Source: an uncultured Kordiimonas sp.
GTDB taxonomy: Bacteria > Pseudomonadota > Alphaproteobacteria > Sphingomonadales > Kordiimonadaceae
Reading direction: 5' to 3'
DNA length: 64,000 nucleotides
NCBI GenBank assembly: GCA_947492375.1
Contig: CANLMI010000002.1
Coordinates: 993,529-1,057,528 of the forward strand
The stretch's first letter is position 1. Every line of letters starts with the position of its first letter. Below are positions 1-64,000 of the stretch, one piece after another. Made by a program: the position numbers and the translations under genes. The notes under the pieces were generated by a model. The model ran no database searches, had not been told where the DNA came from, and worked only from the letters and a program-made list of their open reading frames with translations.

Positions 1-630
1 CTGCGCAGCATCATCAAACTGGCCGGCGCCTCGTGCAGCAGAGGCAAGCAAGAGCAATATATCAATTCGCCCCGGTTCAGCTTTTGAAACGGCCTTAAGG
101 TCGGTATAGGCCTGTTCAAAATTATCATCAGCGGCAGCAATACGCGATCTATCTATCAAAAGTTCACGCTCTTGCGAACTCCCCTCGGCTGTCAGAGATA
201 AAGCATTATCAATCGCCTCTTCTGCACGTACGATTTCATCCGCGACTAACCAAGCGTTCGCAGCTTGACCATAAATTTCTGCTAATAAAAAAGCATTGGC
301 AACCAACCGTTTCCCAAGGCGCACAGGCATATCCCGCCCGACACGCATATCATCAACCAATCGTTCCAAACGGATAGCCGCTTCTTCATGTTCACCAAGG
401 TAAAATAAGCCAAGTGCTTCACAGTGCCGTGCAGGCACCCCGCCTCCTTCACCTTTCCAAATCAATGCTTCATTAATAGCGCTATCAGGAGCCTTTGATG
501 TCAGGTCAAGGCAATTGGCATACCGTTGCTCATCAGATTGAAATTCGCTCTGCTGAGCGACCAAATGAAGCGAGACGCATAGTATGCTGACACTTATTTT
601 ATTAAAAAGAGATAGTATTTCTTTCATCAT
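1..630 (-). CDS. Secreted TPR-like repeat protein, partial (C-terminus outside window)
   Basis: An open frame runs from an ATG at 630 to the first base of the window, so about 210 N-terminal residues are seen and the C-terminus is missing. A GAGGG ribosome site lies about 8 bases before the ATG. The first 26 or so residues (two Met, Lys, then a hydrophobic run ending near VAQQ) look like a signal peptide. The rest is helical with alternating Ala/Leu pairs such as ALGLFYLGEHEEAAIRLE, typical of tetratricopeptide-type repeats, which usually mediate protein contacts. A periplasmic repeat protein is the best reading; the specific function is unknown. It is divergent from the SDR gene at 693. Confidence 0.65.
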   Translation of the reverse strand, partial: MMKEILSLFNKISVSILCVSLHLVAQQSEFQSDEQRYANCLDLTSKAPDSAINEALIWKGEGGGVPARHCEALGLFYLGEHEEAAIRLERLVDDMRVGRDMPVRLGKRLVANAFLLAEIYGQAANAWLVADEIVRAEEAIDNALSLTAEGSSQERELLIDRSRIAAADDNFEQAYTDLKAVSKAEPGRIDILLLLASAARGAGQFDDAAQ

Positions 631-692
631 GGCGGCTACCCTCTATAATCGGTGTGGCAATTTCAAGACATAAATAAAAAGCTGACAATTTT

Positions 693-1583
693 ATGATACA
701 AAAAACACCACATCTACTTGTGTTCGGCCCCGGTTACACAGCGCGGCCTATCATGAAACACTTCAAAGATAAAGGCTGGAAAGTCAGCGCATCTTGGCGG
801 CGAAGCGAAGCTAAACAGGAACTGGAACATTTAGGGTATCAACCTATCGCTCTTAATAGAGATAGTGACCCAAAAAATCATGACTTAACCGACGTTACAC
901 ACATTCTAACCTCTATTGCGCCCAAAAATGAAAACGACCCGATTCTACCAATCTTGAAAGAATGGCAGCCCGAAATGCCTGACATTGAATGGATAGGGTA
1001 TTTATCTAGTACAAATGTATATGGCAATCATGATGGTGCATGGGTAGACGAATTAACCCAGTGTACCCCCTCATTAGACCGAGGAAAAAGGCGGCTAAAG
1101 GCCGAAGATGATTGGAGGGACTTTTCCAACCTCATTAATGCCCGGTACCATATTTTCAGACTGGCTGGCATATACGGCCCAGACCGAAACGCCATACGCA
1201 CAATGATGGCAGGTAGAGCTAAAAGAATTATCAAAGAAGGCCAGATTTTTAGCCGTATTCATGTGGAGGATATTTGCCAAGTAGTAGTTAAAGCTGCAAC
1301 AGGTACTTATGAAACTAATATTTTCAACCTTGCTGATGATTATGCCTGTCCACCACAAGATGTGATTGTGGAAGCCGCAAATTTATTAGGCGTTTCAGCA
1401 CCAACAGCCCAAGACTGGGAAACAGCAGACTTAAGCCCTATGGCCCGTAGTTTTTATCTGGAGAGCAAACGCGTTAAAAATGATAAGATCAAATCTATTC
1501 TGGATATAACGCTTAAATATCCAACATATAAAGTTGGCCTGAATAGCTTATTGAAATATGAAATGGACCAAACAAACGGTTAA
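693..1583 (+). CDS. SDR-family NAD(P)-dependent oxidoreductase/epimerase (YeeZ-like)
   Basis: 296 residues. The N-terminus has a Rossmann dinucleotide loop, FGPGYTARPI (residues about 11-20), and the middle has YLSSTNVYG, the Ser-x-x-Tyr region of atypical extended SDRs of the YeeZ type. The usual YxxxK lysine is not evident after that Tyr, which is common in this subgroup and leaves the catalytic activity open. The C-terminus contains HVEDICQVVVKA, a segment found in NAD-dependent epimerases. Substrate unknown. The stop overlaps by 4 bases the end of the convergent universal stress protein gene. No strong ribosome site precedes the ATG. Confidence 0.75.
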   Translation: MIQKTPHLLVFGPGYTARPIMKHFKDKGWKVSASWRRSEAKQELEHLGYQPIALNRDSDPKNHDLTDVTHILTSIAPKNENDPILPILKEWQPEMPDIEWIGYLSSTNVYGNHDGAWVDELTQCTPSLDRGKRRLKAEDDWRDFSNLINARYHIFRLAGIYGPDRNAIRTMMAGRAKRIIKEGQIFSRIHVEDICQVVVKAATGTYETNIFNLADDYACPPQDVIVEAANLLGVSAPTAQDWETADLSPMARSFYLESKRVKNDKIKSILDITLKYPTYKVGLNSLLKYEMDQTNG

Positions 1584-2101
1584 GCGATTGCATCAACCTG
1601 ATCATAAGTCATCGAACCAGGCACTAGCATAACCGGACACCGCATATTACCGACAAATTCACCCGCAAAGTAATCCACAAGTGGCCCGGGGTCACCCTCA
1701 GAACCTGCCCCTAATACTAAGCCGAATAAGTCGTCACGGTCTTCAATAAAGTCGCGCAAAGCATCTTTGGGCTCACCTTCAACAATAATCGTTTCTGGTT
1801 TTACACCGCAATAAGTTTCCAGCCGGCTTGCCATATCACCGAGAAGGGTTCTTGCTTCATCGTAAGCTTCTTCACGCATACGATCAGCCACCGCTACCCA
1901 GTGCTGGAATTCACCGGGCCGTATGCAGTGAAACAGAATTAATCCACCACCCGTAATATGACCAGCTCGTGCTGCTGCAAACCTGATAGCGACCTTCGAT
2001 TCAGGTGAATCGTCAACCACAACCAAAAGTTTGCGGCTGCGCTTTTGTATCGGTCTTGCGGGTGCCTTAATATCATCATTCATGAGAGTTTCTTCTGTCA
2101 T
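1580..2101 (-). CDS. Universal stress protein (UspA family)
   Basis: 173 residues, a single Usp domain after a basic N-terminal tail of about 22 residues. KLLVVVDDSPESKVAIRFA is the first strand and helix of the fold, and VLGAGSEGDPGPLVDYF corresponds to the region of the ATP-binding G-x2-G-x9-G motif, but with altered spacing, so nucleotide binding is uncertain. CPVMLVPGS is the final strand. Usp proteins are cytoplasmic stress-survival factors of varied function. The start could instead be the second Met (2083). Convergent with the SDR gene. Confidence 0.85.
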   Translation of the reverse strand: MTEETLMNDDIKAPARPIQKRSRKLLVVVDDSPESKVAIRFAAARAGHITGGGLILFHCIRPGEFQHWVAVADRMREEAYDEARTLLGDMASRLETYCGVKPETIIVEGEPKDALRDFIEDRDDLFGLVLGAGSEGDPGPLVDYFAGEFVGNMRCPVMLVPGSMTYDQVDAIA

Positions 2102-2172
2102 AATGTCAGCTTGGCAGCAGTTTTAATTGCTGACAAGTATTAATTATAATTCCAGAATCTTTAATCTCGTTT

Positions 2173-3186
2173 TTAATTCAATAGAATATTAGTCACTTCT
2201 TTTAATTGCGTTCTCGCCCGAAGCAAATAAAACCCTTGTATAGACAAATGGTTAGCAATTATTCCATCGACTGCCCCATTAGTAACCAAAGTGGGGTTTA
2301 ATGTAGCAGCTGCTTCCAGCGATCTTAAAAGTTCATCATAAACTTTCGCAAGCTCACGGTCTTCTACAACACTGGTAAAATCGACACGCAGTGACTTCAA
2401 AAGAAGTGTATAGGCATAGACTTGGCCCTTCACTTCATAAAAGACATTATCAACCCCAAAGTCAGGAACAAAGCCACCAGCATTATCACCGATATATTTC
2501 TCAAGCTTTGCAGATGATGCACCGAGGTCAGAGGCAATGCGCTCCAATGTCATTCTCAAATTATCAGCACGCCGTTCATATACAGCGTCACCAATACTGA
2601 CACGATTATTATAGGCACGGAAATCTTTGGCAGCATCTCTGTAAAAATGATCAGAAGATTTTGTCGGTAGCCAAGATTCAATAACCCAACGTTCAGGTTC
2701 TATCGCCAAATTTCCAGCCGCTTTTTCCAAATCTCTATCTACTGCACTTGAACCACGGGACCTACCCAGTTGATCTCTTAATTCTAGTGAGAAACGTGAA
2801 AAAGCACCAAACATACCCTTTTGAAACGCAGGGGTATTATCAACCCACCACCCCGGTAAAAATGCTGGATCATTTGGTGTCCAATTATGCTCTACAGTTT
2901 CCCGGGTGATTAAATGCGCCATTAAAGCCACCGCGTTAGAGCCTCCGGGCGGCGGTGCTATCGCCGGCGCCAAATCATCATCAATACGATTAACAAACGC
3001 CATTCCAATAAGAATATAAACTACGAAAACAACAGGGACAGCGATTAACAGTTTACGCCAAGTACTACCAGAAACCGTTCTGAGCCAACCTGTAAACCAA
3101 TGCCAAAAGGCCAATAGCTTTGCTTTCAGAAAAACCATCAGAGCACCAACTCGCTCACCAATCCATAATGAAAGCTCTTTTAACAT
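2173..3186 (-). CDS. DUF2333 family membrane-anchored protein
   Basis: 337 residues from the ATG at 3186, which follows a GAGG ribosome site by 8 bases; a TTG 24 bases upstream is less likely. A transmembrane helix at roughly residues 43-63 (LLIAVPVVFVVYILIGMAFV) follows a Trp-rich amphipathic N-terminus, and the remaining 270 residues should be periplasmic. The segments MAHLITRETVEHNWTPNDP and FLPGWWVDNTPAFQKGM match DUF2333, a family of unknown function in proteobacteria. No operon partner is evident. Confidence 0.8.
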   Translation of the reverse strand: MLKELSLWIGERVGALMVFLKAKLLAFWHWFTGWLRTVSGSTWRKLLIAVPVVFVVYILIGMAFVNRIDDDLAPAIAPPPGGSNAVALMAHLITRETVEHNWTPNDPAFLPGWWVDNTPAFQKGMFGAFSRFSLELRDQLGRSRGSSAVDRDLEKAAGNLAIEPERWVIESWLPTKSSDHFYRDAAKDFRAYNNRVSIGDAVYERRADNLRMTLERIASDLGASSAKLEKYIGDNAGGFVPDFGVDNVFYEVKGQVYAYTLLLKSLRVDFTSVVEDRELAKVYDELLRSLEAAATLNPTLVTNGAVDGIIANHLSIQGFYLLRARTQLKEVTNILLN

Positions 3187-3365
3187 ACTTGTTTCCTCGT
3201 CCCTGACCAAAGCATTGTCAGCTTCATATTTCCCGCTGTTTATCAGCAGTGATTATATATCATGTCGGTATATTCATCAAAAAAACAAGAGGAAAGGTAT
3301 ATATGATAGTAGTTTCATGCCCTATATATCTTGAAACCTGCTCTAATCCGCCGTATTGAACAGCT

Positions 3366-3734
3366 ATGGGAAAAAAGATATACAAAATCCTCCGCCAAGA
3401 GGAATGGTCAACAGCGCTTGAAAGCGGTGTTTTGGTTGGTGCCCCCATTGATATTCAAGACGGTTTCATTCATTTTTCCAGTCGCGATCAAGTAGAAGAA
3501 ACAGCCCAAAAACACTTCAAAAATGAAACAAATCTTTTTCTTCTGGAAGTGGATGAAAATGATTTAAGTGATACGTGTTTAAAATGGGAAAAATCTCGCG
3601 GTAATCAACTATTCCCTCACCTCTATGATACTTTACAAATCGACCTGATCTCTCAGGTTTGGCCTTTAATATACCAAGAAAGCGGTCAGCACGACTTTTC
3701 ATTTCTTACTAAATCAATTAACCCACAATACTGA
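3366..3734 (+). CDS. DUF952 family protein
   Basis: 122 residues, the usual size for DUF952. Characteristic elements are the start IYKILRQEEWSTAL, the DGFIHFSSRDQVEETA segment, and the late HLYDTLQIDLI. The family adopts a fold resembling ADP-ribosyltransferases but has no firmly established role; in many proteobacteria it sits directly in front of pyrD, as here, where the stop is 5 bases before the pyrD start. The two are therefore probably co-transcribed. Confidence 0.85.
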   Translation: MGKKIYKILRQEEWSTALESGVLVGAPIDIQDGFIHFSSRDQVEETAQKHFKNETNLFLLEVDENDLSDTCLKWEKSRGNQLFPHLYDTLQIDLISQVWPLIYQESGQHDFSFLTKSINPQY

Positions 3735-3739
3735 GATAT

Positions 3740-4816
3740 GTGATGTCGTTCATTTTTAATTCGCTTAAGCCAATTATCCATTCCATGGACCCCGAGCAGG
3801 CGCATAACCTTACCATCAAATCACTTAAAGCAGGGCTGGGGGGGCTTTTTAGTAACGCATGCTTTAAAGATGATATTTTAAAAACAACAGCGTTTGGCCT
3901 GACGTTCGATAACCCAGTAGGTCTCGCTGCTGGTTTTGACAAAAATGCTGAAGTTATGCATGCGATGCTAAAAATGGGCTTTGGCTTCGTAGAAGCGGGT
4001 ACCGTTACACCAAAACCACAAACAGGCAACGATAAACCGCGACTATTCCGCCTTACCAAAGATCAAGCCGTGATTAACAGATTTGGCTTTAATAATAAGG
4101 GTTTAAACTTTTTTACCCACAAATTAAAATCAGCGCACAAAAAAGGGATCATTGGGGCAAATGTTGGTGCAAACAAAGATGCTTCTGATCGAACAGAAGA
4201 CTATGTCAAAGGGATTGAAACTCTATACGGCTTTTGCTCTTATTTTACGGTAAATATTTCCAGCCCAAACACACCGAGTCTCAGAGCTCTTCAGTCCAAA
4301 GCATCTCTTATTGACCTGATTAACCGCGTTCTGGAAGTTCGCTCTCAAAAAATATCAAAGGGAGCAAAACACACACCCATATTAGTAAAAATTGCCCCTG
4401 ACCTGACACATGATGATGTGGATGATATAGCAGATGTTGCAACATCAATGGATATTGATGGACTGATAGTAAGCAACACAACCATTACTAGGCCAAATAG
4501 TCTGCAATCGCCCTTGAAAGAAGAAACAGGCGGGTTATCAGGTAAACCCTTAATGCAACCCTCTACAATAATGTTGAAAAGAATATATCAGGCTACGGGC
4601 GGAAATGTCCCCCTCATTGGCGTGGGTGGTATATCAAATGGCATGGATGCTTTTGAGAAGATTTGCGCCGGGGCCTCGCTTGTACAACTCTATTCTGCAC
4701 TCGTTTATTCAGGACCAGGCCTTGTAAATCAAATCAACCGGGAACTGGCTACTCTCTTACGCCAATATAACTTCAAATCCATTGCCAGTGCCGTTGGCTC
4801 CAATGCTACAAACTAA
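3740..4816 (+). CDS. pyrD: Dihydroorotate dehydrogenase (quinone), class 2
   Basis: Oxidises dihydroorotate to orotate in pyrimidine synthesis, passing electrons from FMN to membrane quinone. 358 residues, normal for class 2, with the N-terminal helical extension that binds quinone. Seen are VGLAAGFDKNAEVM, NISSPNTPSLRALQ (carrying the class 2 catalytic Ser region), the FMN-contact segment VSNTTITRP and the late GVGGI phosphate loop. Start is GTG at 3740 or the adjacent ATG at 3743. Follows the DUF952 gene by 5 bases. Confidence 0.96.
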   Translation: MMSFIFNSLKPIIHSMDPEQAHNLTIKSLKAGLGGLFSNACFKDDILKTTAFGLTFDNPVGLAAGFDKNAEVMHAMLKMGFGFVEAGTVTPKPQTGNDKPRLFRLTKDQAVINRFGFNNKGLNFFTHKLKSAHKKGIIGANVGANKDASDRTEDYVKGIETLYGFCSYFTVNISSPNTPSLRALQSKASLIDLINRVLEVRSQKISKGAKHTPILVKIAPDLTHDDVDDIADVATSMDIDGLIVSNTTITRPNSLQSPLKEETGGLSGKPLMQPSTIMLKRIYQATGGNVPLIGVGGISNGMDAFEKICAGASLVQLYSALVYSGPGLVNQINRELATLLRQYNFKSIASAVGSNATN

Positions 4817-4849
4817 CCCTCTAGCTTATTAGCAAGCGTAGTTCTTTCC

Positions 4850-5362
4850 TTAATGAGGAAGGGGTCTACGGCGTGGTGGTCGATCGTCAAACGCTGGGGG
4901 CCTATCGCCAGGTGACCGCCTTGCCCGACCTCTAAAAATATTTTTTGCAATCTGCTGGCGTGTTTCCAGATCCAGATCAGCAACAGTACCGAGCAAAACA
5001 TCCCGCACAGGAGACTGCAACCGCATTGAATGCGTCATATGTTCATCCAATGCAGCCCGTAACACTTCTTTATTCACTATCTCAGTCGTCAAAATTTCGC
5101 GGATTCTTTGCTCAGTAGAACGTCGGGCGGTTAATGTTTCACGTAAAAGCGGTCGCTTTTTACGCATAAAGTCACGAACAGTATCTCGTTCTTCAGGTGG
5201 TAAATAACGGCTAATCTCGCGCAGATTAAATTCTATCCGCCCAACTGGTGGGCTAGATTTTAGCTCTTTCGCGTCTCTACCTATCCAAACACCAAAAACA
5301 AATATATTTAACGCAATAGATAGCAGCAAAGCTACATAAACCCATTTCATTTTCAGTTCCAT
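4850..5362 (-). CDS. Periplasmic sensor-like protein (heavy-metal sensor/CnrX-Spy type)
   Basis: 170 residues. One N-terminal transmembrane helix (about residues 7-27) leads to a periplasmic helical domain containing FNLREISRYLPPEERDTVRDF, a pattern shared by CnrX/Spy-like helical hairpin proteins and so-called periplasmic heavy-metal sensors. The C-terminal 30 residues are rich in Arg and Pro. The gene overlaps the preceding anti-sigma-like gene by 10 bases and is the last of the ECF sigma unit, so it probably senses or buffers an envelope signal for it. No metal ligands can be assigned with confidence. Confidence 0.7.
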   Translation of the reverse strand: MELKMKWVYVALLLSIALNIFVFGVWIGRDAKELKSSPPVGRIEFNLREISRYLPPEERDTVRDFMRKKRPLLRETLTARRSTEQRIREILTTEIVNKEVLRAALDEHMTHSMRLQSPVRDVLLGTVADLDLETRQQIAKNIFRGRARRSPGDRPPAFDDRPPRRRPLPH

Positions 5363-5850
5363 AGACTATCCCCAACATCCCAATCACTTTCATAATCCCA
5401 GCTAGCAAAATATTCGGTACTGATATCCACTTCACCACCATAGCTACTGTCAAAAAGGCCTTGTGCACCAGCAATTACACCAACCATGAGAATAGCAATC
5501 GCAAAGGCCGCCTGAGCGGCAAAACCTTTTGGCGAAAATAAAAATTTCATATCTAATAGTATTTGCCAAAAGCTTTGATTGATTACACCGGTATAAGAAA
5601 CGTCTTGAGCATAGTTTTCCGGAATATTGTATAGGGTATCAAGAAAAGGGCCTTCATTCGTTATGAAAGCCTGATCGCTCTCATTCCAAAGCTTATCCAG
5701 CCTTTCCCGTTCTGCCGAAAAGCGTTTACCATTAGAAGAGTTCAGAAAAGTTCTGGCAACCAACTGTATATCATCAGGCCACGCGTCCAGGTCCACTCCA
5801 TACCTGGATTCAAGCTCTTCAAATTCTTCTGCATCCATTTTCTTTACCAT
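5353..5850 (-). CDS. Putative membrane anti-sigma factor
   Basis: 165 residues. The N-terminal cytoplasmic part includes FEELESRYGVDLDAWPDD, resembling the start of alphaproteobacterial ECF anti-sigma factors. A single transmembrane helix lies near residues 113-130 (AAFAIAILMVGVIAGAQGL), followed by a short acidic, aromatic periplasmic tail. It starts 7 bases after the ECF sigma gene and overlaps the periplasmic sensor gene by 10 bases, the arrangement expected for sigma / anti-sigma / sensor units. No ZAS zinc motif (HxxxCxxC) is present. The role is inferred from context and topology. Confidence 0.65.
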   Translation of the reverse strand: MVKKMDAEEFEELESRYGVDLDAWPDDIQLVARTFLNSSNGKRFSAERERLDKLWNESDQAFITNEGPFLDTLYNIPENYAQDVSYTGVINQSFWQILLDMKFLFSPKGFAAQAAFAIAILMVGVIAGAQGLFDSSYGGEVDISTEYFASWDYESDWDVGDSLWN

Positions 5851-5857
5851 CTTACTT

Positions 5858-6433
5858 CTACCCTATGGTCTCCAAAAGCTCTTCTTTTTCTACTGTCAAA
5901 ACTTTCCGCAATGCTGCGCGTGATCTAACTAATAAAGATTCGTAAGCTTTAATATTCAATTCCATGATATCGGCAGCCTCTAAATTGCTGAGCTGATCAA
6001 GATAACTGAGCGTCACAGCAAGGCGCTGTCGATCAGATAATTCCCTCAATGCAGTCTGTAAGGTTTGATTTCTTTGCTGTTTTTCCAAAGCCCTATCAAC
6101 ACGTTCGCCAGTATCCATACTGTCATAATCATCAGGTAAGGAGTATGGTCGTTTCTTTCGTTTTTCATCGAGGCATTTATTCACCACAATCCGGTAGAAC
6201 CACGTTGAAAACTTGGCACGCTCTGCATCAAAACTATGGGCGTTGGTCCAAAGCTTTATAAAGGATTCTTGTACAATATCTTCAGCGATCGACATATCAC
6301 CCACTACCCTGAAGGCTATCATCCGAAACTGACGTGCATAGGTGTTAACAATCTGAGCGTACGCGCGTTTATCACCAAAGGCCACAGCCTTTACTAATTC
6401 TTCATCTGTAGTTTTTGAAGCGTTTGCCGCCAT
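5858..6433 (-). CDS. ECF-type RNA polymerase sigma factor
   Basis: 191 residues. Region 2 spans about residues 25-95, with the core-binding segment EDIVQESFIKLWTNA and WFYRIVVNKCLDEKRKKRP at region 2.4. Region 4 (about 125-180) has the helix-turn-helix LSNLEAADIMELNIKAYESL. It directs transcription of an envelope or stress regulon when released from its anti-sigma factor. First gene of the three-gene unit reading down to 4850; the unit is probably autoregulated, though I see no convincing GGAAC-type -35 element upstream. Confidence 0.9.
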   Translation of the reverse strand: MAANASKTTDEELVKAVAFGDKRAYAQIVNTYARQFRMIAFRVVGDMSIAEDIVQESFIKLWTNAHSFDAERAKFSTWFYRIVVNKCLDEKRKKRPYSLPDDYDSMDTGERVDRALEKQQRNQTLQTALRELSDRQRLAVTLSYLDQLSNLEAADIMELNIKAYESLLVRSRAALRKVLTVEKEELLETIG

Positions 6434-6511
6434 ATTATTTGCATCTCAATGCTATTATTAAGAGACTATACGTTCTCGTTTATTATAACCCTTCGCTGTA
6501 CTTATAATTTT

Positions 6512-7411
6512 TTAGACACATTTCACAGCTTCCTCAAAAACCATCAAATGCCGACGCGCAACCTCAAACCGATCATCGCCGTACCCCCCACCCATAACAA
6601 TAGCGATAGGAATAGACCGCCGAGTAACAGATTGAAGTACTATTTGTTCACGGGTGCGCAAACCTTCGTCCGTTAATGCCAAATGACCGAGTTTATCATT
6701 AATATGCGGATCAACACCTGCATTATAAAAAACAATATCAGGCAAATGTTGGTCTAATATATCAGGTAATATTTCCCTTAACTTGCCTAGATATTGATGA
6801 TCTGTTGCCCCGCGTGCCAAGCCAATATCAAGGTTACTCATGGATTTACGGAACGGGAAATTTTTTTCGCAGTGCATGGAAAATGTGAAAACATCAGGAT
6901 CATCTGCAAAAATAGACGCGGTACCATCACCTTGATGAACATCAAGGTCGATGACCATAGCTGTCTTTACTGCACCTATATGTTTTAACGACGCAGTAGC
7001 GATCGCTACATCATTAAAGACACAAAACCCCGAACCGAACCCAGCATGGGCATGGTGGCTTCCCCCTGCGGTATTACAGGCAATGCCGTGTTCAAGCGCG
7101 AGCTTAGCGGTTAGTAAAGTCCCCCCTGAACCAAGTCGGGGCCGAATATGCAATTGCTCTGTCGCAGCAAGCCCGATCCGCCTAAGCGCGGCAGGTTCAA
7201 GCGAAAGCCCCAAAACCTGTTGCACATATGTTAAATCATGCACCAGTTTAATCGCCTCAACGGCGATCATTTCAGGTTCATATAGATCAATCGAATGTTT
7301 CAGTTTACTCTGAACCAGTAAATCAATGAGCGCAGCATATTTACTTTCCTGAGATGAGCCAGTGCGGGACAGTGAAACCCTGTAACCATCATGATGAACA
7401 ATTCTAAGCAC
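6512..7411 (-). CDS. Histone deacetylase family protein (zinc amidohydrolase)
   Basis: 299 residues from the GTG at 7411, chosen because GAGAGG lies five bases upstream; a TTG at 7429 would add six residues. Arginase/deacetylase fold hydrolase acting on acetylated lysine or acetyl-polyamine-type substrates. Visible motifs are GGSHHAHAGFGSGFC (catalytic His pair), the metal site DLDVHQGDGTA, and NAGVDPH (third metal Asp). MGGGYG near the C-terminus corresponds to the oxyanion Tyr region. Substrate cannot be told from sequence. It stands alone beside the ECF unit. Confidence 0.9.
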   Translation of the reverse strand: MLRIVHHDGYRVSLSRTGSSQESKYAALIDLLVQSKLKHSIDLYEPEMIAVEAIKLVHDLTYVQQVLGLSLEPAALRRIGLAATEQLHIRPRLGSGGTLLTAKLALEHGIACNTAGGSHHAHAGFGSGFCVFNDVAIATASLKHIGAVKTAMVIDLDVHQGDGTASIFADDPDVFTFSMHCEKNFPFRKSMSNLDIGLARGATDHQYLGKLREILPDILDQHLPDIVFYNAGVDPHINDKLGHLALTDEGLRTREQIVLQSVTRRSIPIAIVMGGGYGDDRFEVARRHLMVFEEAVKCV

Positions 7412-7560
7412 ACTTACCTCTCTGTCCAACGGTTTAGATACTTATGGGATATGAACTGTCTAATCTCAAACAAATTTATAAATTGTACCCGCCAGAATAA
7501 ACCAGTAAAACTTATTTAAATATGATATTACAACAGCATAATGGGTAGGGCGATAAACTG

Positions 7561-8880
7561 TTGGATACTGTAAAAAACCCTAACAGGCAAATTTGGGCAA
7601 TTGCTGGCCCGGCGATTATAGCAAATTCTTCTGCGCCTATTGTCGGCCTTGTTGATACTTGGGCAATCGGCCATTTACCTAAAGCAGAGTATTTAGCGGC
7701 AATCGCTGTGGGCTCTACAATTTTCACTTATATTTTCTGGGCGTTTGGGTTTCTAAGAATGGGAACAACCGGTCATGCTGCACAAGCTTATGGCCAGAAA
7801 AACCATAATCGTTTAGCACAACTTTTAGTTCGCTCCAGTTTTATTGGTCTGACAATATCTGGTTTAATTCTTATTTTACAAACATTTATTCTTGATAGTG
7901 CCCTTCAGATATTATCTCCCCCTCAATCCACATTAGCCTCTTTAACCGCTTATTTTAATACACGTATATGGGCAGCACCGTTTACGTTGTTTTTATATAC
8001 AGCAAATGGTTTCTTGATTGGTGTATCAAGAGCAAAATCTGTTCTTGTGTTACAATTGATTTTAAATACCTGTAATATGTGTTTGAATTTAATCTTTGTT
8101 ATTGGATTAGGGATGGGGGTTACGGGTGTCGCATTAGGCACTCTCATCGCAGAGATAATTGCGGCTCTAATTGCCTTCTGGCTCATTATCAAACAAATTG
8201 ATTCCAAGTCTTTATTAAAACAAATTAAATCTGGCATTACATGGAAGATAAATGCTTTCAAACCATTGATAAGTACAAATTTCTATTTGCTCATTCGGAC
8301 CTTGTTATTAATGACAGCACTCTCTCTGTTAACCAGAGAAGCAGCGAAATTTGGCGAAGATGCCTTGGCAGCAAGCCAAGTTTTATCAACCTTTTTTATG
8401 CTTATCAGTCTTGGGCTAGATGGGTTTGCATATTCAGCAGAAGCATTAGCTGGTGCAGCTTATGGCGCTAAAAACAAGCCGGCATTTGAAACATGGGTAA
8501 AATATGGATTTTACTGGGCTATACTCGCAGCTATCACGTATTCATTTGCCTTCTGGCTTTTTGGCCCCGTAATTATTAATACCCTAACTAATATTCAGGC
8601 AATCAAAGCTCAGGCACATCAAGCGCTTTCAGCAATTATAATATTACCTATTGCCGCTGTTTGGTGTTTTCAATTTGATGGGATTTATATAGGCGTAACC
8701 GCAAGTAAAGCCATGATGGTTACCATGACGTTAGCTTTTTTTATTTTTCTTATCATTTTGGGGCCGCTATCAACCTTATATGGACTGAAAGGAATATGGT
8801 TTGCTGCAGCAATTTTCATGCTGGCCCGAGGGGCAGGCCAAGCGCTTTATTATCCAAAATTAAAAGTACAGATGTCTTGA
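7561..8880 (+). CDS. MATE family efflux transporter (DinF-like)
   Basis: 439 residues with about 12 hydrophobic segments in two homologous halves, the normal size of MATE cation/drug antiporters. The N-terminal IWAIAGPAIIANSSAPIVGLVD and YLAAIAVGS segments and the second-half SLGLDGFAYSAEALAGAAYGAK match the DinF/NorM pattern. Inner membrane; exports organic compounds using a cation gradient, substrate unknown. The probable start is a TTG at 7561 with AGGGCG about 9 bases upstream; no in-frame ATG lies near. Confidence 0.88.
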   Translation: MDTVKNPNRQIWAIAGPAIIANSSAPIVGLVDTWAIGHLPKAEYLAAIAVGSTIFTYIFWAFGFLRMGTTGHAAQAYGQKNHNRLAQLLVRSSFIGLTISGLILILQTFILDSALQILSPPQSTLASLTAYFNTRIWAAPFTLFLYTANGFLIGVSRAKSVLVLQLILNTCNMCLNLIFVIGLGMGVTGVALGTLIAEIIAALIAFWLIIKQIDSKSLLKQIKSGITWKINAFKPLISTNFYLLIRTLLLMTALSLLTREAAKFGEDALAASQVLSTFFMLISLGLDGFAYSAEALAGAAYGAKNKPAFETWVKYGFYWAILAAITYSFAFWLFGPVIINTLTNIQAIKAQAHQALSAIIILPIAAVWCFQFDGIYIGVTASKAMMVTMTLAFFIFLIILGPLSTLYGLKGIWFAAAIFMLARGAGQALYYPKLKVQMS

Positions 8881-8909
8881 ATACAAAAGCGCTTTGACAT
8901 TATTCGCTA

Positions 8910-9254
8910 TTACAAAATTTCCAAAACACTCTCAGGTGGTCGCCCAAGCCGTGCCTGACCATCCTTTATTACAACGGGTCGTTCAATCAACTTTGGTGTC
9001 TTTACCATTGCTTCAATCAGAGCATCATGGTCAGAGACATTTGCCAAACCTTGATCTTTATAATCCGCCTCTCCTTTTCGCATTAAAGCACGCGGTTCAA
9101 TGCCGAGCATATCCAAAACATTTTTAATGTCTTCAACGCTTGGCGCTGAATCCAAATATAGTCTGATTTCCGGCGAAAGGCCTTTTTCTTCAATGAGGGC
9201 AAGCGTTTGACGCGATTTACTACAACGCGGATTATGCCAGATTGTTAAACTCAT
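8910..9254 (-). CDS. arsC: Arsenate reductase (ArsC/Spx-type, glutaredoxin-linked)
   Basis: 114 residues, the usual length. The N-terminal HNPRCSKSRQTL holds the catalytic Cys near residue 11, and the conserved arginines that bind oxyanion appear in RALMRKGE, LIERPVVI and ARLGRPPE. ArsC reduces arsenate to arsenite using glutathione/glutaredoxin. No arsenite pump or ArsR lies nearby, so this solitary copy may serve another thiol-redox role. Confidence 0.9.
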   Translation of the reverse strand: MSLTIWHNPRCSKSRQTLALIEEKGLSPEIRLYLDSAPSVEDIKNVLDMLGIEPRALMRKGEADYKDQGLANVSDHDALIEAMVKTPKLIERPVVIKDGQARLGRPPESVLEIL

Positions 9255-9401
9255 TTTCTTTATCCCAATTAAATTGCTATGGCTTGGATATAATCATAAA
9301 AAAAGCAAATAACAATGCTTGACGAATCCCCCCTACTAAGTCCACTTAGTCTGGCAAAAACCATGCATCATACTTAGAGAAATACGCAAGGGAATACCCC
9401 A

Positions 9402-10610
9402 ATGAAACACCGCTCGGGAACAGACCGCACCATCACATCAAAATGGGCTCAGCAAACTCAGTTGGTCCGGGCCGGGTCTATGCGTTCTAATTTTGATGAA
9501 ATGGGAGAGGCTCTATTTTTGACATCAGCATTTGCATATGAAACCGCAGAAGAAGCTGAAGCCCGTTTCGATGGTAGAGCAGAGGGTTTTACATATTCAC
9601 GGCAAACAAACCCAACTGTTAGCATGTTTGAAGAACGGATGGCCCTGCTTGAGGGCGCCGATATTGGCCGTGCAACCGCAACCGGCATGGCCGCAATGAC
9701 AGCTTCATTGCTATGTCAACTCAAAGCCGGTGATCATGTGCTTGCTGCCCGCGCACTTTTTGGGTCATGTCGCTGGTTAATGGATGAATTGCTGCCTCGC
9801 TACGGTATAGAAACAACCGTCATAGACGGAACAGACCTTAATGCATGGAAAACTGGCGTAAAGGCGAATACAAAAGTCCTGTTTCTGGAAACACCTGCAA
9901 ACCCAACATTAGAAATTGTCGACCTGAAAGCTGTTGCCAATATCGCGCATGAAAACGGTGCACGCCTGATTGTTGATAATGTCTTTGCAACACCCATTTT
10001 ACAGCGCCCAATGGATTTTGGTGCTGATATTGTCTGCTATTCAACTACCAAGCATATTGATGGTCAGGGGCGTTGCCTCGGCGGCATGATTTTAACTGAT
10101 AAACATTTTGATGAAGAGTTTCTTTATCCTTTCTATCGGCATACAGGTTGCGCTATGTCACCGTTTAACGCGTGGATCATGCTCAAAGGATTGGAAACAT
10201 TGGGCCTGCGTGTGCATGCAATGAATGATAACGCTGAAAAGCTTGCTCATGCAATTCAGGGAAAGCTCAGTGATGTTCGCCACCCTTCACTTGCCAACTT
10301 TAAAGATAAAATAATCGCCGACAAACAAATGGCCCGCGGGGGTACAATGATTGCCTTTAAACTCCCAAAAGGCCGTGATCAGGCATTTAAATTTATGAAT
10401 AGCCTTGAAATTGTAGATATTTCTAACAATTTGGGTGAAGCACGCTCTATTGCAACACACCCATGGAGCACAACACACAAGGCTCTCGCCGAAGAAGCCA
10501 GATTGGAACTGGGAATAACGCCAGGGCTAATCCGCTTTTCATGCGGCCTTGAAGATGGTGATGATTTGGTTAATGATGTTATGCAAGCACTTAATCAAGC
10601 CGGACTGTAA
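9402..10610 (+). CDS. metZ: O-succinylhomoserine sulfhydrylase
   Basis: 402 residues, a PLP enzyme of the Cys/Met metabolism family that makes homocysteine from O-succinylhomoserine and sulfide. The PLP lysine lies in YSTTKHIDGQGRCLGG, whose HIDGQGR continuation is typical of MetZ, and VDNVFATPILQRP contains the cofactor Asp. Methionine pathway, cytoplasmic. A 147-base leader precedes it with a perfect 16-base inverted repeat (see separate entry). Followed by apaG after 20 bases, a linkage common in alphaproteobacteria. Confidence 0.94.
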   Translation: MKHRSGTDRTITSKWAQQTQLVRAGSMRSNFDEMGEALFLTSAFAYETAEEAEARFDGRAEGFTYSRQTNPTVSMFEERMALLEGADIGRATATGMAAMTASLLCQLKAGDHVLAARALFGSCRWLMDELLPRYGIETTVIDGTDLNAWKTGVKANTKVLFLETPANPTLEIVDLKAVANIAHENGARLIVDNVFATPILQRPMDFGADIVCYSTTKHIDGQGRCLGGMILTDKHFDEEFLYPFYRHTGCAMSPFNAWIMLKGLETLGLRVHAMNDNAEKLAHAIQGKLSDVRHPSLANFKDKIIADKQMARGGTMIAFKLPKGRDQAFKFMNSLEIVDISNNLGEARSIATHPWSTTHKALAEEARLELGITPGLIRFSCGLEDGDDLVNDVMQALNQAGL

Positions 10611-10630
10611 TTGTATAGTGGAGAGACAGT

Positions 10631-11056
10631 GTGGACTCTGAAGACCATATTGAAGGTGTACTAACCTTTGAAGAAGTAACAGAAAATATCCGGGTATCTG
10701 TTCAGTCCTATTTTTTAAATGAACATTCCAAGCCGGAAAAAAACGAATTTTTCTGGGCTTACCGTATAAAAGTAATCAACGAAAGTGAAGATACGGTGCA
10801 ACTCCTTAATCGACACTGGATCATTACAGATGGGCAAGGCATAACAAAGGAAGTGCAAGGCCCCGGAGTTATCGGTGAGCAACCTTATCTGGAGCCAAGC
10901 CAACAATTTATTTATACAAGCGGCACTCCTCTTGAAACACCAACTGGCTTTATGAAGGGAAGTTATCAAATGCGCCGCGGCGAACGGGAACTTTTTGATG
11001 TTGCAGTTCCAACATTTTCACTGGATAGTCCCCACTATGAGATGAATATCAACTAG
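10631..11056 (+). CDS. apaG: ApaG protein
   Basis: 141 residues with a GTG start and a GGAGAG ribosome site 5 bases ahead. ApaG is a single immunoglobulin-like beta domain; the motifs NRHWIITDGQG, QGPGVIGEQPYLEP and GSYQMRRGE are all present. Linked in other bacteria to Co2+/Mg2+ tolerance and Ap4A levels, but its biochemistry is unsettled. Lies between metZ and trkH and is likely co-transcribed with both. Confidence 0.93.
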   Translation: MDSEDHIEGVLTFEEVTENIRVSVQSYFLNEHSKPEKNEFFWAYRIKVINESEDTVQLLNRHWIITDGQGITKEVQGPGVIGEQPYLEPSQQFIYTSGTPLETPTGFMKGSYQMRRGERELFDVAVPTFSLDSPHYEMNIN

Positions 11057-11066
11057 GAAACAATAG

Positions 11067-12515
11067 TTGCTGGATTTAAGACCCGTCTTTTATGCTCTTG
11101 GCGCATTTATATCGATGCTGGCAACCAGTATGCTTATCCCAGCGCTTGTTGACTTATATTTCGGTCACCCTGATTGGCCAACATTTTTAATTGCCATGTT
11201 TGTAAGTGGATCTTTTGGCATCATGATGATGTTGGCAACACAGGGCAGTAACAAACAGTTAAACCTGCGCCAAGCCTTTTTGCTCACAATTTTTGTCTGG
11301 GTCATCCTTCCTGGTATCGCTGCATTACCGATGGCATTTTCTATTCTTGACCTCAGTTACACAGATGCATATTTCGAAGCTATGAGCGGCCTTACCACGA
11401 CAGGCTCTACAGTTATTGTCGGGCTGGATAACGCACCACCGGGTGTTTTACTTTGGCGGGCCATCCTCCAATGGCTTGGGGGTATAGGTGTAGTCGTAAT
11501 GGCCATTGCAATCTTACCTATGCTTCAGATTGGTGGTATGCAACTTTTCAAAACCGAAAGTTTCGATACATCAGAAAAAATCCTTCCCCGCGCAGGGCAA
11601 ATTTCTGGTGCAATTTCGGGTCTATATGTAGCTTTCACTGCCTTATGCGCAATCCTGATGATGCTGGCAGGCTTAACCCCATTTGACGCAATTATTCATG
11701 CCATGACCTCAATCGCAACAGGGGGTTTCTCTACGTCCGACGCCTCTATCGGGCAATATGATAGTGTCGCTGTGGAAATGGTATCACTTACCTTCATTTT
11801 AATCGGATCCTTACCATTTATTCTTTATTTGCAGGCGCTTAGGGGGCGTACATTAGCGATTTGGCGTGATCAGCAGGTAAAAACCTTCTTTATAGCGCTA
11901 TTATCCTTAATTGCTCTTGTTGCCTCATGGTTAATGGTTTTCAAGGGCTTTACGCTTGCAGAGGCACTGCGTTACGGTGGGTTTAACATTATATCCATTA
12001 TGACCGGAACAGGTTATGCAAGCACCGATTATGGCCAATGGGGCAGCTTTTCCGTTACACTATTTTTCTTTGTTATGTTTATCGGCGGCTGCGCCGGTTC
12101 AACAAGCTGCGGCATTAAAATATTCCGGTTTCAGGTTCTCTTCAAATCGATGAAAGCCTGGATAAATAAAACAATTCAGCCTAACGGCGTGTTTATTCCA
12201 CGATACAATGGAAGCCCAATATCTCGTGACGTTCAAGGTTCGGTACTTAGTTTCCTTATTCTATTTTTTACGATTTTGATTGCCCTCACTTTCCTGATAT
12301 CATTAACAGGAGTTGATTGGGTAACTGCCTTTTCCGGTGTTGGAACCGCGCTTGCCAATGTTGGCCCCGGACTTGGTGATATTATTGGCCCTGCCGGCAC
12401 ATTCAAACCTTTGCCCGATAGCGCCAAATGGTTACTATCGTTCACAATGCTAATTGGAAGATTAGAGCTTTTCGCCGTACTAGTATTATTCACCCCGACT
12501 TTTTGGCGCGGTTAA
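11067..12515 (+). CDS. trkH: Potassium uptake protein TrkH
   Basis: 482 residues, the K+-conducting membrane subunit of the Trk system. Four selectivity-filter regions can be seen in order: TTTGSTV, ATGGFST, TGTGYAS and NVGPGLG, each between hydrophobic helices. The start is TTG with AGGAAA six bases ahead, 10 bases after the apaG stop. The TrkA regulatory partner is not in the window. Confidence 0.94.
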   Translation: MLDLRPVFYALGAFISMLATSMLIPALVDLYFGHPDWPTFLIAMFVSGSFGIMMMLATQGSNKQLNLRQAFLLTIFVWVILPGIAALPMAFSILDLSYTDAYFEAMSGLTTTGSTVIVGLDNAPPGVLLWRAILQWLGGIGVVVMAIAILPMLQIGGMQLFKTESFDTSEKILPRAGQISGAISGLYVAFTALCAILMMLAGLTPFDAIIHAMTSIATGGFSTSDASIGQYDSVAVEMVSLTFILIGSLPFILYLQALRGRTLAIWRDQQVKTFFIALLSLIALVASWLMVFKGFTLAEALRYGGFNIISIMTGTGYASTDYGQWGSFSVTLFFFVMFIGGCAGSTSCGIKIFRFQVLFKSMKAWINKTIQPNGVFIPRYNGSPISRDVQGSVLSFLILFFTILIALTFLISLTGVDWVTAFSGVGTALANVGPGLGDIIGPAGTFKPLPDSAKWLLSFTMLIGRLELFAVLVLFTPTFWRG

Positions 12516-12615
12516 TTCCTAACAAAATTGTTATGCGATATACCGTTTCGTTATGATCAGGTTCATGTTTTTTCGCGTATCCTCAACCCAACAGATATAA
12601 TTCGGGGTATAAGTA

Positions 12616-13425
12616 ATGAAACTTATCATCGCTGCATCAATGATTGGGCTTTTCTCTTTTCCTGCCTTTGCACAGGAAAAAGCAGTTGGCTGGAACGAAT
12701 TTAAAGAAGGCAATTTTGAAGCAGCTGTTACTGCTTCGGCATCGGATGATAGCGCAGATAGCTTAACCCTCAATTGTAGATCAAACCTGGTAATAGGTGG
12801 CTTTCAAACGAAAGGGGACGAAGCAATTTCCGCACTTCATAATGCCCTTACGTCATGTCAGAAAGCGATAGAAAAAGATCCAGACCATGTGATCGCCCGA
12901 ATGAGTTATGCGATGGCATTAGGATTTGAAGGTAAGCGGCTAAACAGTCCATCGTTAGCGACAAAGTCACGTAAACAAATTGAAAAAATACTGGAAAAAA
13001 ACCCAGACCACGCTTTAGCTAACGGTGCTCTTGGCGGGTGGCACTCTGAAGTTGCCGCAGCAGGTTTTTTAGCACGGATTGCCTTAGGGGCCAAACGCGG
13101 GAAAGCCAAAACACAATTCAATAAAGCAATCGAAGCAGGGTCCCTCGATATTCCTTTGAAATTTGAATATATCCGATACCTGGCTAGAGGTAAAAAAGCA
13201 GAGCGTGCACAAGCAATCCAAGAAATTGATGCCTTACTGGAATTAGAACCGGGGTTCGCATTTGAAGAAATGGTGCAAGAGCGAGCAAAACGCTTACGTC
13301 CAGTTATCGAAACAGGGAAGTCAAAAGCAATCAAAAAAATGCTCAACGAGCTAAGCCCGTTCTTTGGCATCACAAAATGGGGGAAAAAACAGCCTGCGTA
13401 TAAATTTGATAAAGAGGCTGATTAA
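12616..13425 (+). CDS. Secreted TPR-like protein of unknown function
   Basis: 269 residues with a clear signal peptide ending near FAQE (residue 20-22), so periplasmic. The mature part has helical repeats, for example ALTSCQKAIEKDPDHVIARMSYAMALG and KQIEKILEKNPDHALANGALGGWH, each with the Pro-Asp-His-x-x-Ala turn common in TPRs. Function unknown; likely a scaffold. A GGGG ribosome site lies shortly before the ATG. Convergent with the TerB-like gene, separated by a hairpin that overlaps its stop. Confidence 0.75.
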   Translation: MKLIIAASMIGLFSFPAFAQEKAVGWNEFKEGNFEAAVTASASDDSADSLTLNCRSNLVIGGFQTKGDEAISALHNALTSCQKAIEKDPDHVIARMSYAMALGFEGKRLNSPSLATKSRKQIEKILEKNPDHALANGALGGWHSEVAAAGFLARIALGAKRGKAKTQFNKAIEAGSLDIPLKFEYIRYLARGKKAERAQAIQEIDALLELEPGFAFEEMVQERAKRLRPVIETGKSKAIKKMLNELSPFFGITKWGKKQPAYKFDKEAD

Positions 13426-13437
13426 AACACCAGCCTC
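13414..13437. terminator. Hairpin between convergent genes
   Basis: Perfect 7-base-pair stem GAGGCTG/CAGCCTC with a 10-base loop, overlapping the stop of the TPR gene and just past the end of the TerB-like gene. No long T run follows on either strand, so it is a possible terminator or mRNA 3' stabiliser. Confidence 0.45.
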
Positions 13438-13451
13438 CAATTACAATTAAA

Positions 13452-13871
13452 TTAAGCTAGAAATGTTTTTTGCCGCGCTGCGATACCCCGCTCAATTGCG
13501 GCTGCCGTTAAGCGATCAATATTCAGATAATGACGGAACATTTCCAAAAGCCTAAGTTCTTCCTGACTTAATGATCCATCCGACGCTGCAATCTCACAGG
13601 CAAGTGCATAAACAAGGTCTGTATGCGTACCTTCAATTGCTTCCTCAATAAGGCCAAGCACAGCATCTAAACCTTCCTCGCTTTGTAAAATTTCAATACA
13701 ACTTGCTGTATCCACACGGAGGCGTTCAACATTATAATTGCGAAATGCCGGCAAATATCCAACTAAGCCAGTCATTCGTGTTAATTCGCTATCGGTCATT
13801 TCGTCATCTGATGCAGACACAACAACCATTGTATAAACAAGCGCCGTTTCAGGGGTGATTGTAGACATCAT
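13452..13871 (-). CDS. TerB-like (tellurite-resistance-type helical) protein
   Basis: 139 residues, all-helical. The repeated acidic pattern VVVSASDDEMTDSELTRM and ACEIAASDGSLSQEELRLL is the paired metal-binding-type helix motif of the TerB/DjlA N-terminal fold. AAGGAG lies just ahead of the double ATG. The biochemical function of stand-alone TerB-like proteins is unknown, and no other ter genes are nearby, so tellurite resistance should not be assumed. Confidence 0.75.
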   Translation of the reverse strand: MMSTITPETALVYTMVVVSASDDEMTDSELTRMTGLVGYLPAFRNYNVERLRVDTASCIEILQSEEGLDAVLGLIEEAIEGTHTDLVYALACEIAASDGSLSQEELRLLEMFRHYLNIDRLTAAAIERGIAARQKTFLA

Positions 13872-13941
13872 ATACTCCTTTTTTTGGCAAGCTAAACTGT
13901 TGGCAAAAATCGCTCAAGTTAAAATATTGATATTTATATAT

Positions 13942-16743
13942 TTAATCCTCTTGCATGTTGATTATAAGCGATACCGCATCTTTTAAACCCAGCCGAACCG
14001 GTTCAATACCATCGGGTAAACCCTCCAGAATCCTGCTTGGCGTTTGACCATCTAACATAACAAATACCCCTTGATCATTCTCGCGCCTGATTAGCCTGCC
14101 AAAAGCCTGAGATATCTTAAGCCTTGTCAACATTTCATCATAATGACGGCCACCAAAGTGCGCCCGGCGGGCCCGGTGCAGGATAGTCGGGCGTGGCCAA
14201 GGGACACGGTCAAAAACAATTAAGCGAAGGCTATTCCCAGGAACATCGACACCGTCACGAACAGCATCAGTACCCAAAAGACAGCTATCTGTATTCTCTC
14301 GGAAAATATCAACCAGTGTTGCAGTATCAATAGGATCAACATGCTGTCCGTAAAGGTCTATTCCAACATCATCAAGCGGTGCGATGAGGCGTTCATATGT
14401 AGCACGCAATCTGGATATGGCAGTAAAAAGTCCTAGGGCACCACCTTTGGACGCCAGAAAAAGCGCACGGTACGCGCTGGCCACTTGATCAGCATCCATC
14501 TTGTTAACATCTGTCACAATTAAGAATTTGGTTTGTTTTTGATAATCAAACGGAGAGGGAACCATCAAACGTTTGGGTGCAACAGATATATGATGCAGGC
14601 CAACACGGCTATCCGCGCTTTTCCAAGCTTCATCGCGGCCTTCAGGCTCAGCTTCTATCTTAAATGCCTTATCCCGAAGCGTCGCCGAAGTGATTACAAC
14701 ACCATGCGCATGTTCCAAAACAGTTTCCGCAAAAGGTTTACTGGGATCAACAAAATGTCGGTGCATGCCTATATCACGCTCGCGGCCATCAAATCGCTCT
14801 ACAGCAAACCAATCACAAAAGTCGTCTGGAATTTTTTTACCAATTCCTTCAGCCATTGAAGCCCACAAGGCAACCATTTCAGCGCGTAGCTTTAGGGAAC
14901 GAGCACTGGATTCCAATCGACCACGGGCAGCGCTATCAAGAATATCAGCCTCTTCATCAAGCTTATTCATCAGTTTTGCTGCAAGCCCTAACATCGGCCT
15001 TGCCAGCCCTAAAAGAGCTTCATTTAGATCCACACCAGCATCAACAAGCCCATCAACAGGGTCTGCGGTACTAACTTCAAGGCCATATGGCCCCATTGCG
15101 TCGCTGCGGGCCATCACTTGTTCCCGCACTTTCATTAAAAATGTTTCAAAGCGCGAGCTAGCGGCCGCATTTGCCACACGGCCAAGCCAATTATCAGTTG
15201 GTAAAACGTGTGCAGCTGAAATTACGGCTTTAATCAACTCTTGCGCTTCCGCATCATCTGCAACCAATTCTTCCAAGCGGTTTTTAATGCCGCGCGCACG
15301 CGTCGAGCCGCCGCTTTCTTTTCCTCTAAGCCAACGGCGAAGCTCCGCTCCTTCTAATCCAGATAAATGTGTCGAAAACGCGCTATCTGCTGCATCAAAA
15401 ATATGATGGCCCTCATCAAATACAAAACGTTTTGGGCTTTCGGGGTCGGCACCACCCATTGCAGCCTGCGCCATAACAAGCGCATGATTTGCTACAACCA
15501 AATCAGCATGCTTCGCTTTACGTGTTGCCTTTTCGATAAAACATTTTCTGAAATGCTGGCATCCAGAATAAAGGCATTCGCTGCGTCGGTCCGTTAAGCC
15601 AGCAATACGACCAAGGCCAAAATGTCCTCCAAGCCAACTTGGGAAGTCACCGCCAATCATGTCTCCATCATGGCTATAACGCGCCCACCGCACAACAAGC
15701 CCCATTAGGATTTTATCACTGTCGATAACAGGTGCATTATTGCCCCCCGCAACTGCACGCATCATCACAGCACGCAATGTTTCTTCAACATTTAAAAGAC
15801 ATGCATAATTTTCGCGCCCTTTCCTGATAACAGCGCGTTTAGCTTTTATTTTTGGGTCAGGAAATAATTTTGATAATTCCTGATCAAGCTGGCGCTGGAG
15901 GTTTTTAGTATAGGTGGCAAGCCAAACAGGTGCATCATTTTGTTCTGCCCAAACACTCGCAGGTGCAATATAGCCCAGTGTTTTACCGGTCCCGGTTCCC
16001 GCTTCCAACACTTGCACGTTGGCACCGTCCGATAACTCTCTCGGCTTGAAAGCGTGGGTAGCAGCAGCAGCATACCGTGTTTGTGCCTCACGGTTTTCAG
16101 CGTTATCGCCCAGTATTTGTTTAAGGCGACTTTTGGCCTGTTCGGGTAAGACAGCGTCATCACCAGGAGGGGGCGGTGGTATATTATCTTCCCATTCGTC
16201 TAACAAATGCCAAACGGCCAGCCCGTCACGCTCTCGCTTTTGGCTGTGTGTTGTCTCCTGATTTAAGGCGCTCATTACAAAAACACCCCACGGCCAACCA
16301 GCACGGGCCATCATTGTTGCAACAGCAAGTGCCCCTTCCTTGTATCGATATGTTTCTGAGGCCATATCATCCAAAAGCCTCTCAGCAATTTTTTGAATAG
16401 CTAAACACGCGTCATCGTCACTATCGATATTTTCAGCAATAGTTAAGGCACTCAATAAACCCGATAAAGTTGGAAGACAAAAGCGGGCGGGCCGAACGAA
16501 CGCATAAAGTTCTAAAACATCAAATGCGATAATACGCGGCAAACCCAAGCGTCTTGCCGATAAAACCCGGTTAACCAGAATATGTGGCTGATGGCTAATA
16601 CGCTCGCTTGCTTCATCAATTGATAAAGCTTCAAAAACACCGTCTACTGTTAATGTATATGCATCGCGGACACCCACGATCATCACAGGTATTGCATATA
16701 AATCAGCGTCAGCAGCTTCAGCATTTAATACTAGGTCTTCCAT
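13942..16743 (-). CDS. DinG/XPD-type ATP-dependent DNA helicase with Fe-S cluster
   Basis: 933 residues, superfamily 2. Walker A is EAGTGTGKTLGYIAPA (about residue 250). Four cysteines that would hold a 4Fe-4S cluster occur at ENYACLLN, SECLYSGC and FRKCFIEK. The DEAH-like box reads VFDEGHHIFD, preceded by HADLVVANHALV, and later motifs are VITSATLRDK and QAFGRLIRRENDQGV. Such helicases unwind forked DNA, R-loops or damaged substrates. The N-terminal 200 residues are extra, typical of the alphaproteobacterial version. Confidence 0.9.
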   Translation of the reverse strand: MEDLVLNAEAADADLYAIPVMIVGVRDAYTLTVDGVFEALSIDEASERISHQPHILVNRVLSARRLGLPRIIAFDVLELYAFVRPARFCLPTLSGLLSALTIAENIDSDDDACLAIQKIAERLLDDMASETYRYKEGALAVATMMARAGWPWGVFVMSALNQETTHSQKRERDGLAVWHLLDEWEDNIPPPPPGDDAVLPEQAKSRLKQILGDNAENREAQTRYAAAATHAFKPRELSDGANVQVLEAGTGTGKTLGYIAPASVWAEQNDAPVWLATYTKNLQRQLDQELSKLFPDPKIKAKRAVIRKGRENYACLLNVEETLRAVMMRAVAGGNNAPVIDSDKILMGLVVRWARYSHDGDMIGGDFPSWLGGHFGLGRIAGLTDRRSECLYSGCQHFRKCFIEKATRKAKHADLVVANHALVMAQAAMGGADPESPKRFVFDEGHHIFDAADSAFSTHLSGLEGAELRRWLRGKESGGSTRARGIKNRLEELVADDAEAQELIKAVISAAHVLPTDNWLGRVANAAASSRFETFLMKVREQVMARSDAMGPYGLEVSTADPVDGLVDAGVDLNEALLGLARPMLGLAAKLMNKLDEEADILDSAARGRLESSARSLKLRAEMVALWASMAEGIGKKIPDDFCDWFAVERFDGRERDIGMHRHFVDPSKPFAETVLEHAHGVVITSATLRDKAFKIEAEPEGRDEAWKSADSRVGLHHISVAPKRLMVPSPFDYQKQTKFLIVTDVNKMDADQVASAYRALFLASKGGALGLFTAISRLRATYERLIAPLDDVGIDLYGQHVDPIDTATLVDIFRENTDSCLLGTDAVRDGVDVPGNSLRLIVFDRVPWPRPTILHRARRAHFGGRHYDEMLTRLKISQAFGRLIRRENDQGVFVMLDGQTPSRILEGLPDGIEPVRLGLKDAVSLIINMQED

Positions 16744-16914
16744 GGCCGAACCATAATAAGCTAAAGCCTCAAAAAACAGCCCGAATAATGATTATATCAA
16801 AAATAAATATTATCTATTAGGCACAACTTGACGCAGGGCGGCAGAAACCCTAGTGTCCGCAACCAATTTAATGATAAACCAACTGATCATATCGTTTCAG
16901 AAAAGGTGCAGATT

Positions 16915-18498
16915 ATGACAAAAGACATTGACCTTGCTCTAGCTAGTAACGCTTGGCCCTTCAAAGAGGCTGAAAAGCTGGTCAAACGTTATAAATCAGG
17001 CGCACCAGAAAAGGGATATATTCTTTTTGAAACAGGTTATGGTCCATCAGGCTTGCCGCATCTTGGTACATTTGGTGAGGTAGCGCGGACCACAATGGTT
17101 ATGCGTGCTTTTCAGGAAATATCAGACATTCCAACAAAACTGATTTGTTTTTCCGATGACATGGACGGCCTGCGCAAAGTACCAACAAATGTTCCGAACC
17201 AAGACTTGCTTGAGGAAGCTATCGGAAAGCCTTTGACACAAGTTCCCGACCCTTTCGGCACGCACCCAAGTTTTGGCGAACACAATAATGCGCGACTACA
17301 GGCATTTCTCGATCAATTTGGGTTTGACTATGAGTTTTTATCATCAACCGACTGTTACAAATCTGGACGCTTTGATGATACTTTGCTTAAAATCTGTCAA
17401 CGCTATGACAAAGTAATAAAAGTTATTTTACCGACACTTGGTGAAGAACGCCGCCAAACATATAGCCCGTTTTTACCAATTTGCCCTAAAACAGGTATTG
17501 TCCTTCAGGTTCCTGTAACAATTGAAGACGCTGAAAGCGGCTTAATTTCATTCAATGACAGCGACGGTGACCGTGTCGAAACATTGGTGACAGGCGGGAA
17601 TGTAAAATGCCAATGGAAGGTTGATTGGGCAATGCGTTGGGACGCGCTTGATGTTGATTATGAAATGGCCGGTAAAGATCTGGACGAAAGCGTGAAACTC
17701 TCTTCCATCATTCGCCGTATTCTTGGTGGCCAACCACCAGAAGCGCTTAGCTATGAGTTATTTCTTGATGAAAAAGGCCAAAAAATCTCTAAATCAAAAG
17801 GCAACGGCATATCGATTGAAGAGTGGCTTGCTTACGCGAGCCCTGAGAGCCTATCGCTTTACATGTATCAAAGCCCAAGAAAAGCAAAACGCCTATATTT
17901 TGACGTTATTCCAAAAGCTGTTGATGAATATTATACCTTTGCGGATAAATATACTGGGCAAGACCTTAGCGACCAATATAAAAATCCAGCATGGCACATC
18001 CACGGCGGTAATGTTCCTTCAGAGAAACTACCGATCAGTTTTGCACTTCTTCTAAACTTGGTGTCTGCTGCTAATGCCGAAGACAAAGAAACCCTTTGGG
18101 GTTTTGTCGAAAAATATGCAGCAGGTGCAAATGCTGAAAAATATCCAGCGCTTGATCGTTTGATGGATTATGCACTTAAATATTTCGAAGATTTTGTCAA
18201 ACCATCAAAATCCTACCGCCTTCCGGATGAACAAGAAGCCAAGGCATTTGATAGTTTAAAAACGAGATTAGAAGCACTTGAGCAATCCGAAAACGACGCT
18301 GAAAAAATTATGACAGAGGTATATTCTGCCGGCAAGGACGCTGCATTTGAAAACCTGCGTGATTGGTTTAAAGCGTGTTACGAAGTGCTTCTGGGGCAAA
18401 GCCAAGGCCCGCGGATGGGCGGATTTATTGCTTTATATGGTATTCCACAAACACTTGAAATGATTGATAAAATACTATCTGGCAAAAAACTATCGTAA
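16915..18498 (+). CDS. lysS: Lysyl-tRNA synthetase, class I
   Basis: 527 residues when started at the ATG at 16915, which has AAAGGTG about 7 bases upstream; a TTG 87 bases earlier gives an unusually long product. Charges tRNA-Lys. This is the class I, archaeal-type enzyme: the HIGH-like motif is SGLPHLGTFGEV and the KMSKS-like motif is KISKSKGNGISIEEW. Most bacteria use an unrelated class II enzyme, but class I is standard in alphaproteobacteria. No leader element such as a T-box was recognised. Confidence 0.94.
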   Translation: MTKDIDLALASNAWPFKEAEKLVKRYKSGAPEKGYILFETGYGPSGLPHLGTFGEVARTTMVMRAFQEISDIPTKLICFSDDMDGLRKVPTNVPNQDLLEEAIGKPLTQVPDPFGTHPSFGEHNNARLQAFLDQFGFDYEFLSSTDCYKSGRFDDTLLKICQRYDKVIKVILPTLGEERRQTYSPFLPICPKTGIVLQVPVTIEDAESGLISFNDSDGDRVETLVTGGNVKCQWKVDWAMRWDALDVDYEMAGKDLDESVKLSSIIRRILGGQPPEALSYELFLDEKGQKISKSKGNGISIEEWLAYASPESLSLYMYQSPRKAKRLYFDVIPKAVDEYYTFADKYTGQDLSDQYKNPAWHIHGGNVPSEKLPISFALLLNLVSAANAEDKETLWGFVEKYAAGANAEKYPALDRLMDYALKYFEDFVKPSKSYRLPDEQEAKAFDSLKTRLEALEQSENDAEKIMTEVYSAGKDAAFENLRDWFKACYEVLLGQSQGPRMGGFIALYGIPQTLEMIDKILSGKKLS

Positions 18499-18566
18499 AA
18501 AGCCTTTGATCCAGTTTTAGAAAGTGGGCGTGGGTAGCTTTATCCATAACAAACGAGGATAAAACC

Positions 18567-19078
18567 ATAACACCACTAAATAAAACTGGATTTACTTTCA
18601 TTCCGTTTGTTGCACTGATTACTGCACCGCTAACAGCAGAACCATCACGGCAAAAAAGCCGACATTGTTGATACTGCTGTTAGTGTGGTTAGCTTCAATA
18701 CACTGGTTGCCGCGGTCAAAGCTGTTGGACTTGTAGAAATGTTGAAAAGCGATGGCTCATCACTGGTTTTGCACCAACGGACACGGCGTTTGCAAAATTA
18801 CCTGCAGATACAATTGAAAGCCGGCTGTAGGCTGTAAACTGAAAACAAAGATAAGTTTTGCAGCTATTCTTACATATCATGTTGCACCTATAAAAGTTAT
18901 GTCGCGCAACTTAATTGGCAAAAAGATGAAGGCCACAACAGTACAAGGGCAAAATATAAAGATTGAGGCTATAAACGGAGTTGCCATTAATGATGCTAAC
19001 CTTGTAACAGCAGAAGCAGACATTGGAACATCAAATAGTGTCATTCACGTCATCGATAACATTATTCTACCTAACTGA
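18567..19078 (+). pseudogene. Fasciclin (FAS1) domain protein, decayed
   Basis: Three plus-strand frame segments together rebuild an almost complete secreted FAS1 domain. From 18567 a hydrophobic leader ([19 protein letters not shown]) reads to a stop; a frame shift then gives [20 protein letters not shown] and [12 protein letters not shown]; a second shift gives [20 protein letters not shown] then a stop, after which AAILTYHVAPIKVMSRNLIG and VIHVIDNIILPN run to TGA at 19076. The expected start codon reads ATA, 8 bases after GAGG. FAS1 proteins are secreted adhesion domains. At least two frameshifts, a stop and a lost start argue for loss of function. Confidence 0.85.
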
Positions 19079-19149
19079 AATTATGTACCGAGAGATCAAT
19101 TAGCGCGGAATTAATAAGTTCGAACTCTAAGTTCTGGCTCGAGGCAAAG

Positions 19150-19182
19150 GCTTTGATGAGATATTCCATAGCTCATCAAAGC
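19150..19182. repeat. 11-bp inverted repeat
   Basis: Perfect inverted repeat GCTTTGATGAG / CTCATCAAAGC with an 11-base loop between the fasciclin pseudogene and the convergent XRE gene. Neither side carries a T run, so this may be a mRNA 3' hairpin of the XRE operon rather than a standard terminator. Confidence 0.5.
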
Positions 19183-19204
19183 TTCATTATAGTATCTGTT
19201 TTTG

Positions 19205-19396
19205 TTATTCTGGTTGGAAAATATCTTCGATTGAACACTGAAAAACCATAGCAATACTAAAAGCAAGCGGCAAACTCGGGTCGTATTTGCCTCGTTCAAT
19301 TGAATTAATCGTTTGACGTGAAACATTAAGATTATCTGCCAAAACCTGTTGGCTCCAATCTCTTTCCGCTCTTAAAACCTTAATACGGTTCTTCAT
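19205..19396 (-). CDS. Small XRE-family transcriptional regulator
   Basis: 63 residues from the ATG at 19396, which has AGGAA upstream; longer upstream frames are not needed. A single helix-turn-helix of the Cro/CI type: DWSQQVLADNLNVSRQTINS (residues about 16-35), followed by ERGKYDPSLPLAFSIA. Its ATG overlaps the stop of the preceding membrane-protein gene (ATGA), indicating translational coupling. Short XRE proteins paired with a small membrane protein are common and usually autoregulate; see the palindrome at 20682. Confidence 0.88.
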   Translation of the reverse strand: MKNRIKVLRAERDWSQQVLADNLNVSRQTINSIERGKYDPSLPLAFSIAMVFQCSIEDIFQPE

Positions 19397-19776
19397 CCGT
19401 ATTTCCTTGTCACATACACCATCGCCAACCCCTGCGTTGCATAGAGCATTGGGAAAATCCAAATGATTGGTAGTCTCGGAAACCCAATCATTTCCAAAAA
19501 ACCATAGGTAAATGTTCCCATACCAACAAACACGAAAGCAATAAGCGTTGCTTCCATTTGCTTTTTACGCTGTAACTCATCAAACGACTTTGCGAAAGTC
19601 AAAACCGCTCTAATTATGAGAAGCACCGGCACCGCGCAGGCCAACGCTAATATAACTTTGACGACTAATGGGAAATCCCATGATATCAACGCTGTTTTTA
19701 CCATAATCAGGGTAATAATATATAGGCCCATAGCGATAGTAAAATTTTTCAAGTAGGTTTTAGCTGCAAGTTTCAT
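19393..19776 (-). CDS. Small four-helix membrane protein of unknown function
   Basis: 127 residues with four hydrophobic segments (about residues 12-30, 38-60, 80-98 and 103-120) and a basic loop (SFDELQRKKQMEA) between the second and third. It sits 8 bases after the hydrolase gene and overlaps the XRE gene by 4 bases. I do not recognise a named family beyond resemblance to membrane partners of small XRE regulators; it may transmit a membrane signal or be the regulated product. Confidence 0.7.
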   Translation of the reverse strand: MKLAAKTYLKNFTIAMGLYIITLIMVKTALISWDFPLVVKVILALACAVPVLLIIRAVLTFAKSFDELQRKKQMEATLIAFVFVGMGTFTYGFLEMIGFPRLPIIWIFPMLYATQGLAMVYVTRKYG

Positions 19777-19784
19777 AATGCCCC

Positions 19785-20648
19785 CTATTTAATAAAATTG
19801 CCCAATGCCTGAGCAAACACTCTCGGCTGATCGATCATGATAAAATGAAAACTATCGTCAACGATCATTAGTTGTTTGTTATCCAGATCAGCATATTGCT
19901 CTTTATAAAGTGCTTCCATCGCGGATCTGGTGATCGGCATTTGTGGATCATGGGCCGCCATAACTGTCACTTGAGCTTTAATACCCTTTAAGTTTCGCCT
20001 GTAATCCATTGCAAAGGCATCACCAAAAGCGTTAGCGATCGTTTCTTGGTCCGATGTCTCTGCCCAGCGGTTTAAGGTTGGAATAAATTCTGGTGTCTTT
20101 GATAAAATGTAAGCACCTTGTTTTTGCTGAGCAACAAAAGCATCATGTGGCATTGCCTTCATTTGATCTTTCACAAACTTTGCCTGCACTTCCGCTTGTT
20201 CAGGTGTCAGGCCCGGTGCAAATAAGCCAGCCATATATGGCAGGCTATCGACAACCAACACTCGTTTCACCAGATCTGGGTGCTGCCCCGCCAACATTAA
20301 AGACATTAAACCACCAATAGAATGCCCAACAACAGATACCTCTTTAACATTTTTGTTTTTCAGAAAGACAGAAACCTCGTCAATCCGGGCCTGTAAAAAA
20401 CCAGATGCAGTTTCTTTTGGCTTGCTAGCAGCAAAGCCCGGCGCCGTCATAACAAAAACACGATGGGTTTTTTGATATTGACTAACCCACGGTTTCCAAA
20501 GTTCACCATGCGATGCCAACCCCGGAATAAAGATTAGTACCGGGCCACCTTCAAGGCCGTATTCCTCAATATCAAAAGCTCGGGTATGGGTTGCAGTGAC
20601 TATCATGACCAAAAACAGAACAATCATTTGTAGTACCTGTTTCCGCAT
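19785..20648 (-). CDS. Secreted alpha/beta hydrolase
   Basis: 287 residues from the ATG at 20648, chosen because GGGGA lies six bases upstream and it begins the signal peptide (MRKQVLQMIVLFLVMIVT..., cut near TRAF). The nucleophile elbow is VVGHSIGGLMSL (Ser near residue 109), the oxyanion region FIPGLASHGELW, and the likely acid and His are in AAHDPQMP and DDSFHFIMIDQP. A periplasmic esterase or peptidase-like hydrolase; substrate unknown. First gene of a three-gene operon with the membrane protein and XRE regulator. Confidence 0.85.
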   Translation of the reverse strand: MRKQVLQMIVLFLVMIVTATHTRAFDIEEYGLEGGPVLIFIPGLASHGELWKPWVSQYQKTHRVFVMTAPGFAASKPKETASGFLQARIDEVSVFLKNKNVKEVSVVGHSIGGLMSLMLAGQHPDLVKRVLVVDSLPYMAGLFAPGLTPEQAEVQAKFVKDQMKAMPHDAFVAQQKQGAYILSKTPEFIPTLNRWAETSDQETIANAFGDAFAMDYRRNLKGIKAQVTVMAAHDPQMPITRSAMEALYKEQYADLDNKQLMIVDDSFHFIMIDQPRVFAQALGNFIK

Positions 20649-20681
20649 ATTAAATCCCCAATCAAGTTTAGTTTTCATATA

Positions 20682-20724
20682 GTAAAGCGTGCTTTACATA
20701 TAAGCTTATTTGATATTTTGTCAA
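20682..20724 (-). promoter_or_regulatory. Promoter with overlapping palindromic operator (hydrolase-XRE operon)
   Basis: Reading the minus strand, a perfect -35 TTGACA (20719-20724) is followed after 16 bases by a -10-like TATATG (20697-20702). Directly on it and downstream sits GTAAAGC-AC-GCTTTAC (20682-20697), a perfect 7+7 inverted repeat with a 2-base centre. The placement would block RNA polymerase, and the XRE gene at the end of the operon is the natural candidate to bind it. Confidence 0.6.
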
Positions 20725-20746
20725 GTTTGCTTGTCTTTTCTTGTTA

Positions 20747-20777
20747 TAAAAAAAGCCCCACAACTCCTGCGGGGCCT
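20747..20777 (-). terminator. Rho-independent terminator of hrcA-grpE
   Basis: On the minus strand, AAGGCCCCGC - loop AGGAGTT - GTGGGGC is followed by a run of seven T. A strong GC stem plus U tract 28 bases after the grpE stop. Confidence 0.85.
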
Positions 20778-20804
20778 TGAATTAATTTTATACCTTATAG
20801 AATA

Positions 20805-21398
20805 TTAAGCTTCTGTATCGACTTTTGGTGTGCCACCTTTTGCAACACCAACCATCGCAGGGCGAAGCAATCGGTCCTTAATAACATATCCTGGTGCAAC
20901 AACCTGCATAACAGTACCTGTTGGATGATCATCTGTCGGCACTTCAAACATTGCCTGATGCAGCTTATGATCAAACTTTTCACCAACTTCTGGAGATACT
21001 TTAGTAATGCCATGACGCTCTAGCGTGTTCAAAAGCTCTCGCTCTGTCATTTCAACGCCTTCGCTAAATGCCTTTATATCATCCGCTACTTCTTCCGGCA
21101 TACTATCAAGCGCACGGCGAAGATTATCTGATACATTCAACATATCACGTGCAAATCCTGTAACAGCATATGCGTTTGCATCAGCTTTATCTTTCTCTGC
21201 ACGGCGGCGAACATTTTCCATTTCAGCCATCGTACGCAGTAATCGATCTTTTAATTCACCAACTTCGCCCTGCAGCTTTTCAACAAGCGACTCTTCATTT
21301 TCCTCACTTACAGCAGCTTCTTCATGTTGCTCTGCTTCATCGTTAGCAGCATCAAGTTCTGGTGTTTGCTCTTCTTCAAATTTTTCCTGCTCGCTCAT
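20805..21398 (-). CDS. grpE: Nucleotide exchange factor GrpE
   Basis: 197 residues. The first 45 residues are acidic and unstructured, followed by the long coiled coil ([19 protein letters not shown]) and the beta domain with [13 protein letters not shown] and [21 protein letters not shown]. GrpE drives ADP release from DnaK, which is encoded 22 kb away in this window. It follows hrcA by 43 bases on the same strand and ends with a strong terminator. Confidence 0.97.
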
Positions 21399-21441
21399 TA
21401 CAGCTTAACCTTTATATTTACAGGGTTTACGCCTGCTTTAC

Positions 21442-22482
21442 CTACAGCAGGCGGCTAACCACCTGCGCCGTATAATCAACCATCGGGATGATTCTGGCAT
21501 AATTTAACCGTGTAGGGCCAATAACACCAATCACACCAACAACATTGTTTGCACCGTTCATATAGGGAGAAACCACGAGAGATGAACCCGAAAGCGAAAA
21601 TAAATTATTTTCAGCCCCAATAAACATGCGCACACCGCGACCGTCTTTTGCCAAATCTAGCAAACGAATCAACTCTTTTTTTTGCTCTAACGCCTCAAAA
21701 AGGCCGCGAATTCGATCTAAATCCTCCGCAGCTTCCAAATTTTCAAGAAGATTTGCCTGACCCGAGACAATTAAGGATGCCGGAGCTTCAGAGCTTGCCC
21801 CCGACCAAACAGCCAACCCAGCTTCAATAACTTTGGTTGTTAATCCATCAAGTTCCACCTGATGGGCTTGCAACTCACACGTAATGTGATCCTTTGCATC
21901 ATCAAGGTTTTTACCTGCTAATCTCGCGTTTAAATAATTACTTGCTTGCACTAATGTGCTAGCAGGCAAGCCCGGCGGAAGTGAGACCACCCGGTTTTCG
22001 ACCGTACCATTCTGCCCCACCATAACAACCAGCGCTTTATCTGGCGCGATTGAGACAAATTCAATATGCTGAATAGCTTGATCTTGCTTCGGCACCATCA
22101 CAAGCGATGTACACCTGGAAAGCCCAGATAAGGCCTTTGTTGCATCACTTAAAACATCCTCAAAAATACGGCCTGTTGCAGAACATGTTCCCTGAATTGA
22201 CTCGCGCTCTGAACGCGTAAGGTTACCGACCTCCATCATCCCATCAACAAACAGGCGAAGCCCTGTATCCGTTGGGATACGGCCTGCTGATGTGTGCGGT
22301 GCCGCCAAAAGACCTGTTTGCTCAAGGTCTGCCATTACATTTCTGATAGTCGCCGCAGAAAGGTCTATACCACCTGCCTTACTGATCGTACGAGACCCGA
22401 CAGGATCACCAGTATCAAGATACGTCTCAACAACAAGCCGAAAGATTTCTCGTGATCGTTCATTTAACTGCGCAATATCCAT
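21442..22482 (-). CDS. hrcA: Heat-inducible transcription repressor HrcA
   Basis: 346 residues. The N-terminal winged helix includes RSREIFRLVVETYLDTGDPVGSRTIS and ATIRNVMADLEQTGLLAAPHTSAGRIPTD, the most conserved part of HrcA. The C-terminus has VVGVIGVIGPTRLNYARIIPMVD. HrcA represses chaperone genes at CIRCE elements; no CIRCE sequence was seen in this window, so its targets (typically groESL) are elsewhere. Divergent from rph. Confidence 0.97.
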   Translation of the reverse strand: MDIAQLNERSREIFRLVVETYLDTGDPVGSRTISKAGGIDLSAATIRNVMADLEQTGLLAAPHTSAGRIPTDTGLRLFVDGMMEVGNLTRSERESIQGTCSATGRIFEDVLSDATKALSGLSRCTSLVMVPKQDQAIQHIEFVSIAPDKALVVMVGQNGTVENRVVSLPPGLPASTLVQASNYLNARLAGKNLDDAKDHITCELQAHQVELDGLTTKVIEAGLAVWSGASSEAPASLIVSGQANLLENLEAAEDLDRIRGLFEALEQKKELIRLLDLAKDGRGVRMFIGAENNLFSLSGSSLVVSPYMNGANNVVGVIGVIGPTRLNYARIIPMVDYTAQVVSRLL

Positions 22483-22503
22483 CTCTACTCCCTTTAAAGA
22501 TCG

Positions 22504-22532
22504 ATTTTATTGCCGCACTATCCTATCGTCAA
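22504..22532 (-). promoter_or_regulatory. Sigma-70-type promoter of hrcA-grpE
   Basis: Minus strand TTGACG (22527-22532), 17-base spacer, TAAAAT (22504-22509), which is close to consensus. It would start transcription about 15 bases before the hrcA ATG, with GGGAG as the ribosome site in between. Confidence 0.55.
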
Positions 22533-22628
22533 TCAAGCATTCAAGGACACAGCTTTCTTCTTTGACTGATTGTCATCCCCCGAGTAAAAGAAGCCAACAC
22601 TTATTATTTAAATAAAAAGGGCAAAACT

Positions 22629-23345
22629 ATGCGACCAAGCGGACGTGCCAACGACGAAATGCGCTCCATTGAGATGATTCCAGGGTTTTCAAAACATGCG
22701 GAGGGTAGCTGCATGATTAAGTTTGGAAATACGCATGTACTGGTAACAGCAACATTTGAAGAGCGCGCTCCAAGCTGGCTTCGTGATACAGGAAAGGGCT
22801 GGATCACAGCAGAATATGGTATGTTACCACGTTCCACGCACGGTAGAATGGCGCGCGAGGCTGCAAAAGGAAAACAATCTGGTCGCACACAGGAAATCCA
22901 GCGATTGATCGGGCGTGCAATGCGTGCTGTTGTAAACTTGGAATTACTCGGCGAACGCCAGGTACGGTTAGACTGCGATGTTATTCAAGCAGACGGCGGG
23001 ACACGTACAGCCTCTATCTCTGGAGCGTATGTTGCTCTGCATCAATGCTTCACATGGATGTTAGAAAACGGACACATTAAAGAAATGCCCTTCATTGATA
23101 GTATTGCTGCAATTTCGTGTGGTATCCATAATGGCACTGCAGTGCTAGACCTTGATTATGATGAAGATAGTGCAGCAGAAACCGATGCAAACTTTGTTCT
23201 GACAGGCACAGGCGGTATTGTTGAAATACAATCAACTGCGGAGGAAGAGCCTTTTTCAGAAGAAGAATTTTTACGTCTTCTACGTCTTGCCCGCATTGGC
23301 TGTGACGGTATTAAAACTGCCCAAGCAGCAGCGCTGAAAATATAG
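22629..23345 (+). CDS. rph: Ribonuclease PH
   Basis: 238 residues, the standard length. A phosphorolytic 3'-5' exoribonuclease that trims tRNA 3' ends. Seen are [12 protein letters not shown] at the start, the phosphate-binding ARG-rich stretch [29 protein letters not shown] and [24 protein letters not shown] lies ahead of the ATG. First of rph-rdgB-hemW, a conserved alphaproteobacterial operon divergent from hrcA. Confidence 0.97.
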
Positions 23346-23356
23346 AGGAAATAACA

Positions 23357-23962
23357 ATGACAGATCATCGGCACTTTGACGGCGACACCCTCATTATTGC
23401 AAGCCATAATAAAGGCAAGGTGCGGGAAATCGGCGAACTTTTAGCACCGTTCGGGGTTAAAACCGTTTCTGCTGGTGATCTTGACCTACCGGAACCTGTT
23501 GAAGACGGCGATAACTTTATCGCTAATGCAGAAATCAAAGCCCTAGCAGCAGCAAAGGCTGCTAACTTACCCGCGCTTTCAGACGACAGCGGCTTAGAGG
23601 TATCTGCTCTGGACGGTGAGCCCGGAATTTATAGCGCACGTTGGGGGGGCCCTGAAAAAGACTTTACACTTGCAATGACAAAAGTGAATGAGGCCATTGG
23701 AGATAAGGAAGATCGCACAGCAAACTTCACTTGTGCGCTAACGCTCGCTTGGCCAGATGGGCATACGGAAAGCTTTGAAGGTAAAGTTTTCGGTAATATC
23801 ACATGGCCAATGCGCGGTGATCAGGGTTTTGGGTATGATCCATTCTTTATTCCTGATGGTTTTAAGATAACATTTGGCGAAATGGACCCGACACAAAAAC
23901 ATGCCATGAGTCACAGGGCTGATGCCTTTAAGCAGTTAATCGCTGCTTGCTTTCAAAAATAA
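23357..23962 (+). CDS. rdgB: XTP/dITP pyrophosphatase (RdgB/HAM1)
   Basis: 201 residues. Cleans non-canonical purine triphosphates from the nucleotide pool. The N-terminal [18 protein letters not shown] is the HAM1 signature (SHNxxK), [22 protein letters not shown] is the substrate-binding core, and [11 protein letters not shown] and SHRADAF complete the family pattern. GAGGAA precedes the ATG, 11 bases after rph. Confidence 0.97.
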
Positions 23963-23964
23963 TT

Positions 23965-25158
23965 ATGTCTGAGGCAACTTTTTTAAAATCGAATGAAATC
24001 ACTGCTCCTGCTGCGATATATGTTCATTGGCCTTTTTGCTTAAAAAAATGCCCTTACTGCGATTTTAATAGTCATGTCCGCGATACTGTTAATCATAAAA
24101 ACTGGCAAACTGCGCTTGTTCAGGAAATAACCCATTTTGCCGATCGCTTTCCAAATTTAAAAACAAAGTCTATCTTTTTTGGAGGTGGTACACCAAGCCT
24201 GATGGAAGCAGAAACTGTTGAACTTGTTATTGATACGATCAAAAAAAAATGGCCACAATCGTCAGACAATATTGAAATAACATTGGAAGCAAACCCATCT
24301 AGTATCGAAGCGGGGCGTTTCAGAGAATACAGAGCCGCAGGTGTTAACCGTATATCGGTCGGCATTCAATCACTGCGGGATGATGCGCTCAAATTTCTTG
24401 GCCGCCTACATAGCGCTAAAGAAGCAATAAATGCCTTGGGTATTGCGCGTGAAACATTCGACCGAGTTAGCTTTGACCTGATTTACACAAGACCAGAACA
24501 AACAACCGCTGCCTGGGAAAAAGAATTATCAGAAGCATTAGCCTTTGAGCCGAGCCATTTATCGCTTTACCAACTCACGATCGAGGAGGGAACTGCATTT
24601 TATCATCAATTCCACAGAGGGAAATTTACCCTGCCTGACGAGGATGAAGCTGCACAGCTTTATACTTTAACACAGGATATGACAACGCATGCAGGCCTGC
24701 CAGCTTATGAGATTTCCAACCATGCTAAAACAGGTGAAGAAAGCAAACATAACTTGTGTTATTGGCAGGGTGATTATTATCTGGGAATAGGGCCTGGTGC
24801 CCATGGACGATTACCCGGCGAAGCGCCATATACAGCAATTGCTCATAACCAAATCAAACGTCCTGAAGATTGGCTTAAAGCGATAGGTAATAGAAAAACA
24901 GGACTTGAAAGTAGTGATCATATTAATGCCGAAGACCGTGCCGTTGAAATGATTATGATGGGTTTAAGGCTTAATACCGGTATCGATAAAGAAGCTTTCA
25001 CCCACAAAACTGGCAAAAACATTGAACACTTTATGGATAGCACCTCACTGCAGGAATTAATCAATGGAAAGTTCATTGAAAACAGCCAAACATATTTTAA
25101 ACTTACAACAGCAGGGCTGCCTCTTCTAAACACTATTCTGGCAAAGCTGCTCGCATAA
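23965..25158 (+). CDS. hemW: Radical SAM haem chaperone HemW
   Basis: 397 residues from the ATG two bases past the rdgB stop; an upstream TTG overlapping rdgB is less likely. The radical SAM cluster motif is CLKKCPYCDFN, preceded by IYVHWPFC, and GGGTPSL and ISVGIQSL follow. HemW resembles coproporphyrinogen oxidase HemN but inserts haem into respiratory enzymes. The CxxxCxxC followed by FN matches HemW. Its last 26 bases overlap the convergent lipoprotein gene. Confidence 0.93.
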   Translation: MSEATFLKSNEITAPAAIYVHWPFCLKKCPYCDFNSHVRDTVNHKNWQTALVQEITHFADRFPNLKTKSIFFGGGTPSLMEAETVELVIDTIKKKWPQSSDNIEITLEANPSSIEAGRFREYRAAGVNRISVGIQSLRDDALKFLGRLHSAKEAINALGIARETFDRVSFDLIYTRPEQTTAAWEKELSEALAFEPSHLSLYQLTIEEGTAFYHQFHRGKFTLPDEDEAAQLYTLTQDMTTHAGLPAYEISNHAKTGEESKHNLCYWQGDYYLGIGPGAHGRLPGEAPYTAIAHNQIKRPEDWLKAIGNRKTGLESSDHINAEDRAVEMIMMGLRLNTGIDKEAFTHKTGKNIEHFMDSTSLQELINGKFIENSQTYFKLTTAGLPLLNTILAKLLA

Positions 25159-26533
25159 GGCTGTATCCAAAAGCAGGAAAAGCATCTGGCACAGGTGATA
25201 CTATAGAGAACTTACCTTTCTGAATTTCTAATACTGCCAATGCGCGTTCGTTTGTACCATCTGGTAATAGCCTAAAAAGCCCGTCAACGCCCTTAAAACC
25301 ACGTGGGTCGGTTAAAGCCTTCCGAGTGAAATAATTTACTTCAACACTTTCGCTGGTTTCCTGTTGTTGAATACCTTCGCGTGCTAACACAGCAATCATA
25401 CCAACCGCATCATATGCCAAGGTTGTTATCCTTACTGGTGTTTCTCCATACAACTCTTCGTACCGATTAAAAAACGCCTCAGATGAGGTGGGATCAGGTG
25501 CAGCAAACCACGCACCATATAATGGAGGTTCATTTGTAAGAGTTATATCATTCCATAACCCTGTTCCCAAGACCTTCACTTTTTCTGTATCAACTTCATA
25601 AAAAGGAAGGAGTGGTGCAAGTGTTCTAAGAAGAGCCCCACCTTCTGGTACAATAACCGCATCAAATAAAAGGTCGCCGAGAACCTCAGTATCATTCATC
25701 TTTTGAACGATTTCATCCGTCATATCGTCATTTAATGACTTTAAAAATCGAACTTCATTTCTATGGGCCCGGCGACGTCGATCATAATCTGCCAAGCTTT
25801 TTACAGGGTCAAAAACCTGTTCAGCATTATTTTCATATGTTTCAATCGTAGAAATATTTGCGTGGCTATTGTTCACAGCTATACCATAAGCGGAACGAAC
25901 CTGATCTCCATATTGCCCTTCAGGGAACAAACCAGCAAAGCTTTTATAACCTTGTTCTACCGCATAATTAACTACACGCCGAACTTCATTTTCCGGTAAG
26001 AAACCTAATATAAAATTATCCTGAGACGCCGCTGAATAATCATTTGAAAACCCTAAAAGAGGTACACCAGCTTTTCCAGCAATACGACCAGCTATCTTAA
26101 CATTTGCACTCAAAAGCGGGCCAATAATTATATCAACACCATCGCTTATAGCCTCATTGGAGACAATTTCTGTTTGCCGGCTATCAGCTTTGGTATCATA
26201 AGGTAAGAGTTGTAACCGGGGATCATATGCATCAAACAATGCCATAGTAGCAGCATTTAAAAGTGCTTTACCTGTTTCGCTTACTTCCCCGCTTAAGGGC
26301 AGCAAAATCGCTATCTTAATTTTTCTTTCTTGAGATTGCGGTGTATTTGGCAATTCCAAATTAGTTTCAACTTGGGCATCTTGATCTGGAGCTATTAGTT
26401 GTGGCTCATTGGATTCTGTTTCCGACTTAACTAGGTCAGTTGGTATTTGAGCGCTACAAGCAGAGAGGATAAAAAATACAAACAGCACAATTATTTTACC
26501 AATAGGCTTCTCTCTATGTGCCATTTTTTCCAT
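25133..26533 (-). CDS. Penicillin-binding protein activator (LppC/LpoA-like) lipoprotein
   Basis: 466 residues. A basic start and hydrophobic run end in the lipobox ILSACS, with Cys near residue 26, so an anchored lipoprotein. The rest is a type 1 periplasmic-binding fold: KIAILLPLSGEVSETGKALLNAA, DVIIGPLLSANVKIAG and YDAVGMIAVLA are typical. Relatives stimulate penicillin-binding proteins or regulate peptidoglycan growth. Divergent from rsmI, the conserved neighbour. Start could be the second Met (26524). Confidence 0.88.
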   Translation of the reverse strand: MEKMAHREKPIGKIIVLFVFFILSACSAQIPTDLVKSETESNEPQLIAPDQDAQVETNLELPNTPQSQERKIKIAILLPLSGEVSETGKALLNAATMALFDAYDPRLQLLPYDTKADSRQTEIVSNEAISDGVDIIIGPLLSANVKIAGRIAGKAGVPLLGFSNDYSAASQDNFILGFLPENEVRRVVNYAVEQGYKSFAGLFPEGQYGDQVRSAYGIAVNNSHANISTIETYENNAEQVFDPVKSLADYDRRRRAHRNEVRFLKSLNDDMTDEIVQKMNDTEVLGDLLFDAVIVPEGGALLRTLAPLLPFYEVDTEKVKVLGTGLWNDITLTNEPPLYGAWFAAPDPTSSEAFFNRYEELYGETPVRITTLAYDAVGMIAVLAREGIQQQETSESVEVNYFTRKALTDPRGFKGVDGLFRLLPDGTNERALAVLEIQKGKFSIVSPVPDAFPAFGYSLMRAALPE

Positions 26534-26667
26534 AAGTTTAACCAGCTTATCTTATTTGTTGATTGTTTATTTTATCAAAGCAATATTAGCCTCATTAAAT
26601 TAAATGAGTAAAACTAAAATAACACTCTACATAATAATCACGAATTATAATAGTTTGGACGGTAAAG

Positions 26668-27594
26668 ATGACCGAAATTAGGTTAAATAATGACATAAAG
26701 AAAACAGTTAAACCGTCCGATAGCCAACGCATAAACAAAACAGCACAACTACAAGCCGGATTGTATGTTGTTGCAACCCCCATTGGCAATTTAGGGGATT
26801 TATCAAACCGAGCAAAACAAACATTACAGGATGTTGATTACATAGCATGTGAAGATACCCGAATTAGCGGTAAGCTTTTAAATGCTTTCCTGATCAAAAA
26901 ACCGCTAATCAACTATCATGATCATAGCAGTAATAAAGACCGCAACACTATTCTTGAGAAACTTCAGGGCGGCGCTAAAGTTGCCCTAATTTCTGACGCA
27001 GGCACACCGTTAATTTCAGACCCCGGTTACAAACTGGTTGAGGAAGCACAGAGCCTTGATATCAATGTTGTTGCCGTTCCCGGTCCCTCAGCTGTTGCTA
27101 CAGCGCTATCAATAGCAGGTATGCCTACGGACAGGTTTATGTTTATGGGTTTTCCTCCTAACAAACACCAAGCTCGTCTGTCCTGGTTCGAAGATGTGGC
27201 GAAAATCAAAGCAACGCTGGTTTTTTACGAAAGTACACGCAGATTACCTGAGTGTATTAATGATGCATTATCGATTTTTGGAAATAGAGAAGCCGCTGTT
27301 TGCAGAGAATTAACAAAGAAATTTGAAGAAGTCAGGCGGGACAATTTAATAAAATTAACTGACCATTACCAAAATAACGGTGCACCAAAAGGAGAGGCAG
27401 TGGTAATTATCGGCCCTCCAACCAAAGAGAGCGAAGCATCACATTCAATCGATAAAGAAAATGCCCTGAAACTCGCTTTAAAATACATGAGCGTTAAATC
27501 TGCATCACAATTTATTGCAGAACTAACCGGTAGCAAAAAAAAGGAACTATATGCGCGCGCGTTGGAATTAACTCAAGACCAGAAAGATACATAA
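26668..27594 (+). CDS. rsmI: 16S rRNA (cytidine-1402 2'-O)-methyltransferase
   Basis: 308 residues. Motifs of the tetrapyrrole-methylase fold are clear: YVVATPIGNLGDLSNRAKQTL, CEDTRISGKLL, LISDAGTPLISDPGYKLV and VPGPSAVATALSIAG. Adds the 2'-O methyl to C1402 of 16S rRNA at the decoding centre, with SAM as donor. A roughly 25-residue N-terminal extension precedes the core. Followed by yraN after 6 bases; divergent from the LppC-like lipoprotein gene. Confidence 0.96.
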   Translation: MTEIRLNNDIKKTVKPSDSQRINKTAQLQAGLYVVATPIGNLGDLSNRAKQTLQDVDYIACEDTRISGKLLNAFLIKKPLINYHDHSSNKDRNTILEKLQGGAKVALISDAGTPLISDPGYKLVEEAQSLDINVVAVPGPSAVATALSIAGMPTDRFMFMGFPPNKHQARLSWFEDVAKIKATLVFYESTRRLPECINDALSIFGNREAAVCRELTKKFEEVRRDNLIKLTDHYQNNGAPKGEAVVIIGPPTKESEASHSIDKENALKLALKYMSVKSASQFIAELTGSKKKELYARALELTQDQKDT

Positions 27595-27600
27595 GTATCA

Positions 27601-27969
27601 ATGGCAGCCCACTCCCGACAAAGAGCCGAAAGAAAAGGCAGAAACGCTGAGTTGATTGCCCGACTTTGGTTAATGATCAAAGGCTATCGTATACTCAACA
27701 CGCGTTTTAAAACGAAAGTTGGTGAAATAGACATCATTGCCAAAAAAGGCAAAACTATTGCGATTGTAGAGGTTAAGGCACGTAAATTAGAAACAACAGC
27801 GCTAGAATCAATTAACACCAAACAGCGCCGGCGCATCGAACGAAGCACAGAGCTTTGGCTTAAAAAATCAGGGTACATCCACACGATATCACCAAGGTTT
27901 GATATAATAGCGATTGTGCCCAAACGTTTTCCTATCCATATCAAGGACGCGTGGAGGCTTGGCGAATGA
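27601..27969 (+). CDS. yraN: YraN family (UPF0102) putative nuclease-fold protein
   Basis: 122 residues, normal for UPF0102. The core GYRILNTRFKTKVGEIDIIAKKGKT followed by IVEVKARK is the restriction-endonuclease-like D-(D/E)xK pattern (Glu/Asp near residue 42-44, ExK near 59). Proposed to act on branched DNA; the role is not settled. Starts 6 bases after rsmI, matching the widespread rsmI-yraN linkage. Confidence 0.9.
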   Translation: MAAHSRQRAERKGRNAELIARLWLMIKGYRILNTRFKTKVGEIDIIAKKGKTIAIVEVKARKLETTALESINTKQRRRIERSTELWLKKSGYIHTISPRFDIIAIVPKRFPIHIKDAWRLGE

Positions 27970-28030
27970 GAAAAAATACATTAAATCCTCTACAGCACAC
28001 ATATCAGTAGCAAAACAAAAGGAAGCTTAA

Positions 28031-28984
28031 ATGGCTGCAAAATCACTCAAAGTTGCCGTTCAAATGGACCCGATGGAAACTGTTAATATCAACGGTGACA
28101 GCACCTTTGTTTTGATGCTGGAAGCACAAGCACGCGGCCACCAACTGTGGCATTACCTTGTCGAAGACCTAACATATGATCAAGGTCAGGTTCGCACCAG
28201 AGCACGGCCAGTAACTGTTCGTAGGGAAGAGGGTAACCATTTCACCTTCGGCGATGAGCAAACCATCAACCTCAAAGAAGATATCGACGTTATCTTAATG
28301 CGCCAGGACCCGCCATTCGATATGGCATATATCACTGCCACGCATTTACTTGATTTAGTGCACCCTGAAACACTTGTTGTAAACAACCCGACAGAAGTTA
28401 GAAACGCACCAGAAAAACTATTTGTCACACAGTTTCTGGATTTAATGCCCCCGACCATGATCACGCGTAATGAAGATGAAGTTAAAGCTTTCCGTGAAAA
28501 GCACGGCGAGATTATTGTAAAGCCCCTGTATGGTAACGGCGGCGCTGGCGTGTTTCATTTACGAGAAAACGATTCAAACCTGGGTAGTTTGATGGAAATG
28601 TTCTTGGGGCTGAACCGCGAGCCCGTCATGGTACAAAAGTTTTTGCCTGATGTGGTTGGCGGCGATAAACGTATCGTATTGATCGACGGCGAGCCAGCAG
28701 GGGCGGTTAACCGTATTCCTGCCAAAGGTGAAATCCGCTCCAATCTGGTTGCAGGCGGTGAGGCAGCAAAGTCTGTTCTAACAGAGCGCGAGCAAGAGAT
28801 TTGTGCACGGCTTGGCCCAGAATTGAAAAAACGAGGCCTTATATTTGTGGGTATTGATGTTATCGGTGATTGGCTTACAGAAATTAACGTAACATCACCA
28901 ACCGGCCTACAATCAATTAATGCCTTTGACGGCGTTAAATTGGAAGCAGATATATGGAAAGCAATTGAGGGAAAAGTTAGCTAA
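28031..28984 (+). CDS. gshB: Glutathione synthetase
   Basis: 317 residues, standard. Adds glycine to gamma-glutamylcysteine using ATP. ATP-grasp features seen: QMDPMETVNINGDSTF at the N-terminus, IIVKPLYGNGGAGVFHL (ATP loop), GDKRIVLIDGEPAGAVNRIP and GLIFVGIDVIGDWLTEINVTSPTG near the C-terminus with metal ligands. AAAGGAAG precedes the ATG. Ends at a strong hairpin shared with parB. Confidence 0.97.
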   Translation: MAAKSLKVAVQMDPMETVNINGDSTFVLMLEAQARGHQLWHYLVEDLTYDQGQVRTRARPVTVRREEGNHFTFGDEQTINLKEDIDVILMRQDPPFDMAYITATHLLDLVHPETLVVNNPTEVRNAPEKLFVTQFLDLMPPTMITRNEDEVKAFREKHGEIIVKPLYGNGGAGVFHLRENDSNLGSLMEMFLGLNREPVMVQKFLPDVVGGDKRIVLIDGEPAGAVNRIPAKGEIRSNLVAGGEAAKSVLTEREQEICARLGPELKKRGLIFVGIDVIGDWLTEINVTSPTGLQSINAFDGVKLEADIWKAIEGKVS

Positions 28985-29004
28985 AACCTTTATTTTAAAA
29001 GCAA

Positions 29005-29029
29005 TTAAGGTGCTTCAATAGCACCTTAA
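29005..29029. terminator. Bidirectional hairpin between gshB and parB
   Basis: Perfect 9-base-pair stem TTAAGGTGC/GCACCTTAA with a 7-base loop between two convergent genes; it overlaps the parB stop codon. A-rich and T-rich flanks suit termination on both strands. Confidence 0.65.
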
Positions 29030-29928
29030 AACCCACAGACACCAAGTTTGCTGCATAATTCATCAAGCTGCTCCAGATCTTCATAACGAATAGTCACTGA
29101 GCCACCTTGGCCTTCATGTGAAATTGATGTTTTCATTCCCATCGCTGCTGTAAGATCTTTTTCTAGAGCAATTGTGTCAGCATCCTTTGAATTACCAGAC
29201 AAAGAGCCTTTATTAGTTGATTGACGTTTGGGTCTACCTTTTAGCCCGCGAATTATTTCTTCCACTTGGCGAACGCTAAGGCCCTCAGCAACAATTCGTT
29301 TTGCAATTGCACTTGGGTTTTCAGCTCCAATCAATGCCCTAGCATGCCCCATAGAAAGCTTACCTTCATCAACAAGCTGTTGGACATCCTGGGGTAAACT
29401 TAAAAGCCGTAAAAGGTTTGCAACGTGGCTTCTGCTTTTCCCAACAACTTCAGCAACACCTTCCTGAGTATGCCCAAACTCATCCATTAACCGGCGAAAA
29501 GCAACAGCTTCCTCAACCGAAGACAGGTCTTGTCGTTGGATATTTTCGATGATAGCAACTTGTAAGACCTCTCCATCATCAAGATCACGAACAACAACAG
29601 GAACTTCATGAATACCGGCTTTTTGTGCTGCACGCCAGCGGCGTTCACCAGCAACAATCTGATATTTATCAATACCAATTGACCGCACTAAAATAGGTTG
29701 AAGAACACCTTTTTCCTTCACTGAACTTGTAAGTTCATCAAGATGTTCTTGATTAAAATGATGGCGTGGCTGTTCTTTATTGCGCTCAAGAAATTCGATA
29801 GGAAGCATCCGCCTGCCGCTTGCAGGACCTGCCATACCTGTGTTTGATGTATCTACCACCACATCAACAACTGGCCTGTCATCGCCGAGCAATGCAGAAA
29901 GACCTTTTCCTAATCCTTTTCTAACCAT
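29026..29928 (-). CDS. parB: Chromosome partitioning protein ParB
   Basis: 300 residues. The CTPase/N-terminal domain has EQPRHHFNQEHLDELTSSVKE and the CTP-binding GERRWRAAQKAG (residues about 100-111); the middle helix-turn-helix includes EGVAEVVGKSRSHVANLLRLL and LSMGHARALIGA; the C-terminus is the dimerisation domain. ParB loads at parS and spreads as a CTP-dependent clamp. Four perfect parS copies lie at 31409-33909. Forms the usual parA-parB pair with the gene just upstream. Confidence 0.97.
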   Translation of the reverse strand: MVRKGLGKGLSALLGDDRPVVDVVVDTSNTGMAGPASGRRMLPIEFLERNKEQPRHHFNQEHLDELTSSVKEKGVLQPILVRSIGIDKYQIVAGERRWRAAQKAGIHEVPVVVRDLDDGEVLQVAIIENIQRQDLSSVEEAVAFRRLMDEFGHTQEGVAEVVGKSRSHVANLLRLLSLPQDVQQLVDEGKLSMGHARALIGAENPSAIAKRIVAEGLSVRQVEEIIRGLKGRPKRQSTNKGSLSGNSKDADTIALEKDLTAAMGMKTSISHEGQGGSVTIRYEDLEQLDELCSKLGVCGF

Positions 29929-29974
29929 TGGTATCCTAACTAATTACTTATTATTGTTATCCGGCACATATTTT

Positions 29975-30766
29975 TTACGCTGCCAGTATTTCTTGTCGCC
30001 CTAGAATTTCACGGGCCAATTTTATATATGCTTGACTACCCACACACCGATGATCATATAAAAGAGCAGGCTTACCGTGGCTTGGCGCCTCTGACATTCT
30101 TACATTCCGGGGGATAACAGTTTCAAAAACTTTGTCACCTAAATACTCACGAACATCATCAGCTACCTGTTCTGACAAGTTGTTTCTTTTATCGAACATT
30201 GTCAGTAAAACACCATTAATTGTAAGCGCAGGATTAAGCGAAACCCTAACTTGTTCGATAGTTTTAAGGAGTAAACTTAACCCTTCGAGGGCGAAAAATT
30301 CACATTGTAAGGGAACAAGAACCGAATTTGCAGCAACAAGTGCATTAATCGTAAGCAGGGAAAGTGATGGCGGGCAATCAATAAGGATATAATCATAGTC
30401 ACTATCAGCCATATTTTTTTCAAAAGCTTGTGCCAGCCTGAAATTACGTTGTGGTAATTCTGCCAACTCTAGATCGGCACCTGATAAGTCAACAGTAGAT
30501 GGGATAATTGAGAGGCCGGGAATTTCCGTGTCCATAGCCGATTGTTTAATCGGGGCAGCACCCAAAACAACATCATATGATGTTACTTCACGGGCATTTC
30601 GGTCGATACCAAAGCCTGTACTTGCATTACCTTGTGGATCAAGGTCAAGGATCAAAACCTTGTTGCCAACAGCTGCCATTGCAGTGGCTAAATTTATCGC
30701 TGTTGTGGTTTTGCCGACACCGCCCTTTTGGTTAGCAATCGCAATAATATGTGTATCCGTCCCCAT
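29975..30766 (-). CDS. parA: Chromosome partitioning ATPase ParA
   Basis: 263 residues. Deviant Walker A IANQKGGVGKTTTAINLATA, the Walker B-like region VLILDLDPQGNASTG and DYILIDCPPSLSLLTINAL identify a MinD/ParA-family ATPase. It drives movement of ParB-parS complexes after origin duplication. Lies between rsmG and parB in the classic mnmG-rsmG-parA-parB order, 46 bases ahead of parB. Confidence 0.97.
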   Translation of the reverse strand: MGTDTHIIAIANQKGGVGKTTTAINLATAMAAVGNKVLILDLDPQGNASTGFGIDRNAREVTSYDVVLGAAPIKQSAMDTEIPGLSIIPSTVDLSGADLELAELPQRNFRLAQAFEKNMADSDYDYILIDCPPSLSLLTINALVAANSVLVPLQCEFFALEGLSLLLKTIEQVRVSLNPALTINGVLLTMFDKRNNLSEQVADDVREYLGDKVFETVIPRNVRMSEAPSHGKPALLYDHRCVGSQAYIKLAREILGRQEILAA

Positions 30767-30835
30767 CCCAAAAGAACTCCCTACAATTTCCTTAGTTCAT
30801 CATTAGACTAAATTATTATGGCTTTTATCTAACGA

Positions 30836-31462
30836 TTATTTTCTTTTTATGTCCCAAAGGCGAATAATACTGGCACCTTTTTCTGTTTTGCTTTCAAAAC
30901 TAGATGATTTCATTGTCCAATATGTTTGCGCTTCGGTCAATTCTTCTTCTGCGGTTTGACCTTTTAAAAGCCACAGCTCTATTTTAGGGTTTTTCAGAAA
31001 AGGTTCACTCCATTCAAGGAGTTGGCTGATTTTTGCACACGCACGTGACGTAATTAAATCAACATCAAAAGGTGTTATTTTTTCAATGCGCTCATTATGA
31101 ATTGTTGTATCAACCCCTATCATCCGAGCAACTTGGCTCATAAAGCTGCATTTCTTGCCGTTCGACTCGACCATATGAACTTTATTAACCCCCATAGCTC
31201 CAAGAACTAACCCGGGAAAACCTGCACCAGAGCCAATATCCAGTAAGGTTTGTGGCATTGTTGCCAATACTTTTTCAAGATGATTATAAATTTGTGCAGA
31301 ATCATAAAAATGGCGAAGCCACATATCATCAAGAGTACTGTTAGATACAAGGTTTTTGGCTTTTTGCCACTTTATAAGGAGCTCTGAGTATTCCACAAGT
31401 TTATCCAATGTTTCACGTGAAACATTAGTTTCTTTTTGAAACTGGGCAGCACTAAATATCAT
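30836..31462 (-). CDS. rsmG: 16S rRNA (guanine-527-N7)-methyltransferase
   Basis: 208 residues. SAM-binding loop LLDIGSGAGFPGLVLGAMG, then MVESNGKKCSFMSQVARMIGV, are RsmG signatures. Modifies G527 of 16S rRNA, a site linked to streptomycin sensitivity. A parS palindrome is embedded near residues 14-18, where it is read as VSRET. Starts 14 bases after mnmG. Confidence 0.96.
   Translation of the reverse strand: MIFSAAQFQKETNVSRETLDKLVEYSELLIKWQKAKNLVSNSTLDDMWLRHFYDSAQIYNHLEKVLATMPQTLLDIGSGAGFPGLVLGAMGVNKVHMVESNGKKCSFMSQVARMIGVDTTIHNERIEKITPFDVDLITSRACAKISQLLEWSEPFLKNPKIELWLLKGQTAEEELTEAQTYWTMKSSSFESKTEKGASIIRLWDIKRK
31409..31424. promoter_or_regulatory. parS: parS centromere site 1 (within rsmG)
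   Basis: Exact 16-base palindrome TGTTTCACGTGAAACA, the widely conserved ParB-binding site. Located in the 5' end of rsmG about 1.5 kb from parB. Confidence 0.95.
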
Positions 31463-31476
31463 AGTAAATAATACTC

Positions 31477-33360
31477 TTAAGCGGCTTTACGGCGTTTAAC
31501 ATACCGCAGAAGAAGCGAGAGGGCAGCAGGTGTAACACCTGCAATTCTTGCTGCAGCACCTAATGTTGCTGGCCGCGCAGTTTTAAATTTCTCACGCATT
31601 TCATTTGAAAGACCAATAACATCGTCAAAATCAAGTTCATCAGGAATTATCAGAGCTTCATCCTTACGGAAGGCATTCACATCTTCCTGCTGACGGTCAA
31701 GATAACTTTTATAAGACGCATCAATCGCTAACTGTTCAATGCTATCCTTTGAAATATTTCCAAGTTCATCGGGCCATATTTTCAAAAGGTCATCAAAGTC
31801 AAAATCATTAAAACCAAGAAGTATTTCAGCGGTACGGCGAACACCATCTTGCTTTACTTTTAAACCATATTTTATCAATTCATTAGGAGTAATATTTAAT
31901 GACCTCAGGATATTACGTCCTTTTTCCAGCTCAGTTAGTTTTTCAGAAAAAGCTTTCTCACGCTGCTGTTCAACTAAACCAAATTCAATACCCTTAGGTG
32001 TTAGCCTTTGATCTGCATTATCAGCACGGAGCGACAATCGATATTCTGCCCGGCTTGTAAACATTCTATATGGCTCACGAGTACCTTGTGTCAACAAATC
32101 ATCAATCATAACACCGATATATGCATCAGCACGATCAAGAATAAAAGCGCCCTTTTCATCAAGCTGACCACATGATTTAATTGCAGCATTAGTACCAGCG
32201 ATCAAACCTTGAGCCGCTGCTTCTTCATATCCGGTTGTACCATTAATTTGACCAGCTAAATAAAGCCCTTCAGCTTTTCTGGTTTCCAAAGTCACATGCA
32301 ATTCACGCGGATCGACAAAATCATATTCAATCGCATATCCGTGTTGAATTATTATAGTATTTTCAAGCCCGGGTATGGATGCAATCATCTTTTCCTGAAC
32401 ATCTTCGGGCAGGCTTGTTGAAATACCATTTGGATAAACTGTATGATCGTCTAACCCTTCAGGTTCAAGAAAAACCTGATGGCTTTCTTTATCTGCAAAT
32501 CGAACAATTTTATCCTCAATCGATGGGCAATAACGCGGCCCGCTACTTTCAATCTGACCTGAATACATTGGGGATCGATTAATATTTTCCTCAATGATTT
32601 TATGTGTTTCAGATGTCGTTCGCGTCATATAACAGCTTATTTGTGGAACTGTTACTTCATCAGTCATAAATGAAAATGGTACCGGTGGGTTATCACCAGG
32701 TTGTTCTTCGCATTTATCCCAATCAATAGTTCGCCCATCAAGGCGCGCTGGCGTACCTGTTTTTAATCGACCTAACTCGAAACCTAAATTCATCAATGTA
32801 TCAGAGAGGCCGAGAGCTGGCGCTTCGTCAACACGGCCCGCTGGTATTTGCTTTTCACCAATATGAATCATACCGCGCAAAAACGTACCGGTTGTTAAGA
32901 TGACTGCTTTTGACGTAATTTTTTGCCCCCCAGCAGTAATCACACCTTCAATACAAGGCTTCGATGTTTCACGTGAAACAATTAAATCCTCAACAGCAGC
33001 GCCAAGAATATCCAAATTCTTATAATCATTTAAGATACTTTGCATGGCTTCACGGTAAAGTTTACGATCTGATTGCGCGCGAGGCCCCTGAACAGCAGGT
33101 CCCTTTCTTTTATTCAAAAGACGAAATTGGATACCAGAAGCATCAGCAACCTTACCCATAATACCGTCAAGTGCATCAATTTCGCGAACTAAATGCCCTT
33201 TACCTAATCCACCAATTGCAGGGTTACATGACATTTCACCAATGGTTTCTACTTTATGTGTAACGAGTAGAGTTTTAGCTCCAACACGTGCAGAAGCTGC
33301 TGCTGCCTCACAGCCTGCATGACCTCCGCCAATTACAATGACATCATAATTTTCTGTCAT
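31477..33360 (-). CDS. mnmG: tRNA uridine-5-carboxymethylaminomethyl modification enzyme MnmG (GidA)
   Basis: 627 residues, standard. FAD-binding [21 protein letters not shown] at the N-terminus, [23 protein letters not shown], and [21 protein letters not shown] are family hallmarks; the C-terminal helical domain ends [13 protein letters not shown]. Works with MnmE at the tRNA wobble uridine. Carries a parS site read as VSRET around residue 127-131. Upstream mnmE is separated by 202 bases containing another parS. Confidence 0.97.
32965..32980. promoter_or_regulatory. parS: parS centromere site 2 (within mnmG)
   Basis: Second exact copy of the TGTTTCACGTGAAACA palindrome, in the coding part of mnmG. 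Confidence 0.95.
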
Positions 33361-33545
33361 ATTTAAAACCTATCTGTAAAATTTAAGCTACTCTATCTAT
33401 ATAATGAAGCTTGAATGATTGAACATATAGTCCGAATATACCGTATAATAAAGCGGCTTGATATAGCCTTGTTTATACCACGAGTCAAAAATGAAAGACG
33501 ATAATCTATATAGAACCTAAATATTCTGAAGAGATTAAACCATGA

Positions 33546-33561
33546 TGTTTCACGTGAAACA
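33546..33561. promoter_or_regulatory. parS: parS centromere site 3 (mnmG-mnmE gap)
   Basis: Third exact parS copy, in the intergenic space immediately after the mnmE stop codon. Confidence 0.95.
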
Positions 33562-33562
33562 C

Positions 33563-34924
33563 TTATTTCCCGATACAAAAATCAGAAAAAACAATATCGA
33601 GCATATCCTCAACATCAACACGGCCTGTTATCTCACCAAGTGACCTTACCGCCATTCTGATATCTTCAGCTGCTAAAACCGCGTCAAAACCAGCATTCGT
33701 TTCAAATCGTTCAATGTGACCGATACAATCTTCTAATGCTTTTCTATGACGAACACGAGTTAGGGATGGTAAATCACGTCCATCCATAACATCTAAGATA
33801 TATGCTGAGATAGCTTGAAATAAATGATCAAGCCCAAAATTTTCTTTTACTGACACGCCTATTATATCAACTATTGATACTTCAGACTTTAAATGTTTCA
33901 CGTGAAACATCTGATCATCGTTCATACGATCAGATTGTGTAACTATAACGATAGACTTGTTATCTAATATTGCTGTTAGACTATCTGGTACATATGGCCA
34001 GTTATCAGCTCGTACTAAAACAAGTTTTAAGTCTGCATCGTTTGCTTTTTCAAATGCACGTCTGATACCTTCTTTCTCAATGGCATTTGTTGCAGACCTG
34101 ATACCAGCCGTATCAATCAAGCGAACTGGATAGCCAGCTAAATCAAGTTGCACTTCAATTGTATCACGGGTCGTACCAGCTTCTTCAGAAACTATTGCCA
34201 CATCAGATTTTGCTAGCGCGTTCAACAGCGTCGATTTACCAACATTTGGTTCGCCAAGAATAACAACTCTAAAACCGTCTCGAATTGCCTGACCACGGCG
34301 ATTATCATCTAAATACTGTATAATTTCATTTTTAAATTTCAACATATTGGGTTTTACTGCGCCAGCTACGCCTTCAGGTAAATCCTCATCAGGAAAATCA
34401 ATATCAGCTTCTAAATGACCCAAATGACCCAATAGTTTACTACGCCATCCTTCATAAATATCACGAAGGCTACCATCCATTTGCGATAAAGCTTGACTCC
34501 GCTGCGCTAACGTTTGCGCATGGATTAAATCATTCAGCCCTTCGGCCGCTGTTAAATCCATTTTATTATTTTCAAATGCACGCCTTGAAAACTCACCCGG
34601 TTCTGCCATACGCAGGCCATCAATTGAATTTAATGCAGTAGACACACCTTCAATAACCGCACGGCCACCATGCAAGTGTAGTTCTATAACATCTTCACCT
34701 GTAAAACTATTCGGTGCTGGAAAACTTAGCACCAACGCCTGATCAAGTCTGTTACCATTAGCGTCCATAAGTTCACGCAGTGATGCATATCTAGGCTTTG
34801 GTAATGGTTTTTTAGTCAGTAATTTCAATACATTAAGTGCAGAAGGGCCACTGATACGAATAACAGCGACACCTGCTGTCCCCGTACCGCTTGCTAAAGC
34901 AAAAATTGTATCCTGACATATCAT
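33563..34924 (-). CDS. mnmE: tRNA modification GTPase MnmE (TrmE)
   Basis: 453 residues from the ATG at 34924, preceded by AAAGGTAAG; a GTG 21 bases upstream is less likely. Formyl-THF-binding N-terminal domain (DTIFALASGTGTAGVAVIRISG), then a G domain inserted in helices: GEPNVGKSTLLNALAKS (G1), DTAGIRSATNAIEKEGI (G3), and the C-terminal CIGK that is the essential conserved end. Carries parS site 4 near residues 338-343, read as MFHVKH. Divergent from ogt. Confidence 0.97.
   Translation of the reverse strand: MICQDTIFALASGTGTAGVAVIRISGPSALNVLKLLTKKPLPKPRYASLRELMDANGNRLDQALVLSFPAPNSFTGEDVIELHLHGGRAVIEGVSTALNSIDGLRMAEPGEFSRRAFENNKMDLTAAEGLNDLIHAQTLAQRSQALSQMDGSLRDIYEGWRSKLLGHLGHLEADIDFPDEDLPEGVAGAVKPNMLKFKNEIIQYLDDNRRGQAIRDGFRVVILGEPNVGKSTLLNALAKSDVAIVSEEAGTTRDTIEVQLDLAGYPVRLIDTAGIRSATNAIEKEGIRRAFEKANDADLKLVLVRADNWPYVPDSLTAILDNKSIVIVTQSDRMNDDQMFHVKHLKSEVSIVDIIGVSVKENFGLDHLFQAISAYILDVMDGRDLPSLTRVRHRKALEDCIGHIERFETNAGFDAVLAAEDIRMAVRSLGEITGRVDVEDMLDIVFSDFCIGK
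33894..33909. promoter_or_regulatory. parS: parS centromere site 4 (within mnmE)
   Basis: Fourth exact parS copy, in the coding part of mnmE. Confidence 0.95.
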
Positions 34925-35045
34925 TAAAAAACTTACCTTTACCACAATAGATCGTATGAATTTCCTTGCTGATCATGTCTTGTAGCAATAGGACTGTAAG
35001 AGGGAAATGTATTTCCTTCAAATTCAAAGTAAAAAGATTAATGCA

Positions 35046-35540
35046 ATGCCACAACTTTCGCTTCACACACCCATCATGGATATCACGATCACTGAATTTG
35101 ATGAAAAGATAGTCTCACTTGATTGGGGTTGGTCTCCTTTTCAGGAACCGACACCTTTTTTGAAGGAAGCAAAAAAACAATTAGATGCCTACTTTGACGG
35201 CGATTTACTGAATAATTTCGACTTGCCACTGGACCTTGATGGCAGCAAACATCAAAGAAACGTCTGGCAAGCCATGCTGGAAATCCCATTTGGTGAAACA
35301 GTTACTTACGGCGAACTTGCCAAAAAAATCGGGTCAGCAGCACAGCCTGTTGGAACTGCATGCGGTACTAACCCAGTACCTATTATTGTACCATGTCACC
35401 GCGTACTTGCATCAGGTAATAAAATGGGTGGTTTTTCAGGTGAGGGCGGTGTTCATACCAAAAGAGCGCTTCTAATCCTTGAGGGAGCGATGGAATACAA
35501 GGAAGAAATACTGGAAGAACAATTAAACCTTCTTGATTAA
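35046..35540 (+). CDS. ogt: Methylated-DNA-protein cysteine methyltransferase (Ogt/MGMT)
   Basis: 164 residues from the ATG at 35046, which gives the usual MPQLSLHTP beginning; an ATG at 35007 would add 13 residues and has a GAGGG set too close. Suicide repair protein removing alkyl groups from O6 of guanine. The acceptor Cys is in VPCHRVLASG, with the helix-turn-helix segment VTYGELAKKIG and GMGGF-like KMGGFSGEGG. A single-domain form, not an Ada fusion. Confidence 0.92.
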   Translation: MPQLSLHTPIMDITITEFDEKIVSLDWGWSPFQEPTPFLKEAKKQLDAYFDGDLLNNFDLPLDLDGSKHQRNVWQAMLEIPFGETVTYGELAKKIGSAAQPVGTACGTNPVPIIVPCHRVLASGNKMGGFSGEGGVHTKRALLILEGAMEYKEEILEEQLNLLD

Positions 35541-35555
35541 TCAATAGATAAAGCG

Positions 35556-35584
35556 AAAAAGGCCCACATAAAATGCAGGCCTTT
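35556..35584. terminator. Hairpin between ogt and rho
   Basis: Stem AAAGGCC/GGCCTTT with a 13-base loop in the 67-base gap between convergent ogt and rho. It is flanked by A/T runs, so it could end transcripts from both directions. Confidence 0.6.
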
Positions 35585-35607
35585 CAACTATTCCATACTA
35601 AACAGTT

Positions 35608-36864
35608 TTAATTATTCATCTGAGAGAAGAAATCTTCGTTATTTGGTGCATCCTTGAGTTTAGAAAGCAAGAATTCCATCGCATCCACTGTTCCCATTGG
35701 AGTCAGAATACGGCGAAGTACCCACATTTTCGCAAGGGTTCCCTGATCCACAAGAAGTTCTTCTTTCCGTGTACCAGATTTGAGAATATCAATCGCAGGG
35801 AAGACACGCTTATCAGCAACTTTACGGTCCAGAACAATCTCACTGTTGCCCGTACCTTTAAATTCTTCAAAGATAACTTCATCCATACGGCTACCAGTTT
35901 CAATCAGTGCTGTTGCAATGATAGAAAGTGATCCACCTTCCTCGATATTACGCGCTGCACCAAAGAAACGTTTAGGTCGCTGGAGCGCATTTGCGTCTAC
36001 ACCGCCCGTTAGAACCTTACCTGACGATGGAACAACCGTGTTATATGCCCGTGCGAGGCGCGTGATACTATCAAGTAGGATTACAACGTCCTTGCCGTGC
36101 TCAACAAGTCGCTTTGCCTTCTCAATGACCATCTCTGACACTTGTACGTGGCGCGATGCTGGTTCATCAAACGTGGATGATACCACTTCACCGTTAACAC
36201 TGCGTTGCATGTCAGTCACTTCCTCAGGGCGTTCATCAATTAAAAGGACAATAACATAACACTCAGGATGATTGCGGGTGATACTCTGTGCAATATTTTG
36301 AAGAAGAACTGTTTTACCCGTGCGCGGCGGCGCAACGATAAGCGCACGCTGGCCCTTACCAATAGGTGCAACAAGATCGATAACCCTCGGTGATTTATCT
36401 TTTACTGTTGGATCATCCGGGTCAAGCTTTAGACGCTCATCAGGATATAACGGTGTAAGGTTATCAAAGTGAACTTTATGGCGGGTTTTTTCTGGTTCTT
36501 CAAAATTTAATTTTGAAACTTTCAAAAGAGCAAAATACCGCTCACCGTCCTTTGGTGCCCGGATCTGCCCTTCAACTGTATCGCCTGTGCGAAGACCAAA
36601 GCGTCTGATTTGGCTTGGGCTAACATAAATATCATCAGGGCCTGGAAGGTAGTTTGCTTCTGGGCTTCTCAAAAAACCGAAACCATCAGATAATATCTCG
36701 ATAACGCCGCCGCCCATGATTTCAATATCATCATCCGCGAGATGCTTCAGGATAGCAAACATCATATCCTGCTTGCGCATACTGTTTGCGTTTTCAACAC
36801 CTACTTCTTCAGCAAGGGTTAAAAGATCAGCGGGGCTTTTTTTCTTAAGGTCTTGTAAATGCAT
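35608..36864 (-). CDS. rho: Transcription termination factor Rho
   Basis: 418 residues from the ATG at 36864 (a TTG 12 bases upstream is less likely). N-terminal RNA-binding part starts [15 protein letters not shown], the OB fold includes [20 protein letters not shown], and the ATPase has Walker [16 protein letters not shown] and Walker [14 protein letters not shown]. The hexameric helicase ends untranslated transcripts. Neighbour of hemJ-hemE as in other alphaproteobacterial origin regions. Confidence 0.98.
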
Positions 36865-37049
36865 GGGTTTTACCAATTTTTATATGGTGATTCCGGATGA
36901 CTCGTTAAATTCATCTCTATTTTTTCATATAATATGCGCAGAAATGGGCTTAAACGAGGAATTTGTGTGAAGAGATATTTATCAATTTTGAACAGTTTGA
37001 TTGTAGATCAAACCTACAAACTGTCAAGATTTTTGGCGGTGTATCAAAA

Positions 37050-37496
37050 TTAAAACGGCTTGGCAACCGCCAAAATCACAATCGCAATAATGAATAGAGC
37101 AGGAACTTCATTAATCAGGCGAAAATACTTCTCGCTGTGTGGCCGTTCACCGCTCGCTAAATGACGACGTGTTTTAGCAAGCATCATGTGAAATCCAGTA
37201 AGCAAAAAGACCAAAAACAGCTTTGTGTGCAACCATCCACCATTATTCAACCCGATAGTAATAACAAGGGTTAAACCTAAAGCCCACGCAATCATCATTG
37301 CCGGGTTCATGATGATACGAAGCAATCTGATTTCCCGTTCTTGCCAACGTTTGTCTTCTTCGCTGTCAACATCATATTGCATATGATAGGCGAAAAAGCG
37401 TGGCATCATAAAAAGGCCCGCCATCCAGAAAATCACAAAAATAATATGGAATGACTTTATCCACAGATAAGCACTATTTAAAAAGTCTTCCATCAT
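37050..37496 (-). CDS. hemJ: Protoporphyrinogen oxidase HemJ
   Basis: 148 residues with four transmembrane helices. First helix LWIKSFHIIFVIFWMAGLFMMPR carries the conserved His, and HTKLFLVFLLTGFHMML carries the conserved Lys; both are needed in the HemJ family. It oxidises protoporphyrinogen IX in the inner membrane. AGGAAAA precedes a double ATG. It follows hemE after 21 bases, and the two haem-synthesis genes are likely co-transcribed. Confidence 0.9.
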   Translation of the reverse strand: MMEDFLNSAYLWIKSFHIIFVIFWMAGLFMMPRFFAYHMQYDVDSEEDKRWQEREIRLLRIIMNPAMMIAWALGLTLVITIGLNNGGWLHTKLFLVFLLTGFHMMLAKTRRHLASGERPHSEKYFRLINEVPALFIIAIVILAVAKPF

Positions 37497-37517
37497 TTTT
37501 CCTAGTTTGCTGGATAC

Positions 37518-38549
37518 TTAACGTCTGAAATTCTGAATAGTCTCAGCGAGTAATGCTACATTTTCTGGCGGTGTTTGCGGAACAAAGCCATGTCCCAAGT
37601 TAAATATATGACTACCACCTTTTAGTGTTTCCAGAATTCGCGTTGCTTCCTTAACCATAGCATCGCCACCTGAAACAACAAGATGCGGGTCCATATTACC
37701 CTGAACACAAACATGTCTTTGAATAGTATCGCATGCCCAATCCAGAGGAACGCCTGTATCCAGAGATACACCATCAACTTTTGTCTCTAATACATATTTT
37801 TCCAACATTGCACCAGAAAGCCGCGGAAAACCAATTATGGGTGTTTCAGCGTGTTTTGCTCTTACACGTGAGACAATTTCCTTCGTTGGCTCAATAACCC
37901 ATTTATAAAAATAAGGCTCAGGGATAGCTGCAGACCAACTATCGAATATTTGAACCACATCGGCACCTGCATCAATTTGTGCACATAAATATTCTGACGT
38001 TGCATCGACAAGAATATCAAGAATTTTGCCAAACAATTCCGGGTTACCGTAACCAAGCTGACGTGCAGCAGCATGATCTTTACTTCCCATGCCTTCAATC
38101 ATGTAGGTTGCAACGGTCCAGGGCGCACCTGCAAAACCAATTAATGTAACATTTTCAGGTAGTTCTTTTGAAAGTCTTGATACTGTTTCATAAACATTAC
38201 CAACCTTATCATGAAAACCTTTTAGACTTAGGTCAGCGTATGTTTTTTTGTTGTTCACAGGGGTAAGCTTTGGCCCGTGACCAGCCTCAAACCAAACCTT
38301 TTGACCTAATCCATCTGGGACAACAAGAATATCAGCGAAAAGAATAGCGCCGTCCATTCCATACCGGCGAATAGGCTGCAATGTTACTTCAGTAGCTTGA
38401 TCAGGATTGTAACAAAAATCCATAAAAGATGGAGCATTCTTACGAATTTCACGATATTCTGGTAAGTATCTACCTGCTTGACGCATAAACCAGAACGGGA
38501 CTTTCTCTGCCGGGTTTCCCTTGAGAGTCTCAAGTAAGATTTTTGTCAT
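37518..38549 (-). CDS. hemE: Uroporphyrinogen decarboxylase
   Basis: 343 residues from the ATG at 38549; a TTG at 38564 is a weaker choice. Decarboxylates uroporphyrinogen III to coproporphyrinogen III. Active-site features are FWFMRQAGRYLPEYREIR near the N-terminus, GFAGAPWTVATYMIEG and the late VQGNMDPHLV and FNLGHGFVPQTPPENV. Its upstream side faces the origin candidate. Confidence 0.97.
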   Translation of the reverse strand: MTKILLETLKGNPAEKVPFWFMRQAGRYLPEYREIRKNAPSFMDFCYNPDQATEVTLQPIRRYGMDGAILFADILVVPDGLGQKVWFEAGHGPKLTPVNNKKTYADLSLKGFHDKVGNVYETVSRLSKELPENVTLIGFAGAPWTVATYMIEGMGSKDHAAARQLGYGNPELFGKILDILVDATSEYLCAQIDAGADVVQIFDSWSAAIPEPYFYKWVIEPTKEIVSRVRAKHAETPIIGFPRLSGAMLEKYVLETKVDGVSLDTGVPLDWACDTIQRHVCVQGNMDPHLVVSGGDAMVKEATRILETLKGGSHIFNLGHGFVPQTPPENVALLAETIQNFRR

Positions 38550-39008
38550 TCTATGAACTTTCAAATATTTATCTTAAAAGCATAATACAAGGCTACCTAT
38601 CTATATATATATTATTTAATAATAATATTGTGATTGTAGTAGTTCCCTGTGAAAAACGTGGATAACTAGTTTTACAGATATTATCCACAATTAAATTATA
38701 TCATTTTTAGATGTGTATAAGATTGTATAAAACTGAGTATAAAATTAATTAGTTTATTAAAAACAATAGTTTAATAAAATATATAATGTGGAAAAGTTTG
38801 GGAAAACATGCCTATTGTTAAAATTTATCCCTATAATAAAAAGTGTTTGGATAAAAAGCATAGTTACAATGAATAACACTTCACAAAATGAGGATAATCA
38901 GCGTAGCTTTAATATTCACAAGTTTTGATAAAGTTATCCACAGGCTAATCCAGTATATTATCAATAGGCTGTGGATACAGATGTTAATCAAAAGAAAAGT
39001 TCGAAATA
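38550..39008. other. oriC: Probable chromosomal replication origin (oriC)
   Basis: A 459-base gene-free, very AT-rich gap between divergent hemE and ppsR. It holds two perfect DnaA boxes TTATCCACA (38681-38689, 38934-38942) and five with one mismatch: 38658-38666, 38787-38795, 38846-38854, 38889-38897 and 38970-38978, the last five on the minus strand. A long A/T block at about 38600-38635 is a candidate unwinding element. In Caulobacter crescentus the origin lies between these same two genes. Genes on both sides point outward and parABS is 5-9 kb away. No canonical CtrA site (TTAA-N7-TTAA) was found. Confidence 0.85.
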
Positions 39009-39869
39009 GTGACTGAAAATTTAGTAGATCTGCAAACAAATAATCGGAAATTTCACCTTCATTTAGTTTCTGATTCTACAGGTGAAACTTTGGAGGCCAT
39101 TATTGCGGCAGCGCTTGTTCAGTTTGAAGGGGTTAATGTTTCCAAACATTTCTGGCCTTTGATAAGAACAGCTGCCCAGATGGAAAGGTTGATGGCTGAT
39201 ATTAAAGAGCAGCCAGGGTTGGTTATGTATACGCTTGTAAACCCTGAAATACAGGCAACCTTAGAAAAAAACTGTACGGAAGCTAACCTTCCGGTACTTT
39301 CTATTCTTGACCCTGTTATCAGTCTTTTAGGGTCATATTTTGGTATGCAGGCTAGCCATAATCCTGGTGGGCAGCATATTATGGATGCGAACTATTTTGA
39401 CCGGATTGACGCTGTGCATTTTACGATGGCGCATGATGATGGCCAATTAGCGGAGGATTTACCGCTTGCGGATATTGTTCTTGTTGGGGTGTCACGATCT
39501 TCAAAAACACCTACAAGCATTTATCTTGCAAACAAAGGTTTTAAAACAGCGAATGTGCCATTTGTGCCGAATTGCCCGATGCCGGTAGAGCTTGATAATC
39601 TACCCGATAAATTCGTTATTGGTTTAACAGCGAGTCCAGAGCGCCTGGTTCAAATACGTACTAATAGATTGCGTTCAATTAACGAGGCGGAAGAAGCAGA
39701 TTATACTGATATCGAGCTTATCAAGGACGAGACCAAACAATGCAGGCGTTATTGCAATGAACGTGGTTGGTCAACAATTGATGTTACTCGCAGGTCAATC
39801 GAAGAAACTGCGGCATCAATTATGAACAGGTATAATAGCTGGCTTGAAGCACGTGGAAGTTCGAAATAA
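39009..39869 (+). CDS. ppsR: Pyruvate,water dikinase regulatory protein (PpsR/DUF299)
   Basis: 286 residues. HLVSDSTGETLEAIIAAAL at the N-terminus and the P-loop-like VLVGVSRSSKTPTSIYLANKG are characteristic. Bifunctional ADP-dependent kinase and phosphorylase acting on PEP synthase or pyruvate phosphate dikinase; neither target is in the window. GTG start. First gene to the right of the origin, equal to the first gene of the Caulobacter map. Confidence 0.95.
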   Translation: MTENLVDLQTNNRKFHLHLVSDSTGETLEAIIAAALVQFEGVNVSKHFWPLIRTAAQMERLMADIKEQPGLVMYTLVNPEIQATLEKNCTEANLPVLSILDPVISLLGSYFGMQASHNPGGQHIMDANYFDRIDAVHFTMAHDDGQLAEDLPLADIVLVGVSRSSKTPTSIYLANKGFKTANVPFVPNCPMPVELDNLPDKFVIGLTASPERLVQIRTNRLRSINEAEEADYTDIELIKDETKQCRRYCNERGWSTIDVTRRSIEETAASIMNRYNSWLEARGSSK

Positions 39870-39895
39870 TAGTATAGAAACTTGAGTATCTTAAA

Positions 39896-40492
39896 ATGCC
39901 TGACTTAATTCTTGCATCAAATAGCGTGACACGCAGAAATATGTTGATGAATGCTGGTGTATCTTTTGAAGCAATGAGCGCGATGATTGATGAAGAAGCA
40001 ATCAAAGACAGCTTACTGCAAGAAGGAATATCTGCCCGTGACCTTGCTGACCAGCTGGCAGATATGAAGGCACGGTCATTATCCCAAGTTTATCCTGATG
40101 CTTATATAATTGGTTCTGATCAAATCTTGGAAAATAACGGCAAAATATTCGCTAAAGTTAATAATGTTTCGGATGCGAAAGAAAAGTTGAAAATACTGCA
40201 AAATAGCAAACATTCTCTGTTTTCTGCTGCTGTCGTCTATTATGAAGGTAAGCCAATATGGCGGTTTGTTGATAAGGCTATATTGACGATGCTGCCTCTT
40301 AGTGACGAGTTTATAGATCAATATTTAATCAAAGCTGGTGATAGTGTTTTTTCTTCGGTTGGATGTTATCAGATTGAATGTTTGGGTATTCAATTATTTT
40401 CTAAAATTGATGGCAGTCACTTTACGGTCTTAGGGATGCCGTTATTGCCATTACTTGATTTTCTGCGATTACATAAATTGATTGAGATTTAA
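39896..40492 (+). CDS. maf: Maf/YceF-family nucleotide pyrophosphatase
   Basis: 198 residues. Starts LILASNSVTRRNMLMNAGVSF, the Maf substrate loop (S-x-x-R), then DAYIIGSDQILENNG with the catalytic Asp, and SSVGCYQIECLGIQLF near the C-terminus. Hydrolyses non-canonical or specific NTPs. It lies 26 bases after ppsR, and its stop is one base before the aroE ATG, so an operon is likely. Confidence 0.92.
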   Translation: MPDLILASNSVTRRNMLMNAGVSFEAMSAMIDEEAIKDSLLQEGISARDLADQLADMKARSLSQVYPDAYIIGSDQILENNGKIFAKVNNVSDAKEKLKILQNSKHSLFSAAVVYYEGKPIWRFVDKAILTMLPLSDEFIDQYLIKAGDSVFSSVGCYQIECLGIQLFSKIDGSHFTVLGMPLLPLLDFLRLHKLIEI

Positions 40493-40493
40493 A

Positions 40494-41336
40494 ATGCCAT
40501 TGATCAATGAAAATAATACGGCTGTAATTGGCCACCCAATAAGTCAATCTTTATCACCGCTTATTCATAATTACTGGTTTGAAACTTCTGATATATTTGG
40601 GCATTATAATTCTGTGGATGTGCACTCTTCTGAATTGGCTGGATTTGTCGAAATTGCAAAAAACAGCGGTTTAAAAGGATTTAATATAACGATACCGCAT
40701 AAAACCAACATTATCCCGTTTTTGGATCGGTTGGCCCCAATTGCCCGCCAAATGGGCGCCGTTAATACAGTTAAAATTATGGATGACGGATCATGTGTTG
40801 GCTTTAACACTGATGGTATTGGCTTGGTTACTCACTTGAAAAAAAGCGTTCCAGATTGGCCAAAAGATAAACCTGCTTTTATTCTTGGAGCGGGCGGCGC
40901 TGCACGTGCATCAGCATTAGGGCTTTTAAATGAAAAAATACCGATGGTGATGATAGCCAATCGAACGCGTAAAAAAGCTGAAATTATTGCAGATGAAATA
41001 GGCCGTGGCCGTATCACTGTTGTGGACTGGGATGACCGATCAACAGCAGTTGCTGCGGCTGGACTGGTTGTTAATACAACAAGCCTTGGAATGGTTGGCC
41101 AACCGACGCTTGATATATCACTTGATCAGGCGGCGAGCGATACAGTGATATATGATATTGTATTCAAACCACTTGAAACAGCGCTTTTGAAAGCAGCTAA
41201 AGAACGAGGCCTTAGAACGGTTGATGGTTTAGGTATGCTCGTTTATCAAGCCGTTGCATCATTTAAAATCTGGTTTGACCGAGACGTTGAATATGATGAT
41301 GAGTTGGTTTCGAAATTATTGGAAAAATTAACGTGA
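40494..41336 (+). CDS. aroE: Shikimate dehydrogenase
   Basis: 280 residues from the ATG one base after maf; a TTG at 40482 would overlap maf. NADPH-dependent step of aromatic amino acid synthesis. GHPISQSLSPLIHNYW binds shikimate, the catalytic Lys lies in GFNITIPHKTNI, and FILGAGGAARASALGLL is the NADP loop, followed by the NRTRKKA segment that selects NADP. Overlaps coaE by four bases (GTGA). Confidence 0.95.
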   Translation: MPLINENNTAVIGHPISQSLSPLIHNYWFETSDIFGHYNSVDVHSSELAGFVEIAKNSGLKGFNITIPHKTNIIPFLDRLAPIARQMGAVNTVKIMDDGSCVGFNTDGIGLVTHLKKSVPDWPKDKPAFILGAGGAARASALGLLNEKIPMVMIANRTRKKAEIIADEIGRGRITVVDWDDRSTAVAAAGLVVNTTSLGMVGQPTLDISLDQAASDTVIYDIVFKPLETALLKAAKERGLRTVDGLGMLVYQAVASFKIWFDRDVEYDDELVSKLLEKLT

Positions 41337-41926
41337 TTATTATTGGGCTAACTGGCTCCATTGGAATGGGGAAAAGCGCAACAGCCAACATGTTCCGTGA
41401 ATTTGGTGTGCCAGTTTTCGATGCAGATGCGGTTGTTCATAATCTTCAAAGCAAAAATGGCAAAGCAGTCTCATTTATTGAAAATGCTTTTCCCGGTGTT
41501 GTTACCAATGGAGTTTTGGACCGTGTCCTTTTAGGCAAAGAGGTTTTTGCGGATAAAACAGCGCTTAAACGGTTGGAAGCAATCATGCACCCAATGGTGC
41601 AGGATGAGCGTATAAAGTTTTTTGAAAATGCAGAGCGAGATAACCATAAAATTGTTGTTTTAGATATCCCGTTACTTTTTGAAACAGGTGGTAATAATGC
41701 CTGCCATAAAACGGTCGTTGTATCAGCTCCTTATGACGTTCAGAAAAATCGTGTACTTGAGCGCAGCAATATGACGCCGCAAAAATTTGAAGATATTCTC
41801 TCTAAACAAACACCAGATAAGATTAAACGTGAGAAGGCAGACTTTATTGTTGAAACCGACAAGGGCTTTGATCATGCTAAAGCACAGGTGAAGGCAATCA
41901 TTGAAGCCGTTAACTCACAAACATAA
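41333..41926 (+). CDS. coaE: Dephospho-CoA kinase
   Basis: 197 residues. The final CoA step. P-loop GLTGSIGMGKSATANMF at the very N-terminus, DADAVVHNL substrate loop and DIPLLFETGG are all typical. The GTG start overlaps the aroE stop, suggesting translational coupling. Confidence 0.95.
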   Translation: MIIIGLTGSIGMGKSATANMFREFGVPVFDADAVVHNLQSKNGKAVSFIENAFPGVVTNGVLDRVLLGKEVFADKTALKRLEAIMHPMVQDERIKFFENAERDNHKIVVLDIPLLFETGGNNACHKTVVVSAPYDVQKNRVLERSNMTPQKFEDILSKQTPDKIKREKADFIVETDKGFDHAKAQVKAIIEAVNSQT

Positions 41927-41946
41927 CACTCGAGGAAAGCATAACC

Positions 41947-42618
41947 ATGCGTGAGATCATATTTGATACCGAAACAACAGGGTTTGATCCATTATCTGGT
42001 GACCGCCTTATTGAAATTGGTTGTCTTGAAATGGTTGATATGCGCTTAACGGATACAACACCGTTTCACGAATATGTAAACCCTGAACGTGAGGTACCGG
42101 AATCTGCGGTTAAAGTTCACGGCCTTACGACAGAGTTTCTGCGTGATAAACAATTATTTGCTGAAACAGCACAAAAGTTTCTCGACTTTGTGGGGGATGA
42201 CAGCATTCTTGTTGCTCATAATGCTGAGTTCGATATGAAATTCATTAATTTCGAACTTGAAAAGGCTGGTTATCCAATCATTCCAGCAATGCGGTTTAAG
42301 GACACTTTGGCAATCGCCCGTACAAAGTTTCCCGGACAGGCAAATTCTCTTGATGCGCTTTGTAAACGGTTTGGTGTTGAAAATGGGCACCGTACCCTCC
42401 ACGGCGCTTTATTGGACTCTGAAATCCTTGCGGATGTCTATATTGAATTGATGGGTGGGCGTCAGGCAGGCCTCGATCTCGCGGTTGAAAAGAAAACATA
42501 TGCCTTCGTTGGTGCAAAAAAGGAAAGAGAGCGCCGCTCTTTCCCTATCGATGATGTTGAAGTTTCAACTCACAGTGAATTTATTGCTAAATTGAATGAT
42601 CCTATCTGGAATTCCTGA
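41947..42618 (+). CDS. dnaQ: DNA polymerase III epsilon subunit (proofreading)
   Basis: 223 residues. Exo I motif IIFDTETTGFDPLSGDRLIEIG, Exo II VAHNAEFDMKFINFEL and Exo III LHGALLDSEILADVYIEL are intact, with the catalytic acidic residues and His. Gives the 3'-5' proofreading activity of the replicative polymerase. GAGGAAA precedes the ATG. In Caulobacter secB follows; here lepB is convergent instead. Confidence 0.95.
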   Translation: MREIIFDTETTGFDPLSGDRLIEIGCLEMVDMRLTDTTPFHEYVNPEREVPESAVKVHGLTTEFLRDKQLFAETAQKFLDFVGDDSILVAHNAEFDMKFINFELEKAGYPIIPAMRFKDTLAIARTKFPGQANSLDALCKRFGVENGHRTLHGALLDSEILADVYIELMGGRQAGLDLAVEKKTYAFVGAKKERERRSFPIDDVEVSTHSEFIAKLNDPIWNS

Positions 42619-42645
42619 GGGCTGAAAATTATCCTCAAACCAAAG

Positions 42646-43383
42646 TTAATCGATACTATTGAAAAATCTGCCATATGGTATTGGCCCTAAGCATCCAATT
42701 TCTTTTCCTTGGTCACAATCGTAAAGACTGAAGGTTGTGATATTTGCTTCGCCAACAAAATTGTTTAGACCAATAAAACCCAATGTACCACGGCTGTCGT
42801 TTGATCCATCGCGGTTGTCACCCATCATAAAATAATGATTCTCGGGAACTACAAACAATCGGGTATTATCATATCTACCCTGGTCGGTTTCTTCGTAAAT
42901 ACGGTGTTTAACACCATTAGGCAGGGTTTCTTCATATTCATTTACCCTGCGTTCACCACCAAGATATGATGTGTAAGTTACTTTTCTTATTAAATTTCGT
43001 TCTATCAGTTTGTCGTTAATGAATAAACGACCATTGCGCATCATGATTTTATCACCTGGTAGACCAATAACCCGTTTGATGAAATCTGTGCTTTCTCCTC
43101 TACGGTCGAGTGTGAAAACAGCAACATCACCCCTTTGAGGGTTACTGGATAAAACGCGCTCTTTTAAGATAGGGGGGTCAAAGTAAAAAGAATATTGGTT
43201 ATATCCATAGGCAAATTTGGAAACAAAAATACGGTCACCAACTTCAAGCGTTGGTTCCATACTGCCTGAGGGTATATGGAAACTACCCCATGCGAATGTA
43301 GTAAAAAGAATATAAAAGACAGCAACAAAGAGAACATCTTTTACAAATTGCTTTATAGAATTATTTGTTTTTTTCTCAGCCAT
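42646..43383 (-). CDS. lepB: Signal peptidase I
   Basis: 245 residues. One N-terminal transmembrane helix (about residues 12-30), then the catalytic Ser in IPSGSMEPTLEVGDRIFVSKF and the catalytic Lys in DFIKRVIGLPGDKIMM; MMGDNRDGSNDSR is box E. Removes signal peptides of secreted proteins at the outer face of the inner membrane. Opposes the outward-facing genes around it, so it is read against replication fork direction. Confidence 0.96.
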   Translation of the reverse strand: MAEKKTNNSIKQFVKDVLFVAVFYILFTTFAWGSFHIPSGSMEPTLEVGDRIFVSKFAYGYNQYSFYFDPPILKERVLSSNPQRGDVAVFTLDRRGESTDFIKRVIGLPGDKIMMRNGRLFINDKLIERNLIRKVTYTSYLGGERRVNEYEETLPNGVKHRIYEETDQGRYDNTRLFVVPENHYFMMGDNRDGSNDSRGTLGFIGLNNFVGEANITTFSLYDCDQGKEIGCLGPIPYGRFFNSID

Positions 43384-43575
43384 TGTTTTCCTGACCTTAT
43401 CGCTGTCGCGGTTAATTTAATTAGTCTGTTAGCGGCTCAATTTATTGGCTTTATAACAATATGCAATCAATAATTGGTGCATATAAACAATACAGTTTTT
43501 TTCTTCTGTTCACAGAGAACATAAACATAAGACGGATTAATCAATATTTTCTTACAATATTTCTTTATCTCATCC

Positions 43576-43604
43576 CTTGCGGCACAAGGTTTTGGTCACT
43601 ATAT
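43576..43604 (+). promoter_or_regulatory. Candidate sigma-32 promoter of dnaK-dnaJ
   Basis: In the 337-base gap before dnaK, CTTG (43576) is followed after 18 bases by ACTATAT (43598-43604), one base off the alphaproteobacterial heat-shock -10 pattern CYTATNT. The remaining gap holds AT-rich DNA toward lepB and, nearer dnaK, a structured leader (see 43665-43698). No CIRCE element is present. Confidence 0.45.
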
Positions 43605-43664
43605 AGGCCGTGAAACAAGGTCATACTATGAAATGGCCTGATTAGAAGTACAATCTTTAAGAGG

Positions 43665-43698
43665 CTAAGAGTGTGCCGATAGGGCTCTTTTAGTCGGC
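43665..43698 (+). ncRNA. Structured dnaK leader, possible H-type pseudoknot
   Basis: CTAAGAG (43665-43671) can pair with CTCTTTTAG (43685-43693) with a two-base bulge, while GCCGA in its loop (43675-43679) can pair with TCGGC just downstream (43694-43698). The crossing pairing has pseudoknot topology and ends about 5 bases ahead of the dnaK ribosome site AAGGA. Could also act as alternative hairpins. Inference from base complementarity only. Confidence 0.3.
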
Positions 43699-43720
43699 TG
43701 TAACAAGGACAAAAGATACA

Positions 43721-45646
43721 ATGGGTAAAGTAATTGGCATTGACTTAGGTACCACAAATAGCTGTGTATCTATCATGGACGGTTCAAAACCGAAGGTTAT
43801 TGAAAATGCTGAAGGTGCACGGACAACACCTTCGATTGTTGGGTTTACAGACGAAGGCGAGCGCCTTGTTGGTATGCCGGCAAAACGTCAGGCGGTTACA
43901 AACCCGTCAGATACGCTTTTTGCAATCAAGCGCTTGATTGGTCGTACATTTGATGACCCGACAACACAAAAAGATTTGGAAATGGTTCCTTACAACATCG
44001 TTAAAGCCGATAACGGTGATGCGTGGGTAGAAGCCAAAGAAGAAAAATATTCACCAAGTCAGGTATCTGCAATGATCCTTCAGAAAATGAAGGAAACAGC
44101 AGAAGGATACCTCGGTGAAGACGTAACACAAGCTGTTATTACGGTTCCTGCATACTTTAATGATGCTCAGCGTCAGGCGACAAAAGATGCTGGTAAGATC
44201 GCAGGCCTTGAAGTTCTCCGCATTATCAACGAGCCAACAGCAGCAGCGCTTTCTTATGGCCTTGAAAAAGAAGATGGCCACACAATTGCGGTATTTGACC
44301 TCGGCGGTGGTACATTCGATGTATCAGTTCTTGAAATCGGCGATGGTGTCTTTGAAGTGAAATCAACTAACGGTGATACGTTCCTCGGCGGTGAAGATTT
44401 CGACATGCGTCTTGTTGATTATTTTGCAGACGAATTCAAAAAAGAAAATGGTATCGACCTCCGCGGTGACCGTATGGCGCTTCAACGCCTTAAAGAAGCA
44501 GCAGAGAAAGCAAAAATCGAGCTGTCCTCTTCACAGCAAACAGAAGTGAACTTGCCGTTTATCACGGCAGATGCATCTGGCCCTAAGCACCTTCAAATGA
44601 AGCTTACACGCGCTAAGTTTGAGAGCCTTGTTGACGATCTCGTTCAACGCACACTTGAGCCATGTCGTAAGGCACTCAAGGATGCAGGGCTTGCAGCCGG
44701 TGAAATTAACGACGTTGTTCTCGTTGGTGGCATGACACGTATGCCGAAGGTTCAAGAAATCGTAAAAGAATTCTTTGGTCGTGAACCACACAAGGGTGTT
44801 AATCCGGATGAAGTTGTTGCGATGGGTGCTGCTATTCAGGCTGGTGTCCTTCAAGGTGATGTGAAAGATGTTCTTCTTCTTGATGTGACGCCTCTATCGC
44901 TTGGTATTGAAACACTCGGCGGTGTCTTCACACGCCTGATTGAGCGTAATACAACGATCCCAACCAAGAAAAGCCAGGTTTTCTCAACGGCAGAAGATAA
45001 TCAGGGCGCTGTTACAATTCGCGTATTCCAAGGTGAACGCGAGATGGCGGCGGATAACAAGCTACTTGGTCAGTTTGACCTTGTTGGTATTCCGTCAGCA
45101 CCGCGCGGTGTGCCGCAGATTGAAGTTACGTTTGATATCGATGCCAATGGTATCGTTAACGTATCCGCGAAAGACAAAGGTACAGGCAAAGAACAGCAGA
45201 TCCGTATTCAGGCATCTGGTGGCCTTTCTGATGATGATATCGAAAAAATGGTTAAGGACGCAGAAGCAAACGCTGATTCTGACAAAAAGCGTAAAGAACT
45301 CGTTGAAGCCCGCAACCAAGGTGAAGCACTAATTCACGGCGCTGAGAAAAATCTTTCAGAGCACGGCGATAAAGTTGGCGACGATGATAAGAAAGCTATC
45401 GAAGATGCAATCGTTGCTCTTCGTACAGCACTTGAAGGTGAAGACCTTGAAGATATCGCGCAAAAAACAGAGGCGCTTGGTCAGGTATCAATGAAACTTG
45501 GTGAGCAAATCTATAAAGATAGCCAAGGTGAAGCAGGCCCAACTGATGAGCAAGCAGCGGACGCTGCAGCCCGCGAAGCTGAAAGCGGCGATAATGACGA
45601 TGTTGTCGATGTTGACTTTGAAGAAGTTGACGAAGACAAGAAATAA
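43721..45646 (+). CDS. dnaK: Chaperone DnaK (Hsp70)
   Basis: 641 residues. [17 protein letters not shown] at the N-terminus, [41 protein letters not shown] and [14 protein letters not shown] are the ATPase signatures; the substrate domain has [17 protein letters not shown]. The acidic tail ends [11 protein letters not shown]-driven folding with DnaJ, encoded 120 bases downstream, and GrpE at 20805. Confidence 0.98.
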
Positions 45647-45766
45647 GATGATATCGTCTATTTAATGATAATGGGCGTTGCACACACTGGTATGCAGCGC
45701 CTTTTGTCTCTCGCACTTTATGGTGTGTATTATAGATAGTATCGCTGGAAATAGGATACCCTGTTC

Positions 45767-46906
45767 GTGGCAAAACAAAACTATTATGACCTTTTGGGTG
45801 TCGGTAAAGACGCTGATGAAGGCACACTCAAAAAAGCTTTCAGAAAGCAGGCGATGCAATATCATCCGGACCGTAATCCGGGCGACGAAGCAGCTGAAAA
45901 GAAATTCAAGGAAATCGGCGAAGCATATGATGTTTTAAAGGATCCTGAAAAACGTGCAGCTTATGACCGATACGGCCATGCAGCCTTTGAAGGCGGTATG
46001 GGCGGTGGCGGCCATCCTGGTGGCGGTGCTGGCGGGTTTGATTTCTCTGATGTTTTCGAAGAATTTTTTGGTGGTATGGGCGGCGGTCGCCGTCGCCGTG
46101 GTGGTGGTAATAGCGCTACCCGTGGAAACGACCTCCGCTTTAATCTGGAAATCACGCTTGAAGAGGCATTCAACGGTAAATCGGATACTATTAAAGTACC
46201 GACATCGGTTTCGTGTGAGCCTTGTAATGGTTCTGGCGCAGAAAAAGGTTCCAGCCCTGAGGTTTGTGGTACTTGCGGTGGCCACGGTAAAGTTCGGGCC
46301 AATCAGGGTTTCTTTATGGTGGAGCGCACGTGTCCAACATGCCAAGGCGCCGGCCACACGATCAAAAACCCATGTAAAGTATGCCGGGGTGCAGGTCGTG
46401 TAGAAAAAGAGAAGACCCTTGAGGTTAAAATTCCGCAGGGTGTTGACGAGGGCCAACGCATTAGATTGTCTGGTGAAGGTGAAGCAGGCGTTCGCGGTGG
46501 TCCAGCGGGTGACCTTTATATTTTCCTCACGATTAAACCACATTCAATTTTTAAGCGCGATTCAGAAATGTTGTTCTGTCAGGTACCTATACCAATGACC
46601 ACAGCAGTTATGGGCGGACAAATTGAGGTGCCAACAATCGGTGGTGGTCGTGCACGGGTTAAAATACCGGAAGGCACGCAAAGCGGCCGTCAATTCCGGT
46701 TGCGCGGGAAAGGTATGCCGGAGTTAAACGGTGGGTATGTTGGGGATATGATCCTTGAAACAGCCGTTGAAACACCTGTTAACTTAACTAAACGTCAGCG
46801 CGAACTGATGGAAGAATTTGCACAAGAAGGCGGCGATAATATTTCGCCGAGGTCAGAAGGCTTTTTTACCAAAGTTAAAGATCTCTGGGATGATCTGACG
46901 GAATAG
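45767..46906 (+). CDS. dnaJ: Chaperone DnaJ (Hsp40)
   Basis: 379 residues with a GTG start. J domain with the HPD triad in [14 protein letters not shown], a Gly/Phe-rich stretch with GGGMGGG runs, and a zinc domain with four CxxCxGxG repeats ([32 protein letters not shown]). The standard type I co-chaperone of DnaK. Ends 53 bases before the convergent TetR gene. Confidence 0.98.
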
Positions 46907-46934
46907 TAGTTTTTGACTGCATAGAAATAGGATT

Positions 46935-46960
46935 AAGAGGGGTATTTATCTCTCTTTTTT
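46935..46960 (+). terminator. Weak terminator after dnaJ
   Basis: Short stem AAGAG/CTCTT with a 12-base loop followed by T residues, 28 bases after the dnaJ stop. The stem is only five pairs long, so confidence is limited. Confidence 0.4.
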
Positions 46961-47579
46961 ATTGGTCGTTTAAGGTGCCGACATAGGCTTCCAACAATAT
47001 TCTTAATTCGTCTATTAAGCTTTCTGCTTCTGCTTCATTTTCAATGGCTTGATCAATAAGAACTGAAATAACAGTAGAGAGTGTAGTTATGACCGCTTGT
47101 TTTCTCATTTGATTTGGGAGCATATTTGAACGGTCTAATACTTGTTCTACCATCAATGGGATTTGGCTATTATTGTGTGTGGTTGATTCCCAGATTGTGC
47201 TTAAGCTGTTTGCCCACCGCGTTAATTGATTAAAGCTTTTGTGGGTTTTTGCTGTGGTCCAGAAAACAGTGATAATTTCATTATTCAGGCTTTGAAAGTC
47301 GGGTTTTATATCCGTCTTTTCCAAAGCACTTTGAACTTTATCAAGCACTTCATTGTAAGCATTGGCATAGAGGAATTCCAGAATATCCTCGCGGCAATCA
47401 AAATATTGGTAAATTGAACCCACTGGAATGCCCGCTGTTGCTGATAGTTTTGTTGTCGTTAAAGCATCAACCCCTTCCGTTTCTACAATTGTTTTACTTA
47501 TGGATAATATTTTTTCCACTCGTTCAATGGCACGCACTTGTTTCGGGATTTTCTTAATTTTTTCTGGCCAATTGGGCAA
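46959..47579 (-). CDS. TetR/AcrR-family transcriptional regulator
   Basis: 206 residues with a TTG start. N-terminal TetR domain: RVEKILSISKTIVETEGVDALTTTKLSATAGIPVGSIYQYFDCREDILEF includes the helix-turn-helix and the YQYF turn. The C-terminal part is a helical ligand domain with no recognisable specificity. Divergent from the beta-helix/diheme cytochrome pair at 47717, which it probably controls; an inverted repeat lies 20 bases before its start. Confidence 0.88.
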   Translation of the reverse strand: MPNWPEKIKKIPKQVRAIERVEKILSISKTIVETEGVDALTTTKLSATAGIPVGSIYQYFDCREDILEFLYANAYNEVLDKVQSALEKTDIKPDFQSLNNEIITVFWTTAKTHKSFNQLTRWANSLSTIWESTTHNNSQIPLMVEQVLDRSNMLPNQMRKQAVITTLSTVISVLIDQAIENEAEAESLIDELRILLEAYVGTLNDQ

Positions 47580-47598
47580 AATGATAAGCTTTCATTAA

Positions 47599-47613
47599 GT
47601 GAATAGGTTTCAC
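47599..47613. promoter_or_regulatory. Candidate TetR operator
   Basis: Perfect inverted repeat GTGAA-TAGGT-TTCAC in the 137-base gap between the divergent TetR and beta-helix genes. A second overlapping repeat, TTCA-TTAAG-TGAA, begins at 47591. Position suits an operator for both genes. Confidence 0.4.
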
Positions 47614-47716
47614 ATTTATTGACTGCGGTATAAATTTATGTAATCTGGAACTCATATGTTGGCAACTCTGATCGCAAAATGTCAGTGATTGACGAATATA
47701 ATGGGGAGAATACATC

Positions 47717-48967
47717 ATGCAGCTAAAGACCATAATGGCTTATATTTCTGTTTTTTTAGTAAGCGGAAATATATGGGCGCAATCAGGACAAACCATTCAG
47801 ATTGTACCGGGTGAAAATGTTGAAGAGCAACTTCAAGAAGCATTAATTCTGGCAGAACCGGGAAGTATTATTGAGCTGGCGGCGGGCAATTATCAGTTTT
47901 TGGGTGCTCTTTCGATTGAAGTCGAAGGTATTACCCTTAGAGGGGCGGGTAAGAATGCTACGGTTTTGTCGTTTAAAGGGCAAGAATCAGGCTCTGAAGG
48001 ATTGTTGATTACATCAAACAATGTCGTAATTGAAAAGCTTGCTATTGAGGATATGCCCGGCGACGGCGTTAAGGCAAAAGGTGCTGATACGATTTCGTTC
48101 ATTGATATGCGTGTTGAATGGACAGGCGGACCCAAAGAAACAAATGGTGCATATGGCCTTTACCCTGTTCAGTCCAAGAACGTTCTTGTAGACGGTGTTG
48201 TTGTACGCGGTGCATCTGACGCTGGTATTTATGTTGGACAAAGCCAACAGATTATTGTTCGCAATAGTCTTGTTGAATATAATGTTGCAGGGATTGAAAT
48301 TGAAAACTGTTACTATGCTGATGTTTATAACAATGTAGCAGAGCATAATACAGGCGGTATTCTCGTGTTTGATATGCCAAATTTGCCACAAAAGGGTGGC
48401 CATTCAATCCGCGTTTTTAATAATAAATCAATTAATAATGATACGGATAATTTTGCACCTGCTGGTAATATTGTTGGTACTGTGCCGCGCGGTACAGGTA
48501 TTATGGTGCTATCGAACCGTGATATCGAAATTTTTGAAAATGAAATTGCAGGAAATGGTTCGGCCAACATTTTGCTTGCCTCTTTCCAGCAGGAATATGA
48601 TGACCCTGATTATAACCCCTTACCGCAGAATGTGTATATTCACGATAATACATATGGTGATGGCGGTTTTAACCCCGATAAAGAAGTGAAAACTATTGTG
48701 GCACCTCTAACAGGTATGCCTGTACCTGATATTGTTTGGGACGGTGTTGTTGATGGTGTTTGGGCGGCGATGTTTGGCCCGGATAGCGATGATGCCATTT
48801 ATGTTAAAGAGTCGGATGATACGACTTTTGTGAACTTGCAGCTTATGCTCGATGTGATTTTACCTTGGGGTGCTTCCATTGATACAGATAAAAGCGATTA
48901 TGCGGGAAGTATTCCTGCTCGCGCTGCAATTACCTTGCCGCAGGATAGTGATGGTGCCAGTGATTAG
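47717..48967 (+). CDS. Secreted parallel beta-helix protein (TIGR03805-type)
   Basis: 416 residues. A signal peptide ends near IWAQS (about residue 22), so periplasmic or secreted. The middle has regular right-handed beta-helix turns: GLLITSNNVVIEKLAIED, NVLVDGVVVRGASDAGIYVG, IIVRNSLVEYNVAGIEIENC, and YADVYNNVAEHNTGGILVFD. GGGGAGA is the ribosome site. This family is known to occur in two-gene pairs with the diheme protein encoded next (42 bases away); the function of the pair is unknown. Such folds often bind or cleave polysaccharide, but no catalytic site is evident. Confidence 0.85.
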   Translation: MQLKTIMAYISVFLVSGNIWAQSGQTIQIVPGENVEEQLQEALILAEPGSIIELAAGNYQFLGALSIEVEGITLRGAGKNATVLSFKGQESGSEGLLITSNNVVIEKLAIEDMPGDGVKAKGADTISFIDMRVEWTGGPKETNGAYGLYPVQSKNVLVDGVVVRGASDAGIYVGQSQQIIVRNSLVEYNVAGIEIENCYYADVYNNVAEHNTGGILVFDMPNLPQKGGHSIRVFNNKSINNDTDNFAPAGNIVGTVPRGTGIMVLSNRDIEIFENEIAGNGSANILLASFQQEYDDPDYNPLPQNVYIHDNTYGDGGFNPDKEVKTIVAPLTGMPVPDIVWDGVVDGVWAAMFGPDSDDAIYVKESDDTTFVNLQLMLDVILPWGASIDTDKSDYAGSIPARAAITLPQDSDGASD

Positions 48968-49009
48968 CTGTCTTAATTCATGGTTATCAATATCAGAAGG
49001 TAGAAAACG

Positions 49010-50095
49010 GTGAATGTCAGGTTTTTAAGTATCGCGATCAGCATTCTTGCCCTTTTCCAAATCATAGAGAATGTTGCATTTGCGCAAGAAAGTGTAGAAA
49101 AGATAGCGCCAATCAATCAAGATGCTTTGTTAACGGCTAGGCCTGCCCGTACTCTTTCTGAATATCGTTTATTTGCAGATATGAAGGCACAAAAGCCTGC
49201 TGTTGGTGTTGTGCCTTATGACCTTCAGGTATCGCTATTTACTGATTACGCTCATAAGTATCGGTTTGTGTATGTGCCAGAGGGTGAAAAGGCGAAATAC
49301 GATGAAAACGAAGTGCTACAGTTTCCGGTTGGCTCGGTTTTAATTAAAACATTTGCGTATCCGGCAGATTTTCGAAAGTCGGATCAAAATATACGCCTTT
49401 TGGAAACACGGCTTTTGATCCATCAGGAAAAGGGCTGGAATGCATGGGCATATGTTTGGAATGAAGAGCAAACCGAGGCTGTGCTAAAAGTCGCCGGGGC
49501 GCGGATGGATGTGGACTGGATCGACCATAAAGGTAATCTTCGGCAAATTCGCTACAATGTACCCAATAAAAATCAATGTAAGGGCTGCCATATTTTAGGC
49601 AAGGTATTTTCGCCTATTGGCCCTAAGGCAAGACATTTAAATAAAGAGTATCACTATATGTCAGGGCCGGAAAATCAGCTGATTAACTGGAGCCGTCGTG
49701 GAATGCTGGAAGGGGTTCCTGACCTTGAAAAAGTTCAAAATGTTCCCGCGATTGATGATGAAAAGGCTGATTTAAATAAACGTGCACGTGCCTATCTTGA
49801 TATCAACTGCGCCCATTGTCACCGAAGAGAGGGGCCTGCTTCTACCTCGGGTTTGTTTTTAACAAACGGTGAGGATAACCCTGTTCATTGGGGATACAAA
49901 AAACGCCCCATTGCTGCCGGGCGTGGATCAGGCGGTTTGCTTTTTGATATTGACCCTGGTAAGCCAGAGAATTCAATCATCCATTTTCGTATGCACTCAA
50001 CAGACCCTGGCATCATGATGCCTGAGACAGGTCGAACAATTGTTCACAAAGAAGGTTTGCGGCTTATTCATGAATGGATTGAAAAGCTCAAATAA
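49010..50095 (+). CDS. SO_2930-family diheme c-type cytochrome (TIGR03806-type)
   Basis: 361 residues with a GTG start and a signal peptide ending near FAQE. Two haem c sites, CKGCH (about residue 195) and CAHCH (about residue 263), with later Met and His that could be axial ligands (MHSTDPGIMMPETG). The N-terminal LTARPARTLSEYRLFADM and DLQVSLFTDYAHKYRFVYVP segments are characteristic of the family. Periplasmic electron carrier or oxidase of unknown role, partner of the beta-helix protein upstream. Confidence 0.88.
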   Translation: MNVRFLSIAISILALFQIIENVAFAQESVEKIAPINQDALLTARPARTLSEYRLFADMKAQKPAVGVVPYDLQVSLFTDYAHKYRFVYVPEGEKAKYDENEVLQFPVGSVLIKTFAYPADFRKSDQNIRLLETRLLIHQEKGWNAWAYVWNEEQTEAVLKVAGARMDVDWIDHKGNLRQIRYNVPNKNQCKGCHILGKVFSPIGPKARHLNKEYHYMSGPENQLINWSRRGMLEGVPDLEKVQNVPAIDDEKADLNKRARAYLDINCAHCHRREGPASTSGLFLTNGEDNPVHWGYKKRPIAAGRGSGGLLFDIDPGKPENSIIHFRMHSTDPGIMMPETGRTIVHKEGLRLIHEWIEKLK

Positions 50096-50222
50096 TTTCA
50101 ATCGATGCTGAAGCTTGGTTCTGTGTGACTTTCTTGTGGTGCTATTTGCCGTCTCTATGTTAGTCAAACATATTATAGAGCCCTTATGTAAAAGGGTGTT
50201 TATATTCGATAAAGGCAAAAGC

Positions 50223-51035
50223 ATGTCAGGTAATGAATTTAAAGTTGGTATTGTGGGCGCTATGGGGCGAATGGGGCAGGCAATTATTGCGGCGTTACAA
50301 GGCCATTCAGTCCTTCGTTTTTCGGCAGCGAGCGATATAGAAACACACCCGATGATCGGTAAGGAATGTTATCTAGGTACAGGTGTTTCATTGAGTACCA
50401 ATAGCCAAAGTGTTTTTGAGGCGTCTGATGTTGTTATTGACTTTACACCGCCCGGTAATACGCAAACCCATGCAGAATATGCGAAAACATTTAAAACGGC
50501 TTATATTGTCGGAACGACAGGCTTAACTGAAGCTGATCATCAGGCGCTTGACGTTGCGGGCCAATCTGCATGTGTAGTTCAAGCAGGTAACTTTTCGCTC
50601 GGTGTTAACTTAATGACAGCATTTTCAAAAAAAATGGCTGAAGTTTTGGGTGATGAATGGGATATTGAAATCCTTGAAATGCATCATAAGCATAAGGTTG
50701 ATGCCCCGTCTGGTACTGCTGTAATGATCGGTGAAGCAGCAGCCGAAGGCCGCAGGGTTAATTTGGATGAGAAAGCTGTTCGTGCGCGTGATGGCATTAC
50801 GGGCGAGCGTAAATCTGGTGATATTGGGTTTGCAACGCTTCGGGGCGGTTCAGTTATTGGCGAACATGAGATTATTTTTGCAAGTGAAAATGAGCGTTTA
50901 ACATTGTCACATCGTGCAGAAAACAGAGGTTTGTTTGCATCAGGCGCTGTGCGTGCAGCTCATTGGGCGGCCTCTCATGTTAAAGGGCGTTATAATATGA
51001 TGGACGTATTAGAGCTAACTGATTTTGGTGCCTAA
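50223..51035 (+). CDS. dapB: 4-hydroxy-tetrahydrodipicolinate reductase
   Basis: 270 residues from the ATG at 50223, preceded by AAAGG; the frame is open further upstream but the enzyme begins here. NAD(P)H loop VGIVGAMGRMGQAIIAAL, DFTPPGNTQTHAEYA, and EMHHKHKVDAPSGTA with the catalytic His-Lys region. A step of lysine and diaminopimelate synthesis. In Caulobacter it is close to dnaJ, so the TetR/beta-helix/cytochrome cassette may interrupt an older order. Confidence 0.96.
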   Translation: MSGNEFKVGIVGAMGRMGQAIIAALQGHSVLRFSAASDIETHPMIGKECYLGTGVSLSTNSQSVFEASDVVIDFTPPGNTQTHAEYAKTFKTAYIVGTTGLTEADHQALDVAGQSACVVQAGNFSLGVNLMTAFSKKMAEVLGDEWDIEILEMHHKHKVDAPSGTAVMIGEAAAEGRRVNLDEKAVRARDGITGERKSGDIGFATLRGGSVIGEHEIIFASENERLTLSHRAENRGLFASGAVRAAHWAASHVKGRYNMMDVLELTDFGA

Positions 51036-51060
51036 GCTTTAGGATGTAAGGGAGCAAAAA

Positions 51061-51474
51061 ATGCAGGAAGTATTGTTATCAATATGGGCTGGGTTACCTG
51101 TTTTTATGGTTCATTCTGGTGTTAGCCTTTTGATCCTCGTTTTTGGGGCATTTATTTATACTAAAGTCACGCGCCATGACGAGATTGCATTGATTCGTGA
51201 CGGGAACGTTGCGGCGTCGCTTTCTTATGGCGGGGCTATCGTGGGTTTGGCGTTACCGCTTGCCTTTTGTCTTTCAGCTTCGGTCTCTGTGTGGGATATT
51301 GTTTTTTGGGGTATTATTGCCCTTGTCTTTCAAATTATTGCCTTTCGTCTGGCAGATTTATTTATGAAGGGTGTTTCAAAGCGTATCGAGGACGGTGAGA
51401 TGAGTGCCGCTGTTATGTTGGTGTCTGTGAAGCTCAGCACAGCTTTCATTAATGCGGCTGCAATATCGGGTTAA
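51061..51474 (+). CDS. DUF350 membrane protein
   Basis: 137 residues with four hydrophobic helices arranged as two repeats (about residues 5-30/44-65 and 75-98/118-135). The segments LIRDGNVAASLSYGGAIVGLALPLA and ISEDGEMSAAV-like RIEDGEMSAAVMLVSVKLS are the duplicated DUF350 motif. Function unknown. GGGAG precedes the ATG; the next gene starts 3 bases after its stop, so the protease downstream is a likely partner. Confidence 0.85.
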   Translation: MQEVLLSIWAGLPVFMVHSGVSLLILVFGAFIYTKVTRHDEIALIRDGNVAASLSYGGAIVGLALPLAFCLSASVSVWDIVFWGIIALVFQIIAFRLADLFMKGVSKRIEDGEMSAAVMLVSVKLSTAFINAAAISG

Positions 51475-51477
51475 ACG

Positions 51478-52329
51478 ATGCGTCGGTTTATCGAATTCTT
51501 TACATATGCTGCAATTATAATAATTGTCATCATCCGTTATGTAGGTGATGCGTCTGATGGTGCCGATCGCCGTGGTGTAAAAAAACAGCCACAGCAACCT
51601 GTCACCCTTTTACCGGACAGAGAAAAATTGCCTAATAATATTGGCGGTGACGTTCTTGTGAATGTGGATAATAAAGCCTCAAATAGTGTTGGGACAGCGT
51701 TTGCTGTTGATGATGCGGGAACATATGTAACAGCGCGTCATGTTGTTGATGGTTGTGACCGCGTTTATATCGCGCATCAGTCTGGTCGGTTTAGCCCTAT
51801 TTCTACTATTAAGGTTGATAATCATCGTGATTTTGCTGTTTTACGGTCAAATCACGTGAAGGCAGGATCGGTTTATCTTGCTTCAACGGCGCCAACACGC
51901 GGTGATGATGGGTATATGATGGGGTATCCACAAGGAAAGCCTGCTGATGTTCGGGCAACGGTTATTGGCCGTAATGATATGCGATCATCTGGTAGTTACC
52001 GCGCGCGTGAACCTGTTGTTGCATGGGTAGAACGTGAACGCCTACCAGTTTTTAGCGGGGCATTGGGCGGGATATCCGGAGGGCCTGTTTTTGATAGTGA
52101 CGGTATTGTGGTTGGTACTGTCGTCGCTGGTGCGCCGCGCCGTGGCCGCGTTTATACGACGCACCCCCGTGTTTTTCGAAACGGTGATCTTGGTGACAGG
52201 TTACACTTTAAAAAAGATGAAGAAGTATGGCGCCCAATAACGTCTGATAATTATGCTAATATTGGCCGTGAACTAAGGGGGGCTAAAACTATAACGCAGG
52301 TATATTGTCAGGTGATATCAAAACCCTGA
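51478..52329 (+). CDS. Membrane-anchored trypsin-like serine protease
   Basis: 283 residues. A short hydrophobic stretch near residues 8-20 may anchor it, leaving the protease domain in the periplasm. Catalytic triad of the S1 family: His in TYVTARHVVDGCDR, Asp in DNHRDFAVLRS, Ser in GGISGGPVFDSDG. No PDZ domain follows, unlike DegP/HtrA. Starts 3 bases after the DUF350 gene. Substrate unknown. Last 22 bases overlap the convergent DUF2244 gene. Confidence 0.85.
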   Translation: MRRFIEFFTYAAIIIIVIIRYVGDASDGADRRGVKKQPQQPVTLLPDREKLPNNIGGDVLVNVDNKASNSVGTAFAVDDAGTYVTARHVVDGCDRVYIAHQSGRFSPISTIKVDNHRDFAVLRSNHVKAGSVYLASTAPTRGDDGYMMGYPQGKPADVRATVIGRNDMRSSGSYRAREPVVAWVERERLPVFSGALGGISGGPVFDSDGIVVGTVVAGAPRRGRVYTTHPRVFRNGDLGDRLHFKKDEEVWRPITSDNYANIGRELRGAKTITQVYCQVISKP

Positions 52330-52862
52330 CGATGCCATTTCCGTAAGGCACTTTGTAGAGATACAGCGATATCTTGTTTTTCATAACTCGTTAAAAATTC
52401 ACCAATTTCTAGCTTCTTACCGTGTGAGATGATTTGAAGCGCATCATTGTCATTGTTTTTCTCAATAAAGATACGTAGCCAGTACGGCTCCAAATTCCAG
52501 GTTTCGACTTGTCTGTTTGGATGTATCCGACAAATAATTAATGATTGCTGTGTTAATTGTATCGTTTCAAAAAGTCGTGCAGCACGAAAGTTAAAATAAA
52601 AGGCGAGCCAGAGCGCGATAATATCAAACATAACAAATAAAACGACAGGCCACGCACCCACTATGATGAAGCGTAAACCAGCCAGAGCGCATATAATGCC
52701 AACGATTGTTATGATCGTTCTTGCACCTTTTGGTGTCATCGATCGATGTGGGAAAAGTGTGGCATTAAATAATAATTCAGAGGCGTTTAATTCAGGAAGA
52801 GCTGAAGGATTCGCATAGCGAATGGAATCTGGTTCTAAAATACTGTCGCTATTTCCTGACAT
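52308..52862 (-). CDS. DUF2244 family membrane protein
   Basis: 184 residues. Two adjacent transmembrane helices (about residues 47-85: TIITIVGIICALAGLRFIIVGAWPVVLFVMFDIIALWLAFYF in part) and a C-terminal domain with ETWNLEPYWLRIFIEK and LEIGEFLTSYEKQDIA, which fits DUF2244, an alphaproteobacterial family of unknown function near cytochrome oxidase genes in some genomes. Lies 16 bases past the UbiH-type gene on the same strand. Confidence 0.82.
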   Translation of the reverse strand: MSGNSDSILEPDSIRYANPSALPELNASELLFNATLFPHRSMTPKGARTIITIVGIICALAGLRFIIVGAWPVVLFVMFDIIALWLAFYFNFRAARLFETIQLTQQSLIICRIHPNRQVETWNLEPYWLRIFIEKNNDNDALQIISHGKKLEIGEFLTSYEKQDIAVSLQSALRKWHRQGFDIT

Positions 52863-52878
52863 AAATATTTTTACGCTT

Positions 52879-54102
52879 TCACTCGCGCAGTGGTTCGCCT
52901 CTTAAAAGTTTTGGTAATTCGCCAACTGTACCCCGGGCATGTGACATAAAAAAGTTTTTCAGTGGTGGAATTTTATCGACAACACTAAGGCCAATATCGC
53001 GCGCTGTTTTGATCGGGCCGATGTCATTTGAGAATAAGCGATTTAAAATATCGGTAACACCAATAAGGCTAGCATTGTCAAAACGACGCCATTCTTGATA
53101 TTTCATGAGTGTTTGCTCGGAACCAATATCAAGGCCTACGTGCATGCTATCTGAGAGTATTTCAACAAAAGCAGCAACATCACGCAATCCCATATTAAGC
53201 CCTTGGCCGGCTATTGGATGAATAGCGTGGGCCGCATCACCGATTAAGGCCATTCGTGTGCTTACATAGGTATCAGTATATTGAAGCGTGAGTGGATAAG
53301 CCCATCGACCACCGATTACTTTCACATCACCGAGAAAGTCACCGACACGTCTCTGCACTTCGGCTTCAAATGCCCTGTCAGATAAATTCATGATCGTGTC
53401 GCCTAAATGCTCCTTTTCGGTCCAGACGAGTGAAGACCTGTTGCCAGTTAGGGGTAAAATAGCAAAAGGCCCTGATGGTAGGAACCGCTCATGTGCGATA
53501 CCACAGTGGCTGTGTTCATGTTCGATTGAGCAAACAATACCGATTTGTCCGTAAGAAAAATTTGATGTCGGAATGTTTGCGTCAGTGCGGGCTAAGCTTT
53601 TGCGGCCATCAATACCCAAAAGTAATTTGGATGTTATTGTTTTCCCGCTTTTAAGGGATAGTGTTGCAGATGATTTGTTTCGATCAATACTTTCAACATG
53701 CTCTGGTGTCAGAACAGTAATATTGTCTAACTCTTCAACGCGTTTTGCCAGTGCTTCACGGATATGTCGGTTTTCCAACATGTTTCCTAAAGGGCCTTGC
53801 CCCAGGCTTTCATTGTCAAAGTGCAAGTGCATCAATGATGGGCCGTCAGACACTCTGATATCAAGTATGGGCTGTGCATGGCCTTCCAGGTATTTCCAGA
53901 TACCTAGCGTTTTCAGCATTTCGCATGATGCAAAGGCAATGGCGCTTGAACGTCCGTCAAAAGATGGTTTCACCTGATCGTTGATGGGGATAATATCAAC
54001 AACTGTAACATTAAGGCCAAGTTCGGCGATGCCTATTGCTGCTGTTAACCCTGCCAGGCTGCCACCAATAATGGAAATGTCAGTTTTGATATTGTTGCTC
54101 AT
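52879..54102 (-). CDS. FAD-dependent ubiquinone hydroxylase (UbiH/UbiF/COQ6 family)
   Basis: 407 residues. FAD-binding SIIGGSLAGLTAAIGIAELGLNVTVVD, the DG motif LLLGIDGRKSLAR, and the ALIGDAAHAIHPIAGQGLNMGLRD signature. It hydroxylates a ring position in ubiquinone synthesis; the sequence does not say which carbon. TGGAG precedes the ATG. Upstream lies a 220-base gap to the divergent ftsK. Confidence 0.9.
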   Translation of the reverse strand: MSNNIKTDISIIGGSLAGLTAAIGIAELGLNVTVVDIIPINDQVKPSFDGRSSAIAFASCEMLKTLGIWKYLEGHAQPILDIRVSDGPSLMHLHFDNESLGQGPLGNMLENRHIREALAKRVEELDNITVLTPEHVESIDRNKSSATLSLKSGKTITSKLLLGIDGRKSLARTDANIPTSNFSYGQIGIVCSIEHEHSHCGIAHERFLPSGPFAILPLTGNRSSLVWTEKEHLGDTIMNLSDRAFEAEVQRRVGDFLGDVKVIGGRWAYPLTLQYTDTYVSTRMALIGDAAHAIHPIAGQGLNMGLRDVAAFVEILSDSMHVGLDIGSEQTLMKYQEWRRFDNASLIGVTDILNRLFSNDIGPIKTARDIGLSVVDKIPPLKNFFMSHARGTVGELPKLLRGEPLRE

Positions 54103-54322
54103 ATGCTTACTCCATATATTCTATCTAGAATGAAGCACATAGCTTGTCCAGCGCGCTTGTGTCGCATAGGTTATATGATATTTATAAAAATGCATGCCAT
54201 GAAAAAGCCGCTCTTGTCGAATAGGGGTATTAAGCATTAAGGTGGCGTGAACACTAAGGGAACATCCAGTCTAAAAACTGGCAATAAAAAATAAACAGTA
54301 TTTTATTGGAGATGGGGACACA

Positions 54323-56785
54323 GTGGCAGCTAAAAGTAAAACAGCTACCAAAGCGGTAAAAAACAAGACTAAGGCCAAAGCTGCAACAAAACGTGTGAAG
54401 GCAACTGATGCACCGCCTTTGTTGCCGCCGGGGCTGGTATTGTTTTTAAAAAGCAGTTCGTGGCGTCTTTTCGGCACTTCGGTTTTTCTGCTTGGTATTG
54501 CGATTGCTGTTTCGTTATTCACGTATAACCCTTCAGACCCGGGTATTAACAATGAAACGAATGCGCCGATTACAAATGCGCTCGGCGGTTTGGGTGCGAA
54601 TGTAGCTGATATATTGATGCAATCGCTTGGGCTTGTTGCTTATTTTCTTGTCGTTCCGATTTTATTCTGGGGTGTAAAGCTTGCAAGGCTTCGTTGGTTA
54701 AGGCGCTTTTGGTTAAATTTAGCGAGTGTGCCACTATCGCTTGTCCTGTTAGCTGTTGCTTTCAGCGTCTCAGCACCCAACCCTGAGTTTTCTGTGCAGG
54801 CAGGATACGGCGGAGCACTTGGACAGCAATTATATTTATATCTCGTAAGTTTATTTTCAGACCTTATTATCCCTGCATGGGTTTACGGCGCTGTTTTTGG
54901 TCTTTTGGCGACGCCTGTTTTTCTTTATTCGCTTGCGCTTAACCGTGATGAGTGGGCCCTCGTGTGGGAGTTTATGCAAAAAGTGGGTCGAGCGATTGTT
55001 CGCTTCGGTGCATATCTGCTTACGCTGGTTTGGAATATATGTGTCGCTATTGGGGCAATGATTAAAAAGCCTGACCCTATTAAGGGGTCGCGGCTGAAAA
55101 AGCGTGATTTTGGTGTTTTACCTGAAAACTCACGCAATAATGTTGAAGATGAGATTATTCCTGAAAAAGAAGTGCCTGTTCGCAAACGAGTTAAGGCACC
55201 GAAAAAGGCTATCCTCGGCAAACGTGAAGTGAAAGAAGCTCAGACAACCTTGAATTTCGGTGATGTGGGTGATTTTACGTTGCCGGCACTTGAGCTATTG
55301 GAAGCACCACCACCTGCATCAACGCTTGATAAAATTAGTGAGGAAGCGCTTGAACAAAATGCGCGAATGTTAGAGGGCGTTTTGGACGACTTTGGCGTTA
55401 AAGGTGAAATTCAGGATGTGCGCCCGGGCCCTGTTGTAACACTTTATGAGCTAGAACCGGCGCGGGGCACTAAATCAGCACGGGTTATTGGGCTTGCTGA
55501 CGATATTGCCCGTTCCATGAGTGCAATTTCTGCCCGTGTTGCCGTTGTGGCTGGTAGAAATGCGATTGGTATCGAGCTTCCTAATACAAGTAGGCAAACT
55601 GTTTTTCTCAGGGAACTGTTGGCTTCAAGGGATTATGAACGCAATAAAGCGCGTTTGCCTGTTGTTTTAGGTAAGGATATTGGCGGCGCCCCGGTTGTTG
55701 CAGATTTGTCTACCATGCCACATTTGCTTGTTGCAGGTACAACAGGTTCTGGTAAGTCGGTTGGCATTAATACCATGATCCTATCGCTTCTTTATCGCCA
55801 TAGCCCAGATAACTTGCGGTTTATCATGGTTGATCCGAAGATGCTTGAACTGTCAGTATATGATGGTATTCCGCATTTGTTGACGCCGGTTGTGACGGAA
55901 CCGAAAAAAGCTGTTGTTGCCTTGAAGTGGGCGGTGCGTGAAATGGAAGAACGCTATCGGAATATGTCCAAACTCGGCGTTCGTAATTTGGCTGCATTCA
56001 ACAAACGGGTTGCAGAAGCCAGCGATAAAGGCGAAACGCTGACACGTCAGGTTCAAACAGGATTTGATAAGGAAACGGGCCAGCCGCTTATCGAAGAGCA
56101 AGAGTTTGATTTTGAAGCCCTGCCATATATTGTCATTGTTATTGATGAGATGGCCGACTTAATGCTGGTGGCAGGTAAAGATGTCGAGGCAACAGTTCAG
56201 CGGCTAGCACAAATGGCACGGGCGGCAGGCATTCACCTTATTATGGCGACACAGCGCCCAAGTGTGGATGTGATAACAGGTACTATTAAAGCAAACTTCC
56301 CGACCCGAATTAGTTTTCAGGTAACATCGAAAATCGATAGCCGGACAATCCTTGGTGAACAGGGGGCGGAGCAACTTCTTGGCATGGGGGATATGCTCTA
56401 TATGGCAGGTGGCGGCCGTATCACGCGGGTGCACGGTGCCTTTGTGGCAGATAAAGAGGTTGAGACAGTTGTTGGGCATTTGAAACGCCAAGGGGCACCT
56501 GATTATTTGTCCAGCGTTACTGAGGAGCCTGAAGAGGGTTTTGATAGCCCGTTCATCCCGGGGCCATCAGGAGGTGATAAAGAAGCTAGTTTATACGATA
56601 AGGCGGTTGATATTGTGCTTCGTGACCGCCGTGCATCGACAAGTTATATTCAGCGCCGATTGAAAATAGGCTATAATAAGGCTGCTACGCTTATCGAAGA
56701 AATGGAAGAACAAGGGGTTATCAGTGCGCCAAACCATAAGGGGCAACGGGAAATTTTGGTGCCAGAACGTGAAGATGAGTTTTAA
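54323..56785 (+). CDS. ftsK: DNA translocase FtsK
   Basis: 820 residues, GTG start with GGAG ahead. Four or five transmembrane helices in residues 48-235, a short linker, then the motor: Walker A LLVAGTTGSGKSVGINTMI, Walker B PYIVIVIDEMADLMLVAG and IHLIMATQRPSVDVITG. The C-terminal gamma winged helix (DIVLRDRRASTSYIQRRL) recognises orienting sequences. Moves DNA at the division septum and activates XerCD. Its leader contains a small hairpin CCAGT/ACTGG at 54266-54281. Followed by lolA after 24 bases. Confidence 0.97.
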   Translation: MAAKSKTATKAVKNKTKAKAATKRVKATDAPPLLPPGLVLFLKSSSWRLFGTSVFLLGIAIAVSLFTYNPSDPGINNETNAPITNALGGLGANVADILMQSLGLVAYFLVVPILFWGVKLARLRWLRRFWLNLASVPLSLVLLAVAFSVSAPNPEFSVQAGYGGALGQQLYLYLVSLFSDLIIPAWVYGAVFGLLATPVFLYSLALNRDEWALVWEFMQKVGRAIVRFGAYLLTLVWNICVAIGAMIKKPDPIKGSRLKKRDFGVLPENSRNNVEDEIIPEKEVPVRKRVKAPKKAILGKREVKEAQTTLNFGDVGDFTLPALELLEAPPPASTLDKISEEALEQNARMLEGVLDDFGVKGEIQDVRPGPVVTLYELEPARGTKSARVIGLADDIARSMSAISARVAVVAGRNAIGIELPNTSRQTVFLRELLASRDYERNKARLPVVLGKDIGGAPVVADLSTMPHLLVAGTTGSGKSVGINTMILSLLYRHSPDNLRFIMVDPKMLELSVYDGIPHLLTPVVTEPKKAVVALKWAVREMEERYRNMSKLGVRNLAAFNKRVAEASDKGETLTRQVQTGFDKETGQPLIEEQEFDFEALPYIVIVIDEMADLMLVAGKDVEATVQRLAQMARAAGIHLIMATQRPSVDVITGTIKANFPTRISFQVTSKIDSRTILGEQGAEQLLGMGDMLYMAGGGRITRVHGAFVADKEVETVVGHLKRQGAPDYLSSVTEEPEEGFDSPFIPGPSGGDKEASLYDKAVDIVLRDRRASTSYIQRRLKIGYNKAATLIEEMEEQGVISAPNHKGQREILVPEREDEF

Positions 56786-56809
56786 TAAATAAAAGGTTTT
56801 GAGGATAGT

Positions 56810-57496
56810 ATGAATAAATTTGCCCCAATAAACATCGCTGTTGCAGTATTTGCTTGTGTAAATATTGGCGTATCGGCTCAAGATACTAAACAATTACCAG
56901 CCTTAGAAGAGGCCGTTGTCGATCAAAATCAACGGTTTGCAGCGTTTCAAAAAATTCAAACCTACATGAATACGGTTAATAGCTTGCAGGCTGATTTTAC
57001 CCAGCGTTCGCCCGGTGGTTTGGTTGCTGAAGGTAAGTTGTACCTTGAAAGGCCGGGGCGTATTCGCTTTGATTATTCTGATGAAACGCCAATTTTAGTT
57101 GTTAGCGACGGGAAAACATTGAACCTTGTTGATGAAGAAATTGAACAGGTAACCAAGTGGCCGGTTCAAGATACTCCGCTTCGCGTATTATTAGGTAATG
57201 CCGTTGATTTAGCCGCTTACGGTGCACGAGTTGAGGTGGCACCTGGTGGTATTGATAATGTTGTTGCGCTCCACGCTGTTGACCCGGAACGTTCAGAACT
57301 TGGAACTATAACTGTATATTTCCGTGAGAATGAAGTTGGCATGTTAAACTTGGTTAGTTGGGCTGTTGTTGATGCACAGGGTGAAACAACGATTGTCGAA
57401 ATCTCTGATACAGAGACAAATATCGAGCTTGCAAACTCTCTCTGGACGTTTGAAGATCCGAGAGGCCTTGCAAAACGTAGGCGCCGCGTTAGGTAA
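56810..57496 (+). CDS. lolA: Outer-membrane lipoprotein carrier LolA
   Basis: 228 residues with a signal peptide ending near VSAQ. LolA half-barrel features: MNTVNSLQADFTQRSPGG, GKLYLERPGRIRFDYSDETP and LVVSDGKTLNLVD. Carries lipoproteins across the periplasm from LolCDE. ftsK-lolA order is common in alphaproteobacteria. GAGG precedes the ATG. Confidence 0.94.
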   Translation: MNKFAPINIAVAVFACVNIGVSAQDTKQLPALEEAVVDQNQRFAAFQKIQTYMNTVNSLQADFTQRSPGGLVAEGKLYLERPGRIRFDYSDETPILVVSDGKTLNLVDEEIEQVTKWPVQDTPLRVLLGNAVDLAAYGARVEVAPGGIDNVVALHAVDPERSELGTITVYFRENEVGMLNLVSWAVVDAQGETTIVEISDTETNIELANSLWTFEDPRGLAKRRRRVR

Positions 57497-57576
57497 CTCT
57501 ACACGTCTTTATTCTTTATTTTACCGTATGTTTTAGCCTATATCTAACATTAGCTCCGGTGAATTAATGAGGTAAA

Positions 57577-58221
57577 ATGAATATGGAAACAGAGTTGGGA
57601 AACCAAGATGTATTAACGGATGAAAACGTTGGTATATTGCCTGAATCTGAAATTGCAGAAGATATTTTGGAAGAATACCCTTCGCTTAAATCTGTTGCAC
57701 CTTTCCTCGCACTTGCAAGTGATATTCGCTGGTTCAGTACATTGGGGGAGGACCCTTTAGGGCCGATTGTTGATATTGCACGTGATTATGTTGAAATGCT
57801 TGGGTTTCCCGAGGCGGAACCGGGATTTCTGGGAGACTGGGAAGAGGCGGCAGAGGCCGCGGAAAGCCTTGATTTCAATAGCCCTGCATGGGAAGCGGAG
57901 GAGCAGCTCCGTGCGGCACTTACAAATGATGTGCTCTCGATAATTGATGAAGATACCCTTGAAATGGTGATGGCGCATGTTTCTGGTACTGTTGGCGAAG
58001 CTATCGGTGAAGCAGCATTAGAGGTGTCAACGCACTTGGGTATTCAGGATGAGGGCTTTGTTAACGCTGTTACAGGGGCTGCGATACAGGCATGTTATCA
58101 TGCCGCGCTTGTCGGGATGGCGGCTGAAGAGGATACACATCCCTTTGCCATACGTTTTCAGCTTTTTGAACAAGGCCGCTTGCCTATTGGTGTGCTAGGT
58201 AATAGTTTTCTAATCTACTGA
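57577..58221 (+). CDS. Conserved acidic protein of unknown function
   Basis: 214 residues, no signal peptide or membrane helix, notably acidic (many Glu and Asp, few Lys). Residues 1-40 are rich in E/D, the middle has LGFPEAEPGFLGDWEEAAEAAE, and the C-terminal third is helical with Ala/Gly-rich GEAIGEAALEVS and ALVGMAAEEDTHPFAIRFQLFEQGRLPIGVLG. GAGG precedes the ATG. I recognise no family. It lies between lolA and xthA, 40 bases before the latter, and is probably cytoplasmic. Confidence 0.7.
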   Translation: MNMETELGNQDVLTDENVGILPESEIAEDILEEYPSLKSVAPFLALASDIRWFSTLGEDPLGPIVDIARDYVEMLGFPEAEPGFLGDWEEAAEAAESLDFNSPAWEAEEQLRAALTNDVLSIIDEDTLEMVMAHVSGTVGEAIGEAALEVSTHLGIQDEGFVNAVTGAAIQACYHAALVGMAAEEDTHPFAIRFQLFEQGRLPIGVLGNSFLIY

Positions 58222-58261
58222 TCATCATATTTGGGCGCCTGCCCTCTTAGAAAGAAATTTT

Positions 58262-59044
58262 ATGCGTCTTATAACGTGGAACATTAATTCTGTTCGTGCC
58301 CGCCTGAATATCGTTGAACAACTTATTAAAGAATATAATCCTGATGTCCTATGCCTTCAGGAAACAAAGGTGCAGGATCATATGTTTCCGACCAGTTTCT
58401 TTGAAGATATGGGAATGCCGCATATGGCAATTCGTGGTCAAAAAAGCCATCATGGTGTTGCAACGCTCTCAAAACAGCCTTTTGAAAGCCAAGACTATAC
58501 AGATTGGTGTGACATGGGGGATGCTCGCCATATTTCAATTAAATTGACGAGTGGTCAGGTTATCCATAATTTTTATGTGCCGGCAGGTGGTGACGAGCCA
58601 AACCCTGAAACTAATGACAAGTTTGCCCATAAGCTTAAATTCATCGATGAAATGACCGAATGGTCGAAGAAAATCGAAGATCCAAGTATTCTTGTAGGCG
58701 ATCTGAATATCGCCCCTTATGAGGATGATGTTTGGAACCACAAACAGCTTTTAAAAGTTGTCTCGCATACACCAATTGAAACCGACGCGATGTTAGAGTT
58801 GATGAAAGCACATAATTGGGTTGATGTTATGCGGGAATTTACACCATTACCTGAACGTTTGTATAGTTGGTGGTCTTATCGTGCTCGCGATTGGTCAAAG
58901 GCCGATAAAGGTCGTCGACTCGACCATATTTGGACCAGCCAAAGCTTAAAGGCAAACACTAAGCATATGGAGGTTATTCGGGACGCGCGAGGCTGGGAGA
59001 AACCATCTGATCATGCCCCCGTTTTGGTTGACTTTGATCTCTAA
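58262..59044 (+). CDS. xthA: Exodeoxyribonuclease III
   Basis: 260 residues. LITWNINSVRARLNIVEQL at the N-terminus, CLQETKVQD with the metal Glu, VGDLNIAPYEDDVWN, RRLDHIWTS and PSDHAPVLVDFDL complete the exonuclease III/AP endonuclease fold. Base-excision repair of abasic sites. A strong terminator follows. Confidence 0.96.
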   Translation: MRLITWNINSVRARLNIVEQLIKEYNPDVLCLQETKVQDHMFPTSFFEDMGMPHMAIRGQKSHHGVATLSKQPFESQDYTDWCDMGDARHISIKLTSGQVIHNFYVPAGGDEPNPETNDKFAHKLKFIDEMTEWSKKIEDPSILVGDLNIAPYEDDVWNHKQLLKVVSHTPIETDAMLELMKAHNWVDVMREFTPLPERLYSWWSYRARDWSKADKGRRLDHIWTSQSLKANTKHMEVIRDARGWEKPSDHAPVLVDFDL

Positions 59045-59045
59045 T

Positions 59046-59075
59046 AAAAAACCCGCCAAATCAGGGCGGGTTTTT
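59046..59075. terminator. Strong bidirectional terminator between xthA and cenR
   Basis: AAAAACCCGCC - loop AAATCAG - GGCGGGTTTTT: perfect GC stem with A tract on one side and T tract on the other, so it ends transcripts from both convergent genes. Confidence 0.9.
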
Positions 59076-59081
59076 ATATTT

Positions 59082-59777
59082 TTATTTGTTTAAACCTTGA
59101 AGGCTATAGCCCCCAGGCTCTGTAACCAGCAAGCGGGCCATGCCTGGTTCCGGTTCAATTTTCTGCCTCAGGCGGTAAACATGTGTTTCAAGGGTATGAG
59201 TAGTAACACCTGAATTATAGCCCCAAACTTCTGCTAATAATTCTTCGCGGCCTACTGCTTTTCCACCTGCTCTGTATAGATATTTGAGGATGGCGGTTTC
59301 CTTTTCCGTCAAACGAACTTTCTTACCGCTTTCGCGTTCATCAAGAATTTTTCCCGATGGACGGAACTGATATGGGCCAATATCGAAAACAGCGTCTTCG
59401 CTTTGTTCATATTGACGGAAGTGTGCACGAATTCTAGCCAGTAAAACTGTAAAGCTAAACGGCTTTGTTACATAGTCGTTTGCACCAGAATCTAAGCCTA
59501 AAACAGTATCTGCATCAGATTGCATACCAGTTAACATGATAATTGGAACAGAAACGCCCATTTTACGGATACGTTTACACAGTTCGCGCCCATCCATATC
59601 TGGAAGGCCGACATCCAAAATGATCATGTCAACTTGGTTATCAGAAAGAAAGGACAGAGCACCAGAAGCATTTTCTTGCTCAGTTGTAGAAAATTCATCA
59701 CAAAGTGCAAGCTGTTCGGCTAGCATTTCGCGAAGGTCAGTATCATCATCTACAAGTAATAATTTACGCACAGCCAT
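59082..59777 (-). CDS. cenR: OmpR-family response regulator, CenR-like
   Basis: 231 residues. Receiver domain with VDDDTDLREMLAEQLALCDEF and MIILDVGLPDMDGRE (phospho-acceptor Asp), switch residues ending YVTKPFSF, then a winged helix with RLTEKETAILKYLYRAGGK and VTTHTLETHVYRLRQKIEP. The pattern matches CenR, the essential envelope regulator of Caulobacter and related bacteria, but the identification rests on recalled similarity. Its histidine kinase is not adjacent. GGAG precedes the ATG. Confidence 0.75.
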   Translation of the reverse strand: MAVRKLLLVDDDTDLREMLAEQLALCDEFSTTEQENASGALSFLSDNQVDMIILDVGLPDMDGRELCKRIRKMGVSVPIIMLTGMQSDADTVLGLDSGANDYVTKPFSFTVLLARIRAHFRQYEQSEDAVFDIGPYQFRPSGKILDERESGKKVRLTEKETAILKYLYRAGGKAVGREELLAEVWGYNSGVTTHTLETHVYRLRQKIEPEPGMARLLVTEPGGYSLQGLNK

Positions 59778-59914
59778 AAAAGCTATCTCCGGGGGTTATA
59801 TTAAACTATTTCTGTCCATAAGGCATTATTAGCGCCTATATAGGAAAAATTTTGTGGATTTACCATAAATCAGTTTCACATTTGTTTGATAGTTTTGTGA
59901 GCATATGACAAAAC

Positions 59915-59932
59915 ACAAATGATATCATTTGT
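59915..59932. promoter_or_regulatory. 18-bp perfect palindrome between cenR and ribA
   Basis: ACAAATGATATCATTTGT, perfect with no spacer, 27 bases before the ribA ATG and in the divergent gap with cenR. Likely an operator; the binding protein is unknown. Confidence 0.5.
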
Positions 59933-59958
59933 AAATAACAACTATTATACAGTTTATT

Positions 59959-61053
59959 ATGGACGACAAAGCGAAAATATCTTTATCCATAGAACGTGCG
60001 GCTGATGATTTACGGCGTGGATATCCTGTTATCATAACAACAGGGGATAAACAGCCGGGCAGAAAGTATGCGATTTTACCACTTGAAATGGTCAATGACG
60101 TTTCACTCCCGGCGTTTGATGAACGATTTCAAAACAGTAATCTACTGATTACTGATAATCGTGCGCTTACTTTAAAAGTAGCACATAAAGGATGTGATAC
60201 TGTTCGGTTAAAGCGGACCTCATGGCTTTCTACAGGTGACTTTTTGGCTCTTGCTGATCCTTCGGCTGATTTATCAAGTCCGCTTAAAGGGCCGTTTTCA
60301 CGCCTGGATAGTGATGAACCCCAGCTTGATCAGGCTATCATTAAATTACTAAAGTTTGCGCGGTTATTACCTGCCGCAATATTTGCAGAATGCCCGGATA
60401 TCAATGTGGAATATTCAATGGTTCTGAATGCAGTTGATATTTTGGGTACTGATATTGGCGACAAGTCGAGGCTTCGGCAGGTTGTATCAGCCAATATCCC
60501 GCTAGAGGGGGCGACTAAAACAAAATTTGTCGCGTTTCGGCCTGAGGTGGGTGGGCTTGAACATATTGCCATCGTTATTGGTGACTTTGACCGAAATAAA
60601 CCGGTGTTGATGCGCATCCATAGCGAGTGTTTTACGGGTGATTTACTGGGGTCGCTCAAATGTGATTGCGGTGATCAACTGAAAGGCGCAATCAAGACAA
60701 TAGATAATGCTGGCGGTGGTATTGTACTTTATCTGGCACAGGAAGGCCGGGGCATTGGTTTGATATCAAAGTTGAAGGCTTATAGTTTACAGGATCAGGG
60801 GTATGATACAGTTGACGCTAATATACGGCTTGGCTTTGATGTAGATGAACGTGTTTTTGCCCCTGCCGCTGAAATGTTAAGGGCGCTCAGTGTTAAATCA
60901 GTCCGGCTAATGACCAATAACCCTAACAAAATTGATGCTTTGGAACGATTTGGAATTAATGTTGTTGAAAGAGTAAAACATAAGTTTCCAACCAATCCGC
61001 ATAATCATCAATATTTGGAAACCAAAAAATCGCGTACAGGCCATATGTTGTGA
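59959..61053 (+). CDS. ribA: GTP cyclohydrolase II with RibB-like N-terminal region
   Basis: 364 residues. The C-terminal 200 residues carry the RibA zinc and catalytic features: RIHSECFTGDLLGSLKCDCGDQL (three zinc Cys), LAQEGRGIGLISKLKAY and LMTNNPNKIDALERFGI. Starts riboflavin synthesis from GTP. The first 165 residues sit where a DHBP synthase domain would be but lack the DxExEGD acidic loop, so they are probably not catalytic. Overlaps the next gene by four bases (GTGA). Confidence 0.93.
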   Translation: MDDKAKISLSIERAADDLRRGYPVIITTGDKQPGRKYAILPLEMVNDVSLPAFDERFQNSNLLITDNRALTLKVAHKGCDTVRLKRTSWLSTGDFLALADPSADLSSPLKGPFSRLDSDEPQLDQAIIKLLKFARLLPAAIFAECPDINVEYSMVLNAVDILGTDIGDKSRLRQVVSANIPLEGATKTKFVAFRPEVGGLEHIAIVIGDFDRNKPVLMRIHSECFTGDLLGSLKCDCGDQLKGAIKTIDNAGGGIVLYLAQEGRGIGLISKLKAYSLQDQGYDTVDANIRLGFDVDERVFAPAAEMLRALSVKSVRLMTNNPNKIDALERFGINVVERVKHKFPTNPHNHQYLETKKSRTGHML

Positions 61054-61580
61054 CCGTAAGGTGGATTGTAAAACAATCGCCCGATAATCAATCGATGGGG
61101 TTGATAGAAGGGCCAAACTATAAAGCCAAATGTGCCTTGGGCCGTGAAGGCACCGCGACACAGCGAGATATGTGCGAAGGCGACTTTAAAACCCCGCTTG
61201 GTGTTTATCCGTTTCGCCGGATTTATTACCGTGCCGATAAAGTCTCACCCCCAGAAACAAAATTTCCCGCGCACGTAATAACTCAAAATTGTGGGTGGTG
61301 CGATGAGCCGACGAATTCTTCTTATAATCAATATGTTAACTTGCCTTTTGAGGTGTCGCACGAGCAGTTATGGCGTAGTGACGATATATATGACCTGATT
61401 ATCGTGATGGGGCATAATGATGACCCTGTTGTTTCAGATAAAGGAAGCGCTGTTTTTATCCATGTTGCGCGGCATGGTTTTTTGCCCACGGCAGGATGCA
61501 TTGCCCTTGAGTTATCAAACCTTCAGCGACTTGTAGGGTTGATAGAGAGGGGTGATGAAATTAAAATTATCGCTGCTTAA
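61050..61580 (+). CDS. L,D-transpeptidase catalytic-domain protein (YkuD)
   Basis: 176 residues with a GTG start overlapping the ribA stop. YkuD signature: VMGHNDDPVVSDKGSAVFIHVARHGFLPTAGCIAL with the His and catalytic Cys. No signal peptide is evident, so this short form resembles cytoplasmic or unanchored YkuD proteins of unclear role. Convergent with yggS, overlapping by four bases. Confidence 0.85.
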   Translation: MTVRWIVKQSPDNQSMGLIEGPNYKAKCALGREGTATQRDMCEGDFKTPLGVYPFRRIYYRADKVSPPETKFPAHVITQNCGWCDEPTNSSYNQYVNLPFEVSHEQLWRSDDIYDLIIVMGHNDDPVVSDKGSAVFIHVARHGFLPTAGCIALELSNLQRLVGLIERGDEIKIIAA

Positions 61581-62242
61581 ATTGTCCGCTCGCCGAAGAT
61601 GGCAGTGCCAACTCTGATATGTGTAGCACCCATTGAGGCTGCTAAAGCGTAATCGTTGCTCATGCCCATTGACAGGTTTGTAAGGGCGTGACGCTTTGCC
61701 AATTTTTTCAATAATGCAAAATGCAGGGACGGATCATCACCAACAGGAGGAATACACATTAACCCAATTAGATTTAGGTTTTGGGCTTTGCACTCTTGAA
61801 CTAATGCATCTAATTCATGTAACAAGCATCCGCCCTTTTGTGTTTCATTTCCTGTATTAACCTGAATGAAAATATCAGGATGCTTATTTTGTTTCTCTGC
61901 TTCTCTTGCAATCGCCTTTGCAAGCTTTAAACGGTCTACACTTTGAATGCAGTCAAATAACTCAATGGCTTCTTTTGCTTTGTTGGTTTGCAAGCTACCA
62001 ATAAGGTGGAGTTCTAAATCGGGATAGAGGCTACGTTTTTCTGACCAATGACCGATAGCCTCCTGAACACGGTTTTCACCGAATATACGCTGCCCGGTGT
62101 TAAGGGCCGCTTGAATTCTCTCATCCGGTTGACGCTTTGATACCGCAATTAGCTTCGGATTAATATTGCCTGTGCCTGTATGATCGTACATCGCTTTGAT
62201 TGACGTTGTAATGTCGGCTAAGTTAGCTGATATATCAGTCAT
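61577..62242 (-). CDS. yggS: YggS-family PLP homeostasis protein (PROSC/PLPBP)
   Basis: 221 residues from the ATG at 62242, which has AAGGGA six bases upstream; an in-frame TTG further up is not favoured. PLP Lys in PKLIAVSKRQPDERIQ, HLIGSLQTNKAKEA, and the C-terminal LSMGMSNDYALAASMGATHIRVGTAIFG. Regulates free PLP rather than catalysing a known reaction. Confidence 0.94.
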   Translation of the reverse strand: MTDISANLADITTSIKAMYDHTGTGNINPKLIAVSKRQPDERIQAALNTGQRIFGENRVQEAIGHWSEKRSLYPDLELHLIGSLQTNKAKEAIELFDCIQSVDRLKLAKAIAREAEKQNKHPDIFIQVNTGNETQKGGCLLHELDALVQECKAQNLNLIGLMCIPPVGDDPSLHFALLKKLAKRHALTNLSMGMSNDYALAASMGATHIRVGTAIFGERTI

Positions 62243-62314
62243 GATGGTCCCTTGATATGAGAGCGGTCTTTGGTTCTTCGTATGTGGCAAGATTATACAG
62301 AGGTCAAGAACAGT

Positions 62315-62914
62315 ATGCGAAATAACATGTCAGTCTTGAATATCATGAAAAGGAAAGCAGGGGTTGAAACACTTGTTTTTATGACCGACCGTACTCGTGC
62401 CCCTAATCCGGATGAAATATGCTTGGCATTACCGCGGGGTTCGATTGTTATCTTAAGAGACTATGATTTTTCGGGCAGAAAAGCCTTAGCAGTAACCTTA
62501 AAGAAAATTTGTAAAAAACAAGGATTACTTCTTTTAATTGCAGGTGATTTTGATTTAGCAACAAAGGTTAGGGCAGACGGTGTTCATTTGCCGGAACATA
62601 TGTTGTTTGAATATCGTACTTGCAGGCAGTTAAAAAAATTTTCGTTGATAACTGCGGCATGTCATAATCGAAAGTCCTTACACCGAGCTATTATTATAGG
62701 TGTTGATGCGGCGATCGTTTCTCCTGTTTTTAAAACGAACAGCCACGTGGGGATTGCAGGTATAGGGGTTCATGTTTTCAGCCGGCTTATCAACAGGTGT
62801 GGATTGCCGGTTGTTGCCCTCGGCGGTATTTCATTTCAAAATGTCGGTCAGTTAAAGAGATTAGATATTGTTGCTATTGCTGGCATTGACGGAATAGCGG
62901 AACAAGCGTTGTAA
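62315..62914 (+). CDS. Thiamine phosphate synthase-like (ThiE/TenI) TIM-barrel protein
   Basis: About 199 residues from an ATG at 62315; starts at 62282 and 62327 are also possible. TLVFMTDRTRAPNPDEI opens the barrel, DGVHLPEH matches the ADGVHLGQ-type active loop of ThiE, PVFKTNSH corresponds to the substrate loop, and VVALGGISFQNVGQLK closes it. May be a thiazole-pathway protein like TenI or a diverged ThiE; key residues for full ThiE activity are not all secure. Confidence 0.75.
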   Translation: MRNNMSVLNIMKRKAGVETLVFMTDRTRAPNPDEICLALPRGSIVILRDYDFSGRKALAVTLKKICKKQGLLLLIAGDFDLATKVRADGVHLPEHMLFEYRTCRQLKKFSLITAACHNRKSLHRAIIIGVDAAIVSPVFKTNSHVGIAGIGVHVFSRLINRCGLPVVALGGISFQNVGQLKRLDIVAIAGIDGIAEQAL

Positions 62915-62928
62915 AACGTTTGCTGGTT

Positions 62929-63831
62929 TTAGAATTTCAGGCGGCCACCAAGGAAAAATGCGCGAGCACTACCAAAGTCAGATTTGTTAAGATAGCTATT
63001 GCGTTGGTCGAAATATCTTATTCCGCCTAGAATACCAAGGCTATTACTTAACTGATAGGAGGCTCCAAGTTCTACAGAAACAAAATTCCGTACCTCGTTG
63101 TTGATGCCCTGTAAGTCAATGCCTTCTTTGTATTCGCTTAGTGAAAGCTGTGCTGCCCAGCGAGTGCCTGTATAGGAAAAGCCAAAACCAAACCCTTCAG
63201 TGCCACCGTTCCATAAGCTTTGTTCTCTAATCACTGACGCGTTAAGGTTAAACCCAGAATATCCCACAGACAGCCCAACATTATATGAACGATCTGTAAA
63301 CGGATTGTTTGCATCATTGATATGGCCGCTAATATTTGGATTTAACCCTGAAAGAGAATATGCACTCTCAATAGCAAGCTCTAAACCTTTATGGTCGAGG
63401 TCATCATTATTGCCGAAAGATAAGCCAATTCTTGATGACCCATCAAAAATATTAGGGGTACTGCCTCTTAAAGAGCTATTTGGTGATAAGAGCGATGAAA
63501 ACCCGGGTCTTTCTGAAGAGTTTTTAGATGTCAGAGTTGCGATTGGAGATTTATCGCGTAAATACAGAAAACCATCATCTTGATTTTCTTCAGGATTCCG
63601 GAGGCTTAATTCAAGGCTTTCAATGATAGGCTCATTGGTTGAAGCTTTATTTGTTTTGGGTGAGGTTTTTATTTCAGCGATCATTTTATCGAGTGTTGCC
63701 AAAACAGAAGAGTTTTCACTTTTTTTGGAATCGTCTTTTTGGTCATCATCAATGGAAGCATATGCGCTAAACCCATTCAGTGATAATGCGTAGATAACAG
63801 CAATAATGCTTACTTTCCACGATCGATTCAT
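62929..63831 (-). CDS. Putative outer-membrane beta-barrel protein with disordered N-terminus
   Basis: 300 residues. A signal peptide ends near AYASID (about residue 27). Residues 28-130 are polar and Ser/Asn-rich. The rest alternates beta strands with aromatic girdles (YNVGLSVGYSGFNLNASVI, EGFGFGFSYTGTRWAAQLSLSEY) and ends GRLKF with a terminal Phe, the hallmark of outer-membrane proteins. Porin-like role is inferred; no family name is claimed. Confidence 0.7.
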   Translation of the reverse strand: MNRSWKVSIIAVIYALSLNGFSAYASIDDDQKDDSKKSENSSVLATLDKMIAEIKTSPKTNKASTNEPIIESLELSLRNPEENQDDGFLYLRDKSPIATLTSKNSSERPGFSSLLSPNSSLRGSTPNIFDGSSRIGLSFGNNDDLDHKGLELAIESAYSLSGLNPNISGHINDANNPFTDRSYNVGLSVGYSGFNLNASVIREQSLWNGGTEGFGFGFSYTGTRWAAQLSLSEYKEGIDLQGINNEVRNFVSVELGASYQLSNSLGILGGIRYFDQRNSYLNKSDFGSARAFFLGGRLKF

Positions 63832-64000
63832 GACAAACTCTATTAACTAATTAGGGTAACCTCTCACTCACATTAAAGCGACTACCCAGTAGATTACAAT
63901 ATAGAGTCTTTAAAAATCTTTAATTGTGTCTCAATAGTCACGATTATAGCGTTTTCTGGCTGGTCATAGTTGTTCTGGGCGTCTATAAACCTCACTAAGT

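Follow-up and report, generated by a model that had tools for sequence, protein, structure and literature searches.

The analysed window, a stretch of 64,000 nucleotides from an uncultured Kordiimonas sp., carries a gene pair coding for a secreted right-handed beta-helix protein and a secreted two-haem cytochrome, for which we tentatively favour a function as a TetR-controlled extracytoplasmic two-subunit redox enzyme, with substrate recognition possibly ensured by the beta-helix, catalysis by haem 1, and electron export by haem 2. The haem-1 domain of the cytochrome resembles the cytochrome P460/c'-beta type in fold ranking, in sub-threshold Pfam matches, and in profile alignment, each of these being weak alone, and the haem protein may be more than a plain electron carrier. 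The pair itself is already catalogued (TIGR03805/TIGR03806) and is not a new discovery here, but no function for it was found in the literature searched.

The locus, its predicted switch and its history

The following features were identified at the locus:

46959-47579, minus strand: TetR-family regulator (ORF of 206 aa, TTG start), divergent from the pair
47599-47613, no strand: predicted TetR operator, GTGAATAGGTTTCAC, pattern RTGAAWNNNWTTCAY, a conserved palindrome in the gap between the TetR and beta-helix genes
47619-47646, plus strand: possible promoter immediately following the operator, TTGACT and TAATCT being spaced by 16 bases
47717-48967, plus strand: secreted right-handed beta-helix protein (TIGR03805 by NCBIfam; ORF of 416 aa)
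49010-50095, plus strand: secreted two-haem cytochrome (TIGR03806 by NCBIfam; ORF of 361 aa, GTG start)

These ORF coordinates agree with the arrangement given in the sequence-only reading, namely, a TetR gene divergent from the beta-helix gene, with the cytochrome gene 42 bases further on (48968-49009), and the cassette is flanked, as claimed, by dnaJ (45767-46906) and dapB. The family identity proposed for the pair also stands, both proteins exceeding the curated NCBIfam cut-offs. The beta-helix protein scores 406.8 bits for TIGR03805 (cut-off 141.5; profile positions 1-314 of 314), and the cytochrome 419.5 bits for TIGR03806 (cut-off 313.3; positions 2-314 of 314), with the two CxxCH motifs that this family requires (residues 190-194 and 267-271). 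The regulator passes the Pfam TetR_N cut-off with 25 bits against 24. The extracytoplasmic location finds support in predicted signal-like N-termini, that of the beta-helix protein resembling a signal peptide as read from its sequence.

The pairing is near-obligate, and natural fusion occurs. Among 240 genomes of Alphaproteobacteria, own genome included, TIGR03806 exceeds its cut-off in 11 and TIGR03805 in 13; all of the former also contain TIGR03805, with the domain matches 282-397 bases apart. In the loci of the best 80 of 395 cytochrome relatives, fetched from genome contigs with a cytochrome query, a beta-helix gene adjoins the cytochrome gene on the same strand in 74 cases; L042, L056, L059, L063 and L090 lack it, and L051 is outside this count because it ends at a contig border. 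The co-occurrence and neighbourhood searches (11/11 genomes and 74/80 loci) thus bear out the earlier claim that the two families travel together. In-frame fusions of the two proteins occur at 13 loci (L161 repeating L074), two of which share 51 and 44% identity with the Shewanella query. The catalogued pair, described as SO2930 family diheme c-type cytochrome with parallel beta-helix protein, has the identical gene order, with the beta-helix first, and fused forms exist in Shewanella; the window pair differs by having its own TetR and predicted operator.

No third conserved gene was found at the pair in the 80 loci, and the largest neighbour cluster, an SDR group, is present in 12 of them. 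After removal of 17 loci as near-repeats, 232 neighbours within two genes remained, of which 177 (89 + 88) were scanned with Pfam; the other 55 were mostly repeats from Kordiimonadales, additional copies of TetR, short frames and near-duplicates. Among the top 25 families listed, none occurs in more than 4 of the 89 or 3 of the 88 neighbours, as delimited by a crude gene caller (longest frames first) that fails in some GC-rich loci. A hydrocarbon or steroid context, with P450, FAD dehydrogenase, SDR, DUF1302 and ADH/ALDH genes in L198, L197/L202, L194 and a Novosphingobium plasmid, is suggestive, but no enrichment was seen.

With regard to regulation, the earlier proposal of TetR control now gains a conserved predicted operator. 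Of the 20 family stretches fetched, 19 contain the pattern RTGAAWNNNWTTCAY, and the one without it is that without a TetR homologue (L113). A divergent TetR homologue lies upstream in 17 of these stretches, and L112 and L127 show a partial TetR-like match on the opposite side of the pair. In its 18-base form, the operator occurs as a single copy in the own genome, where the backward control pattern also has one match. The TTGAC element of the possible promoter is present in 18 out of 18 TetR-bearing sequences aligned (window included); the -10 match (TAATCT) is weak, and the site is absent from the promoter listing run on the region. The regulator and the operator-like palindrome beside the TTGAC box are predicted to form a dedicated switch for the pair. 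A wider TetR regulon was rejected. In the eight genomes searched for the operator, the few additional sites lie near an acetyltransferase gene that the close relatives G010 and G023 share, near an acyltransferase, and elsewhere. G026 has a further site at its second copy of the pair.

The pair occupies an old site rather than a fresh insertion. The sequence-only reading had taken the place between dnaJ and dapB to suggest insertion; as a recent event this is not supported, given the family-wide shared place, the ordinary GC content, and a TetR gene left behind in one genome. Indeed, dnaJ is upstream in 14 and dapB downstream in 9 of the 20 family stretches, the site is used in many Kordiimonadaceae, and the GC content is 0.415, the 3-kb mean being 0.428 with an sd of 0.021. 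The complete genome G012 keeps dnaJ-tetR-dapB without the pair, most simply explained by its loss there.

The two-haem cytochrome

The relevant parts of the cytochrome are as follows:

49118-49705, plus strand: haem-1 domain (residues 37-232), resembling the P460/c'-beta fold by fold ranking, sub-threshold Pfam matches and profile alignment
49262-49264, plus strand: Arg85, candidate capping residue, proposed by spacing only
49346-49348, plus strand: Lys113, placed by hhalign on the haem cross-linking lysine of P460
49403-49405, plus strand: Glu132, candidate distal carboxylate, proposed by strand order only
49577-49591, plus strand: haem 1 motif CKGCH (residues 190-194), from the sequence
49808-49822, plus strand: haem 2 motif CAHCH (residues 267-271), from the sequence
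50018-50020, plus strand: Met337, probably the axial haem 2 ligand, as in class I cytochrome c

The model of the window cytochrome has a pLDDT of 95.0 and a pTM of 0.89. When it is compared with solved folds, P460/c'-beta structures (16 entries, six proteins) fill the top 16 VIA rows with Z from 7.2 to 5.3, values below 8 being those that can mean just a common arrangement, and the next row falls to 3.4. With Foldseek, nothing in the PDB matched the cytochrome significantly, E being 0.094 at best, for a protein other than P460, and 0.17 for the best P460. At E up to 1, 19 of 62 family members show a match to the Pfam P460 family (PF16694), the best at 2.6e-4; matches to several other cytochrome families are more frequent (CBB3 56, Cytochrom_C 55, PSCyt1 47 and MtrC/F 43 of 62). 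The window protein, below the gathering score of 27 bits and unlisted at E up to 1, is therefore not filed as a PF16694 member. The alignment of the cytochrome profile with P460 by hhalign reached an E of 4.5e-5; in the column-shuffling control, it scored 29.2 over the columns subjected to shuffling, whereas none of 100 shuffles exceeded 17.9; with the CxxCH part removed, the score was 28.45 and the shuffles stayed at or below 16.48. On its own, the class I half scored 23.3 with P460, via its CxxCH motif. Against PDB sequences, the profile retrieved class I cytochromes and NapB only (best E 2.3e-9, a linked trimer), with no P460 up to E 1, and a single-sequence search against solved structures returned no match for either the cytochrome or the beta-helix protein. 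Solved members of the P460/c'-beta superfamily fold as an antiparallel beta-sheet around a c-haem. As in this superfamily, the CxxCH of the domain is located at the C-terminal end of a beta-sheet domain; unlike its members, the window cytochrome has a second, class I haem domain, and TIGR03806 is paired with partner proteins. No link between TIGR03806 and P460 was found in the literature that could be searched.

The haem-binding residues C190, C193 and H194, as well as C267, C270 and H271, are invariant in alignment A5. Lys113 is Lys in 127 of 130 rows and, by profile alignment only, occupies the P460 cross-link position, that of Lys106 in NsP460, as fixed by a K106L mutant row and Table 2 of PMC11928373. 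Arg85 (R in 125 of 130 rows) precedes Lys113 by 28 residues, the same spacing as between the capping Arg50 and Lys78 of McP460, numbered as in that table (PMC11928373). Glu132 (E in 127 of 130 rows) lies on the expected strand, where the alignment is gapped. These three residues would line the haem pocket, and haem 1 may be open or cross-linked. In the second domain, Met337, followed by P338, is Met in 127 of 130 rows and is likely the axial ligand of haem 2.

The beta-helix protein and alternative functions

Seven residues of the beta-helix protein (Y146, D168, Y172, E194, E196, N197 and N211) are present in 38/38 sequences from both beta-helix branches. In a fold ranking performed on the model of a fused relative, the beta-helix half comes closest to the solved structures of AlgE-type epimerases/lyases (2pyg, 8jaz; Z about 31-33, 20-23% identity). 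Domain arrangement is not readable from this model because of its pTM of 0.62, and the cytochrome half was folded separately since almost none of the alignments extends past residue 492, the exceptions being two that reach 820-821. The contiguous motif of AlgE is YGFDPH. The beta-helix protein shows a motif of YGxxP type (Y146 and P150 in 38/38 rows, G147 in 35/38), but, unlike AlgE, carries Tyr/Phe at residue 149 and Val/Gln/Ile/Glu at residue 151 in the 38 rows, as matched by motif, not superposition. The AlgE catalytic set is Tyr149, Asp152, His154 and Asp178 (PMC7385640), and its Asp and His are absent at the matching places in 38/38 rows, again by motif and not superposition. Profile matches to solved structures are weak and partial, without AlgE4 even for a sub-stretch query, and beta-helix types are among the matches listed from a viral fold library.

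The cytochrome domain also occurs with another partner, a PQQ-type glucose/sorbosone dehydrogenase (GSDH, PF07995). In 12 out of 12 such long proteins scanned, a TIGR03806-type domain (174-273 bits, under the cut-off, in those scanned with NCBIfam) follows GSDH, and in L042 and L063, which both carry the label Chitinophaga pinensis, a separate GSDH gene is directly beside the cytochrome gene. These fusions likewise carry the cytochrome domain behind the partner domain, with a beta-propeller dehydrogenase where the window has a beta-helix; the PF07995 propeller is absent from the window pair in the Pfam scan. Haems are the expected takers of electrons from PQQ sugar dehydrogenases. Because the same cytochrome domain follows or adjoins GSDH, the beta-helix stands in the place of a dehydrogenase, and it could itself be one, its cofactor, bound or self-made, having escaped notice and both haems serving as an electron wire only, a reading that we regard as somewhat unlikely. 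Against the favoured two-subunit enzyme, P460 potentials range from -300 to -424 mV (PMC11928373), so that a haem 1 of this type would be a poor electron acceptor, and the pocket residues are also kept in GSDH fusions (K 10/11, E 9/11, R 8/11), where, as beside a separate GSDH, the haems may only accept electrons. In the window pair, such residues would be superfluous for a wire, and the beta-helix shows no known redox cofactor or site, its Pfam and NCBIfam matches being structural only.

A gas-binding role has been proposed for cytochrome c'-beta, and the best fold matches include this protein from N. europaea, T. thermophilus and M. capsulatus. Haem 1 might then be a site where NO, H2O2 or O2 is reduced via haem 2, the beta-helix anchoring the system to the surface or a polysaccharide, in line with a lipobox-like N-terminus seen, among matches above 300 bits, in 42 of 141 for the beta-helix and 48 of 146 for the cytochrome (simple pattern, near-duplicates included). 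We consider this distinctly unlikely, as the invariant face of the beta-helix suggests a role beyond anchoring, and Lys113 is kept, whereas three c'-beta proteins have Met or Phe at the cross-link position (PMC11928373, Table 2).

A second TIGR03805 branch is found beside an MbnH/MauG-type enzyme in 6/6 loci. The enzyme of L175 passes Pfam CCP_MauG, but scores 223.5 against 362.85 for NCBIfam MbnH and also misses the MauG cut-off. MauG and MbnH-type enzymes modify partner proteins, and the diheme enzymes of the TIGR04039 set resemble the window in placing a haem enzyme beside a secreted partner, this TIGR03805 branch itself being such a neighbour. By analogy, the cytochrome could modify the beta-helix protein after translation. 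For MopE, which is partnered with a MauG-like enzyme, PMC3621798 describes the conversion of a tryptophan to kynurenine, possibly by that enzyme. The haem domain of the MbnH/MauG enzymes is, however, unrelated to that of the window cytochrome, and TIGR03806 is not convincingly MauG-like, CCP_MauG (PF03150) matching 7 of 62 relatives, with an E of 0.13 at best, and not the window protein. Further, Trp135 of the window's branch (34/38 rows) is found in none of the 4 MbnH-linked rows aligned. Such a modification is considered very improbable. That the beta-helix acts like NosD, loading metal into a copper or haem protein, is barely credible: NosD fold entries (best Z 27.9) and, weakly, the Pfam model (36.9 bits, cut-off 23.6) match, but beta-helix folds generally match one another, the NCBIfam score (TIGR04247) of 38.2 bits is far under the cut-off of 300, and no recurrent NosFY-type ABC partner is present (ABC_tran in 3/89 and 2/88 neighbours).

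Proposed mechanism and significance

In the two-subunit redox enzyme that we tentatively favour, the beta-helix protein would hold and recognise the substrate, haem 1 would be an open catalytic site in its P460/c'-beta-like domain, the Met-ligated class I haem 2 would hand electrons to the respiratory chain, and TetR, by binding its operator, would control the pair. The redox role put forward in the sequence-only reading is supported, while the polymer or lipid substrate suggested there stays hypothetical. Cytochrome P460 is a haem enzyme oxidising hydroxylamine, marked by a covalent Lys-haem bond and a 460-nm band. A bolder proposal, which we hold to be unlikely, is that TIGR03806 represents an unrecognised, widespread P460 branch combining a Lys-cross-linked haem, an exit haem and swappable substrate-binding partners (beta-helix or PQQ propeller), and forming with the beta-helix a new class of extracytoplasmic haem oxidases acting on a substrate larger than hydroxylamine.

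A catalogued family pair devoid of function thus acquires a testable catalytic hypothesis, and the conserved predicted TetR operator offers a handle toward the inducer. The P460 fold has been described as unique to two protein families (PMC11928373); if the resemblance is real, TIGR03806 would be a third, widespread, joined to a cytochrome c and associated with a partner having a carbohydrate-enzyme fold, and would widen the range of extracytoplasmic haem chemistry.

The gene pair and its place in the family

The cassette, located between dnaJ upstream and dapB downstream, comprises three genes, whose coordinates in the sequence-only reading were borne out by ORF and profile checks:

46959-47579, minus strand, TetR regulator
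47717-48967, plus strand, beta-helix protein
49010-50095, plus strand, two-haem cytochrome

Both members of the pair score above the curated NCBIfam cut-offs, namely, TIGR03805 for the beta-helix protein (406.8 bits) and TIGR03806 for the cytochrome (419.5 bits). The 3.94-Mb genome carries one TIGR03806 copy, its nearest named relatives among the matches listed belong to Kordiimonadaceae and Kordiimonadales, and the cytochrome is present in 24 of the 29 genomes of the family, its own included. In an evenly drawn sample of 240 Alphaproteobacteria genomes, TIGR03806 exceeded its cut-off in 11 and TIGR03805 in 13, which include all 11, and the matches to the two domains are separated by 282-397 bases in 11/11; the two genomes with TIGR03805 only (about 196-198 bits) harbour another beta-helix branch. 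Among 80 named-genome loci (the best 80 of at least 395 relatives), the beta-helix gene adjoins the cytochrome gene on the same strand in 74, and the titles of the matches listed cover Alphaproteobacteria, Shewanella, SAR86, Bacteroidota, Neomarinimicrobiota, Hydrogenedentota, Planctomycetota, and others. In a Hydrogenedentota locus (L078:9914-12243), two TIGR03806-type genes stand in tandem; Gln occupies the position of Lys113 in the second. In two alphaproteobacterial genomes of 1.4 Mb (L198, L199), the pair follows other same-strand genes, which in L198 code for a 3-ketosteroid-dehydrogenase-like flavoprotein, an NmrA protein, and a P450.

The two domains are fused in a single frame of 874-909 residues in six Shewanella loci and in seven more (L161-L167) retrieved from 119 genomes of Shewanella's order, L161 having the same sequence as L074, a fused locus in which a lipobox-like LIACS is seen. 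The TIGRFAM text presumably already mentions that the pair may be fused. For S. oneidensis, a localisation table in PMC4837345 enters SO_2930 and SO_2931 as outer membrane or extracellular. Searching the open-licence literature by family, gene, and product names returned no study of the pair's function; the two papers naming TIGR03805 do so, in the passages concerned, solely as a predicted domain: one in an adhesin table (PMC5847202), the other for a hypothetical protein encoded in an exopolysaccharide cluster of Burkholderia cenocepacia (PMC3584217).

The sequence-only reading had suggested that the cassette was inserted between its flanks. Among 20 stretches fetched from the family, which extend only about 2 kb beyond the cytochrome, dnaJ lies upstream in 14 and dapB downstream in 9, and 8 of these 9 also show a DUF350 and a trypsin-like gene. 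TIGR03806 is absent from five family genomes. The one-contig genome G012 retains dnaJ-tetR-dapB with an open TetR frame, the pair and the site being missing at the locus; dnaJ adjoins dapB with no cassette part between them in G019 (76% complete), and about 0.9 kb separates them in G002; no dnaJ occurs within the short stretch fetched for G027 and G028. The cassette has a GC content of 0.415, compared with 0.428 (sd 0.021) for the 3-kb mean. The shared place in the family, the remnant TetR of G012, and the ordinary GC speak against a recent arrival, and the cassette reads as old, with losses.

The order dapB, DUF350, trypsin-like protease (50220-52329 in the window) is kept in 8 of the 20 family stretches and in three further loci (L130, L131, L132). 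The orphan open-frame TetR of G012 occupies positions 586-1245 of its fetched stretch (L129), between dnaJ and dapB.

The TetR regulator and its predicted operator

A TetR homologue is found divergently upstream of the beta-helix gene in 17 of the 20 family stretches; L113 has none, and two divergent copies (L112, L127) show a partial TetR-like match on the opposite side of the pair. In the window and all 17 TetR-bearing stretches, the intervening gap harbours a palindrome adjoining a TTGAC box. The pattern derived from the alignment of these gaps, RTGAAWNNNWTTCAY, is found in 19/20 family stretches, the exception being L113. Among the 80 named loci, a TetR homologue lies upstream in seven, each of which has the site there; four of the seven lie outside the family and were unused in defining the motif (L033, Parvibaculum; L035, Rhodobiaceae; L053, L080, Sneathiella). 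In total, the pattern matches 13 times in the 1,430,084 bases of the named loci, 7 matches being at TetR-associated sites. For ten further pairs of the class sample, TetR was seen in three and the site in two (L196 and L197; not L202), which are minimum counts since gene calling missed the beta-helix in L193 and L201. In the own genome, the 18-base site occurs once, at the cassette, the reversed control pattern also giving one match. The regulator thus looks local and dedicated, and TetR presumably binds at the predicted operator.

The haem-1 domain of the cytochrome and the P460 fold

The cytochrome model, built from 62 family sequences (pLDDT 95.0, pTM 0.89), comprises a haem-1 domain (residues 37-232, CKGCH at 190-194) and a haem 2 of ordinary class I type, with CAHCH (267-271) and Met337-Pro338. 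Foldseek against the PDB gave no significant match for this model, the best (E 0.094) being an unrelated protein; P460 appears third to fifth, starting at E 0.17. When the Foldseek candidates were aligned with VIA-align, the first sixteen entries, which represent six different proteins, several as mutants, were all P460 or c'-beta (Z 7.2 to 5.3; next row, Z 3.4). These alignments span model residues about 34-240 and include 117-139 residues at 3.5-4.9 A. As the program warns that a Z under 8 can reflect just a common arrangement, independent support was looked for. Of the 62 family members, 19 match Pfam Cytochrome_P460 at E up to 1 (best 2.6e-4), the window protein itself not among them; general c-type cytochrome models match more of the 62, and the family profile found no P460 among PDB sequences up to E 1. 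In hhalign, the family and a set of 13 P460-type proteins from relatives aligned at E 4.5e-5 (probability 68.9, 36 columns), pairing FPVGSVLIK113 with FPDGSILVK. Against 20 P460-type sequences, the score was 34.1, or 29.2 on well-filled columns, for which 100 shuffles gave a mean of 12.6 and no value above 17.9; the reversed query scored 13.4. Via its CxxCH, the class I half alone reaches 23.3, but the haem-1 domain trimmed of its CxxCH part still scores 28.45, its 100 shuffles reaching at most 16.48. We therefore consider it probable that the haem-1 domain is distantly related to the P460/c'-beta fold; the less clear outcomes of the PDB profile search and of the class I control keep this estimate from being higher. 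The open-licence literature searched, including P460 together with beta-helix or sorbosone dehydrogenase, does not mention this link. Elsewhere, the own genome (G000) carries three PF16694 P460-type genes (G000:C1:200352-200726, 357883-358284, 359428-359859), two of which are divergent neighbours.

Lys113 aligns with the cross-linking lysine of P460: the K106L/A131E mutant 6w6n has L where the wild type has K in DGTVIVKEL, and Table 2 of PMC11928373 lists Lys70, Lys78, and Lys106 as cross-link lysines. The words diheme, fusion, fused, and domain do not occur in the main text of that paper. In McP460, Arg50 precedes Lys78 by 28 residues, and Arg85 likewise precedes Lys113. Of 130 aligned rows, among them near-duplicates and one fragment, 127 keep Lys113, 127 Glu132, 127 Met337, and 125 Arg85; all four residues are invariant in the 62-row alignment. 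Since just 7 of the 13 fetched P460-type proteins have lysine there, the constancy of Lys113 in TIGR03806 appears notable. Glu132 is a candidate carboxylate, placed by strand order only, and a real Lys113-haem cross-link is judged less probable than its absence.

The beta-helix protein and exchanges of partner

Eight residues of the beta-helix protein (Y146, P150, D168, Y172, E194, E196, N197, N211) are identical in 38/38 sequences from both branches, which suggests a functional face. A model of the fused Shewanella protein (111 sequences, pLDDT 82.7, pTM 0.62) matches the folds of the alginate epimerase/lyase 8jaz (Z 32.7), AlgE4 (Z 31.0), RbmB (Z 30.4), and NosD (Z 27.9). AlgE harbours the contiguous motif YGFDPH, and the motif resembling it in the window protein is YGLYPV. 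A plain epimerase appears unlikely because, by motif matching rather than superposition, Asp and His are present at the two corresponding places in none of the 38 rows. The AlgE catalytic site consists of Tyr149, Asp152, His154, and Asp178, as stated in a passage of PMC7385640.

Each member of the pair also occurs with other partners. The cytochrome domain follows a PQQ-type sugar dehydrogenase propeller (GSDH, PF07995) in 12 long proteins scanned (loci L155, L156, L158, L159, L171-L174, L184, L186, L189, and L107), four of which contain starch-binding modules (CBM20 or CBM26). Two loci without a beta-helix, both labelled Chitinophaga pinensis (L042, L063), have a separate GSDH gene immediately following, and three others (L056, L059, L090) show no GSDH-type partner among the neighbours scanned. 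The second beta-helix branch, which carries a C-terminal single-haem domain of its own, adjoins an MbnH/MauG-type diheme enzyme in all six loci examined (L175, L176, L187, L188, L191, L192), a pairing of which we know no description. In L175, the beta-helix protein reaches 180.4 bits, above the TIGR03805 cut-off, and the enzyme scores above the Pfam CCP_MauG cut-off and below those of NCBIfam MbnH and MauG.

The beta-helix thus goes with two unrelated haem enzymes, which favours a role as substrate module. The cytochrome, in turn, is found with two extracytoplasmic partners unrelated to each other, which leaves room for a pure electron wire whose haems merely take electrons, an alternative that we hold to be rather unlikely. 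The best explanation, put forward tentatively, is that a haem of the pair is catalytic. With regard to the substrate, no enrichment of neighbours related to hydrophobic compounds was seen around the pair; some of its alphaproteobacterial neighbours suggest that such compounds may be what it acts upon.
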